From NCBI GenBank assembly GCA_030432565.1, contig JAUIGV010000002.1:286082-328383 (forward strand): a DNA stretch of 42,302 nt, read 5' to 3'. Source of the DNA: Verrucomicrobiia bacterium (lineage in GTDB: Bacteria > Verrucomicrobiota > Verrucomicrobiia > Verrucomicrobiales > Akkermansiaceae). The translations under genes and the position numbers were made by a program. Under the pieces are notes generated by a model. The model made no database searches, was not told the origin of the DNA, and saw nothing but the letters and a program-made list of their open reading frames with translations. Below, piece after piece: positions 1-42,302 of the stretch (position 1 is its first letter; each line of letters starts with the position of its first letter).

Positions 1-830
1 AGATCAACCACGAGAAGGCAAATGTCGGCCCGCCGAATGGAGCGTTCGCTTCGCATTGCCGAGAAGACCTCGATGGAATCTTCCATGCTTGATCGCTTGC
101 GCAGTCCGGCGGTGTCGATGAGGTTGTGTTTTTCATTTCCCCAAACGTAGGGGATGTCGACAGCGTCCCGCGTCGTTCCGGCGACTTCGGAAACGATCGT
201 CCGCTCGTCTTTTAAAATGGCGTTGATGAGCGATGACTTGCCGGCGTTTGGTTTTCCAACGACTGCAATTTTCAATCCGTCCTTCAAATCGTCGAGGTCG
301 GTTTCTTCCTGCTCGCGGGCTTCCAGCTTTGATAGCTCCTCGTCGATGGTATCGGTAAGAATGTCCATGCCGCGCCCGTGCTCGGCCGAAGTGGGAATGC
401 CCGAGCCAAAGCCGAGTCCGGCAAAGTCGCTGGCGGTATTATCGTGGTCCGCGCTGTCGGCCTTGTTCATCACGAGGATGACGTTGGGGTTTGATTTGCG
501 AAGGATTTGGGCGACTTCTTCGTCGATGGGATTAATGCCGGCCCGGGCATCGACCACGAAAACGATGAGGTCGGCTGAATCCATCGCGATGCGGGCCTCA
601 AAGGTGACCGCGTTCGAAAAGCCATCTTCGTTGACGGCGCAGATGCCCCCGGTGTCGACGAGTTCGCAGGGCGTTTCAGTCGCAACGCAGGGCGCTGCGA
701 TGCGATCGCGGGTGACACCCGGTTGATCGTGAACGATGGCAATGCGTCGGCCGGCCAGACGATTAAAGAGCGCGGACTTCCCGACGTTCGGGCGTCCGAC
801 GATTGCGACCTGAAATGGGCTGGTAGGCAT
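1..830 (-). CDS. der: Ribosome-associated GTPase Der (EngA), C-terminus cut by window edge
   Basis: Double-GTPase needed for 50S ribosomal subunit maturation; cytoplasmic. Starting at the ATG at 828-830, the first G domain shows the P-loop GRPNVGKS (residues 12-19), DTGG (G3) and NKAD (G4). An acidic linker follows, and then the second G domain with GKPNAGKS and DTAG. This tandem arrangement is diagnostic for Der. About 276 residues are visible; the end of the second G domain and the KH-like domain lie beyond position 1. It is transcribed in the same direction as the genes to its right (914-5242), with an 83-base gap to the coiled-coil gene. No oddities are visible in the part present. Confidence 0.97.
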   Translation of the reverse strand, partial: MPTSPFQVAIVGRPNVGKSALFNRLAGRRIAIVHDQPGVTRDRIAAPCVATETPCELVDTGGICAVNEDGFSNAVTFEARIAMDSADLIVFVVDARAGINPIDEEVAQILRKSNPNVILVMNKADSADHDNTASDFAGLGFGSGIPTSAEHGRGMDILTDTIDEELSKLEAREQEETDLDDLKDGLKIAVVGKPNAGKSSLINAILKDERTIVSEVAGTTRDAVDIPYVWGNEKHNLIDTAGLRKRSSMEDSIEVFSAMRSERSIRRADICLLVVD

Positions 831-913
831 GGCGCGACCCTATGGCAGATCCTGAGGGATTGACAAGCGATGAGCGAGTTCCTCTGCACCTCGGGCAGGA
901 AGGTCCCGGATAT

Positions 914-1459
914 TTAGGCGGTTTCGAGATCCTTCGGTTCGGCCTTGATGTCCTTGATGTTGGCCTGTCCCTTGTCGTCCTCTTCGTGGCTGGGGCCGGT
1001 GGTGCCGAGCGAGGGAAGGACCTTGCGAACGAGTTTTTTGAGCCCGCCTTCAGTTGATTCGTAGTCGGATTCCGCTTGGCGGAGCGCTTTTTCCCAAGCT
1101 TGGGCAAAGCCAGGGGCTTGTTCCCGCATCAGTCCGATGGCGTTCTCGGTGATGGTCAGTTGCCTGATTTCTGCCCGTCCTGGTTTCTGCTGAAGAGTTG
1201 AGACATTGATGCGCAAGGTTTCGTTTTGTTCACGAAGCTCCTCAAGTTTCCTTTGAAGGCTGTCATTGCCTTCGGCATTGATTTTCAGCTGGGTATTGAG
1301 GTGTTTTTGCAATTCACCGCTCTCCTGCTCGGCGCGCTTGAGTTCTTTTTTTAAGTTTCGTCGTGCCACGAATCCTGATTTCCAGGAAAAGAAAGCGATG
1401 AGCAGGCCGAGGAAGAGGCCTCCGGCAAAAGGGGTGAAAAGGTAGTCGTGAAGGTCCAT
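914..1459 (-). CDS. Membrane-anchored coiled-coil protein, unknown function
   Basis: Predicted 181-residue protein from ATG 1457-1459. Residues about 8-26 form one hydrophobic segment, followed by basic residues (VARRNLKK) and a long heptad-rich, Glu/Gln/Arg-rich stretch (about 35-95) typical of a coiled coil. The C-terminus is acidic and soluble. The layout resembles the YhcB/ZapG (DUF1043) cell-envelope proteins, which also have one N-terminal helix and a coiled coil, but I see no sequence signature that proves membership. An upstream extension to 1594 is open, but it lacks a membrane-protein start and is less likely. No function is assigned. Confidence 0.72.
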   Translation of the reverse strand: MDLHDYLFTPFAGGLFLGLLIAFFSWKSGFVARRNLKKELKRAEQESGELQKHLNTQLKINAEGNDSLQRKLEELREQNETLRINVSTLQQKPGRAEIRQLTITENAIGLMREQAPGFAQAWEKALRQAESDYESTEGGLKKLVRKVLPSLGTTGPSHEEDDKGQANIKDIKAEPKDLETA

Positions 1460-1596
1460 GGGAGTGAGGTGTTTCCAACGGAACAGACTCCTGTTTGTGC
1501 GATGGCGCAATAGCTTAATCGAACAATGCCGATGAATTGCGGGCATGGGGAACGGCCGGAGAATTCCCCGCACCCCGGTCCCACTGTCGCGCAAGA

Positions 1597-2541
1597 CTAC
1601 TTGGATTGTTCAAGCATGCGAACGAGAGAAACCTCGGCTTTTTTGCGAACGTCTTCGGGGAGTTCGACCTGTGGCTCCAGCTTGTCGAGACAGGCGTGGA
1701 GTTTTTCCAGGGTGTTCATCTTCATGTAGCGGCAGTCGGCACATGCGCAGTGATCGGTGGGGCCGGGGATGAGATTTTTCCCGGGAACCTCCTTTTGCAG
1801 TCTGTGAAGCATCCCAGATTCAGTGACGACAATGACGTTCTGAGCGGGGGTTTCGCGGCAGAAGTGAACCATCTTTTCGGTCGAACAAACCTCGTCTGCG
1901 AGAAGCCGGACCGCTTTGGGGCACTCGGGGTGGGCGACGACCACGGCGTCCGGATACTCGTCTTTGATCTTTTGGATGGACTGCCTGGTGAATTCAACAT
2001 GGACGTAGCAATTGCCTTTCCACAAATCCATTTTGCGGCCTGTTTGCTCGATGACCCACTGTCCCAGGTTTTCATCGGGGACGAAAAGGATGGGGCGGTC
2101 TTTGGGAGCCTGGTTGACGATTTTTGGGGCATTGCCCGAAGTGCAGATGACGTCGCAGAGCGCCTTTACTCCGGCCGAGCAATTGATGTAGGCGATGACG
2201 TAGTAATTTTTGTCTTCATTCTCCTTGAGGAAGGCTTCGAGTTTGTCGGCTGGGCAGGCCTGCTCAAGAGAGCAACCGGCATCTTTGTCCGGAAGAATGA
2301 CCGTTTTTTCGGGGTTCAGGATCTTGGCGGTTTCAGCCATGAAATGAACTCCGCAAAAGGCAATGACATCGGCACTGGTCTCCTGGGCCTTGTAGGCGAG
2401 GCCGAGCGAATCGCCCACATAGTCAGCGATATCTTGAATCGGGCCGACTTGATAGTTGTGGGCCAGAATGACCGCGTTTTTCTCCTTTTTGAGTCGGAGA
2501 ATATCTTCTTTAAGATCAAGAACAGGCGCGTTGGTTGACAT
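1597..2541 (-). CDS. nadA: Quinolinate synthase NadA
   Basis: Condenses iminoaspartate with dihydroxyacetone phosphate to quinolinate in de novo NAD synthesis; cytoplasmic, oxygen-sensitive [4Fe-4S] enzyme. The 314-residue protein has the three repeated NadA domains: HNYQ near residue 28, GVHFMAE, LPDKDAGCS (C90), HPEC (C207) and the C-terminal CxCxxC at about 265-270. The three cluster cysteines of the family are therefore present. I chose ATG 2539-2541. An in-frame TTG 30 bases upstream would add ten residues with no family support. No nadB or nadC is nearby. It lies 38 bases after the zinc-ribbon bactofilin gene, so it may be the last gene of that transcript. Confidence 0.96.
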   Translation of the reverse strand: MSTNAPVLDLKEDILRLKKEKNAVILAHNYQVGPIQDIADYVGDSLGLAYKAQETSADVIAFCGVHFMAETAKILNPEKTVILPDKDAGCSLEQACPADKLEAFLKENEDKNYYVIAYINCSAGVKALCDVICTSGNAPKIVNQAPKDRPILFVPDENLGQWVIEQTGRKMDLWKGNCYVHVEFTRQSIQKIKDEYPDAVVVAHPECPKAVRLLADEVCSTEKMVHFCRETPAQNVIVVTESGMLHRLQKEVPGKNLIPGPTDHCACADCRYMKMNTLEKLHACLDKLEPQVELPEDVRKKAEVSLVRMLEQSK

Positions 2542-2579
2542 GTCCAAATCATCCGGGATTGGTCCGGGCAAGGCCAGAA

Positions 2580-3593
2580 CTAAAAACCGCCCATCTGAAT
2601 CTGACCGGTGTGTTTGGCTCCATCAGCGACGGTGAGACGTCCCACTTTGATGTTGCCGGTCAGGGTGGCCTTTTTTTCGAGCGCCAGAAGGCCGCGGCAG
2701 GCAAGGTGGCCGGTAACGATCCCATCGATCCGGCACTCGTCCATCACGACGGAGTTGAGGAATTCGATTTTGGCTCGTTTCTCCACGAGGAGGCGTTTGC
2801 AGGTGACCTTGCCGGTGATTTTTCCGCTGCGTCGCAGGATCAGATCGCCGGAACACTCCGCGTCTCCAGTGAAATCGCCTTCGACGATGAGATTATTGCA
2901 CTGGATGGGAGCACTATGGACGATGCCTTTTTTGTAGATATGAACGTCTCCACGGGTTTGAATGCGGCTGCTGATCGCATCTTTGATCTCGCGATTTTCC
3001 ATGGAAATCAGGCGTCCGCAGCTCCGGCATTGGGTGGAGTTGGCCCGGATGTTGGCTGCGTGGGTGTCGCCGCACTCAAAGCAAGCCACCTCCCGGGTCT
3101 CAAGTTTGGTTGAACCCGGGGTGCTTTTTTCCTCCTCGTTTCCGTGATATCTCGAGGGCGATCCATCGTCCGGAACCGAATACTCCTGCGAAGTTGTTGG
3201 AAGAGGCGTCAGATCGGGGAGCGGGGCGATGGTTTCTCCCTGGGTTTCCGGTTCAACTTCTTTTGGAAGCTCCGTTGGGACCGGTTCAACCGCATCTGCT
3301 GCGGTTTCGGCCGGCGGGGCGGGGAAGGGCTTTTTGGGTGTCGTGACCGGCGCTTCCTTCCGTGGCTTGTATTCGATTTCGATCTTCGGTTGGGGAGGCC
3401 GGTGGGCGAAGGGGTCGGGCGGGGCCTGGGGGCGGGCCTTGATTTCGCCGTCTTTTTCGAAAGTCAGGTAGGCGCCACAGCCCCGGCAATACGATGAGAC
3501 GGCCAGCTGGGATTCCTGCTGGCAGTGCTGGCAAAGGGGGCAAGTGACCTCGCGGGGCCCCTTGTTCTTGTCTCTGAAAAAACCGAAGGCCAA
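2580..3593 (-). CDS. Bactofilin with two zinc ribbons and a proline-rich linker
   Basis: The 337-residue protein has an unusual order. A CxxC...CxxC zinc ribbon lies at C18/C21 and C36/C39, then a long Pro/Glu/Thr-rich disordered linker (about 50-165), a second CxxC...CxxC ribbon (about 170-193), and a bactofilin-type right-handed beta-helix (about 215-330) with short repeats of the kind GDLILRRSGKITGKV. Bactofilins polymerise without nucleotide into membrane-associated filaments that position cell-wall or polar proteins. The ribbons are inferred to bind zinc from the four paired cysteines in each. The start is a TTG; an in-frame stop (the end of the upstream bactofilin) lies 21 bases before it, and no ATG precedes the first ribbon. 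Confidence 0.85.
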   Translation of the reverse strand: MAFGFFRDKNKGPREVTCPLCQHCQQESQLAVSSYCRGCGAYLTFEKDGEIKARPQAPPDPFAHRPPQPKIEIEYKPRKEAPVTTPKKPFPAPPAETAADAVEPVPTELPKEVEPETQGETIAPLPDLTPLPTTSQEYSVPDDGSPSRYHGNEEEKSTPGSTKLETREVACFECGDTHAANIRANSTQCRSCGRLISMENREIKDAISSRIQTRGDVHIYKKGIVHSAPIQCNNLIVEGDFTGDAECSGDLILRRSGKITGKVTCKRLLVEKRAKIEFLNSVVMDECRIDGIVTGHLACRGLLALEKKATLTGNIKVGRLTVADGAKHTGQIQMGGF

Positions 3594-3614
3594 GGCGCTG
3601 GTAGAGTGACAACG

Positions 3615-4232
3615 CTAGGAGGCTTTTGCCTGCCCTTTGTTGTTGGACTGGTTGCCCTGTTTTTTGTGATTTCCGCCTCCTTGAGGAGCAGGAGCGCCCT
3701 TCTTGGGCGCAGAGGATGGCGTGCCGACCTCTGATTTGCCGACAAAAATGGCACCAGGCTCGATGGAGAGGGTGCCTGCCTTGACGTCACCGACCATTTC
3801 GGCGCTGCCTTTGATTTCGACACGCTCGGTGCAGACGATATTGCCGTGGACTTTTCCGTAAATAACGACCGATTTTGTGGAGACTTCGGCTTTGATGTGG
3901 GCGTTTTCGGCGACGGTCAGCGCCCCATCGGAGCTGATTTCGCCTTCGATCCGGCCATCAACGAGCAGGTCATCGGTGAAGCGGACCGAACCCTTGATAT
4001 GCACGTCGTTGCTGAGAATGTTGCGCTGCCCACCAGTCGGGCTGCTAACGGGGGTGGCTGGCGCTGCAGTCTGCTGGGGAGCGGCTGCCGGAGCGGCTGC
4101 TGGCGCTTGTGGAGCCTGCTGAGAAGGTGCGGCGGGGCGAGGAGCCTGGGGTGGCTCAGGATTTTTGCTGATGATTTTTTCGAACACTGCGTTTGAGGGT
4201 TGGTTGGAATTAAATGGGGCACGACGGCCCAA
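3615..4232 (-). CDS. Bactofilin family cytoskeletal protein
   Basis: A 205-residue protein with the classic bactofilin plan: a disordered Pro/Ala/Gln-rich N-terminus (about 25-70), a central beta-helix of six or so short rungs (about 75-165; VRFTDDLLVDGRIEGEI is a typical rung start) and a basic, disordered Gly/Asn/Lys tail. Bactofilins form nucleotide-independent polymers at the inner membrane. The gene sits 21 bases upstream of the zinc-ribbon bactofilin and 29 bases downstream of the TPR membrane-protein gene, so the three are probably co-transcribed. The start is uncertain: TTG at 4230-4232 gives the longest protein, and a GTG at codon 16 is an alternative that leaves the core intact. Confidence 0.9.
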   Translation of the reverse strand: MGRRAPFNSNQPSNAVFEKIISKNPEPPQAPRPAAPSQQAPQAPAAAPAAAPQQTAAPATPVSSPTGGQRNILSNDVHIKGSVRFTDDLLVDGRIEGEISSDGALTVAENAHIKAEVSTKSVVIYGKVHGNIVCTERVEIKGSAEMVGDVKAGTLSIEPGAIFVGKSEVGTPSSAPKKGAPAPQGGGNHKKQGNQSNNKGQAKAS

Positions 4233-4261
4233 ATGTGAAGTCTGAAGTCTGAGAGTAAGCT

Positions 4262-5242
4262 TTATTCTGGAGTCGCTCCAGCAGGAGTTTCCGGATCCGC
4301 AGGAGTTTCAGGCTGTGCAGGAGTTTCAGGCTGTGCAGGAGTTTCAGGCTCAGCGGGCGTCCCGGTTGCCGGAGTTTCCGGTGTTGGATCTGTTTCAGTT
4401 TCAGAAGTGTTTTCGGGTTCTGGCGCTGTTTCAGGCTCCGCTGGTTCTCCGGCAGGTGGGTTTGTGCCCGGGGTCGGCGCGCCCGGAGTAATAACTGGTT
4501 TTGGATCTGGAGCCTTTCCGGGGACTGTCACGGGAGGAGTTGTTGCTCCCGGGGCGATGGTAGGTTTGGGTGGTTCGGGAGCCTTTTCCGTCGGTGATTC
4601 GACGTTGATCAGCTTGAGCCGATTTTGGGCCATTGCTTTGACCTGAAGGTGGGAAGTGTCGTATTCGGCAACGATCTTATTGTAGATTTCCTCGGCCTTC
4701 TCGTCTTCACCGGCTTGCAGAGCCAGGTCGCCCAAGGAAAGGAGAGCAAGAGAGGATGCCGCTGATTCGCTATCGGCGGCCTTTTGGAAAGCTTCCCGGG
4801 CCTTGTCCAGATTGTTAAGTTGTTGCTGGTAAGACCCAAGGCTGGCATAGGCGCTGCCGATGGCAGGGTGCTCTGGATATTCCGAAACGAAAGTTTCCAG
4901 AGCCTCGATGGCTTCCTCCTGCAATTGGTCGCTCCAAAGTAGTTGTGATTTGAGGATTATTGCGGAACCTCCCGCGTTTTCCCCGGCGTATTCCTGACTG
5001 ACGGCTTCATACTGGGGGACGGTGCGGGCATCAGCGACGGCTGCGGCGGCTTCCTCCCTGGCCTTCTTCTGCAAACCGGTGACAACGACGTAGCCAACGA
5101 GGCACAGAATTGCGAGAATCCCTAGAATGATGAGCTTCTTCTGGTTGGCATCAAGAAAGGCTTCGAAGGCTGAAGGCTCTTGCGAAATTTCACCGATTGG
5201 GCTGGGGCCATTCTCGGGTTTTTGATCGGTATTTTCGGACAT
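4262..5242 (-). CDS. TPR-repeat membrane protein with Pro/Glu/Thr tail (YfgM-like layout)
   Basis: The 326-residue protein starts at ATG 5240-5242. A short cytoplasmic N-terminus is followed by one transmembrane helix (about 37-57) and a periplasmic TPR region (about 90-215; SAYASLGSYQQQLNNLDKAR is a clear TPR-type helix pair). The tail of about 100 residues consists of Pro, Glu, Thr and Ala, ending in short PETPA-type repeats. The helix-plus-TPR plan matches YfgM-type envelope proteins that cooperate with secretion chaperones; that role is only an analogy. The tail is encoded partly by an 18-bp tandem repeat at 4300-4353. The gene is divergent from lpxB and heads the minus-strand run through the bactofilins to nadA. 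Confidence 0.8.
   Translation of the reverse strand: MSENTDQKPENGPSPIGEISQEPSAFEAFLDANQKKLIILGILAILCLVGYVVVTGLQKKAREEAAAAVADARTVPQYEAVSQEYAGENAGGSAIILKSQLLWSDQLQEEAIEALETFVSEYPEHPAIGSAYASLGSYQQQLNNLDKAREAFQKAADSESAASSLALLSLGDLALQAGEDEKAEEIYNKIVAEYDTSHLQVKAMAQNRLKLINVESPTEKAPEPPKPTIAPGATTPPVTVPGKAPDPKPVITPGAPTPGTNPPAGEPAEPETAPEPENTSETETDPTPETPATGTPAEPETPAQPETPAQPETPADPETPAGATPE
4300..4353 (-). repeat. Three 18-bp tandem repeats inside the TPR protein gene
   Basis: The plus-strand unit CAGGAGTTTCAGGCTGTG occurs twice exactly (4300-4317, 4318-4335), followed by a third copy with two changes (4336-4353). Each unit encodes a six-residue Pro-Glu-Thr-Pro-Ala-Gln-type step in the disordered tail of the protein. 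Because the unit length is a multiple of three, copy-number changes would lengthen or shorten the tail without breaking the frame. Confidence 0.9.
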
Positions 5243-5339
5243 AATTCGTCTTGGGAGGGAGGAATTAACTCCTAGCGGAGGGAGAAGCAAGCCCTTGTGA
5301 CGTGATTTGCAGTTTGGAATATTTTTCACCTGCCCTAGC

Positions 5340-6482
5340 ATGACGGAGGTGATGAGCAGAACGGTCTACGTGGTGGCAGGTGAGGTGAGTGGAGACACTC
5401 ATGGATCCGAGTTGATGGAGGCGCTCCGAAAGGAGGACGGGGGCTTCGATTTTTGGGGGCTGGGCGGGCCCGAAATGTCTCGTCTTTCCGAAGGATCGGT
5501 CCGCGATTGGGTTGAAGATGCTGCCGTTGTCGGGCTTTGGGAGGTTCTTCGCCGGTATGGTTGGTTTAAGGAGCGTTTCGATGAGGCCCTTGCTGAAATC
5601 ATGGCGCTGAAGCCCGCTGTTTTGCTTCTGATTGATTATCCCGGGTTCAATTTGCGACTTGCGAAGCAGGTTCACGAAAAGCTGCCTGAGACCAAGATTG
5701 TTCACTACGTGGCTCCCCAGGTCTGGGCCTGGAACCAGAAACGGATTCCGCAAATTGCCGAGACCCACGATCTCATGATCTGCCTTTTTCCCTTTGAGGT
5801 TCCGATTTTTGAGGAGGCGGGGCTGCGAAGTCGCTGTTTGGGGCACCCTCTCGTCGATGAGCTGGAGGAGAAGCGAATCGATGCGGGGAGGGCTGGGAAT
5901 TTGGTCGGGCTCTTTCCAGGAAGTCGTTCCAGGGAGGTGAGCCGGCTTTTCCCGATGATGCTGGAATCGGTGTCACGCTTGCTGGAGGAGAGGCCGGGCG
6001 TTCGATTCGTGGCGGCGGCGGCAAGTGAGAAGATCGCCCGGGTGATGAATGGGATTTTGGCAGCGGGCGATTTGCCTGACGGACTTGTGGAGGTGCAAAC
6101 CGGAAAAAGTCAGCACCTGATGCAAGTGGTGACTTGCGGAGTGGTGGCGAGCGGCACCGCGACGCTGGAAGCGGCCTATTACGGAATGCCTTACTGTCTT
6201 GTTTACCGCGTGGCGTGGCCCACTTTTTTGATCGCAAAACTTTTGGTGAAGTTGCAATTCATCGGGTTGATCAATATTTTGGCCGGCCGTGAATTGGCGC
6301 GTGAGTTTGTTCAGGGCGAAGCAAATGCCTATGAAGTTGCGCTTTGGTTGGGGCGGGCACTTGCAAATGAAGATGATCGGGCGAAGTTGTCGAGGGAGCT
6401 TTTGGAAGCAGCATCGCGGCTCGGCGAGCCCGGTGTTCACAAGCGAGCGGCCCACGAAATTGCACTCTTGTTCCCAGAATGA
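5340..6482 (+). CDS. lpxB: Lipid-A-disaccharide synthase LpxB
   Basis: Membrane-associated glycosyltransferase (GT19) that joins UDP-2,3-diacylglucosamine and lipid X to the lipid A disaccharide, so the organism makes lipopolysaccharide. Of 380 residues, the N-terminus AGEVSGDTHG, then IDYPGFN, HYVAPQVWAW, LFPGSR and the C-terminal SGTATLEAAYYGMP with VYR are all LpxB signatures. Two ATG starts are possible, 5340 and 5352; both precede the first beta strand and neither has a well-spaced Shine-Dalgarno. The stop overlaps the start of the next gene (ATGA at 6479-6482), indicating translational coupling. lpxA, lpxC and lpxD are not in the window. Confidence 0.96.
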   Translation: MTEVMSRTVYVVAGEVSGDTHGSELMEALRKEDGGFDFWGLGGPEMSRLSEGSVRDWVEDAAVVGLWEVLRRYGWFKERFDEALAEIMALKPAVLLLIDYPGFNLRLAKQVHEKLPETKIVHYVAPQVWAWNQKRIPQIAETHDLMICLFPFEVPIFEEAGLRSRCLGHPLVDELEEKRIDAGRAGNLVGLFPGSRSREVSRLFPMMLESVSRLLEERPGVRFVAAAASEKIARVMNGILAAGDLPDGLVEVQTGKSQHLMQVVTCGVVASGTATLEAAYYGMPYCLVYRVAWPTFLIAKLLVKLQFIGLINILAGRELAREFVQGEANAYEVALWLGRALANEDDRAKLSRELLEAASRLGEPGVHKRAAHEIALLFPE

Positions 6483-7306
6483 CCGATATGCCCGAAGCTT
6501 CGAAAATCAGCGGTATTAAGATCACCCTCGCGGTGATTCCCGCTCTCCTCATCGTATCGGTCTGTGTCGCTCTTTATTTGGGAGCCAATGCGGATCAGGA
6601 GGAAAGCGAACCGCTTGAGGGTGATATCACGGTCCCGGAGATGTCCGATTATCTTTTGAAATTAAATAGTCTGATCGGAAAGCGTGAGATTGGAACAGCG
6701 GCCGGGCAAAAAGCATTTCGACAATTGAACGCGATGACAGCGGGGACACTGGGTCCGGAGAATTTGGGTTACGAGGTTTATCGTACCCAGATTGATTCTG
6801 CCAAGGGTCTCCTGTGGTCAACCCTTTGGATTGAAGCCGGGGACCGGGATTCCCGCGAGCCGGTGGTTTTGGCGATCCCGCAGGCGTCCCGGGGTTCGGG
6901 GCCCGCTTTTGGCTTCGGCTTTGCGGAATACCTAACCTCCCATCAGACCGACGTCGGGGTGAGGATTGTCTTTTATCCTCCGTTGGTGGAGGGCGATCCC
7001 GCCGAATGGATTTGGGCGCGATGTGGTAAAGAGGGGACTTCAATGAAGGGTTTTGTGATGGTGACCGGAGACGAGGAGCCCAACCGATCCCCGCGCTTTC
7101 TGGTGCCCGGGGCGCTGAAGTCAAAAATTGATGCTCTAAGCCGTTCGGAAATTTGGAATGATGATGCCAAAATCGAGGTTGGGGACCATCCGGTACTCGA
7201 GGTCAAATTGGGTGATGATTTGCTTTTTTCCCGGGAGGAACACTCGCAGCTCCTGATTCGCATGATGCCTGTGATCAAGGAGCTGGTGGAGCGTCTGAAT
7301 GAATGA
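6479..7306 (+). CDS. Membrane-anchored protein, unknown function
   Basis: 275 residues. A short N-terminus is followed by one transmembrane helix (about 13-34) and a soluble domain of about 230 residues presumed to be periplasmic. It begins inside the lpxB stop codon, so it is translated together with lpxB. The middle (VVLAIPQ...FGFAEYLTSH...VRIVFYPP) loosely recalls the strand-helix-strand core of M28-type peptidases, but no metal-binding His/Asp/Glu set is visible. If it is related at all, it is catalytically dead. Position suggests an envelope role; nothing else supports a specific function. Confidence 0.75.
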   Translation: MTDMPEASKISGIKITLAVIPALLIVSVCVALYLGANADQEESEPLEGDITVPEMSDYLLKLNSLIGKREIGTAAGQKAFRQLNAMTAGTLGPENLGYEVYRTQIDSAKGLLWSTLWIEAGDRDSREPVVLAIPQASRGSGPAFGFGFAEYLTSHQTDVGVRIVFYPPLVEGDPAEWIWARCGKEGTSMKGFVMVTGDEEPNRSPRFLVPGALKSKIDALSRSEIWNDDAKIEVGDHPVLEVKLGDDLLFSREEHSQLLIRMMPVIKELVERLNE

Positions 7307-7368
7307 TTGATTGGGGAAGGTTGGGATTTTCTTGCAAGATGAGGGGATGACACCTTGTTTTGATATCA

Positions 7369-9027
7369 ATGAAGAAGTTTTTGGGAACAGCCCTGATGGT
7401 CCTCTCGCATTGTGCCAGTGCGGCTGCCGGTTCAATTTGGGTGGAAGGTGAATCCGCTGAAAGCAAAACGGTTCAGAAACACGGTTGGTATTCCAGCGTG
7501 AAAACGGATGGTCTTTCCGGTGGCGGATTGTTGAGCCATTGGGGTGGCGAAACGGGAAAGGCCGGATATCAGCTTGCTATTCCGGAAGGAGGAAAATACG
7601 TGCTCTGGGTCCGTGCGAACCCCGTACAGGCCAAGCTGCGGATTCAAGTGGGGGAGGGGAAATGGATGGAACCCAATCTTAAATCGGCAAGCCACGAGCA
7701 GATTAATATCGCCGGTGATGATAAACCCGACCTTCGTTTTATCGCCTGGATCAAGGCGGGTGAATTGACCCTAAAGAAGGGCCCGGTGCCGGTCTCGGTG
7801 GAGTTCGCTTCGGGAAACAATCATCACGGAATGCTCGACTGTTTTTGCCTGACGACCGATCTGGAATGGAAACCCCGGGGTGTTTTGAAGCCGGGTGAGA
7901 AGCCCAGACATTGGCAGATTCAAAAAATCACTGGGGCGAATCTTGATCGCTGGGTCGATTTTATCCGCCCTTCCGGAGAAGAGTTGGGTTGGAGGGCGGT
8001 TCGTTGGCACAGCAGTCTTTCCGAGGCGGCCGAAGAAGCGGAGAAACTGCAACGTCCGATCTTGCTGTGGGCCATGAACGGTCATCCTTGTGGTGAGACT
8101 TGAAACAATGGCGTCATGGGACGACGCGAGATCTGGTCAGACCTCCAAATTCAAAAAATCGCTTCCGAGTATGTCTGTGTGATCGAGGAGACCTTCTTTC
8201 TCTATCCTCCGGACTGGATGAAAAATCCCCCCAATCCGGCTGCGACCAAACTCTTTCAGACCTACGTGGCGAAGTCTCCGGAGGGAACCTTTCCAAGGCA
8301 GACTTCAACGTATCAAGGGCTTTATTGCATGGCGGCAGACGGGACCTATCTTTCCGGGAAGTTTGCGCGTCAAAGTCGTGAAGTGGCCCGTCAGACTTTG
8401 TCCTCCGGTTTGGCCCGATGGAAGGAACTTGCCAGCGAGCGTGGTTACCAATCCAGGTCTGTTCCAACCAACAAGCTGGCTTTGTATGGGGGGGAGGAAA
8501 TTCGCAAGGGTGGGCTTAAGGTAGAAGTGGCCTATCGCGATCTTCCACGGGGCAAAGTGCAGCGCCCGGGCAATGCCCAGTTTCCGAACCCCTACAATCT
8601 GGGGTGGTTTGATTTGAAGCCCGGGGAAGCAAAAGCGTTTGTGACAAACCGTCGCGAGAAGACGGCGATTCCGGATCGTGTTTTCAGGAAGCTCGCCAGG
8701 ACCCGTCTCAAAGATGCCGTGCGAGGACAGATGGCTGATTGGAAAGATAGCGACCTCAAGGAGGGTCAACTTTTCACTCGCTTGGTTTCTACCGAAGGTG
8801 GCGTGCAGACTTACGAATTGAGTGGAAGTGCTTCGCTGGGGGAGGATGGTCTGTGGTTCAGGCCGGAGTTCACGGGAATGCTCAGCTTTGACACATCGTC
8901 TGGAGAGTTCACCGGGTTTAAGTTAGTCGCAGCGGGACAGCGCGCGGGAAAAGGAGGTGCGAATGGCCGGGAAACGGATTTGGGCCCCGCTCCGATGGCA
9001 ATTGCCCTGACCCTTTACAAGCCTTAA
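7369..9027 (+). CDS. Exported CBM-like/thioredoxin-like protein with in-frame TGA (candidate selenoprotein)
   Basis: Two open stretches in the same reading frame, 7369-8100 and 8104-9027, are separated only by TGA at 8101-8103. Read through, they give one 552-residue protein. It has a signal peptide (MKKFLGTALMVLSHCASAAA), a CBM6/35-like beta-sandwich (about 25-165), a thioredoxin-like segment (about 215-300) and a C-terminal domain I do not recognise. The TGA is codon 245 in the motif HPCGET-(TGA)-NNG, right after the beta strand PILLWAMN where thioredoxin-like proteins carry their redox cysteines; C241 is the nearest Cys. The second half starts with ATG at 8116 but has no Shine-Dalgarno sequence and no signal peptide. 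Selenocysteine is inferred. A nonsense mutation or sequencing error is the alternative. Confidence 0.7.
8104..8130 (+). promoter_or_regulatory. Candidate bacterial SECIS hairpin after the in-frame TGA
   Basis: Directly after the TGA, GCGTC (8111-8115) pairs perfectly with GACGC (8123-8127) around the seven-base loop ATGGGAC, which contains a run of three G. A short stem-loop with G in the loop just after UGA is what bacterial SelB-dependent selenocysteine insertion uses. The loop starts 12 bases after the TGA, closer than the roughly 16-37 bases usually described, so the match is imperfect. Confidence 0.35.
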
Positions 9028-9089
9028 AGGAATTAGTGGTTTGGGGCTCTTGCCGAAACTTGCTCAGCTCAGTAATCATACTCTGATCG

Positions 9090-9881
9090 ATGAATCCAAA
9101 CTGGCTGGGTGTTGTCTCCGGGATCTTGGCTGTGGTGGCTTTTGGCGCAGTTTATCAGAGAGCCAAGAGAGCTACGCCCGAGCGCCTGAGATGGCCCTTG
9201 TTTTTATCAGTGGTGGCTTCGATGCCAGGGGCTGGTTTTACGATCTACTATGCTCATCTTTTTCCTGAAGCGGGGTGGTTTTATCAGTTCCGCAGTGTTC
9301 CAGGGACAGAGTTTTTGGTCATCTTCATCGGGGTTGCTGGTGGCATTTTTGCGGCGTTGTTACCTCGCCTGCTTTTAGTGATCCCTCTTCTTGGCGTAGT
9401 CTTGTTGTCGATTGCTCCAATTGCCAAGCCCTTCATCGGCCCGATTCAAGATGGCACGCTCAAAGATGAATGGGACAGCGAGATTTGCCTTCAAAGTTCC
9501 CCCTCGACATGCGGCGCGGCTTCGATGGCAACGATCTTGAAATATCTGGGCAGTGACGTCACCGAGTCGGAGTTGGCTGCAGAGGCTCATTCGTATGCCG
9601 GAGGAACCGAGGCCTGGTATCTGGCCCGGGCTGCGAGATCACGAGGTTTCAAGGTGCAATTCGATTTTGAATCTGGTTTTTCGCCCGAGGGTGGACTTCC
9701 TGCCGTGGTCGGAGTTCGCCTGGGGTCGATTGGTCACTTTATCGCGATTCTGCGGGCGGAAGGTGACAAGTTCCTCGTCGGGGATCCGCTGAACGGACGT
9801 GAGATCCTTTCCCGCGGAGACCTGCTCACGCGATACAAGTTCAGTGGCTTTCACATGCGCGTAGGAAGCAGGGGTCACTGA
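9090..9881 (+). CDS. Membrane-bound C39-like cysteine peptidase
   Basis: 263 residues. The first 115 are hydrophobic and form three or four transmembrane helices. The soluble C-terminal half is a papain-like C39 domain: Gln135 and Cys141 in CLQSSPSTCGAAS, His216 in GHFIAI and Asp232 in GDPL form a complete oxyanion/catalytic set. C39 domains of peptidase-containing ABC transporters cut double-glycine leader peptides; here there is no ABC part, so the substrate is unknown. It follows the candidate selenoprotein gene by 62 bases. An alternative reading is a bacteriocin-type maturase or a housekeeping envelope protease. A promoter-like TTGCCG-N17-TAATCA (9050-9078) lies just upstream. Confidence 0.82.
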   Translation: MNPNWLGVVSGILAVVAFGAVYQRAKRATPERLRWPLFLSVVASMPGAGFTIYYAHLFPEAGWFYQFRSVPGTEFLVIFIGVAGGIFAALLPRLLLVIPLLGVVLLSIAPIAKPFIGPIQDGTLKDEWDSEICLQSSPSTCGAASMATILKYLGSDVTESELAAEAHSYAGGTEAWYLARAARSRGFKVQFDFESGFSPEGGLPAVVGVRLGSIGHFIAILRAEGDKFLVGDPLNGREILSRGDLLTRYKFSGFHMRVGSRGH

Positions 9882-9885
9882 GAGA

Positions 9886-9913
9886 CCCTTCATTGCCGAC
9901 ATGGGAATGAGGG
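9886..9913. terminator. Hairpin between convergent genes
   Basis: CCCTTCATT (9886-9894) pairs with AATGAGGG (9906-9913) with one bulged T, around the loop GCCGACATGGG. It lies in the 45 bases between the stops of the C39-like peptidase (plus) and the D-amino-acid dehydrogenase (minus). There is no strong T tract on either side, so it is a modest terminator candidate serving both directions. Confidence 0.45.
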
Positions 9914-9926
9914 CTATCCCTGCGGC

Positions 9927-11171
9927 TTAAAATCTCCCGGGAGCCAGTTTGGCGAGGTCGATCGCGGGCTTGGTTCCGGAGACGAGATCCGCAACGAGCT
10001 TACCGGTGACGGGGGCGAGGGAGAGGCCCATCATGGAGTGACCGGTGGCGATGATGAGGTTGTCCTGGTGAGGGGCAAATCCAAGGTAGGGAAGGCCATC
10101 GGGCGAGCAGGGACGGAGGCCGACCCAGGGTTCGAGATCTGCGAAATCGGACGGGGAATACTGCGGGTAGAATTTGCAGAAGGCCTCGATGACTCCTTGC
10201 AGGCGCGGTTTGCTGACCAAGGTATTGGTGCCGCAAATTTCCATTGTGCCGGCTACGCGGAGGGTTTCGCCCATCGGAGTGACGGCGACGCGGCCTTCTT
10301 TGAGAAGCGAGCAAAGAAGTGGATTGGCGACGGGTTTGGGAAGGGTGAGGGAGTAACCTTTTCCGCCTTGCATGGGTAAAGCGAGGCCGACTTGTTTTGC
10401 GAGTTCGGTGGTATTGATCCCTCCGGCGAGAAGGATGGTATCGGCGGAGAATGATCTGCCGGATCTGGTAGTGACACTTTTGACTTTGCCGTTGGCCGCT
10501 TCCAGTTTTTCGGCTTCGTCGCTGATAAATTCACCGCCGTTTTTCAGGATGGATTGCCGAAGCGCCTTGATAAATTGCCCAGGTGAAAGGTGGCAGTCCT
10601 GAGGCCACCAGACGCCCCCTTTGGCGGTGATTTCAGCGTTCGGTTCCAGTTCCTTCAGGCGCTTGTGATCGCAGACTTCGGCTTCGAGACCGAGGGTGTG
10701 GGCGTGTTCGGCGACTTCGGCCTCCTCTGCTAATCCGGCGTCGGATTGGCAGAGCATGAGGAGGCCTTTTTGGATGAGCGGGAAATTTTCATTCTCCGAG
10801 AGCTCGACGTGGAGGCGTCGGCTTTCGAGAGAAAGGTCGCGCAGGAGTTCCTGGGTATCGGCGACGTGCTTTTTCGTTGAGTGCTTGGCGAAAAGCCAGA
10901 TCCAGCGCGCCAAGGTTGGTGAGAGTCGCGGGCGGAGAAAGAAGGGGCTCTTGGGGTTCAGCATCCATTTCAATCCCTGGGAGATCACGCCGGGCGCGGC
11001 GAGGGGAATGAAGTGCGAGGGCACGACCATCCCGGCGTTGCCCTCGGAGCAACTTTTGGCCAAGGATTCGTCGCGCTCAATGATGCGGACCGGGTGGCCG
11101 GCCGAAGCGAGGTAGTGGGCGGTTGAGAGTCCGACGACTCCTCCGCCGACAATGAGAACATCCTTGGGCAT
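9927..11171 (-). CDS. FAD-dependent D-amino acid (D-hydroxyproline) dehydrogenase
   Basis: 414 residues. The N-terminal FAD-binding GGGVVGLSTAHYLA with ERDE about 20 residues on marks the DAO/DadA fold, and the C-terminal WVGLRPCSPDGLPYLG followed by GHSMMGLSLAP is typical of DadA-type dehydrogenases. In this setting, next to a 4-hydroxyproline 2-epimerase, a DapA-family deaminase and a semialdehyde dehydrogenase, the likely substrate is cis-4-hydroxy-D-proline, oxidised to 1-pyrroline-4-hydroxy-2-carboxylate. General D-amino-acid dehydrogenase activity is the alternative. It is the last gene of the minus-strand set, 46 bases after the aldehyde dehydrogenase gene. Confidence 0.88.
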   Translation of the reverse strand: MPKDVLIVGGGVVGLSTAHYLASAGHPVRIIERDESLAKSCSEGNAGMVVPSHFIPLAAPGVISQGLKWMLNPKSPFFLRPRLSPTLARWIWLFAKHSTKKHVADTQELLRDLSLESRRLHVELSENENFPLIQKGLLMLCQSDAGLAEEAEVAEHAHTLGLEAEVCDHKRLKELEPNAEITAKGGVWWPQDCHLSPGQFIKALRQSILKNGGEFISDEAEKLEAANGKVKSVTTRSGRSFSADTILLAGGINTTELAKQVGLALPMQGGKGYSLTLPKPVANPLLCSLLKEGRVAVTPMGETLRVAGTMEICGTNTLVSKPRLQGVIEAFCKFYPQYSPSDFADLEPWVGLRPCSPDGLPYLGFAPHQDNLIIATGHSMMGLSLAPVTGKLVADLVSGTKPAIDLAKLAPGRF

Positions 11172-11217
11172 GGTGCTTGGGAATTGTGGCTCGGGCCAAA
11201 GCCCAAGCTCCGCAGGT

Positions 11218-12783
11218 TTAGCACTCGAGCTTGCCGTTCACGAGGCGGGCAATGCCACGGGGGTTACCGTTTTGGAGCTCGGCAGGAAGGGCTGAATCAG
11301 GGAAGCCCTGGAAGCTGACAGGACGGGTGTAGCGGAGGATGGCTCCGGTGCCGACCGAGGTGCTGGCACCGTCTGAAGTGGCGGGGTAAGGACCGCCGTG
11401 AACCATGGAGGAATTGACTTCGACGCCGGTTGGGAAGCCGTTGATAATGACGCGACCGGCTTTTTGCTCAAGGATTTGAAGGAGTTCTCCGGCGTTGGCG
11501 ATTTCTTCGTCGGTGCCGTGGACGGTGGCGGTGAGTTGGCCTTCGAGCGAGCGAGCCGCCTTGATCATATCTTCCTGCGAGCCGCACTCGATGACGAGAG
11601 AGGAGGGGCCGAAGACTTCAGCGCTGAGTTCCGGGTTGGAGGTGAAGTCGTTGGCGCTTGCCTTGAGAATGGCGGGGCAGGCTTTATGGGTTTCGGCCGG
11701 GGAGCCTTCTGCGAGGGTATCGACGCCGCTTTGGCTACGCAGCTTTTTGAGCCCGTTCGCAAAGTTGTCAAGGATGCCGCCATGAAGCATGGTCGCCGGG
11801 GCCGCTTCGCTGAAGCCAGCCTGGAGGGTGGATTCGAAGGCTTCGGAGGTGTTACCGAAGACAAGCCCGGGGCAGGTGCAGAATTGGCCGGCCCCGAGAG
11901 TGACTGAGCCGACGAGGCCTTGCGCGATCGCTTCTCCGCGCTCGGCCATCGCTCCGGGGAGGATGAAGACGGGGTTAACGGAGGACATTTCCGCAAAAAC
12001 CGGGATGGGTTCGGGGCGGGCGGCGGCGGCGTCCATGAGGGCGCGGCCTCCGGCGCGAGAGCCGGTGAAACCGACGGCTTTGATGCCCGGGTGGGTGACC
12101 AGGGCGGTGCCGAGTTCAATTCCTGAGTCGAAGATCATGGAGAAGGTTCCTTCGGGCATTTTGCATTCGGCGACGGCAGTCTGGATGGCGGAGGCGACGA
12201 TTTCGGCAGTGCCGGCGTGGGCCGAGTGAGCGCGGACAATGACCGGACATCCGGCGGCGAGGGCGCTGGCGGTGTCCCCTCCGGCGACAGAAAACGCGAG
12301 GGGGAAGTTGGAGGCGCAGAAGACGGCGACCGGACCGAGAGGGCGGCGCATGGATCGAAGGTCCGGCTTGGGGATGGGGGCGCGATCGGGTTGAGCGGTT
12401 TCGATACGGGCATCGACCCAGGAGCCTTCCTCGATCAGGTCGGCAAACATGTTGAGTTGACCCACGGTGCGGCCGCGCTCGCCTTCGCAGCGAGGCTCGG
12501 GGAGTCCGGACTCGGCCATCATACGCGGGGTGATGTCGGGACCGGCGGCGTTAATTTTCTCTGCAATGGTGCGGAGGAATTTGGCGCGGGTTTTAGGCTC
12601 GATCTTGGAATAAGTATGGAAGGCGACCGTGGCAAGGGAGACCGCTTTTTCAAGGTCGTCGGTGGTGGCTGAGTAGAAGGTAGGCTCGAGAGCTTCACCT
12701 GTGGTCGCGTTGGTCGCGGTGAAGGTGTCCGAGCTTTCGGTGGAGCGGCTGTTGCCGATGAAGGAGTGTCCGGTGAGATTCAT
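11218..12783 (-). CDS. Alpha-ketoglutaric semialdehyde dehydrogenase (hydroxyproline type)
   Basis: 521 residues. NAD(P)-dependent aldehyde dehydrogenase fold: FCASNFPLAFSVAGGDTASAL cofactor region, GFTGSRAGG, the general-base Glu265 in FAEMSS and the catalytic Cys302 in GAGQFCTCPGL. The AGGDTASAL and QFCTCPGL wording belongs to the group that oxidises 2,5-dioxopentanoate to 2-oxoglutarate in hydroxyproline and sugar-acid breakdown. Together with its neighbours it supplies the last step of hydroxyproline degradation. The ATG at 12781-12783 begins the protein with no clear Shine-Dalgarno. A 60-base gap separates it from the epimerase gene upstream. Confidence 0.92.
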   Translation of the reverse strand: MNLTGHSFIGNSRSTESSDTFTATNATTGEALEPTFYSATTDDLEKAVSLATVAFHTYSKIEPKTRAKFLRTIAEKINAAGPDITPRMMAESGLPEPRCEGERGRTVGQLNMFADLIEEGSWVDARIETAQPDRAPIPKPDLRSMRRPLGPVAVFCASNFPLAFSVAGGDTASALAAGCPVIVRAHSAHAGTAEIVASAIQTAVAECKMPEGTFSMIFDSGIELGTALVTHPGIKAVGFTGSRAGGRALMDAAAARPEPIPVFAEMSSVNPVFILPGAMAERGEAIAQGLVGSVTLGAGQFCTCPGLVFGNTSEAFESTLQAGFSEAAPATMLHGGILDNFANGLKKLRSQSGVDTLAEGSPAETHKACPAILKASANDFTSNPELSAEVFGPSSLVIECGSQEDMIKAARSLEGQLTATVHGTDEEIANAGELLQILEQKAGRVIINGFPTGVEVNSSMVHGGPYPATSDGASTSVGTGAILRYTRPVSFQGFPDSALPAELQNGNPRGIARLVNGKLEC

Positions 12784-12843
12784 GAAAGTAAGGATGAAGG
12801 GTAAAGAATGAAGGAGGAAGGTTTGAAATTGGAAAGTTTGTTT

Positions 12844-13779
12844 TTACGGAGTTGGGATGCCGTGTTTGAAGGGGTCATCGGGGTGAATGACGACGGTGGT
12901 TTCACCGGTGATGAAGGCACGGCCGGTGACAATTGGAATGACTTTATCGGAGTCGGGTATGGACTCGAATGATCCTTCGAAGACGCTACCGATGATGGAT
13001 GCTTGTCGCCAGTTGTCTCCTTCGGCAAGTTCGCCGGAGGCGGCAAGGCAGGCGAGTTTGGCGCTGGTGCCGGTGCCGCAGGGAGAGCGGTCGTAAGCGG
13101 AGCCGGGGCAGAGAACGAAGTTCTGGGAGTCGGCTTCGATTCCGGGTTGGGGCGGGGCGAAGCACTCGATGTGGTCGATTTCGCCGCTGTCCTCGCCCGT
13201 GATGTTCCGGGCGTGCAGGGAGTCGCGGACGGTTCGGGTGAACTCCGTCAGCGCGGCGATGTTTTCCGCTTTGATTTCCGGACCCTGGTTGGAAATGAGA
13301 AAAAACCAATTCCCCCCCCATGAAATGTCACCGGTGATTATTTGACCATCGGGCAGGGTGACCTCGACTTGCTCGGCGAAGCGATAGGATGGAATATTTT
13401 TGACCGTGATGGAGTGGTCTTCGGCGAGGAGAGCGGTCACGACTCCGACGGGTGTCTCGATGCGATGTTCGCCTGGCTCAATACGGCCAAGGTGAGCGAG
13501 GGTTTCCACAATGCCGATAGTCCCGTGGAGGCAGGAGTGAAGGCACGAAAGGTTGTTGAAGAAGACGACGCCGGTGACGCAGGTGGAATCCTCGGGTTCA
13601 CAGAGACAGGCTCCGACGACGGCATCAAATCCCCGGGGTTCGTTGATTAGGGTGGTCCGAATCCAGTCGGCTTCCTTTTCGAGGAAGTCGCGGGTGGCGA
13701 CGGCTCCGCGCGGAGTTTCGAGGCCTGAGACGATTGTCCGGGTGGGCTCGCCGCCGGTATGGGAGTCGATGATTTTCAC
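12844..13779 (-). CDS. 4-hydroxyproline 2-epimerase (proline racemase family)
   Basis: 311 residues. It starts the pathway by converting trans-4-hydroxy-L-proline to cis-4-hydroxy-D-proline. SHTGGEPTR at the N-terminus and DRSPCGTGTSA (Cys234) are family marks. The first active-site loop reads CLHG (Cys83) where most relatives have CGHG, but the cysteine itself is kept. Two active-site cysteines indicate an epimerase rather than the trans-3-hydroxyproline dehydratases, which replace them. The start is GTG 13777-13779; the next codons already match the family N-terminus. Proline racemase activity is a less likely alternative given the neighbours. Confidence 0.92.
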   Translation of the reverse strand: MKIIDSHTGGEPTRTIVSGLETPRGAVATRDFLEKEADWIRTTLINEPRGFDAVVGACLCEPEDSTCVTGVVFFNNLSCLHSCLHGTIGIVETLAHLGRIEPGEHRIETPVGVVTALLAEDHSITVKNIPSYRFAEQVEVTLPDGQIITGDISWGGNWFFLISNQGPEIKAENIAALTEFTRTVRDSLHARNITGEDSGEIDHIECFAPPQPGIEADSQNFVLCPGSAYDRSPCGTGTSAKLACLAASGELAEGDNWRQASIIGSVFEGSFESIPDSDKVIPIVTGRAFITGETTVVIHPDDPFKHGIPTP

Positions 13780-13832
13780 TTAAACTTGAAGATAGGGCTT
13801 GGTTTGGCAGGTCCAAACGCCGGGGCTTTTGC

Positions 13833-14774
13833 TTACTTGCCTTCCCAGTTGTTCCACCAGCTGCGGAAGAGGGCGTGCTGGCTGTGAAGGAATTGCTTCT
13901 GGCTTGGGCTCAGTTGATCGTAGGAATTGATCTGGTGTTGGTAAGCCGTGTGGCCTTCGAGGACCATGAGTTCCTTGTAGTAGAGGACGAGGTCGGGGCC
14001 TTCGTCGAAGGTGGAAAGAACGGTGAGAGCTTCGGAGAGTTCGAGGGCATACCGGCGGGCTTGCGGGTCGCCTTTGGCAGCGGCTTCGCAGAGCTCGATG
14101 AAGCGGAGTATTTCTTTCGGAAGTGCATTACCGACACCGGTGATGGCTCCGGTGGCACCGCAGTTAACGAAGCCGTGGTAGACCTGGGTATCGACGCCGG
14201 CCATCAGGATGAGCGAATCGTCCTGGCTCGTGATGTTTTCGGCGGCGTAGCTGAGAGAGTCGGCTCCACCAAATTCCTTGAACCCGACGAGAGAAGGGAA
14301 TTTCTCACGAAGGGAGAAGAAAAGATCGGCTTTGGTTTCGAAACCGTAGTAGGGAGAGTTGTAAATGACGGCGGGGAGTTCACCTCCGGCTTTGAGAATT
14401 TCGCTGAAGTGATGGACCTGCGCTGCGGGCGAGCTTCCACGGCTCAGAACGCGGGGAATGACCATGAGACCATCGGCACCCACTTCGCGGGCGTGGGCGG
14501 CGTGGGCCGCGGCGATGGTGGTGTTTTGCGCGCCGGTGCCTACCACGGTGGGGATGCCAGCCTCGACGAGTCGCTTGATTCCTTCCATGCGCTGCTCATC
14601 GGTGAGGAGGGGCCAGTCGCCCATGGAGCCACAATAAACAACTCCACGCATGCCTTGTGCGATGAGGTCTTTGGCGGTTTCGACGAGCGCGTCGTAGTTG
14701 ACGGTGCCGTTGGCATCGCAGGGGGTCATCAGGGCGGGAATGCAGCCTTCAAAAATGGGACGATCGTTGGACAT
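13833..14774 (-). CDS. 1-pyrroline-4-hydroxy-2-carboxylate deaminase (DapA family)
   Basis: 313 residues from ATG 14772-14774. Schiff-base aldolase-superfamily TIM barrel with the catalytic Lys166 in VGFKEFGG, Tyr138 in YNSP and the substrate-loop region YCGSMGDWPLLT in place of the usual GTTGE. In this gene set it is expected to deaminate 1-pyrroline-4-hydroxy-2-carboxylate to alpha-ketoglutaric semialdehyde. 4-hydroxy-tetrahydrodipicolinate synthase is unlikely because the loop differs and the neighbours are catabolic. An open upstream extension to 15152 runs through the divergent gene and is rejected. It is the first gene of the minus-strand hydroxyproline set. Confidence 0.88.
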   Translation of the reverse strand: MSNDRPIFEGCIPALMTPCDANGTVNYDALVETAKDLIAQGMRGVVYCGSMGDWPLLTDEQRMEGIKRLVEAGIPTVVGTGAQNTTIAAAHAAHAREVGADGLMVIPRVLSRGSSPAAQVHHFSEILKAGGELPAVIYNSPYYGFETKADLFFSLREKFPSLVGFKEFGGADSLSYAAENITSQDDSLILMAGVDTQVYHGFVNCGATGAITGVGNALPKEILRFIELCEAAAKGDPQARRYALELSEALTVLSTFDEGPDLVLYYKELMVLEGHTAYQHQINSYDQLSPSQKQFLHSQHALFRSWWNNWEGK

Positions 14775-14836
14775 GAGTGGAGCATGACCGGGAAGTGGTG
14801 CTTTGTCTTGTCCCGAAGCAGAGAATTCGGTGGTGA

Positions 14837-14847
14837 TTTTGACAAAA
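14837..14847. promoter_or_regulatory. Perfect 11-bp inverted repeat in the divergent intergenic region
   Basis: TTTTGACAAAA is a perfect five-plus-one-plus-five palindrome. It lies in the 99-bp gap between the hydroxyproline genes (minus) and the PLP-enzyme/regulator pair (plus) and covers the -35 element of the plus-strand promoter candidate. It could be an operator, though AraC-family proteins more often use direct repeats. Confidence 0.3.
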
Positions 14848-14866
14848 GGAGAGGGATAGGTAATCT
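14839..14866 (+). promoter_or_regulatory. Sigma70-type promoter giving a nearly leaderless transcript
   Basis: TTGACA (14839-14844) and TAATCT (14861-14866) are separated by 16 bases. The -35 is a full consensus match and the -10 keeps the key TA...T. Transcription would begin about seven bases later, at or next to the ATG at 14874, so the mRNA would have almost no 5' leader. Confidence 0.5.
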
Positions 14867-14873
14867 CCGCAGC

Positions 14874-15824
14874 ATGTCCGAGAGAAAAGGAGCGCTGCCG
14901 GAGGGGGCGAGATACATTCATCAGGTTCCCGCGACCCCCTTGGTTCCCGTGTCTCTGGACGGCGGAGTGGAGATTTGGTGCAAGCTGGAGTTTATGAATC
15001 CCAGTGGTTCGACCAAGGACAGGATCGCCCGGCATATCCTGGAGAAAGGATGGCGCTCGGGAAAACTGAAAGAGGGGAGCACGGTGGTCGAGGCTTCGAG
15101 CGGATCGACCAGTATTGCTTTTGCGTTGGCTTGCAGTCAGATGAATTTGCATTTCGTGGCCTTTATTCCGGATAGCGCGACTTCGGAAAGGGAGTGTATT
15201 ATCAAAGCCTATGGAGGCGAGGTGAGGCGGGTGCCGGGAACGATGGTGGAGGTGCTCTCATCGGCGGCGGAATTTGCGGAGGAAGAGGGATTCTTTTTGG
15301 GGCGGCAATTTGCCAATGAGGATAATACAGAGGCGCACCGAATTTTTACGGGGCCGGAGATTCTGCGTCAAATTCCGGGCGGTTGCGTCGATGCGGTGGT
15401 GAGCGGGGTTGGAACCGGTGGGACTTTGCGCGGGTTGTTCGAGGCGTTTCAATTGGCGGGTTGCGGGGTGACGGCGAATGCGGCGATTCCCAGGCAAGGT
15501 GAACTTTTCGGTTCAAACCTGGAGTGTTGCAGTCTGAAATTCAGCTCGGACGTGCCGGGGGTGGCGGAGGATATCAGTGAGATTTATTCAGGCTGGGAAT
15601 GTGACCAACTCAGGGAGTGGGAGATTGGGGATGCGTCTTGTCTTGCATTGACGAGGAAGCTTTGGGCGAAGGGTTTTCCGGTGGGGCCGAGCTCGGGTTT
15701 GAATTTTGCGGCGGCGGTGCAGGTTGCCGCCGGGCTGGGAGATGATTGCCGGGTGGTAACGGTGTTTCCGGACCGGATGGAGCGGTATTTCTCACACAAA
15801 GTTTTTGACGGGTATCGAGCGTGA
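14874..15824 (+). CDS. PLP-dependent cysteine synthase/cystathionine beta-synthase family enzyme
   Basis: 316 residues, fold type II. The PLP lysine is Lys48 in NPSGSTKDR, the phosphate loop is SSGSTS (75-80) and GVGTGGTLRG is the second cofactor loop. These place it with O-acetylserine sulfhydrylases and cystathionine beta-synthases, but it lacks a CBS regulatory part. It is co-translated with the PAS-AraC regulator (GTGA overlap at 15821-15824) and divergent from the hydroxyproline genes, so it may act on a beta-substituted amino acid rather than in cysteine synthesis. The start follows a strong promoter so closely that the mRNA is probably leaderless. Confidence 0.85.
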   Translation: MSERKGALPEGARYIHQVPATPLVPVSLDGGVEIWCKLEFMNPSGSTKDRIARHILEKGWRSGKLKEGSTVVEASSGSTSIAFALACSQMNLHFVAFIPDSATSERECIIKAYGGEVRRVPGTMVEVLSSAAEFAEEEGFFLGRQFANEDNTEAHRIFTGPEILRQIPGGCVDAVVSGVGTGGTLRGLFEAFQLAGCGVTANAAIPRQGELFGSNLECCSLKFSSDVPGVAEDISEIYSGWECDQLREWEIGDASCLALTRKLWAKGFPVGPSSGLNFAAAVQVAAGLGDDCRVVTVFPDRMERYFSHKVFDGYRA

Positions 15825-16564
15825 GAGATTCGAGACAAGATGAATTTTTAAAAGGTCTCGCCGCGCCATTTGCGGGCGGGGAGGTATTTGATGACGTCCA
15901 GGACACGGTGTATTTTGTAAAGGACGGCGAAGGGCGTTATGTCTTTGTTAATGAGACCTTGGTAGAGCGCTGTGGAGGGAAGTCGAAAAGCGACCTATTG
16001 GGCAAGACGGCAGCGGAAGTTTTTCCGAGTCCCCTGGGCGAGGATTTTGAGGGGCAGGATCGCGCGATTCTTGCTGGTGGACCGGCGATTCGGAGCCAGC
16101 TGGAATTGCATGTCTATCCGGACGGTCGACAGGGGTGGTGCCTGACGTGGAAACGTCCGCTCAAGGGGGTGGATGGGAGTGTGCAAGGCTTGTCCGGAAT
16201 GTCGCGGGATATTGACGGGGTTGCCTCAAGCCCCCGGGACCTGGAGTCATTGGCCGGGGTGATGGACTACGTAAGAAGTCATCTGGACGAGCCTTTGAGA
16301 CTGGGTGATTTGGCCAATGCAACCGGCTTGTCGACCTATCAGATCAATCAAAGAATGGAGGGGCTTTTGGGACTGTCACCCAAGCAATATATTAGTCGCT
16401 GCCGGATTGATGCGGCCTGTCACTTGCTGGAAAATACCGAAGAGAGTCTCGTGGAGATTGCGATAGCATGCGGGTTTAGCGACCAGAGTTCCTTCACGCG
16501 CCAGTTTGGAAGAATCGTAGGGATGACACCGAAGGTTTTTCGCGAAAATCAAAGAGGGAACTAA
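15821..16564 (+). CDS. PAS-domain AraC-family transcriptional regulator
   Basis: 247 residues from GTG 15821. A PAS sensor domain (about 20-130; VYFVKDGEGRYVFVNETLVERCGG is its core) precedes an AraC/XylS double helix-turn-helix (about 145-245). The second HTH, EIAIACGFSDQSSFTRQFGRIVGMTP, is a very clear match. PAS domains bind small ligands or haem; no ligand can be read from the sequence. It overlaps the PLP-enzyme gene and lies beside the divergent hydroxyproline operon, so control of both sides of the 14775-14873 gap is the natural inference. Confidence 0.92.
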   Translation: MRDSRQDEFLKGLAAPFAGGEVFDDVQDTVYFVKDGEGRYVFVNETLVERCGGKSKSDLLGKTAAEVFPSPLGEDFEGQDRAILAGGPAIRSQLELHVYPDGRQGWCLTWKRPLKGVDGSVQGLSGMSRDIDGVASSPRDLESLAGVMDYVRSHLDEPLRLGDLANATGLSTYQINQRMEGLLGLSPKQYISRCRIDAACHLLENTEESLVEIAIACGFSDQSSFTRQFGRIVGMTPKVFRENQRGN

Positions 16565-16568
16565 ATTC

Positions 16569-17270
16569 ATGTCGCACGAAAAACTGGAAGTGAGGCCGTC
16601 GAAAAATGCCAGGGAAGTTTTGTTATCGGATGGTCGTGTTTTGAAGGTGCCCGATGACTGGGACCTTCTGCTTCCGGGTGATGCGGCCTTGAGCCGGAGG
16701 ATTAAGAAGGATGGTCCGACGTGGACGATGTATGAGATGAAGGGGCGGAAGAGATTTTCGCGTGGGATCTGGGCGCCGGCGGAACGGATTGATGCTCTTG
16801 AGCAGGAGTTGAAAAAAGAGAGGGAAGATCCGGCTTATGAGAAGAAGCTGAAGGCGGGTCGGAAGCGGCGCGCGAAGGAGCAGGAAGCTTATGAAAAAGA
16901 ATTTGAAGAGGCTTTGATTGAGTTTCTCGATTTTGCGACGGGCTTTGAGTCTTTGGCTCAAAGATTGGCGAGGGTGGTGGCAATCCATGCGGTGCCGGTG
17001 GGAAGTGGGACGGTGGCGAGGACGAAGCGGATCCCAATCGAGCGCAGGGCTGAGGCTGCGGTGATTGCCTGGATGCGACATCAGACCACGGCGTACGATG
17101 ATATGGTAATTCCTCGCGAGAAGGGGGCGCGTCGGGAGGTGCGGAGGATGTTGGCGACGAGGTCGAGGTATTTGCTGGATCGGTATCGGTCGGGCCGGAC
17201 CGTTCCGGACGGAAAGTGTCCTTTGCAAAAGGCGCTGGAAAAGAGACCGCGGCCGACGGAACGAGAGTGA
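16569..17270 (+). CDS. DUF2293 domain protein
   Basis: 233 residues, strongly basic and helical. The C-terminal part (about 155-205; RRAEAAVIAWMRHQTTAYD and then RREVRRMLATRSRYLLDRYR) matches the DUF2293 family, known from bacteria and fungi, whose function is not established. The middle (about 75-115) is a Lys/Glu/Arg-rich helix. The gene starts five bases after the AraC-family regulator and may be co-transcribed with it. Nucleic-acid binding would fit the charge but is only a guess. Confidence 0.75.
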   Translation: MSHEKLEVRPSKNAREVLLSDGRVLKVPDDWDLLLPGDAALSRRIKKDGPTWTMYEMKGRKRFSRGIWAPAERIDALEQELKKEREDPAYEKKLKAGRKRRAKEQEAYEKEFEEALIEFLDFATGFESLAQRLARVVAIHAVPVGSGTVARTKRIPIERRAEAAVIAWMRHQTTAYDDMVIPREKGARREVRRMLATRSRYLLDRYRSGRTVPDGKCPLQKALEKRPRPTERE

Positions 17271-17298
17271 TGAGGCTGAAGCTTTTACCCGGCTCTTC

Positions 17299-20109
17299 CT
17301 ACTCGACAAGCCGCCGTAGTTCGATTCCCGAAAGGACGGTCTCACCCTCCTTGGGTTGCAGATCGATTCGTAATTTTCCGTCTTCAACGATACTCACAGA
17401 GTCGACTTCCAGAACGCACCCTTTCCTGACCCCTCCAGCTTTTCTCACCACATTCAATTCGTCAGCCACTTGATCTTGATTGATTGCGATTGAAAAAACG
17501 GACGCCACGTCTTGCTCTTCAGGCTCACAGAAATACAGTTTCACGCGATAGTTTCCGGGTTTGATCCCGCCGAGATTTGCCGAGCGGATCGCCCGGACGC
17601 CTGACCCTGAAACCCAAGGCCACCCTATTCCACCTTCCTGAAAAAGTGAGTGTCGATAAAAGGTCTCCAGATCTGCCAAAGGAGGATCGGTCACCAGATC
17701 GATCTCAGGAGACGGCCCGCCCATGCCGGGCTGGTCGAGCCACATCACGCCGTCCTCGGTCACCCGGTCACCCGGTGCTCCAAAGTTGATTCCAAGCACC
17801 TGGATTTTCCCGCGTGTCTGCTCCGCCGAAACCTCTCCCCATGAAGCCCACTGCTCGAACTCGGGTGGCATGCTGACCAGTGCGACAGCCATTGGCAGGG
17901 GATAGCTGCAAGTGCAGCCATCGTAGAAGTAAGGGAGGTTTAGGAGACCGTTTGCCGGAATCACGCTGTTGGTGCAGCCAGAGCGGGGACCGCTGATATT
18001 AATCGTGCCGCTTTCGATCTGCTTGTCGTAGAAGGCCGGCGTTCCCGACCGCATCGTGTAGATGAGCCCGTAGTCGACTCCGCCATCACACCCATAGCTC
18101 TTTGGGAAAACACGTGGTTCGGTTTCCAGCGTCATCGGGTTTCTTCGCTCGCCCGCTTGCGGTGGTTCCGGTTTCCAATCGTCCTTCTGTTCCGGGGGAC
18201 GGTATTGGCTCGGTTGGACCGTCTTGAGGTCAACATTTGAAAACGAATATCTCAACTTGGGAGCCTCCTTCTCGGTCAGGATCCTGCCCGTGTAGACATC
18301 TGAAAAAACCGGCGCCATCAACCGATAGTCAACCTTTCCCGTTCGCGTCGTTTCATCAGTCCAGTCCTTCGGCGTCGAAATCATCACGCCATCAATAAAT
18401 TGTGGTTGGGGCGAACGCTTGAAATGGCTCAGGGAATCATCGAACCACAGCACTCCAAGGGGCCCACGCACTCTTTCGTCCCGACTTTCATCCCAGTTTC
18501 CCGCGTAGTTGGAAGAGCCGGATAGCGCTCCCTCCCGCGTGATGATCGTCCAGCCGGATTCGGTCCTGAACCGCCGGGCACCCTCAAGTTCGATTTCCTT
18601 GGGAAGCTGCCCGTCCGCCCGTGCCATCAACATACCACCAAAAGGCCGCAGTGATTCGTAGACCCGTCGTAACCCGGAGGGCTTGAGAGTCACCTCGTCA
18701 TTGAGCACGATCAATCCCGCGAAATAGGGTGGTAGCTCAACCCTGGCGGGGTTGTCTTCGATAACCGAAAGTCGCTTACTTGTTTTTCCGTTCGTCCATC
18801 TCTTGTCTCGAAGCGTGCGAACTCTTTCTGATCGCGAATCGACTGCGATCACACGAAACCCGGTCTCCGACAACAGTGATTCGATCAGCTTGGAATCATT
18901 TCCGGTTCCCAATAAAAGCGCGTAACCGTGTTTCTGATCAAGGTTCGCGAACACACCTGATTCCGCAGGTTTGGCGCGGCTTAATTGCTCGGGCGGATGC
19001 CTGAGGGGCTGAATCGAAGCAGCTCCAAAACAGCTCAATCCTCCTCCCTTGGTCACGACAAAAAGCTTTCCGTCCGCGACCAACATCGAGTGGATCGGCT
19101 CAGTCACGCCGGGAAATCCATCACTGAATTTCATCTCATGCCCAGATACCGTAATCTTGTTCCGGACTCCTTCCTCTCCCTTGAATTGGGCATCACCTTC
19201 GTGAACCCGGTAGTTGACCGCTTTGTCAAAGAGCAGGCCACGTCGCTTTAGCTTCTGCCGTTCGAGCTCGGACGGCGTTGAAGCGAACCAGCCACCCGGA
19301 AGTCGCCCCGGCGCAGGAAGTTCGAAGGCCTTCAGTTCTCCCGTTTCCAGATCAAACTCCGCCGGGTACGCCTGACTGCTTGGCACGATCAAATGCCCGC
19401 TCTCATCGTCAATCAAAAGATAACCCTGCGGTGCCAGACCTCCAAACGCCCTGGCGTTGTGAGGATGGACTCCGTAGCGGTAAGATGATCGGTCGTTTCG
19501 CCAGATCGTCTTTCCGGTTGCGGCATCCACACAGAATACAAAAGTTCCTTCCAGTGGCCAAACGCCTGCCGCGAAGTAGGCCCGGTCACCTTTCAGAACC
19601 GCCCCTCCCCGGATTGGCCACACCGAAATTAATCGACCGTTTCCAACCACTTTTCGCTCCGATGGCACTGCTCGCTTTTTCCAGATTAATGATCCTTCCG
19701 CCGCGCTTACGCAGTAGAGACATCCGTCGTCAGAACCAAAAATGATTCGGCCATTCCCACCAACCGGGGCGAACCTCACCGGGCCGTTGGTGAAGAATTT
19801 CCAGAGCTGCTCGCCCGTTTCGGTGTTGAACGCAGTGACACTGTCGTCGAGCGACGAACCTACGAACAATCGTTTTCCAAGCACGATCGGTTCGTAGCCC
19901 GCGTCGAACTGCAAGCGGTTGTCACGGTAGGCCGGAGTCAGAGGTGGAAGCTGGCGCGACCATTGCAAACTTAGATTATCAGCAAGCACCTCTGCCGATT
20001 CCGCAGTGCGTCCGGTGTCGTTTCTCCACATCGGCCAGTCGGCACCGGTAGCGATTCCGGAAAGGAAGCAGGCAGCAAGGGCACCTTTCAAAATTCTCGT
20101 TCTCGTCAT
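17299..20109 (-). CDS. Exported PQQ-like beta-propeller/Rossmann/malectin-like fusion protein
   Basis: 936 residues from ATG 20107-20109, which has a GGGA eight bases upstream. A signal peptide (cleavage near residue 23) leads into WPMWRNDTGRT, the start of a PQQ/BamB-type propeller with blades such as FNTETGEQLWKF and VDAATGKTIWRND (about 24-365). A Rossmann-like domain (about 390-545) has a GTGND nucleotide-loop motif and resembles SAM methyltransferases. A further propeller-like part with paired cysteines follows, and a malectin-like carbohydrate-binding domain (about 815-936) ends the protein. The function is unknown; large exported proteins of this kind are common in Planctomycetes and Verrucomicrobia. 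It forms a pair with the membrane protein upstream, 30 bases away. Confidence 0.85.
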   Translation of the reverse strand: MTRTRILKGALAACFLSGIATGADWPMWRNDTGRTAESAEVLADNLSLQWSRQLPPLTPAYRDNRLQFDAGYEPIVLGKRLFVGSSLDDSVTAFNTETGEQLWKFFTNGPVRFAPVGGNGRIIFGSDDGCLYCVSAAEGSLIWKKRAVPSERKVVGNGRLISVWPIRGGAVLKGDRAYFAAGVWPLEGTFVFCVDAATGKTIWRNDRSSYRYGVHPHNARAFGGLAPQGYLLIDDESGHLIVPSSQAYPAEFDLETGELKAFELPAPGRLPGGWFASTPSELERQKLKRRGLLFDKAVNYRVHEGDAQFKGEEGVRNKITVSGHEMKFSDGFPGVTEPIHSMLVADGKLFVVTKGGGLSCFGAASIQPLRHPPEQLSRAKPAESGVFANLDQKHGYALLLGTGNDSKLIESLLSETGFRVIAVDSRSERVRTLRDKRWTNGKTSKRLSVIEDNPARVELPPYFAGLIVLNDEVTLKPSGLRRVYESLRPFGGMLMARADGQLPKEIELEGARRFRTESGWTIITREGALSGSSNYAGNWDESRDERVRGPLGVLWFDDSLSHFKRSPQPQFIDGVMISTPKDWTDETTRTGKVDYRLMAPVFSDVYTGRILTEKEAPKLRYSFSNVDLKTVQPSQYRPPEQKDDWKPEPPQAGERRNPMTLETEPRVFPKSYGCDGGVDYGLIYTMRSGTPAFYDKQIESGTINISGPRSGCTNSVIPANGLLNLPYFYDGCTCSYPLPMAVALVSMPPEFEQWASWGEVSAEQTRGKIQVLGINFGAPGDRVTEDGVMWLDQPGMGGPSPEIDLVTDPPLADLETFYRHSLFQEGGIGWPWVSGSGVRAIRSANLGGIKPGNYRVKLYFCEPEEQDVASVFSIAINQDQVADELNVVRKAGGVRKGCVLEVDSVSIVEDGKLRIDLQPKEGETVLSGIELRRLVE

Positions 20110-20139
20110 AAAATTGATCCCTTTCTCATCCATGGGTTA

Positions 20140-21303
20140 TCATCGTTGGCTTGTTCTCGAAATCCAGACACTTCCAAGCCCCAGTAGCAACAAAACGCCC
20201 CCGGCAGCCACGATCCAAGGGCTACGAGAGGAAAATCCTGCGCCGGGATCAGCGGTGGGAGCATCATCTTCGGCGACGTCTCCAACACTCAACGCACCAA
20301 CTCCCGGCAACGGGGGCAGAGACTTCTCCACGATTACTTCACTCCCCGCGATGGCCGCTTCCCAGTTCGCGGCGATCACTAGATCGATTCCCGGGTTTTG
20401 ATTCTTAATCTCACAAGAACAGGCTCCACAAAAATAGGAGGCATGCTCGAATACATTTGCCGTATTGATTCCGCGACCGATGAGAGGTTCCAGCGCGCGC
20501 CCTCGCCCGAAGACTGGAAAAACCATCGGCTCGTCACGGAACTCCCCGAGATCATCTTCCATGTGCAATAGCATCTCACGGAGTATCAGCTCAGCCGGAT
20601 CGTCCCTCGAAACTCGAATGAGAGAGAATTTAATCTGAAGCGGGATTCGAGAGCGCAGCACATCATCCGAATTGCTTCCGTCAGCCTGCGAAACCTTCCG
20701 TTCTTCCTCGACGGTTAACACCCCGTCGGGAATTTTCAACGCGCTCTCCGCCTTGACAAAGGCTTGTTTGATTTCAGAGGCCGCATGATCATCCTTCCCG
20801 CGGTCGCCGCACTCAATCATGACCCACGTTGCCGACTCACCCTTGAGAAGCCGGGTGACAATCTCGTGCCGAGCGGGAGAGTCGATCAGCAATTGCGCGT
20901 TTTCCATCGTCAAAGCTCCAGTCCAGATCGGGAGGGGATCAGATCCAGCTGGTTTCGGTGGATAAAAAAGCTGCATGGTCGCTCGTGGACCTTCACCTGC
21001 CTTCTTGAAATCGATCCGCACTTTTAGGTTCGCGGTTCCGGTGTCTGCGCTTCCTTGCGACTGCAAAAATGTTCTGACTTTCTCCTCGGCGGGAGACAGT
21101 TTTCCCTGTTTACCGGGAACGATGACGATCGTATATGAGTCTGCTTCCCAGCGTTCCAACGCGAAGCGGAAAACCGGCACCTGACAGGCGAGTCCGACGG
21201 CCATGATCCCCACCGCAATCAAGCCAATCAATCCCGCCCAACGGAATCCGGTTCGCTCTATCAATTGAATCACAGGATGAAGCTGACATCTGCAGCTCTG
21301 CAT
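20140..21303 (-). CDS. Membrane protein with N- and C-terminal helices, CGACSC motif
   Basis: About 387 residues. There is one N-terminal helix (about 23-43), a large periplasmic middle and a C-terminal helix near the end (SPWIVAAGGVLLLLGLGS). The motif FCGACSCEIKNQNPG near residue 300 holds three close cysteines that could bind metal or form disulfides. I do not recognise the family. It lies 30 bases upstream of the PQQ/malectin fusion gene in the same direction, so it may anchor or serve that protein. The start is uncertain: ATG 21303 was chosen, and a GTG at 21312 is in frame. G/C strand bias here is opposite to the flanks. Confidence 0.75.
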   Translation of the reverse strand: MQSCRCQLHPVIQLIERTGFRWAGLIGLIAVGIMAVGLACQVPVFRFALERWEADSYTIVIVPGKQGKLSPAEEKVRTFLQSQGSADTGTANLKVRIDFKKAGEGPRATMQLFYPPKPAGSDPLPIWTGALTMENAQLLIDSPARHEIVTRLLKGESATWVMIECGDRGKDDHAASEIKQAFVKAESALKIPDGVLTVEEERKVSQADGSNSDDVLRSRIPLQIKFSLIRVSRDDPAELILREMLLHMEDDLGEFRDEPMVFPVFGRGRALEPLIGRGINTANVFEHASYFCGACSCEIKNQNPGIDLVIAANWEAAIAGSEVIVEKSLPPLPGVGALSVGDVAEDDAPTADPGAGFSSRSPWIVAAGGVLLLLGLGSVWISRTSQR

Positions 21304-21349
21304 GCAAAGCACGCATTAGATCCCGGCCGTCACTTTTCGTGCGTAAGAA

Positions 21350-22480
21350 TCACTCGAGTTTCCAGCGGGTTTGTCGCAAGACCGCAAATTCTGATCCGGC
21401 CATTTTTTCATACCAGACAGTGAGTAGTGTTTCATCCTCAAGTTCCACGGTGCTGGGGTAGCCAAGATCTCCCGATGAGCCATCGCCGGAGATCGTGAGT
21501 GGCGGCGACCAGGTCTTACCGTGATCCTCGCTGACCCGGGCTTGATTGCCGAAGGGTTTCCGTCGGTGGCCGTAGCTCATGAGGAGACGTCCATCACGAA
21601 GTCGAGTCAGAAAAGAGGGCAGTCCCCAGACGCCAATGGAATGAGGAGTGGACCAAGTCTTTCCTCCGTCATCGGATTCGCTTTGGAGAGTTTCGCGTGA
21701 GTTAGTCTTGTTGTGGTTTCGGATGTGCACAATGAGGTGGCCATTGGCTGCTTCGACAGCATGGAGTTCGTGGTAGTCCTGATGACGGTCGCCGTCGCGG
21801 GTCGGGATGGAAGCGAGCCATTGCCATGATTTGCCATCGTCGTGGGATTCGCAGACTCCGATTTCCTTGCTTTCGCTCCAGAGCTTCTTGCCGGCGTAAA
21901 GAAGGCGCCCGTCGGAAAGTTGGGTCGGGCCGTGCGGGCTGTTGACGATGGTGGGGTAGCGCTCCGACCAGGTGATGCCGCCATCGATGGAGCGAATCAT
22001 CCATTGGCCGAGTTCGGCTTTTCGTTGTTCGTCCGGAATCCGGTTGTGAGCGGCGAGCCAATCGGGTTTGCTTCCGTCCTTTGGGAGAAGAGGGGCGTAA
22101 GCGAGGGAGGTGAAGGTGGTGACGAGCAGGGTGCCTTTGGCGGTTTCCAGAACTCCGGCATCGCGATCGTCGATCGGTCCGTCGAGAATGGTGCGGGGAA
22201 AGGTCCACGATTCTCCGTTGTCATGGGATCGTTGCAAATCGACCCGTCCGAAGGGGCAGACGTGTTGCTCCCGTCCTCCCGAGCACACGACGAGAAGTTG
22301 TCCGTTTTTACATCGGGTCACGGTGGGCCAACCATGGTAACGGTTTGGGAGCTGACTGATAATTTTGGTGTCAATGACCTGCGCGGCAGGCGCAGCGTGG
22401 AGGTTCGGATTGAAACCCAGCGAGCCTGCGACTCCGGCAGAGGTGCTTGTCTTAAGAAAGCGTCGGCGTGAGTGATTCAT
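21350..22480 (-). CDS. TAT-exported sialidase-like BNR-repeat protein
   Basis: 376 residues. The twin-arginine signal RRRFLK at residues 5-10 plus a hydrophobic run to about 30 directs folded export. Five Asp-box (BNR) motifs at about 85-92, 164-171, 212-219, 269-276 and 317-324 (for example SHDNGESW, SDDGGKTW) show a six-bladed sialidase-type propeller. The family includes exo-alpha-sialidases and other glycan-acting or sensing proteins; the N-terminal RIP motif of classical sialidases is not evident, so substrate is uncertain. It is divergent from the nagB-like operon, which would use released amino sugars. Confidence 0.88.
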   Translation of the reverse strand: MNHSRRRFLKTSTSAGVAGSLGFNPNLHAAPAAQVIDTKIISQLPNRYHGWPTVTRCKNGQLLVVCSGGREQHVCPFGRVDLQRSHDNGESWTFPRTILDGPIDDRDAGVLETAKGTLLVTTFTSLAYAPLLPKDGSKPDWLAAHNRIPDEQRKAELGQWMIRSIDGGITWSERYPTIVNSPHGPTQLSDGRLLYAGKKLWSESKEIGVCESHDDGKSWQWLASIPTRDGDRHQDYHELHAVEAANGHLIVHIRNHNKTNSRETLQSESDDGGKTWSTPHSIGVWGLPSFLTRLRDGRLLMSYGHRRKPFGNQARVSEDHGKTWSPPLTISGDGSSGDLGYPSTVELEDETLLTVWYEKMAGSEFAVLRQTRWKLE

Positions 22481-22579
22481 CGGGGGAGGATGCCCATTGG
22501 GGATACAGACTGTCGAAGGAATTCTTGCCAGCGAGCAATGAGATTGACCTGAGAGAGTGGCGATTCATCATGGCGTCCT

Positions 22580-23332
22580 ATGAACATTCAGAGGTTTGAT
22601 TCGAAAGAAGCGATGGGTGCGGCGGCGGCTGCGGACGGGGCGGATAAGATGAGGAAGGCCCAAGCCGCACGGGGGGAGGTCAATATCATCGTGGCTACGG
22701 GAGCTTCCCAGTTTGAAATGCTGGAGGCATTGACGAAAGAAGAGGGAATCGATTGGACCAAGGTGACCGTTTTCCACCTTGATGAGTATGTGGGTTTGTC
22801 GATCGAGCATCCGGCGTCTTTTCGGAAGTATTTGAAGGAGAGGTTTGAGGATCAACTGCCTTCGGCGGTGCGGGCGTTTCACTACATCAATGCCGAGCAG
22901 AATCCGGAAGCGGAGTGCGACCGGGTGGGGGCCTTGATCGCGGGATCTCCGATAGATGTCGCTTTTGTGGGGATTGGTGAGAACGGGCACTTGGCCTTCA
23001 ATGATCCTCCTGCGAATTTTGAAACGGAGAAGCCGTATCTTGTCGTGAACTTGGATGACGCCTGTCGCCAACAGCAGTTTGGCGAAGGCTGGTTTCCAAC
23101 CTTTGAAGCGGTTCCGGAGAAGGCGATCTCGATGTCGGTCCGGCAGATCATGAAGAGTGGAGCCATCATTTGTACCGTGCCCGATGAGCGAAAGGCGGAG
23201 GCGGTTCGCAACTCGGTGGAGGGAGAGATTTCACCGGAGGTTCCCGCGTCGATTCTTCAGCAACATGGAGACTGCGGTCTCTACATTGATGAGCAGGCGG
23301 CGAGCTTGTTGGGGAAAGGTGGGGCGGAATGA
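22580..23332 (+). CDS. nagB: NagB-like glucosamine-6-phosphate deaminase/isomerase
   Basis: 250 residues. It converts glucosamine-6-phosphate to fructose-6-phosphate and ammonia. The family signatures HLDEYVGL (Asp68) and [14 protein letters not shown] (Glu134-His137) are present; the loop is GENGH rather than the GNDGH of E. coli NagB, a wording that also occurs in other NagB-like proteins. The [10 protein letters not shown] lid-helix and kinase-like tail are typical. It is first in an operon whose next three genes all overlap or abut. A role on a related amino-sugar phosphate remains possible. Confidence 0.88.
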
Positions 23333-24480
23333 GTGAGATGAAATCGATCGGTGTCGGCTTGGTGGGAGCCGGTTGGATGGGGGCGACACTGTTGCGCAGG
23401 TTCACAGAACAATACAGGGTGAAAGTCGTGGGGGTGCATCAACGACGGAGAAACAAGGCTCTTGAGGTGATGAACGAGTTGGGTCTCGGAGAAGATCTTT
23501 ACGTTGATGACTTCGAGCAAATGTTGACCGAGCCTGACTTGGATGCGGTAATTATTTCGAGCACGAACGAGGCGCATGGGAAGCAGGCCATTGCCGCGAT
23601 GGAGGCAGGGAAACATGTCTTTTGCGAAAAGCCCTGTGCCACGCGTTACGATGAATTTTTGCGTCAGATCGAACTCGAAAAAGCGAACCCAGAATTGGTG
23701 ACCTTCGTGGACTATCTCATGAATTTTGATGCGCTCGAGAATCGGATTCGGCGAATGACGCGCGAGGGAGATTTTGGAACGATCACCCAGATCCAGGTGA
23801 ATTATCGTCATCCCATCAACATTACCGATGACAAGGTGTGGAAGCTTTCGGGCGAGCGGATGGGCGATGCCATCGGGATGGGGATTATTCATTCACTCTC
23901 GGTGATGTTGAATATCATGGCCGAACAAGGGGCGACTCCGATGAAAGTCTATGCAACGAGTAGCATGGTGCATCGCCGTGATTTTGATATTCCCGGGCTT
24001 TGGAATTTGCAGATTGAGTTCAGTAATGGTGCGACCGGATTTTGTTTTGGGAATGTCGATCAGGCGAACGGCTACGACGCCTATCATCACATTCACGGGA
24101 CGGAGGGTGGCTTGATTTTTGATTCCTTGTTGGATCGGCCGCAGAAGGTTCGGTTTTGGTCTGAAAAAACGACCGACGGAAAGTGGATTTATCCGCTGGA
24201 CCCGGCACGTTGTGAGGCGGAAGGAACGACGGAACATCAATGGCCCGCCGACACCAGTACGCCGGACAGCGGTGATGTCATGAAGCATCAGACGGGCGCC
24301 TGTGTGTCCCATTTTTTGGAGTGTATCCGCAAGGGGGAGCAGTCGCACCTGAGCTTCGTGAACTCGGCTCCGGTTGCAGACTTGGGATGGGCGGCTCAAA
24401 TTTCTGCGGCCGAAGGCGTGCCCGTCGAACTCCCGCTGGATGAACATCGGGCACGGAAATTTTTTGAAGGGAAAGGCTAG
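23329..24480 (+). CDS. Gfo/Idh/MocA family NAD(P)-dependent oxidoreductase
   Basis: 383 residues without a signal peptide. An N-terminal Rossmann fold ([16 protein letters not shown]), the EKP catalytic motif at about 100-103 (HVFCEKPCA) and a C-terminal alpha/beta domain define the family, which oxidises or epimerises sugars and cyclitols. The start codon overlaps the NagB-like stop (ATGA at 23329-23332). With NagA and NagB on either side, the expected substrate is an amino sugar or its oxidised form, but nothing in the sequence names it. A glycosidase of the GH109 type is less likely because that group is usually exported. Confidence 0.88.
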
Positions 24481-24482
24481 GA

Positions 24483-25397
24483 ATGGCAGCATTCGATCTT
24501 CAAGTGAACGGCTATGCGGGGGTCGATTTCAATGGCGACCTCTTGAGTGCCGATGAGCTGGGGAGAGTGTGTGATGCTTTGAGTAAAGATGGGGTCGGCG
24601 GGATCCTGGCAACCTTCATCACGGATGATCTTGGCGTGATGTGTTCCCGGATGGAGAACTTGGTGCGAATACGGGAAGAGAATCGGGAATGGCGCGATTT
24701 GATCCGGGGGATCCATATCGAGGGACCGTTTTTAAACGAAACCCGGGGTTATATCGGAGCTCACCCGGTGGAGCATGCCAAACGGGCGGATATTGAGTCG
24801 ATGGAACGTCTTTTGGATGCGGCGGGTGGTTTGACAAAAATTGTCACCCTCGCGCCTGAACGGGACGAGGGATTTGCGGTGACGCGATTTTTGGTCGAGC
24901 GGGGGATCTGTGTGGCAGCGGGGCATTGCGATCCGCCGGTCGAGGAATTGAAGGGCGCGATTGGAGCCGGATTGAAAATGTTTACCCACCTGGGAAACGG
25001 ATGCCCGATGGCGTTGAATCGACACGACAACATCATCCAGCGTGTGCTTTCCCTGAGAGATGATCTCTGGATCAGCTTTATTCCGGATGGAGCGCACGTT
25101 CCGTTTGCCACCCTGAAAAACTATCTTGATCTGGTTGGAACCGATCGTGTCGTGATGGTAACCGACGCCATTGCGGCGGCCGGAATGGGGCCGGGCGATT
25201 ACCATTTTCTGGGGAGGGATGTGAGAATTGGAGACGACCTGGTGGCTCGTTCTCCGGACGGGAGTCACTTGATTGGCTCAACGATCACGATGCCGCGAGT
25301 GGCGGAGAACTTGGAAAGAGAGCTGGGCTTCCCGGAATCCGAGATTCGGAAACTGATTGAAGAAAATCCACGAACCTTGATTGAAGAATCGAAATGA
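24483..25397 (+). CDS. nagA: NagA-like N-acetylglucosamine-6-phosphate deacetylase, short form
   Basis: 304 residues, about 80 shorter than usual: the protein starts directly at DLQVNGYAGVDFN, so the small beta-sandwich domain built from both ends of ordinary NagA is missing. Metal and catalytic residues of the amidohydrolase barrel are kept: Glu80 in GIHIEGPFL, His148 in AGHCDP, His169 in THLGNG, His205 in DGAHV and Asp228 in VTDA. It would release acetate from an N-acetylated amino-sugar phosphate ahead of the NagB-like enzyme. The gene starts two bases after the oxidoreductase stop and overlaps the transporter start (ATGA 25394-25397). Confidence 0.88.
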   Translation: MAAFDLQVNGYAGVDFNGDLLSADELGRVCDALSKDGVGGILATFITDDLGVMCSRMENLVRIREENREWRDLIRGIHIEGPFLNETRGYIGAHPVEHAKRADIESMERLLDAAGGLTKIVTLAPERDEGFAVTRFLVERGICVAAGHCDPPVEELKGAIGAGLKMFTHLGNGCPMALNRHDNIIQRVLSLRDDLWISFIPDGAHVPFATLKNYLDLVGTDRVVMVTDAIAAAGMGPGDYHFLGRDVRIGDDLVARSPDGSHLIGSTITMPRVAENLERELGFPESEIRKLIEENPRTLIEESK

Positions 25398-26659
25398 TAA
25401 AGCGACTGAAAGAGCTGATTGGGAAGATTGGGCCGACCATTATTGTTGCGGCAGTCGTATTGGGGCCGGGGAGTATTTTGACCAGTTCGCGGGTGGGGGC
25501 TGACTTTGGATTTCCGGCTTGGTTTGTTTTAGCTCTCTCAACTTTCCTGATGATCGGGATGGTGGCTCTGGCGGCGCGACTTGGGGTGACTTATCAACGC
25601 AGTCTTTGCGAGGAGCTCGCGGCGCGCTTGGGGCGCGGAGCTTCCTTGTTCGTGGGGCTCGTTCTCTTTCTGGTCGTGGCCTTGTTTCAGTCGAGCAACA
25701 ACCTTGCGATCATCGCAGGGTTGGAGCCTTTGGTGGAGGATGTGGGTGACGGGAGCTTGTTGGCGGGGACCGGTTCGAGGGTAACGGTCTTGGTTGTGAT
25801 TAATCTTTTCGTGGCCTTCTGTCTCTTTCGGGTTCGGAGTCTGTACTCCCAGATCGAAAGATTGATGAAGATTTTGGTGCTGGTGATGATTTGCGCCTTC
25901 ACCGGAAATCTCATCGTGGTGCTTTTCGGAGCGGTGGGTTCGGAGTCGATCCAAAGTTCGACGAACGAAAAACGTGATCTCATTCCGCTCCTGGGAATGA
26001 TTGGAACGACCTTTTCAATTGGCGGGGCCTTTTATCAAGGCTATCTCGTTCGGGAGAAAGGTTGGACGCTGGCTGATTGGAAGCGAGGGTTGGGCGATTC
26101 GATTTTTGGAATTTGTGTGCTGGGAGCGGTGACTTCCTTTATTCTGATCACTTCGGTGCTGACCTTTCACGGCCGGGCCGATGCGATCGAATTGAAGAGT
26201 GTCGGGGATGTCGCAAGGCAGTTGGAGCCCTTGTTCGGGAAAGGTGCGAAGGTGATTTTCAGCTTTGGGATTATGGCGGGGGCTTTCAGTTCCTTTTTGA
26301 TCAATGCGGTGATTGGAGGAACGATTCTCTCGGATAGCTTGGGGAAGGGGTGGCGTCTCTCCGATGCCATGCCGAGGGTGTTGACCTGCCTGGCTCTGGT
26401 GATCGGAATGGGCGTGGCCTCGTGGTCGCTTTCAGGAGCCTCCGGAACGGTGACTTTGATCACGGTCGCGCAAGCTCTGACCGTCCTGGGGCTACCGATG
26501 CTGGCGGCAGCTCTCCTCTATCTGGGAACGAGGAAAGAGTTGGTTGGAGACAAGAAGATTCCGGGTTGGATCCTTGGGACGTGCTGGCTGGGCTTCGTGG
26601 TGGCCTGTGTTTTGGCGGTGAAGACCGCACTGACGGTTTGGGGGAAAGCTTTCGCCTGA
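25394..26659 (+). CDS. Nramp-related membrane transporter lacking the metal-binding motifs
   Basis: 421 residues and about 11 transmembrane helices with the Nramp (LeuT-fold) order. Helix 1 reads GPGS (24-27) where metal-transporting Nramp proteins have DPGN, and helix 6 reads MIGT (202-205) where they have MPHN-type residues. The Asp, Asn, Met and His that hold Mn2+ or Fe2+ are therefore absent or changed. The start codon lies inside the nagA stop, making it part of an amino-sugar operon with no other transporter. Import of an amino sugar or another organic solute is an inference from context. Confidence 0.82.
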   Translation: MIKRLKELIGKIGPTIIVAAVVLGPGSILTSSRVGADFGFPAWFVLALSTFLMIGMVALAARLGVTYQRSLCEELAARLGRGASLFVGLVLFLVVALFQSSNNLAIIAGLEPLVEDVGDGSLLAGTGSRVTVLVVINLFVAFCLFRVRSLYSQIERLMKILVLVMICAFTGNLIVVLFGAVGSESIQSSTNEKRDLIPLLGMIGTTFSIGGAFYQGYLVREKGWTLADWKRGLGDSIFGICVLGAVTSFILITSVLTFHGRADAIELKSVGDVARQLEPLFGKGAKVIFSFGIMAGAFSSFLINAVIGGTILSDSLGKGWRLSDAMPRVLTCLALVIGMGVASWSLSGASGTVTLITVAQALTVLGLPMLAAALLYLGTRKELVGDKKIPGWILGTCWLGFVVACVLAVKTALTVWGKAFA

Positions 26660-26665
26660 TAACTA

Positions 26666-26986
26666 TCAATCTCCGCGTTTGCAGAGTTTATAAAGACAGG
26701 AAACTCCTGAGATGCCACCAAGGATGAGCAAGGCAATGAACCAACCGTCGGATGACCCACCTTTGGCTCGAACCACCCAGTAGATGGCTCCTGCAATAAA
26801 GGCAATCATGCCGAAAATCGTCATCATGACACCGTGAAGGAGAGAAGCCGCGATTCGATGGGTTTCTTCGAGCGTGGGCTCCTTTTTGTCAGGTTGGTAA
26901 ACGAAACCAGCGTTGTCAGGAGCATTTGATTCGGGCGGAGTTTCTGTTTTTAGACCGTTGGGCGGTGGGGGTTTTTGATCACTCAT
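26666..26986 (-). CDS. Small two-helix membrane protein
   Basis: 106 residues from ATG 26984-26986. A Pro-rich soluble N-terminus (about 1-40) precedes two hydrophobic helices (about 58-78 and 87-103) and a short basic end, KLCKRGD. I do not recognise the family. Its start overlaps the stop of the PhyH gene upstream (26979-26986), so it is translated with it, and its stop nearly meets the stop of the Nramp-like gene (six bases apart). No function is assigned. Confidence 0.7.
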   Translation of the reverse strand: MSDQKPPPPNGLKTETPPESNAPDNAGFVYQPDKKEPTLEETHRIAASLLHGVMMTIFGMIAFIAGAIYWVVRAKGGSSDGWFIALLILGGISGVSCLYKLCKRGD

Positions 26987-27653
26987 GCCAGGTGAGGTTA
27001 GGGTGGAGAGCGGTGTCGGGAGCGAATTCAAAGTGAAGGACTCGGCGATGTCCGGGGGATTCAGACCGAGGAGAGGAATGGAGGATGAGTGGCGACATCA
27101 GGAGGAGGTCGCCGGGGTGGCATTCGCAGGTGACGGGGTTGTTTTTTTTAAGATCCGGGACCTCGGATGAGGGGATTCGTCCCAAGCGATGGCTTCCGGG
27201 AATGACCTTCAACGCTCCATTGGAAGCCGGGGTCGGGTCGAGGTGGATCCGGAAGGTGACCATCTGTGCGAGAAGGTCGACAGGTGGTTGGACGTGGATG
27301 ACTTCGTCTTTGGTCGACCATGGGCCGTATCCTGGAATGTCGTGTTGATCCGAGACGGCGATGGTGAGGTCCTGATGCCAAGCGACCGGCCAATTTTGTT
27401 TCCCGGTCTTGTCGAAAAGGATACTGCGAACGGGCCTGTAATCGGTGTTCTGAATGAGGCGGCTTTTTCCGTCGAGTGCGAGTTGATGGAATTGTTTGGA
27501 TTTGGAGCGAAGGTTGCGAATGCAGGTTTGTTTGTGTTGATGCGCGAGCCGCTCGCATTCAAGGCGTGCTGCCTTCACGGCTGCCTCGCCAAGAAATCCG
27601 GAAATGAGCAGATATCCTTCTTCAAAGAAGGTGGGCGGAAGGGATGGTGTCAC
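26979..27653 (-). CDS. Phytanoyl-CoA dioxygenase (PhyH) family protein
   Basis: 224 residues if started at the GTG 27651-27653, which places the typical N-terminus FFEEGYLLISGFL at residue 9. The Fe(II)/2-oxoglutarate site is readable: His93 and Asp95 in WHQD, distal His192 in LILHSS and the oxoglutarate Arg204 in RRVLHFEF. The family hydroxylates varied small substrates and the actual one is unknown. An upstream open frame to 27908 is Arg/Pro/Ser-rich, runs into the beta-galactosidase gene and looks non-coding. It follows the beta-galactosidase gene by 154 bases in the same direction. Confidence 0.85.
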   Translation of the reverse strand: MTPSLPPTFFEEGYLLISGFLGEAAVKAARLECERLAHQHKQTCIRNLRSKSKQFHQLALDGKSRLIQNTDYRPVRSILFDKTGKQNWPVAWHQDLTIAVSDQHDIPGYGPWSTKDEVIHVQPPVDLLAQMVTFRIHLDPTPASNGALKVIPGSHRLGRIPSSEVPDLKKNNPVTCECHPGDLLLMSPLILHSSPRSESPGHRRVLHFEFAPDTALHPNLTWHE

Positions 27654-27807
27654 GGGGTTAAGGCTTTTCCGGCGATGGCGGTGGTTGCTTTTGAGATGGA
27701 GGATATCCGGATGTTTCTGCTCGGGTTGGAGCAAGGGTTTGGTGGGAAAGCGAAGCTTTCGACTCCTTTTGGGATGGTCGTGGGGAGGGCATCGGCGGGT
27801 GGCGGAG

Positions 27808-31542
<3,735 letters not shown>

Positions 31543-31550
31543 TTAAAAAT

Positions 31551-32528
31551 GTGAAGCGAGGAGTGAAGTGGTTTTTGTGCGCATTACCTGCTCTCGCCTT
31601 GGTGATTTTTGTCGTTCTCTGGATTTTGGCAGGCTCGGTCGCGAGTCCGGACCGCCGGCCGTTGCAGGACTATCATCAAAGCTATTTTGAAAGACCGGAA
31701 GAGCACGGTTTGGTGGTGGCAAGAGTTGATTTGCTCGAAGGTCATGTTCCGGGATTGCTGGTCAAAGCTGACGCGGGGAGTGGTCCGGCAAAACGAGGAA
31801 AGCTCCTGCGAGACCAGTTGGTGGCTGATGGGGTGACACTTCCTGCTTATGGTGAGATCAAGGCGCTCTTGGTTTTGCTGCATGGGCGCAATGGGCGGAA
31901 AGAGGATTTGCTCCCGGTTGCCGAGCGATTTTGCGCGGTGGGTTTTGCGTGTGTCATTCCTGATCTGCCGGCCCACGGTGACAGTCCGGCAGAGACCGTG
32001 GGGTTTGGGACACGAAAATTTGAAGTGCAGCTTCCGGGAGCTGTCGCGGATGAGGCCAAGGCATTGCTGGGGATACCGAATTTGCCGGAGTATCTTTGGG
32101 GGATGTCGATGGGCGGGTCTTTTGCGGTTCACGCAGCCGCTTTTCAGCAGGATCGTTGGAAGCGAATCACCATCGTCGCTTCTTTCGATCGTTTGAGCGG
32201 AGTGGTCGAGGATTCACTTGGCATGTTTTCGGAACCTTTTCAGTCGCTGGCCGAAAGCATGATCGAGCTACGGGGAGGGGTGAAGGTGAAGGTGGTCAAT
32301 CCGGTTGACCTGGCGGGCAAGATTGATAGCCCTGTTCTTGTTGTGCACGGAGACAAGGATCATTTGATCCCCCACAGTCGGGGCGAGGCCCTTTATCGGG
32401 CCTTCGCCGGGGAGAAGAAGTTCATCACGATTCCGGGTGGCAATCACGATAATGTGCTTGTAACCGAAGCCCCTGTTTACGCGGAGATGGCGAAGTGGTA
32501 TCTGAAGTCGTTGGGCCAGGGATCCTAG
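31551..32528 (+). CDS. Membrane-anchored alpha/beta hydrolase
   Basis: About 325 residues from GTG 31551, which puts a transmembrane helix right at the N-terminus; an in-frame GTG at 31509 would add 14 residues but leave only 20 bases to the divergent beta-galactosidase start. The fold is given by LLVLLHGRNGRKED (oxyanion strand), the nucleophile Ser in GMSMGG, the acid Asp in HGDKDHLI and the catalytic His in GGNHDNV. It is a serine esterase/lipase-type hydrolase of unknown substrate facing the periplasm. The last four bases overlap the stop of the convergent DUF4956 gene. Confidence 0.85.
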   Translation: MKRGVKWFLCALPALALVIFVVLWILAGSVASPDRRPLQDYHQSYFERPEEHGLVVARVDLLEGHVPGLLVKADAGSGPAKRGKLLRDQLVADGVTLPAYGEIKALLVLLHGRNGRKEDLLPVAERFCAVGFACVIPDLPAHGDSPAETVGFGTRKFEVQLPGAVADEAKALLGIPNLPEYLWGMSMGGSFAVHAAAFQQDRWKRITIVASFDRLSGVVEDSLGMFSEPFQSLAESMIELRGGVKVKVVNPVDLAGKIDSPVLVVHGDKDHLIPHSRGEALYRAFAGEKKFITIPGGNHDNVLVTEAPVYAEMAKWYLKSLGQGS

Positions 32529-33637
32529 TAGAAGAAGGGATCTTCCTTGGGAGGTTCTTCTTTTTCCTCGGCATGGATTTTCTTACGGAGAGCCGGGTCG
32601 TCGCGATACATCAAGGTGAGTCGAATTTCGTTTTTAAAGACGCGGTTGATTGCGATCTCGCGAACGTCGATTTGAAATTCCTCGGCAAGCTTCTCACGGA
32701 GGTATGATTGATCCAGCATGAGGGCTTTGTCTGCGAGCTTGTAGTCGACTTCGATTTTTTGGAAGGAATCCCTCCAGACCGAGGGGCGGTCTGCCAAAAG
32801 TGCGGTGATGAGAATGGTGGTCGCTGATAGAACATCGGCGACCATCGGCATCATGGTATTGACGAAGGTGAGTGAGATGGCGCCTAGGAGGTAGGCGATT
32901 TCTGCCTTGTCGAATGCCTCACTGCGAAGGCGGACGAGGGCGAGGAGGGCAAAGATGGTGAAGCCAAAACCGGCGGTGACAAGTGAGCTGGAAAGGAAAA
33001 TCGGAAATAGAAAGAGGTTAAAGGCCAGCAGGAGGAAGAGCATCTTGTGGTCGTGATGCCTGCGATAATAGATGACGTAGGCAAAGAGATAGATGGTGAT
33101 GAGGTTGAAAACAATTTTGTAAACCAAGGAACCACCTTGCCGAATGAGGGGAGTGTCCTGGGCGGCCTGATCGACCCAATATTCGAGAAAGCCTTTTTCG
33201 ACGATAGGAACTTCCGGGTCCAAAATCTGGCCATCTTCGCCAAACATGACATCGACTTTTGAAGTTCCGTTGAAGACCTCGACATCGTAAAATCTTCCCT
33301 TGGTCGAACTATCGACCGCCTCCGCGCTACGAAATGCTTCGCTGCTAAATTTGAGAAGGAAGGCGGCACGGACGTCGGGCGGGAGTTCGTTGAAATCGAC
33401 ATTATTTTCGGTCTCGGTCCAGATGCCTTCTTTTGTAAAATCAGCCCGATACTTGATATCGTTGATCCGGAAGTGGGCCTCGTAAGAACCATTGGTGTCG
33501 AGCTCCCAGCTGGGTGCGGTGACGTCCGGGTATTTTTGACGGAAAGTATCCAGAACAGCATCGGGCACCACAAGGTTTGCTACGCTGGAAAGTGTCAGGA
33601 CTGTGACGAAGAAAAGCTGGACGACTAGGTGCTTCAT
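32525..33637 (-). CDS. PepSY-like domain/DUF4956 membrane protein
   Basis: 370 residues from ATG 33635-33637. A signal peptide (1-20) is followed by a periplasmic PepSY/BLIP-like module (about 22-130; VLDTFRQKYPDVTAPSWEL resembles the helix-strand unit of those domains). A membrane part of about five helices (about 170-290) and a soluble C-terminus follow (about 290-370; REKLAEEFQIDVREIAINRV). The latter two match DUF4956 proteins, whose function is not known but which are often near polyphosphate-polymerase or CotH-type genes; neither is here. The combination with a PepSY-like N-terminus looks unusual. The tail overlaps the convergent hydrolase gene by four bases. Confidence 0.75.
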   Translation of the reverse strand: MKHLVVQLFFVTVLTLSSVANLVVPDAVLDTFRQKYPDVTAPSWELDTNGSYEAHFRINDIKYRADFTKEGIWTETENNVDFNELPPDVRAAFLLKFSSEAFRSAEAVDSSTKGRFYDVEVFNGTSKVDVMFGEDGQILDPEVPIVEKGFLEYWVDQAAQDTPLIRQGGSLVYKIVFNLITIYLFAYVIYYRRHHDHKMLFLLLAFNLFLFPIFLSSSLVTAGFGFTIFALLALVRLRSEAFDKAEIAYLLGAISLTFVNTMMPMVADVLSATTILITALLADRPSVWRDSFQKIEVDYKLADKALMLDQSYLREKLAEEFQIDVREIAINRVFKNEIRLTLMYRDDPALRKKIHAEEKEEPPKEDPFFY

Positions 33638-33772
33638 GTGATCGGATGTCGATGGTGTATGCGCTGGAAAGCAGTGTGTCATTTCCTTTTAAAGGTGAGA
33701 AGGCATCATTGATAAATATTTGTCTGTGGAAGATTCCTCGACGAGGTGGACCGGGAGAACTAGGGTTTTAGC

Positions 33773-34591
33773 ATGGTTTTCGAATCGCAGAGGTTTTGGA
33801 TGGGGCTATCTTTTGTGCGGGCGCTTCTTGTATTGCCGCAAGTTCTCTGGGCCCAGGAGGTTCAAGGCCCGGAACCGGATCCGTTTTCGAGCGGTCCGGA
33901 CCCGTTTGCGGAAGGAGAGGAGAGGGCGGTCATTCCAGTTGGGCAGGGGGACCGGAAAACGGCAACTTTGTTTCTGCGCGTGGAGGTTTTTGAGGTGCCG
34001 GTAAAGGGGGCGATGGAGCTTCTGGACCAAGAGCTGTCGGGAGAGGCGTTTCGAAAAACGCTTTTGAAGATGGTGGCGGAGAAGAAGGCGGAGATCGCTT
34101 CGCTGCATGCGACCCGATTTGAAGCGGGAAGCAGCGCTACCATGGACGGGATTGTGGAGGATATTTACCCGACGGAATACGAGCCGCCGGAAACTCTTCC
34201 GGAGGGATCACCCTTGCTGAGGCCCGAGGAGCAGTTGAGTCCGGCCGAAAGGGTTCGGAAGGTGGCGCTAACCTTTGCCTCACCCACTGCCTTTGATACC
34301 AAGAATCTGGGGACGACCCTCGAAGCTGAAGCAAAAGTGGCGAACGCAGAACAAGGGATGTGGGATTTGGTGTTCAATCTAACGGAGGTCAGCCATCTCA
34401 AGGACTGCTCCTGGGTCGAGGGGACGGTGACGATGCCAATCTTCAAGGTGAACTCTGTAATGGGAAGATCGCGGGTTAAAGACGGAGCCTGGAATCTATG
34501 GTCCTGTCAGGCCCCGGCCGGTGAGGATGGGAGTCCGGACTTGTCCGGACTCCGGGTTGTTCTGGCGAATCTCAAGCAGTTGAAGCGCTAG
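33773..34591 (+). CDS. Secreted protein, unknown function
   Basis: 272 residues with a signal peptide (hydrophobic to about residue 26, ending VLWAQ); an internal ATG at 33800 would shorten it by nine residues without losing the signal. The mature part begins acidic and Pro-rich (EPDPFSSGPDPFAEGEE) and then shows alternating strands (TATLFLRVEVFEV, MWDLVFNLTEVSHL) reminiscent of the secretin-associated proteins seen in Verrucomicrobia, though I cannot confirm this. Its end overlaps the convergent permease gene by 20 bases. No function is assigned. Confidence 0.7.
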   Translation: MVFESQRFWMGLSFVRALLVLPQVLWAQEVQGPEPDPFSSGPDPFAEGEERAVIPVGQGDRKTATLFLRVEVFEVPVKGAMELLDQELSGEAFRKTLLKMVAEKKAEIASLHATRFEAGSSATMDGIVEDIYPTEYEPPETLPEGSPLLRPEEQLSPAERVRKVALTFASPTAFDTKNLGTTLEAEAKVANAEQGMWDLVFNLTEVSHLKDCSWVEGTVTMPIFKVNSVMGRSRVKDGAWNLWSCQAPAGEDGSPDLSGLRVVLANLKQLKR

Positions 34592-36038
34592 CTTCGTCAC
34601 TGTCCAAAGTCTGGCGGTCCCAGACGTAGCGCCGGAAGAGCACTTTCACTGCGGCGGTGAGGGGAACGGCGAGAAGGGCTCCCAGAAAGCCACCAAGGAT
34701 CAAAGACCAGAACAGCATTGAAAAAATGACGGTCATGGGATGCAGGCCCACGGAGTCGCCCACGATCTTTGGCGCGGTGACGAGGGAGTTGATCTGCTGA
34801 ACGACGACGAAGATGATGACGACTCCCAGGGCATAACCCCATTGGGGCAGATCGTATGGAATCTCATACTGGAAGTAGGCGATGATGCACGCGGGGATGA
34901 GGCAAAGGATGTTCCCGATGAACGGGATGATCCCGAGCATGGCCATGACGACGCCGATGAGGAGACCGTAGTTTAAGCCGTAAATGGTGAGGGCGATCCC
35001 GACGAGGATGCCATCAATGAAGGCCACGAGAACCTGGCCGCGGAAGAAGGAGATGAGGTAGCCGTTGATTTCGCGGAGCGTATCCACCACCTCGGTTTTA
35101 AAATGAGATCGGCGCAAGGGAACGTAGTCTTCCCAGCCTTCTTTGATCGAGTCGCTTTCCTTGAGGAAATAGTAGAGGTAAATCGGGACCATGGCAAAGC
35201 CGATGATCATGCCGAGAACTCCGAGGATTTTTCCGTAGCTCGCAAAAATCCACGCTTGCGCGGATTTCCGAAATGAAGAGATGAGAGCACCGCCCTTGGT
35301 GAGCCAGAAGTTATTTAGTGCAAGGGAGCTTTCGATATAAACTTCTTGGGCGTTCTTTAGCCTGACCACTTCCTCTTTGTCGTCCGGTGATCCTTCCATC
35401 TGTGTGGTTTCATCGGGGGTCGAGGTGTCTTTTTTAGGTTTGGTGCTCCATGAAGATGAAGTAATTGCCGAGAGCTCCTCATCGGTGACCTGGTATTTTG
35501 CAAGAATATCTCCCCCCGGCCCGCTCACGGACTCGCCGTTCTCGAGATGTTCATTCACGGCCTTGACATCTTTGGAAAAGAAATCCCGGACGACCCATCC
35601 ATAGAATACGTTTTGTTTCTCTTCGACGAGCCTTTCTTCATTGGAAAGGTTGGTGCTCTGTTTGCCCAAATTCTCCAATTGACCTGATAATTTGACTCCG
35701 ATGAATGCGCCGAGGATGGTAAAGAAGATGAGGAAGCCCGAGAAGACGGTGATGATGCCTTTCATTCTCGAGAAGCCCTTTTTCTGGAGCTTTTGAACAA
35801 TGGGATCGAGAAGGTAGGCAACAATTCCCGCAACGGCGAGAGGGACTAGCACCGGTTGGAGATATCCGAGAACATTACTGGTGAGCCAGATCAGTCCGAC
35901 CAGCAACGCTCCCAGCACAAGGATGGCCAGGCCCGTGACCGCCCTCCAAAGCGTGCGCTTTTGAAACTCACTGGGAAATGATTTTTCTTCGTCCACGGTC
36001 GGTAAGCTGCCCAAGTCCGCCCGATGGGGGAAGTGCAA
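34572..36038 (-). CDS. AI-2E/PerM family membrane permease with large loop insertion
   Basis: 488 residues. The conserved C-terminal half (LRLEINGYLISFFRGQVLVAFIDG-type region, GIIPFIGNILCLIPA, VTAPKIVGDSVGLHP, GGFLGALLAVPLTAAVKVL) is typical of the AI-2E exporter/PerM (UPF0118) family with about eight helices. Between helices 3 and 4, about residues 115-245 form a long charged, Glu/Lys/Thr-rich segment, far larger than usual. The start TTG 36036-36038 has AGGA five bases upstream; a GTG at 35996 is an alternative. It is the last gene of the ribBA-ribH-nusB set, 25 bases after nusB. The substrate is unknown. Confidence 0.88.
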   Translation of the reverse strand: MHFPHRADLGSLPTVDEEKSFPSEFQKRTLWRAVTGLAILVLGALLVGLIWLTSNVLGYLQPVLVPLAVAGIVAYLLDPIVQKLQKKGFSRMKGIITVFSGFLIFFTILGAFIGVKLSGQLENLGKQSTNLSNEERLVEEKQNVFYGWVVRDFFSKDVKAVNEHLENGESVSGPGGDILAKYQVTDEELSAITSSSWSTKPKKDTSTPDETTQMEGSPDDKEEVVRLKNAQEVYIESSLALNNFWLTKGGALISSFRKSAQAWIFASYGKILGVLGMIIGFAMVPIYLYYFLKESDSIKEGWEDYVPLRRSHFKTEVVDTLREINGYLISFFRGQVLVAFIDGILVGIALTIYGLNYGLLIGVVMAMLGIIPFIGNILCLIPACIIAYFQYEIPYDLPQWGYALGVVIIFVVVQQINSLVTAPKIVGDSVGLHPMTVIFSMLFWSLILGGFLGALLAVPLTAAVKVLFRRYVWDRQTLDSDEASASTA

Positions 36039-36063
36039 ATTGAGTCCTGTTTTGTACCGACCT

Positions 36064-36918
36064 TCAGGCTTTTGCGACCTTGTCGAGGACCCCGTTCACA
36101 TATGAGGCCGATTCCTCGCCTGAAAACGAGCGGGCCAGATCGACTGCTTCGTTGATGGAAATTGCGGCATCAAGGTCCGGATCCTTGAGGATTTCCCAGC
36201 TCGCGAGGCGGAGAATGGCGAGGTCGACCTTTGAGATTCGCTCGAGATCAAAATTAGCGGAGGCCCTATTGATGGCTTCGTCGAGGGTGCTAACGTCGGC
36301 CTCGACCTGATCCGCCAACTTGATGGCTTCTTCTTCCAGTTCCTTCATTTCGCGGGTTAGACGATGGAGGTGCTCCAGGTCACGTTGTTCCGGATAGTTT
36401 GCCGGGAAGTGGACCATTCGCGTGCGTGCGTCGTAGTTGTCGAGCTTGCTAAAGATCTCCGTGAGTTTTTCGCGTTGGGCCGGCGGGAACCCTTCGATGC
36501 GGGGGAGAATCTCGGCACGCTTTTTACGGAGATTGTCAGATTCCAGCAGAAGCTTGTGCAGGTCGCCTCTCCAGCCGCCGGTATCGGCCTTGGTCAGGCG
36601 AAGGAGGTTGCCGCAGTTCTCGGCCCAAGTGTGTTCGCCGGCGCTGAGGCTCTTGAGATCGCGAGCCAGCTTCTCGGCCGGGTCGGCAGCCAAAATGGCA
36701 GCTGTGCTGTCGGTCAGGGCGCGTTGAAGTTTTGCGGTGAGAGCTTCACGTCCTTGTTGGAAGTGGGCGAGGACTTTGACGCGGGCCCGATCAAAGTTGA
36801 GCGATGCCTTGTCGTTCACCAGGTCCCAGAATTCCGGACCTCCCTGATCCTTGGGAGATGCAAAGCGGGCATAGAGGAGCTGAACGGTCGCTTGGCGGAC
36901 GAGGCGACGGCTAGCCAT
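36064..36918 (-). CDS. nusB: Transcription antitermination factor NusB with long central insertion
   Basis: 284 residues, twice the usual 140 or so. The N-terminal helix SRRLVRQATVQLLYARFA and the C-terminal half ISKVDLAILRLASWEIL...AISINEAVDLARSFSGEESASYVNGVLDKVAK are unmistakable NusB, which binds boxA RNA and NusE in rRNA antitermination. Between them lies an extra helical, Lys/Glu/Leu-rich stretch of about 145 residues (about 30-190) including EEEAIKLADQVEAD. The gene overlaps ribH by eight bases and follows ribBA, a common order. Confidence 0.93.
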   Translation of the reverse strand: MASRRLVRQATVQLLYARFASPKDQGGPEFWDLVNDKASLNFDRARVKVLAHFQQGREALTAKLQRALTDSTAAILAADPAEKLARDLKSLSAGEHTWAENCGNLLRLTKADTGGWRGDLHKLLLESDNLRKKRAEILPRIEGFPPAQREKLTEIFSKLDNYDARTRMVHFPANYPEQRDLEHLHRLTREMKELEEEAIKLADQVEADVSTLDEAINRASANFDLERISKVDLAILRLASWEILKDPDLDAAISINEAVDLARSFSGEESASYVNGVLDKVAKA

Positions 36919-37423
36919 TGCTCGGGTGAAGTCGTAGGGATTGGTTGGCGCGTCGGACCTCGCTCATGATCTCAATGATATCGAGAGCGCTGCGGGCGGC
37001 TTCGCGACCGCGATTGAGATTTTTGCCGATGCAACGGGCGTAGGCCTGTTTTTCATCTTCCACCAGGAGGACCTCGTGAATGATCGGGGTTGTTTTGTCG
37101 ATAGCGAGTTTTTGAAGAGCGTCGGTAACGGAGGTGGCCACCAGGTCGGCGTGGCCGGTGCCTCCGCGGATGATGCAGCCCAGTGCGATGACACAATCAG
37201 GTTGTTCTTCCTCGATGAGAGCTTTGCAAACCACCGGGATTTCAAAGGCTCCGGGGACCCGGACGAGATCGACGCGAGCGTTGGCCGCGTAGGCGTCGAT
37301 TTCTTCCACGGCGTTCTCGACGAGGGCGTCGGTATACTCCTGGTTGAACTTGGCTGCGACAATGGAGATACGGACTTTGGTCCCGGTGGGGACCCGTGGT
37401 TTGGGAGGGATGATGGCCGACAT
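36911..37423 (-). CDS. ribH: 6,7-dimethyl-8-ribityllumazine synthase RibH
   Basis: 170 residues from ATG 37421-37423. Penultimate step of riboflavin synthesis: joins the pyrimidinedione and dihydroxybutanone phosphate in a pentameric or icosahedral shell. VAAKFNQEYTDALVENA, VPGAFEIPV and LGCIIRGGTGHADLVA are the family core, with the catalytic His kept. The usual RGxTxHF(D/E)YV appears as RGGTGHADLV, and the following GVLT region reads EVLLVED, so it is a divergent copy. It lies 41 bases after ribBA and overlaps nusB. Confidence 0.95.
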   Translation of the reverse strand: MSAIIPPKPRVPTGTKVRISIVAAKFNQEYTDALVENAVEEIDAYAANARVDLVRVPGAFEIPVVCKALIEEEQPDCVIALGCIIRGGTGHADLVATSVTDALQKLAIDKTTPIIHEVLLVEDEKQAYARCIGKNLNRGREAARSALDIIEIMSEVRRANQSLRLHPSNG

Positions 37424-37464
37424 ATGTGTGCGAGCTGATATAGGTTGAACGATCGAATTGTCAA

Positions 37465-38664
37465 TCAGAGGTGATGGCCCATGCGGGTGCGCTTGGTCTC
37501 GAGGTATTTCTCGTTGTGAGGATTGGAGGGGAGCCGGATGGGGACCTGTTCTACGATTTCGAGGCCGTAGCCCTCGAGGCCAACGACCTTTTTGGGGTTG
37601 TTGGTAAGCAGGCGGATTTTCCGGACGCCGAGATCGTAAAGCATTTGAGCACCCATTCCGTAATCGCGGAGGTCCGAGCCATAGCCAAGTTTCTCGTTGG
37701 CCTCGATGGTGTCGAATCCTTGCTCCTGAAGCTTGTAGGCGTGGATTTTGGCGGCGAGTCCGATACCGCGGCCCTCCTGTCTGAGGTAAAGAAGGACGCC
37801 ACCTTCTTCGGCAATGTGAGCGAGGGCGGTGTGAAGCTGGCCTCCGCAATCGCAACGGCGGGAGCCGAATACGTCGCCGGTGAGGCATTCGGAGTGGACC
37901 CGCACGCTCACCGGTTTGTCGGGATCGATTTTTCCCCGGACGAGCGCGAGGTGCTCGGAGTTGTCGGTGCTGACTTGATAGAGGTAGCAATCGAAGTCGC
38001 CAAAATCGGTGGGCATGGAAATGACCTCTTCGCGCGTGACGAGCCTTTCGGAGCGCCGGCGGTATTCGATGAGTTGGGCGATGGTGCAGGACTTCAAACC
38101 ATGTTTTTCCTGGTATTCACCCAGGTCACCAACGCGTCCCATCGTGCCGTCTTCGTGCATGATTTCACAAATAACACCTGCGGGAGGAAGTCCGGCGAGG
38201 CGAGCCAGGTCAACGGCGGCTTCGGTGTGTCCGGCCCGGCGGAGGACTCCGGCCTCGATGGCTTCAAGCGGGAAAATGTGGCCTGGTTGCACGAATGCGC
38301 TGGCGTCGGTTGTAGGATTCGCCAGAAGCTGGATGGTGTGAGCACGGTCTGCCGCCGAGATTCCGGTGGTGATGCCTTCAGCGGCATCAATGGAAATGGT
38401 GAAGGCTGTTTTGTGTACCTCACGGTTTTTGGGGGTCATCGGGGGAAGGTCGAGGTCCTTGGCCCGACCCGGCAGGATGGGGGTGCAGATGAGTCCACGA
38501 CCATGATTCGCCATGAAGGCGATCGATTCCGGAGTGATGAGCGAGGCCGCTCCCACGAGGTCGGCTTCGTTCTCCCGGCCTGGATCGTCAGCGACGATAA
38601 CGAGTCGTCCGGCTTTGAGGTCGGCAATAATCTCGTCGATGGGTGAAAACTTAAGCTTGCTCAT
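37465..38664 (-). CDS. ribBA: Bifunctional DHBP synthase/GTP cyclohydrolase II (RibBA)
   Basis: 399 residues. The RibB half (1-205; [33 protein letters not shown]) makes 3,4-dihydroxy-2-butanone 4-phosphate. The RibA half (206-399) opens GTP and shows the zinc ligands in [28 protein letters not shown] and the C-terminal RMGHHL. Both domains look complete and active, and the enzyme feeds both substrates towards RibH, encoded next door. The start is ATG 38662-38664. No FMN riboswitch is possible in the 39 bases upstream, so regulation by that means is not seen. Confidence 0.97.
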
Positions 38665-38703
38665 GGGCGGGCAATGATGGCAGCAAAATCGTGCGGTGCA
38701 AGA

Positions 38704-39552
38704 TCAGTGCAAGACATCGGCGAGAGGGTCGGGCTCGATGATGCCGAGTTCGACGAGAAAGTGGTCAGCCGACCGCAGGGTAATCTCGTAATTTTTCTCG
38801 TCGGAATTGAAATTAAAGAAGGTGTGTCCGGCGTTTTCGAACTCCATGAGATCACAACGATTGCGCTTTTTGCGGTAGCGTTTGGCAAAGCGCTGGGAGA
38901 GTTCGAAGGGGACCACGCGATCGGCCTTGGCATGGAAGATGAGGCAGGGCGGGAGAGCCTTTTGCGGAAGTCGATAAGAGGGGCTGTAAAGTTTGCCATC
39001 CTTCGGGGAGGCGAAGCGATCGTTGCAAATCCCTTTCCGCGTGGTGTCGCTGATGGGGCCGAAGAGAATCATTGCGCATGGCTTGGGCGACGGTCTGTGG
39101 GTGTCATCGTGGGGGTGAAGGGCCGCGCAAAGAACGGCATTGCCCCCGGCGCTGGCGCCGACTGCGACAATCCTGCCGGCATCAATCCCCATGTCGGAGG
39201 CATGCCGTTTGAAAAAAGAGAGCGCCTCCTTGGCGTCGGCAATCGCTTCCTCGGGCGTGCCGTCGAAGAGAGCCTTTGTCCGATACTCCACGGTTACGGC
39301 GACCATCCCGCGTGACGCGAAGTGATGGCAATGGGGAACAAACTGGGTGGGGGCGGAAATGTCCCAGAGGCCGCCGTGAAAGAAGACGATGGCCGGGCAT
39401 CGGTCGCGTTGATAGTCGAAATTGTAGGGGAAAAAAAAGTGGGCATGCAAGTCGCCGGCCGGTGTCTGGCGGTAGATGTAGGTGTTTGCGGAAGAGAGGA
39501 GTTCCTTGTTCCGGACTTCACCGAACATGGGTGACTTGGGGAGATTCTTCAT
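38704..39552 (-). CDS. Alpha/beta hydrolase, esterase/lipase HSL type
   Basis: 282 residues from ATG 39550-39552. The HGG oxyanion motif (59-61, FFHGGLWD), nucleophile Ser134 in VGASAGGNA, Asp in HAKADRVVP and His in NAGHTFF make a complete triad of the hormone-sensitive-lipase/acetyl-hydrolase group. No signal peptide is visible. Small acyl esters or acetylated sugars are typical substrates. It may lead the ribBA-ribH-nusB transcript (39-base gap), although it has no obvious link to riboflavin. A longer open frame to 39630 would overlap the divergent gene start and is not preferred. Confidence 0.85.
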   Translation of the reverse strand: MKNLPKSPMFGEVRNKELLSSANTYIYRQTPAGDLHAHFFFPYNFDYQRDRCPAIVFFHGGLWDISAPTQFVPHCHHFASRGMVAVTVEYRTKALFDGTPEEAIADAKEALSFFKRHASDMGIDAGRIVAVGASAGGNAVLCAALHPHDDTHRPSPKPCAMILFGPISDTTRKGICNDRFASPKDGKLYSPSYRLPQKALPPCLIFHAKADRVVPFELSQRFAKRYRKKRNRCDLMEFENAGHTFFNFNSDEKNYEITLRSADHFLVELGIIEPDPLADVLH

Positions 39553-39628
39553 GGGTGTTCTAGTTGGCAAACAAGGTTGGTGTAGAAAAGCTTTTCCAAA
39601 TGTGGGTCCAATTGTCCATAGTTTCTCC

Positions 39629-40537
39629 ATGAAACGACTGATTTTGGTTCTCGGACTGCTCGCAATGGCTGTTCCGGTACATGCGCAGGCTGCAAATGGC
39701 GCGCAGACGGTGGCGGAATTACGGAATGTTTATAACAACTGGCGTGCCGCCATGATCCGCAAGGATGCCGCTTTGTGGAAACGCAGCACTTCCACAACGA
39801 AGCAAATCAAGGTGCGTAACCGGATTTGGAGCGAGCGCCGCCCGTTTCCGCAAACCGTCTTCGCCTCGCCGATCGCGCCTCCTGATATTTCGAAGCTCCA
39901 GGCGATGAGGGTTCGGGCGCAAGGCCGCACCGCCAAGGCGACCTACTTCGGCAAGGTGGACTTTGGTGTTGGTGGGGAACCGACCGACAACCTCTTTGTT
40001 ATCTCGTACATCCAGGAAGGAACCGGGTGGAAGTATCACGGCGGTGAGTTCGTGAATCTGGGGGCGCTCCCGGATGTTCGGAAGCAACTCGCGGCGGGTA
40101 ACAAGGAATTTCTCGATGGGAAGGATTTTTTCCCGGACGGGGTTCCCGAGGCGGCACCATTTGCGATTCGCGGGCCAGCCAAATACATTGCCAAGGCCTA
40201 TGTTTATTGTCCCGGTCGGGAGGTGAAACTTTTGATCAACAAAAAGTCGAGGCACACTTTCCAAAACACCAAGCGTGCTGATGTTATCATCGGTGGTGCG
40301 AATGACGGGATGAATGAGTTGCAATTTTCCATCAAGGATATCCCGGGCGGCGATCCCAACGCTCCGATCACAATTCGGTTTTATCTAATGTCGGAAGTGA
40401 ACGGCCAGAAACCACTGAAGCCGTTGGAGTATCAAATTGATGAAGATCAAGCTAAGAATGGGATGAAGCCAAAGGCTTCAGGTACCTTGAATTTTAATCT
40501 TGGTCCGGATATGGCCAGGAAGCTGAAGGGACGCTAG
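39629..40537 (+). CDS. Secreted protein, unknown function
   Basis: 302 residues from ATG 39629, with a signal peptide (MKRLILVLGLLAMAVPVHAQA). The mature part starts with a helix (VAELRNVYNNWRAAMIRKDAALW) resembling the nuclear-transport-factor-2-like start in which small exported domains count a work unit, then a beta-rich region (YFGKVDFGVGG...LFVISYIQEGTGWKYHG). A second half ends in a lysine-rich, beta-rich domain. I do not recognise the family. It is 19 bases upstream of cdaA in the same direction and may share its transcript. Confidence 0.75.
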   Translation: MKRLILVLGLLAMAVPVHAQAANGAQTVAELRNVYNNWRAAMIRKDAALWKRSTSTTKQIKVRNRIWSERRPFPQTVFASPIAPPDISKLQAMRVRAQGRTAKATYFGKVDFGVGGEPTDNLFVISYIQEGTGWKYHGGEFVNLGALPDVRKQLAAGNKEFLDGKDFFPDGVPEAAPFAIRGPAKYIAKAYVYCPGREVKLLINKKSRHTFQNTKRADVIIGGANDGMNELQFSIKDIPGGDPNAPITIRFYLMSEVNGQKPLKPLEYQIDEDQAKNGMKPKASGTLNFNLGPDMARKLKGR

Positions 40538-40556
40538 ACTTGTAACAATAATCGCC

Positions 40557-41402
40557 GTGGATCTGATCGAATTTTTTAAAGATAACTGGCGTGCCGGGGT
40601 TGAGGTCCTGGTGCTCTGGATTCTCATCTATCAGATTTACCGGGTCTTCCGGGCAACCCGCGGAGCGCGCATTCTGGTCGGGCTGACCGTGGTGATTATT
40701 CTGATGACACTGGCTTCGCAGATTCTTGATCTCAAGGTGATTGAATGGATCATTAAAAGCGCCGCCGCCATCTTGGCCTTTGCTCTTTTGATTATCTTCC
40801 AGCCCGAACTCCGGAATGGTCTGGCCAGACTGGGCAGTGCGAATCTATTCTCCTTTTCGACCAGCCAGCAGAAAGTCTTTCTTGAGACCCTCACCGAAGC
40901 TGTGATGAGGCTTTCCAAGAAGCGCTTTGGAGCCCTCTTTGCGATTGAGAGGGGCATTGAGCTTGATGAATACGAAGGCACCGGAGTGACGATCGACAGT
41001 GTGCTTTCCGTGGAGTTGGTTGCGACGATTTTTCATCCCAAAACTGCGCTGCATGATGGCGGGATGATTTTAAAGAAGGAACGAATTGCTTCCGCTTCGT
41101 GCATTTTCCCAGTCAGTCAAAAGCAGTTGTCGGATCGCTCGCTGGGGCTTCGGCATCGTGCCGGGTTTGGGATCACCGAAGAGACCGATGCGGTTGCGGT
41201 GATCGTGAGCGAGGAGACGGGCGCAATCTCGATCGTGGTGGAAGGCAGCATCCACCGAAACCTTTCTGAAGATGAATTCCGGGAAAAACTAGACGAAATC
41301 TTTCTAATCAATGGTGAAATACATAAAGAAATGGCTCCTGAGGAATTGGACGGTGAAAATCGCCGCTCTGGCTCTGGCGATCGCGATCAGATATCTGATT
41401 GA
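40557..41402 (+). CDS. cdaA: Diadenylate cyclase CdaA (cyclic di-AMP synthase)
   Basis: 281 residues from GTG 40557. Three N-terminal transmembrane helices (about 15-80) lead to a DAC domain. The catalytic pair is readable as DGG (167-169, HDGGMIL) and RHR (199-201, GLRHRAGFG); the first is usually DGA. It makes cyclic di-AMP from two ATP, a messenger for potassium, osmotic and cell-wall balance. The C-terminal 90 bases overlap a second open frame (41311-41466) that encodes a membrane peptide. In Firmicutes cdaA is followed by the YbbR-type regulator gene cdaR. Confidence 0.94.
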   Translation: MDLIEFFKDNWRAGVEVLVLWILIYQIYRVFRATRGARILVGLTVVIILMTLASQILDLKVIEWIIKSAAAILAFALLIIFQPELRNGLARLGSANLFSFSTSQQKVFLETLTEAVMRLSKKRFGALFAIERGIELDEYEGTGVTIDSVLSVELVATIFHPKTALHDGGMILKKERIASASCIFPVSQKQLSDRSLGLRHRAGFGITEETDAVAVIVSEETGAISIVVEGSIHRNLSEDEFREKLDEIFLINGEIHKEMAPEELDGENRRSGSGDRDQISD

Positions 41403-41466
41403 TCTCCACCTTCAGCGTAACGATGATTCCTCCACCAAACCCTCCATGGAACAATTGACTCCATGA
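41311..41466 (+). CDS. Short CdaR/YbbR-like membrane peptide gene overlapping cdaA
   Basis: A 51-codon frame, shifted by one base from cdaA, starts at ATG 41311 inside the end of cdaA and ends with TGA 41464-41466 overlapping the bioD start. The product begins MVKYIKKWLLRNWTVKIAALALAIAIRYLI, i.e. a basic start, Asn-Trp-x-x-Lys and one transmembrane helix. This is how the N-terminal anchor of YbbR/CdaR proteins looks, but the YbbR repeats are missing. The position directly after cdaA is where cdaR normally sits. It could be a reduced CdaR-like partner or a chance frame; the Met-rich basic start and coupled overlaps at both ends favour a real gene. Confidence 0.5.
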   Translation: MVKYIKKWLLRNWTVKIAALALAIAIRYLIDLHLQRNDDSSTKPSMEQLTP

Positions 41467-42104
41467 AGCTTAAGCAGTGGAGCGGGCTACTCGTGACCGG
41501 TACCGACACCGGAATTGGCAAAACCTGGGTGTCGGCTCTTATCGTTGAAGAGTTGAGAAAAGGAGGAGTGGAAGCCGTCGGTTTGAAGCCCGTGCTAAGT
41601 GGTTCGCGTGAGGATGCCGAGCGGCTTTGGGAAGCGAGCGGGGGAACCCTGGATCTCGATGTGATCAACCCCTGGTGGTATCGCACGCCGGTCGCTCCGC
41701 TTGTGGCCTCCCGGATTGAGGGATCACCGCTCGAGGTCGCACCCCTGGTGGAATACATTCATAAAGTACGAGATGCCCACGATTTCACCCTGGTCGAGGG
41801 CGTGGGCGGGTGGGAGGTCCCGATGGGGGAGGGCTTTGGGTTTCCAGATTATGCCAAGGCGTTGGGGTTTCCGGTTCTGGTCGTGGCGGCCAATTGGCTG
41901 GGGACGATCAATCACACCCTGCTGACCGTGAAGGCGATTCAAGCGGCGGGACTGGAATGCGTGGGTGTGATTCTCAATCACCTCGAAGCAGAGCGTGATG
42001 TCGCTGCGACGACCAATCGGGCGATTCTGGAGGAGCTTTGTCCGGTTCCGATTATCGGAGAGGTTTTGACCGATGCCGACTGGATTGATTGGACGGATTC
42101 CTGA
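41463..42104 (+). CDS. bioD: Dethiobiotin synthetase BioD
   Basis: 213 residues. It closes the ureido ring of dethiobiotin from 7,8-diaminopelargonate, CO2 and ATP in biotin synthesis. The P-loop GTDTGIGKT (13-21), GLKPV with the substrate lysine, LVEGVGGW and the C-terminal NHLE nucleotide site match the family. Its ATG overlaps the stop of the small CdaR/YbbR-like gene. No other biotin gene lies in the window, so it is separated from bioA, bioB and bioF unless they follow beyond the right edge. Confidence 0.95.
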   Translation: MKLKQWSGLLVTGTDTGIGKTWVSALIVEELRKGGVEAVGLKPVLSGSREDAERLWEASGGTLDLDVINPWWYRTPVAPLVASRIEGSPLEVAPLVEYIHKVRDAHDFTLVEGVGGWEVPMGEGFGFPDYAKALGFPVLVVAANWLGTINHTLLTVKAIQAAGLECVGVILNHLEAERDVAATTNRAILEELCPVPIIGEVLTDADWIDWTDS

Positions 42105-42114
42105 CAATCAAAGA

Positions 42115-42143
42115 AGCCCGCTCCACACGAGGTGAAACGGGCT
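42115..42143. terminator. Hairpin between bioD and the convergent partial gene
   Basis: AGCCCG (42115-42120) pairs with CGGGCT (42138-42143), with a further CTC/GAG and CAC/GTG pairing inside the 17-base loop. It lies 10 bases after the bioD stop and 25 bases from the stop of the minus-strand gene. The flanking T run is weak, so it is a moderate bidirectional terminator candidate. Confidence 0.6.
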
Positions 42144-42167
42144 GTCTTGGATTATGCCAGGGAAATT

Positions 42168-42302
42168 TTATTGAGCGACCGAGATCGCTTCCTCGACGCG
42201 GAAGAAGACCTTGCTCTCGGCTGCCAGTTCCGGGAAGTCGGCAAGATTGACCCCAAACGTGGTGGATTCACCGGCTTCGCCAACAACACCGTCGTCGAGA
42301 TC
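42168..42302 (-). CDS. C-terminal end of an unidentified protein, cut by window edge
   Basis: The reverse strand reads 44 residues without a stop from the right edge to TAA at 42168-42170, ending in ...RVEEAISVAQ. It is acidic with strand-like hydrophobics (TTFGVNLADFPELA, KVFFRVEEAISV). It is convergent with bioD across the hairpin at 42115-42143, which supports it as a genuine gene end. Too little is present to name it. Confidence 0.55.
   Translation of the reverse strand, partial: DLDDGVVGEAGESTTFGVNLADFPELAAESKVFFRVEEAISVAQ

Follow-up and report, generated by a model that had tools for sequence, protein, structure and literature searches.

A gene on the plus strand at 7369-9027 almost certainly encodes a selenoprotein, in which the TGA at 8101-8103 would be read as selenocysteine (Sec) at codon 245 of 552, ahead of the TAA stop codon at 9025-9027. 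The gene lies in a window (the whole stretch of DNA analysed) of 42,302 nt, positions 286,082 to 328,383 of contig JAUIGV010000002.1 in assembly GCA_030432565.1, from a member of the Akkermansiaceae in the order Verrucomicrobiales. The aligned column holds TGA in at least 154 long rows and in five further rows, and the TGA form co-occurs with selA. A candidate new selenoprotein had been proposed here from the letters of the window, and the TGA column, the Sec machinery of the genome and the selA co-occurrence support that proposal. The family is apparently uncatalogued, as judged by Pfam, NCBIfam, the available parts of a 2026 catalogue of prokaryotic selenoproteins (PMC13188914) and searches with motif strings.

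The reading frame and its surroundings

In the ORF reading of the window, the frame from 7369 to 9027 is interrupted solely by the TGA at 8101-8103. The segments 7369-8100 and 8104-9027 thus share one frame that is otherwise open, as the original prediction had it. The site reads RPILLWAMNGHPCGET-U-NNGVMGRREIWSD, where U is codon 245. Cys241 stands four residues N-terminal of Sec245 (CxxxU in the window gene), which is the spacing noticed at the outset, and the 552-residue read-through product has a computed mass of 61.1 kDa with Cys in place of Sec, in agreement with the roughly 60 kDa anticipated. Judged by eye, the start of the protein (7369-7428, plus strand) is likely a signal peptide, with lysines, a hydrophobic run and small residues. 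Relatives of the window protein are 96% to 42% identical to it over most of its length. Crude pN/pS ratios in three comparisons were 0.19-0.25 upstream of the TGA and 0.15-0.21 downstream, which points to purifying selection of similar strength on both sides.

Under ordinary gene finding the upstream ORF terminates at the TGA and an ATG at 8116 opens a separate ORF (8116-9027), which would allow a pseudogene or two split genes produced by a nonsense mutation or a sequencing error. We reject these explanations, whose probability we regard as negligible, on the conserved column and the selection on both sides: the TGA is kept in relatives down to 16% pairwise identity and in a second phylum, the codons downstream of it appear to be under purifying selection, the ATG falls inside the thioredoxin-like domain past the active site and has, by eye, no Shine-Dalgarno sequence at the usual distance (the original prediction had likewise seen none for the downstream half), and a sequencing error is unlikely because many separate assemblies carry the same TGA.

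The gene after the selenoprotein gene (9090-9881) encodes a peptidase C39 domain and was not recurrent beside the relatives in the 21 stretches compared, namely 17 kb of the window and the surroundings of relatives in 20 pieces of 12-15 kb each. Once fragments of the selenoprotein gene are set aside, each protein cluster was confined to at most 5 of these 21 stretches. Neighbours that by their look are sulfatase-like, ABC-like, or planctomycete cytochrome or DUF1501-like proteins were found at varying places.

The Sec column and the Sec machinery

We searched 189 genomes of Verrucomicrobiales and 392 of Planctomycetota (the phylum of the L056 genome), most of them drafts or MAGs. A search with the window protein found matches in 50 of the 189 order genomes, and the matches spanning codon 245 all had one TGA. 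Matches confined to about the first 200 residues contained no TGA and belonged to other, mostly longer proteins. In the first alignment the TGA fell in one column at 49/49 loci (48 from Verrucomicrobia and one planctomycete). These were 49 of the 51 spanning loci; L054 and L055 were dropped as repeats of L023 and L024, and L051, which repeats L022, was not listed. A profile (A1) built from 26 family members matched 106 of the 392 Planctomycetota genomes at 1e-8 and 40 of the 189 order genomes at 1e-20. Its order search gave 54 rows, of which 51 span the column, all with an in-frame TGA (the column alignment covers the fetched loci only), and the other three begin downstream. Five rows were unique to this search, and the column was TGA in 5/5; in a sixth stretch, from G107, the row stopped short of the column. 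In the rest of the phylum, outside the order, A1 matched 17 genomes out of 387 at 1e-5, and among the best five candidates per genome the TGA form was seen in G000 and G091 only (three rows), the other matched rows being short CxxC or other thioredoxin-like matches; with five candidates scored per genome, absence from the others is weak evidence. One short-form relative had no match in a plasmid collection.

A larger alignment included the planctomycete loci, among the matches listed, that extend over the column or come close to it, and omitted the repeats L051, L054, L055, L088, L089, L105 and L109. Every TGA was masked as X, and therefore neither Cys nor Sec was favoured. The 221 aligned rows, among the matches listed, carried TGA (172), Cys (29), a gap (11), Ser (7), Asp (1) or Pro (1). 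Most of the Cys rows (24/29) were thioredoxin-like CxxC proteins whose match ended at most 173 residues past the column. In the remaining five (L241, L243, L247, L248 and L249) a TGA directly follows the aligned Cys; these remote relatives, in which the Cys and the TGA are vicinal (RCU motif), may form a separate selenoprotein subfamily. We counted as long any row with at least 20 residues before the column and at least 200 after it. Among the matches listed, 154 of the 162 distinct long members had TGA, six had Ser, one Asp and one Pro; the seven long Ser rows represent six distinct members, as L056 and L110 share one gene. Three further long rows had the TGA one residue past the column, following a Cys.

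Bacterial selenoproteins usually have Cys homologues at the Sec column, which is not strictly required. Here Cys in place of Sec was found in none of the 154 TGA members and 8 other distinct long members among the matches listed. The original prediction had asked whether Cys or TGA occupies this column and had named a residue that is neither as evidence against a selenoprotein. TGA was found in nearly all homologues and Cys replacing Sec in no full-length member, and the eight distinct Ser, Asp or Pro members, all from the planctomycete sample, strictly touch that clause, at eight against 154 among the matches listed. The Ser form at L056:4227-5396 (the L110 gene) is a planctomycete paralogue that adjoins a TGA copy, and is likely a non-redox duplicate. 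Elsewhere, two TGA copies (L163 and L174, G573:C42:50037-52239) lie in series on the same strand, their match ends about 55 bases apart, and a third TGA copy lies 29 kb from them on the same contig.

The sel genes that were to be looked for are all present over cut-off in the window genome: tRNA-Sec at 54.4 bits against a cut-off of 47 (tRNA-SeC(tca) by ARAGORN), selB at 315.6 against 242, selA at 489 against 268 and selD at 387 bits against 125. The same cut-offs were passed among 14 control genomes by tRNA-Sec in 5, selB in 2, selA in 1 and selD in 2. selA is thus the most specific of the four markers, because the fewest control genomes (1/14) pass its cut-off. One in-frame TGA lies inside the selD match (L018, G000:C73:16415-17344), and SelD of the window genome is therefore probably a selenoprotein too. 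The genome also contains a second copy of the family (L061, G000:C30:205415-206488), which is of the short CxU type, has the TGA and is without the carbohydrate-binding-module (CBM)-like domain.

Within the order, selA was found in 37/39 genomes with the TGA form versus 23/150 others (Fisher p 4e-21, kinship ignored), and the single-protein query gave 35/37 versus 25/152. The corresponding figures for the planctomycete sample were 84/88 and 161/304 (p 1.6e-15, kinship ignored). G107, which was matched only downstream of the codon, was counted among the others and has selA. Three of the selA-less genomes with the TGA form have tRNA-Sec over cut-off: G795 (69.7 bits), G005 (63.3 bits) and G811 (49.0 bits), of which the last says little because 5/14 controls also pass the tRNA-Sec cut-off. 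Completeness is 83% for G005 and 77% for G055. Among genomes with Ser or Pro forms only, G705, G628 and G827 are without selA, and the Ser-only genomes G840 and G905 possess it. This pattern fits a decay of the site without Sec machinery, if not cleanly.

UGA readthrough occurs in bacteria, and the codon might be read by a near-cognate tRNA or act as a programmed partial readthrough switch, with a residue other than Sec inserted. Three drafts (G055, G695 and G745) carry the TGA form, and neither selA nor tRNA-Sec was found in them over cut-off; these drafts and the weak SECIS support in the window gene are what such a reading can draw on. We consider it very improbable, given the strong selA link in two phyla, the hairpins conserved at SECIS distance and the column itself, where the long members among the matches listed show either TGA or a codon for Ser, Asp or Pro, and none for Trp, Arg or Cys. 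Decoding of the UGA as Sec by SelB and Sec-tRNA(UCA) is strongly indicated.

Hairpins downstream of the UGA

The bSECIS rules, as given in the available parts of the 2026 catalogue paper (PMC13188914), specify a loop of 3-9 nt with a G in the first two places, an upper stem of 4-16 bp, a distance of 16-37 nt from the UGA and an energy of at most -7.5 kcal/mol. The candidate bSECIS hairpin in the window gene is GAGAUCU-GGUC-AGACCUC (8128-8145, plus strand), with its loop 31 nt after the UGA. Loop and distance agree with the rules. One A-C mismatch interrupts the stem in the window, where the hairpin has an energy of -2.5 kcal/mol alone and -3.7 kcal/mol with flanks, outside the energy rule. The fdhF element of E. 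coli has a GGUC loop as well. A GGUC-loop hairpin is present in 12/12 members of the window type, defined by the active site CGETU or AGETU and comprising twelve members, including the window, several of which are close kin. Among these twelve, one pair of the stem is A-U in some and G-C in others, and the Ser codon at the 3' side of the hairpin is UCA in 12/12, although UCA makes up 17% of the Ser codons in the stretches concerned. The GGUC hairpin was not found in the planctomycete L056 (CAVVU).

The original prediction had pointed to another hairpin, at 8111-8127 on the plus strand. It does exist (-5.9 kcal/mol, z -2.6), but a G is absent from both of the first two loop positions, and the loop begins 12 nt after the UGA; on both counts this hairpin is outside the bSECIS rules. 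Its stem is found in 6/12 members of the type. Although it is stable in the window, we set it aside as probably not the SECIS element; the hairpin conserved in 12/12 is 8128-8145, and it is this hairpin that most likely would guide insertion in the window gene.

For the other types, comprising 136 distinct sequences, a hairpin between positions 17-21 and 27-31 (numbered from the U of UGA) was paired at 82.8% versus 71.6% in shuffled sequences (sd 1.0; maximum of 1000 shuffles, 75.3%), and versions slid along the sequence gave 27-45%. The pair of third codon bases 18-30 had the top z of 136 such pairs (75% versus 44% expected). These results suggest that in the larger CxU branch third codon bases covary within a hairpin, in counts uncorrected for shared ancestry. 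On average the 45 nt after the UGA did not fold better than control stretches taken from these genes (z -0.41 versus -0.49 to -0.07, with codon-preserving shuffles). Consensus folds by group gave a structure for the window type alone, and none for the CxU, CU and 'other' groups.

Domain plan, proposed chemistry and known families

The AlphaFold model of the window protein, made from 8 sequences, has a mean pLDDT of 69, and the active-site loop (residues 242-246) is below 50. Residues about 22-165 (7432-7863, plus strand) are modelled as a CBM6/CBM35-like beta-sandwich, partly at low confidence. In this predicted model residues 21-163 align with 2cdp at a VIA-align Z of 10.6 (rmsd 2.9, 109 aligned), and no CBM model was among the Pfam matches of the window protein at E<=10. 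The N-terminal CBM6/35-like stretch recurs in TGA-free proteins, with open frames mostly of 480-1050 aa; those of the order at L029-L035, L037-L042, L046 and L050 are mostly 800-1050 aa long. The thioredoxin-like domain (residues 206-359; 7984-8445, plus strand) holds the Sec in its active-site loop, and its predicted model resembles the DsbD C-terminal-like protein 3f9u (Z 12.5 for residues 209-355, rmsd 1.8, 104 aligned), AGR2/AGR3 (Z 10.7) and DsbH (Z 8.8). The C-terminal domain (8446-9024, plus strand) consists of helices and long strands and reached a pLDDT of 76.7 when modelled alone. It had no Foldseek match at E<=0.001, and the best VIA-align Z among the Foldseek candidates (PDB) was 6.6; this lack of a close PDB relative decides nothing as to a new fold.

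The family motif in the window type is GHPxGxxU-NNG. Across the 154 long TGA rows among the matches listed, the Arg at +7 and the Trp before Sec are conserved at 1.0 to two decimals, the Gly-His-Pro before Sec at 0.99, 0.85 and 0.97, and the Asn-Gly at +2/+3 at 0.94 each. Where 3f9u has Gln-Pro, Gln is conserved in the same rows at 0.95 and a Gly follows at 0.98 (from a weak alignment, E 0.34), and the thioredoxin cis-proline may have been lost in the family. The Cys before Sec is less fixed. Among the matches listed, it is at -2 (C-x-U) in 134/172 TGA rows, at -1 in 13, at -4 in 12 (the window kind), at -5 in 2 and at -3 in 1, and 10/172 rows have no Cys within the seven residues before Sec. 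A nearby resolving Cys cannot be general, because of these last rows. That the Cys moves about points to Sec as the indispensable group, for which a resolving partner could come from varied places or from outside.

The conserved recoded codon, the Sec machinery, their co-occurrence and the domain plan, all read from sequence, would fit the following mechanism. After insertion of Sec, the 552-residue protein would be exported, as its signal-like start suggests to the eye, and come to lie in the periplasm or at the cell surface, and the CBM6/35-like N-terminal domain, going by its fold only, might hold it near polysaccharide. The selenolate of the thioredoxin-like domain would be the group that attacks a substrate. 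A nearby Cys (Cys241 here, the Cys of CxU in most relatives) could then resolve the intermediate at selenium by forming a selenenylsulfide, to be reduced afterwards by a thiol system. The explanation of the gene as a selenoprotein gene is, taken as a whole, highly probable in our judgement. The more specific assignment of the product as an exported selenol/thiol oxidoreductase or peroxide reductase we favour by a small degree only. The protein most likely acts in the manner of other thioredoxin-fold selenoproteins, and it falls outside the known families with which it was compared.

Loss of the thioredoxin cis-proline alters chemistry and metal binding. The selenoprotein might then be no thiol oxidoreductase at all, its Sec binding a metal or metalloid or acting as the centre of a peroxidase or dehalogenase, with the Cys being incidental. 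A Cys that shifts between -1 and -5 and is missing in 10/172 rows would agree with this, as would the Gln-Gly (95% and 98%) at the Gln-Pro of 3f9u. The Cys is however at exactly -2 in the great majority of rows, and structurally the domain is near DsbD-C, AGR and DsbH; we regard such a centre as unlikely, if the most serious of the alternatives, and prefer the oxidoreductase. In either case at least 154 long members have TGA and no Cys form was found, and the family is therefore a natural test of selenium versus sulfur. We put forward tentatively, at a little under even chances, that the chemistry of this large Planctomycetes-Verrucomicrobia-Chlamydiae (PVC) family cannot do without selenium: Sec persists as the Cys moves or vanishes, a Cys version does not occur, and loss of Sec leads to a non-redox paralogue with Ser, Asp or Pro. 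If true, this would be a selenium-requiring family missed by methods that seek Cys/TGA pairs, and it would help explain the retention of the Sec machinery in so many PVC bacteria. One would expect ordinary gene callers to break such genes in two or to label them pseudogenes, and a model of the family is needed.

The window protein had no NCBIfam match at E<=1 and no Pfam model over cut-off, Thioredoxin_7 scoring 12.5 bits against 27. When the 26 members were compared with Pfam, Thioredoxin_7 was matched by 13 (best E 4.7e-5) and Thioredox_DsbH by 5. There were weak matches to the VPGUxxT selenoproteins, of type 2 in 7 members (best E 4e-4) and type 1 in 5 (best E 0.0044), and Trx7/PDZ was matched by 2 (best E 0.016). 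These weak matches leave some room for a selenoprotein family already described under another name. The catalogue contains 119 prokaryotic selenoprotein families, and in its available parts some entries give no motif and CxU is present in other families (PMC13188914). Candidate selenoproteins of planctomycetes are also tabulated in PMC4807772, and this family might be among them. We nevertheless consider this explanation improbable: the window protein lacks a match in NCBIfam or a Pfam match over cut-off, as stated, no entry in the available parts of the catalogue has both the family motif and a domain model that finds a match here (PMC13188914), and the exact motif strings were absent from the literature searched, which is weak evidence, alignments being mostly figures.

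Judged by sequence profiles and names, the nearest known families are the VPGUxxT and Trx7/PDZ selenoproteins. VPGUxxT proteins (NF041382 and NF041383) are likewise thioredoxin-like with Sec, and the profile similarity, weak as it is, runs over the thioredoxin-like part. The other copy in the window genome nevertheless reaches about 12 bits, where the cut-offs are 350 and 275, and the VPGUxxT motif occurs in none of the 172 TGA rows among the matches listed, in contrast to the GHPxGxxU-NNG seen here. Trx7/PDZ (NF041199) is by name a Thioredoxin_7-like selenoprotein, but its motif in the available catalogue entry is CxxU, and no PDZ domain was listed in the 26 members.

The motif of SELENOF is CxU, a likeness to the family by motif alone. 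The CxU-type thioredoxin-like Sec.1 family, as far as its available catalogue entry goes, shares the C-x-U that most TGA rows among the matches listed carry (134/172); its domain, PF13192, was however not among the matches of the 26 members, and the window gene has CxxxU and other domains attached. In fold, residues 206-359 of the predicted model are like 3f9u, DsbH and AGR2/AGR3. The window family differs from 3f9u in having Sec in the active-site loop and Gln-Gly for Gln-Pro. Classical thioredoxins and DsbD-C combine CxxC with a cis-proline, whereas the window protein has CxxxU and most of its relatives CxU.
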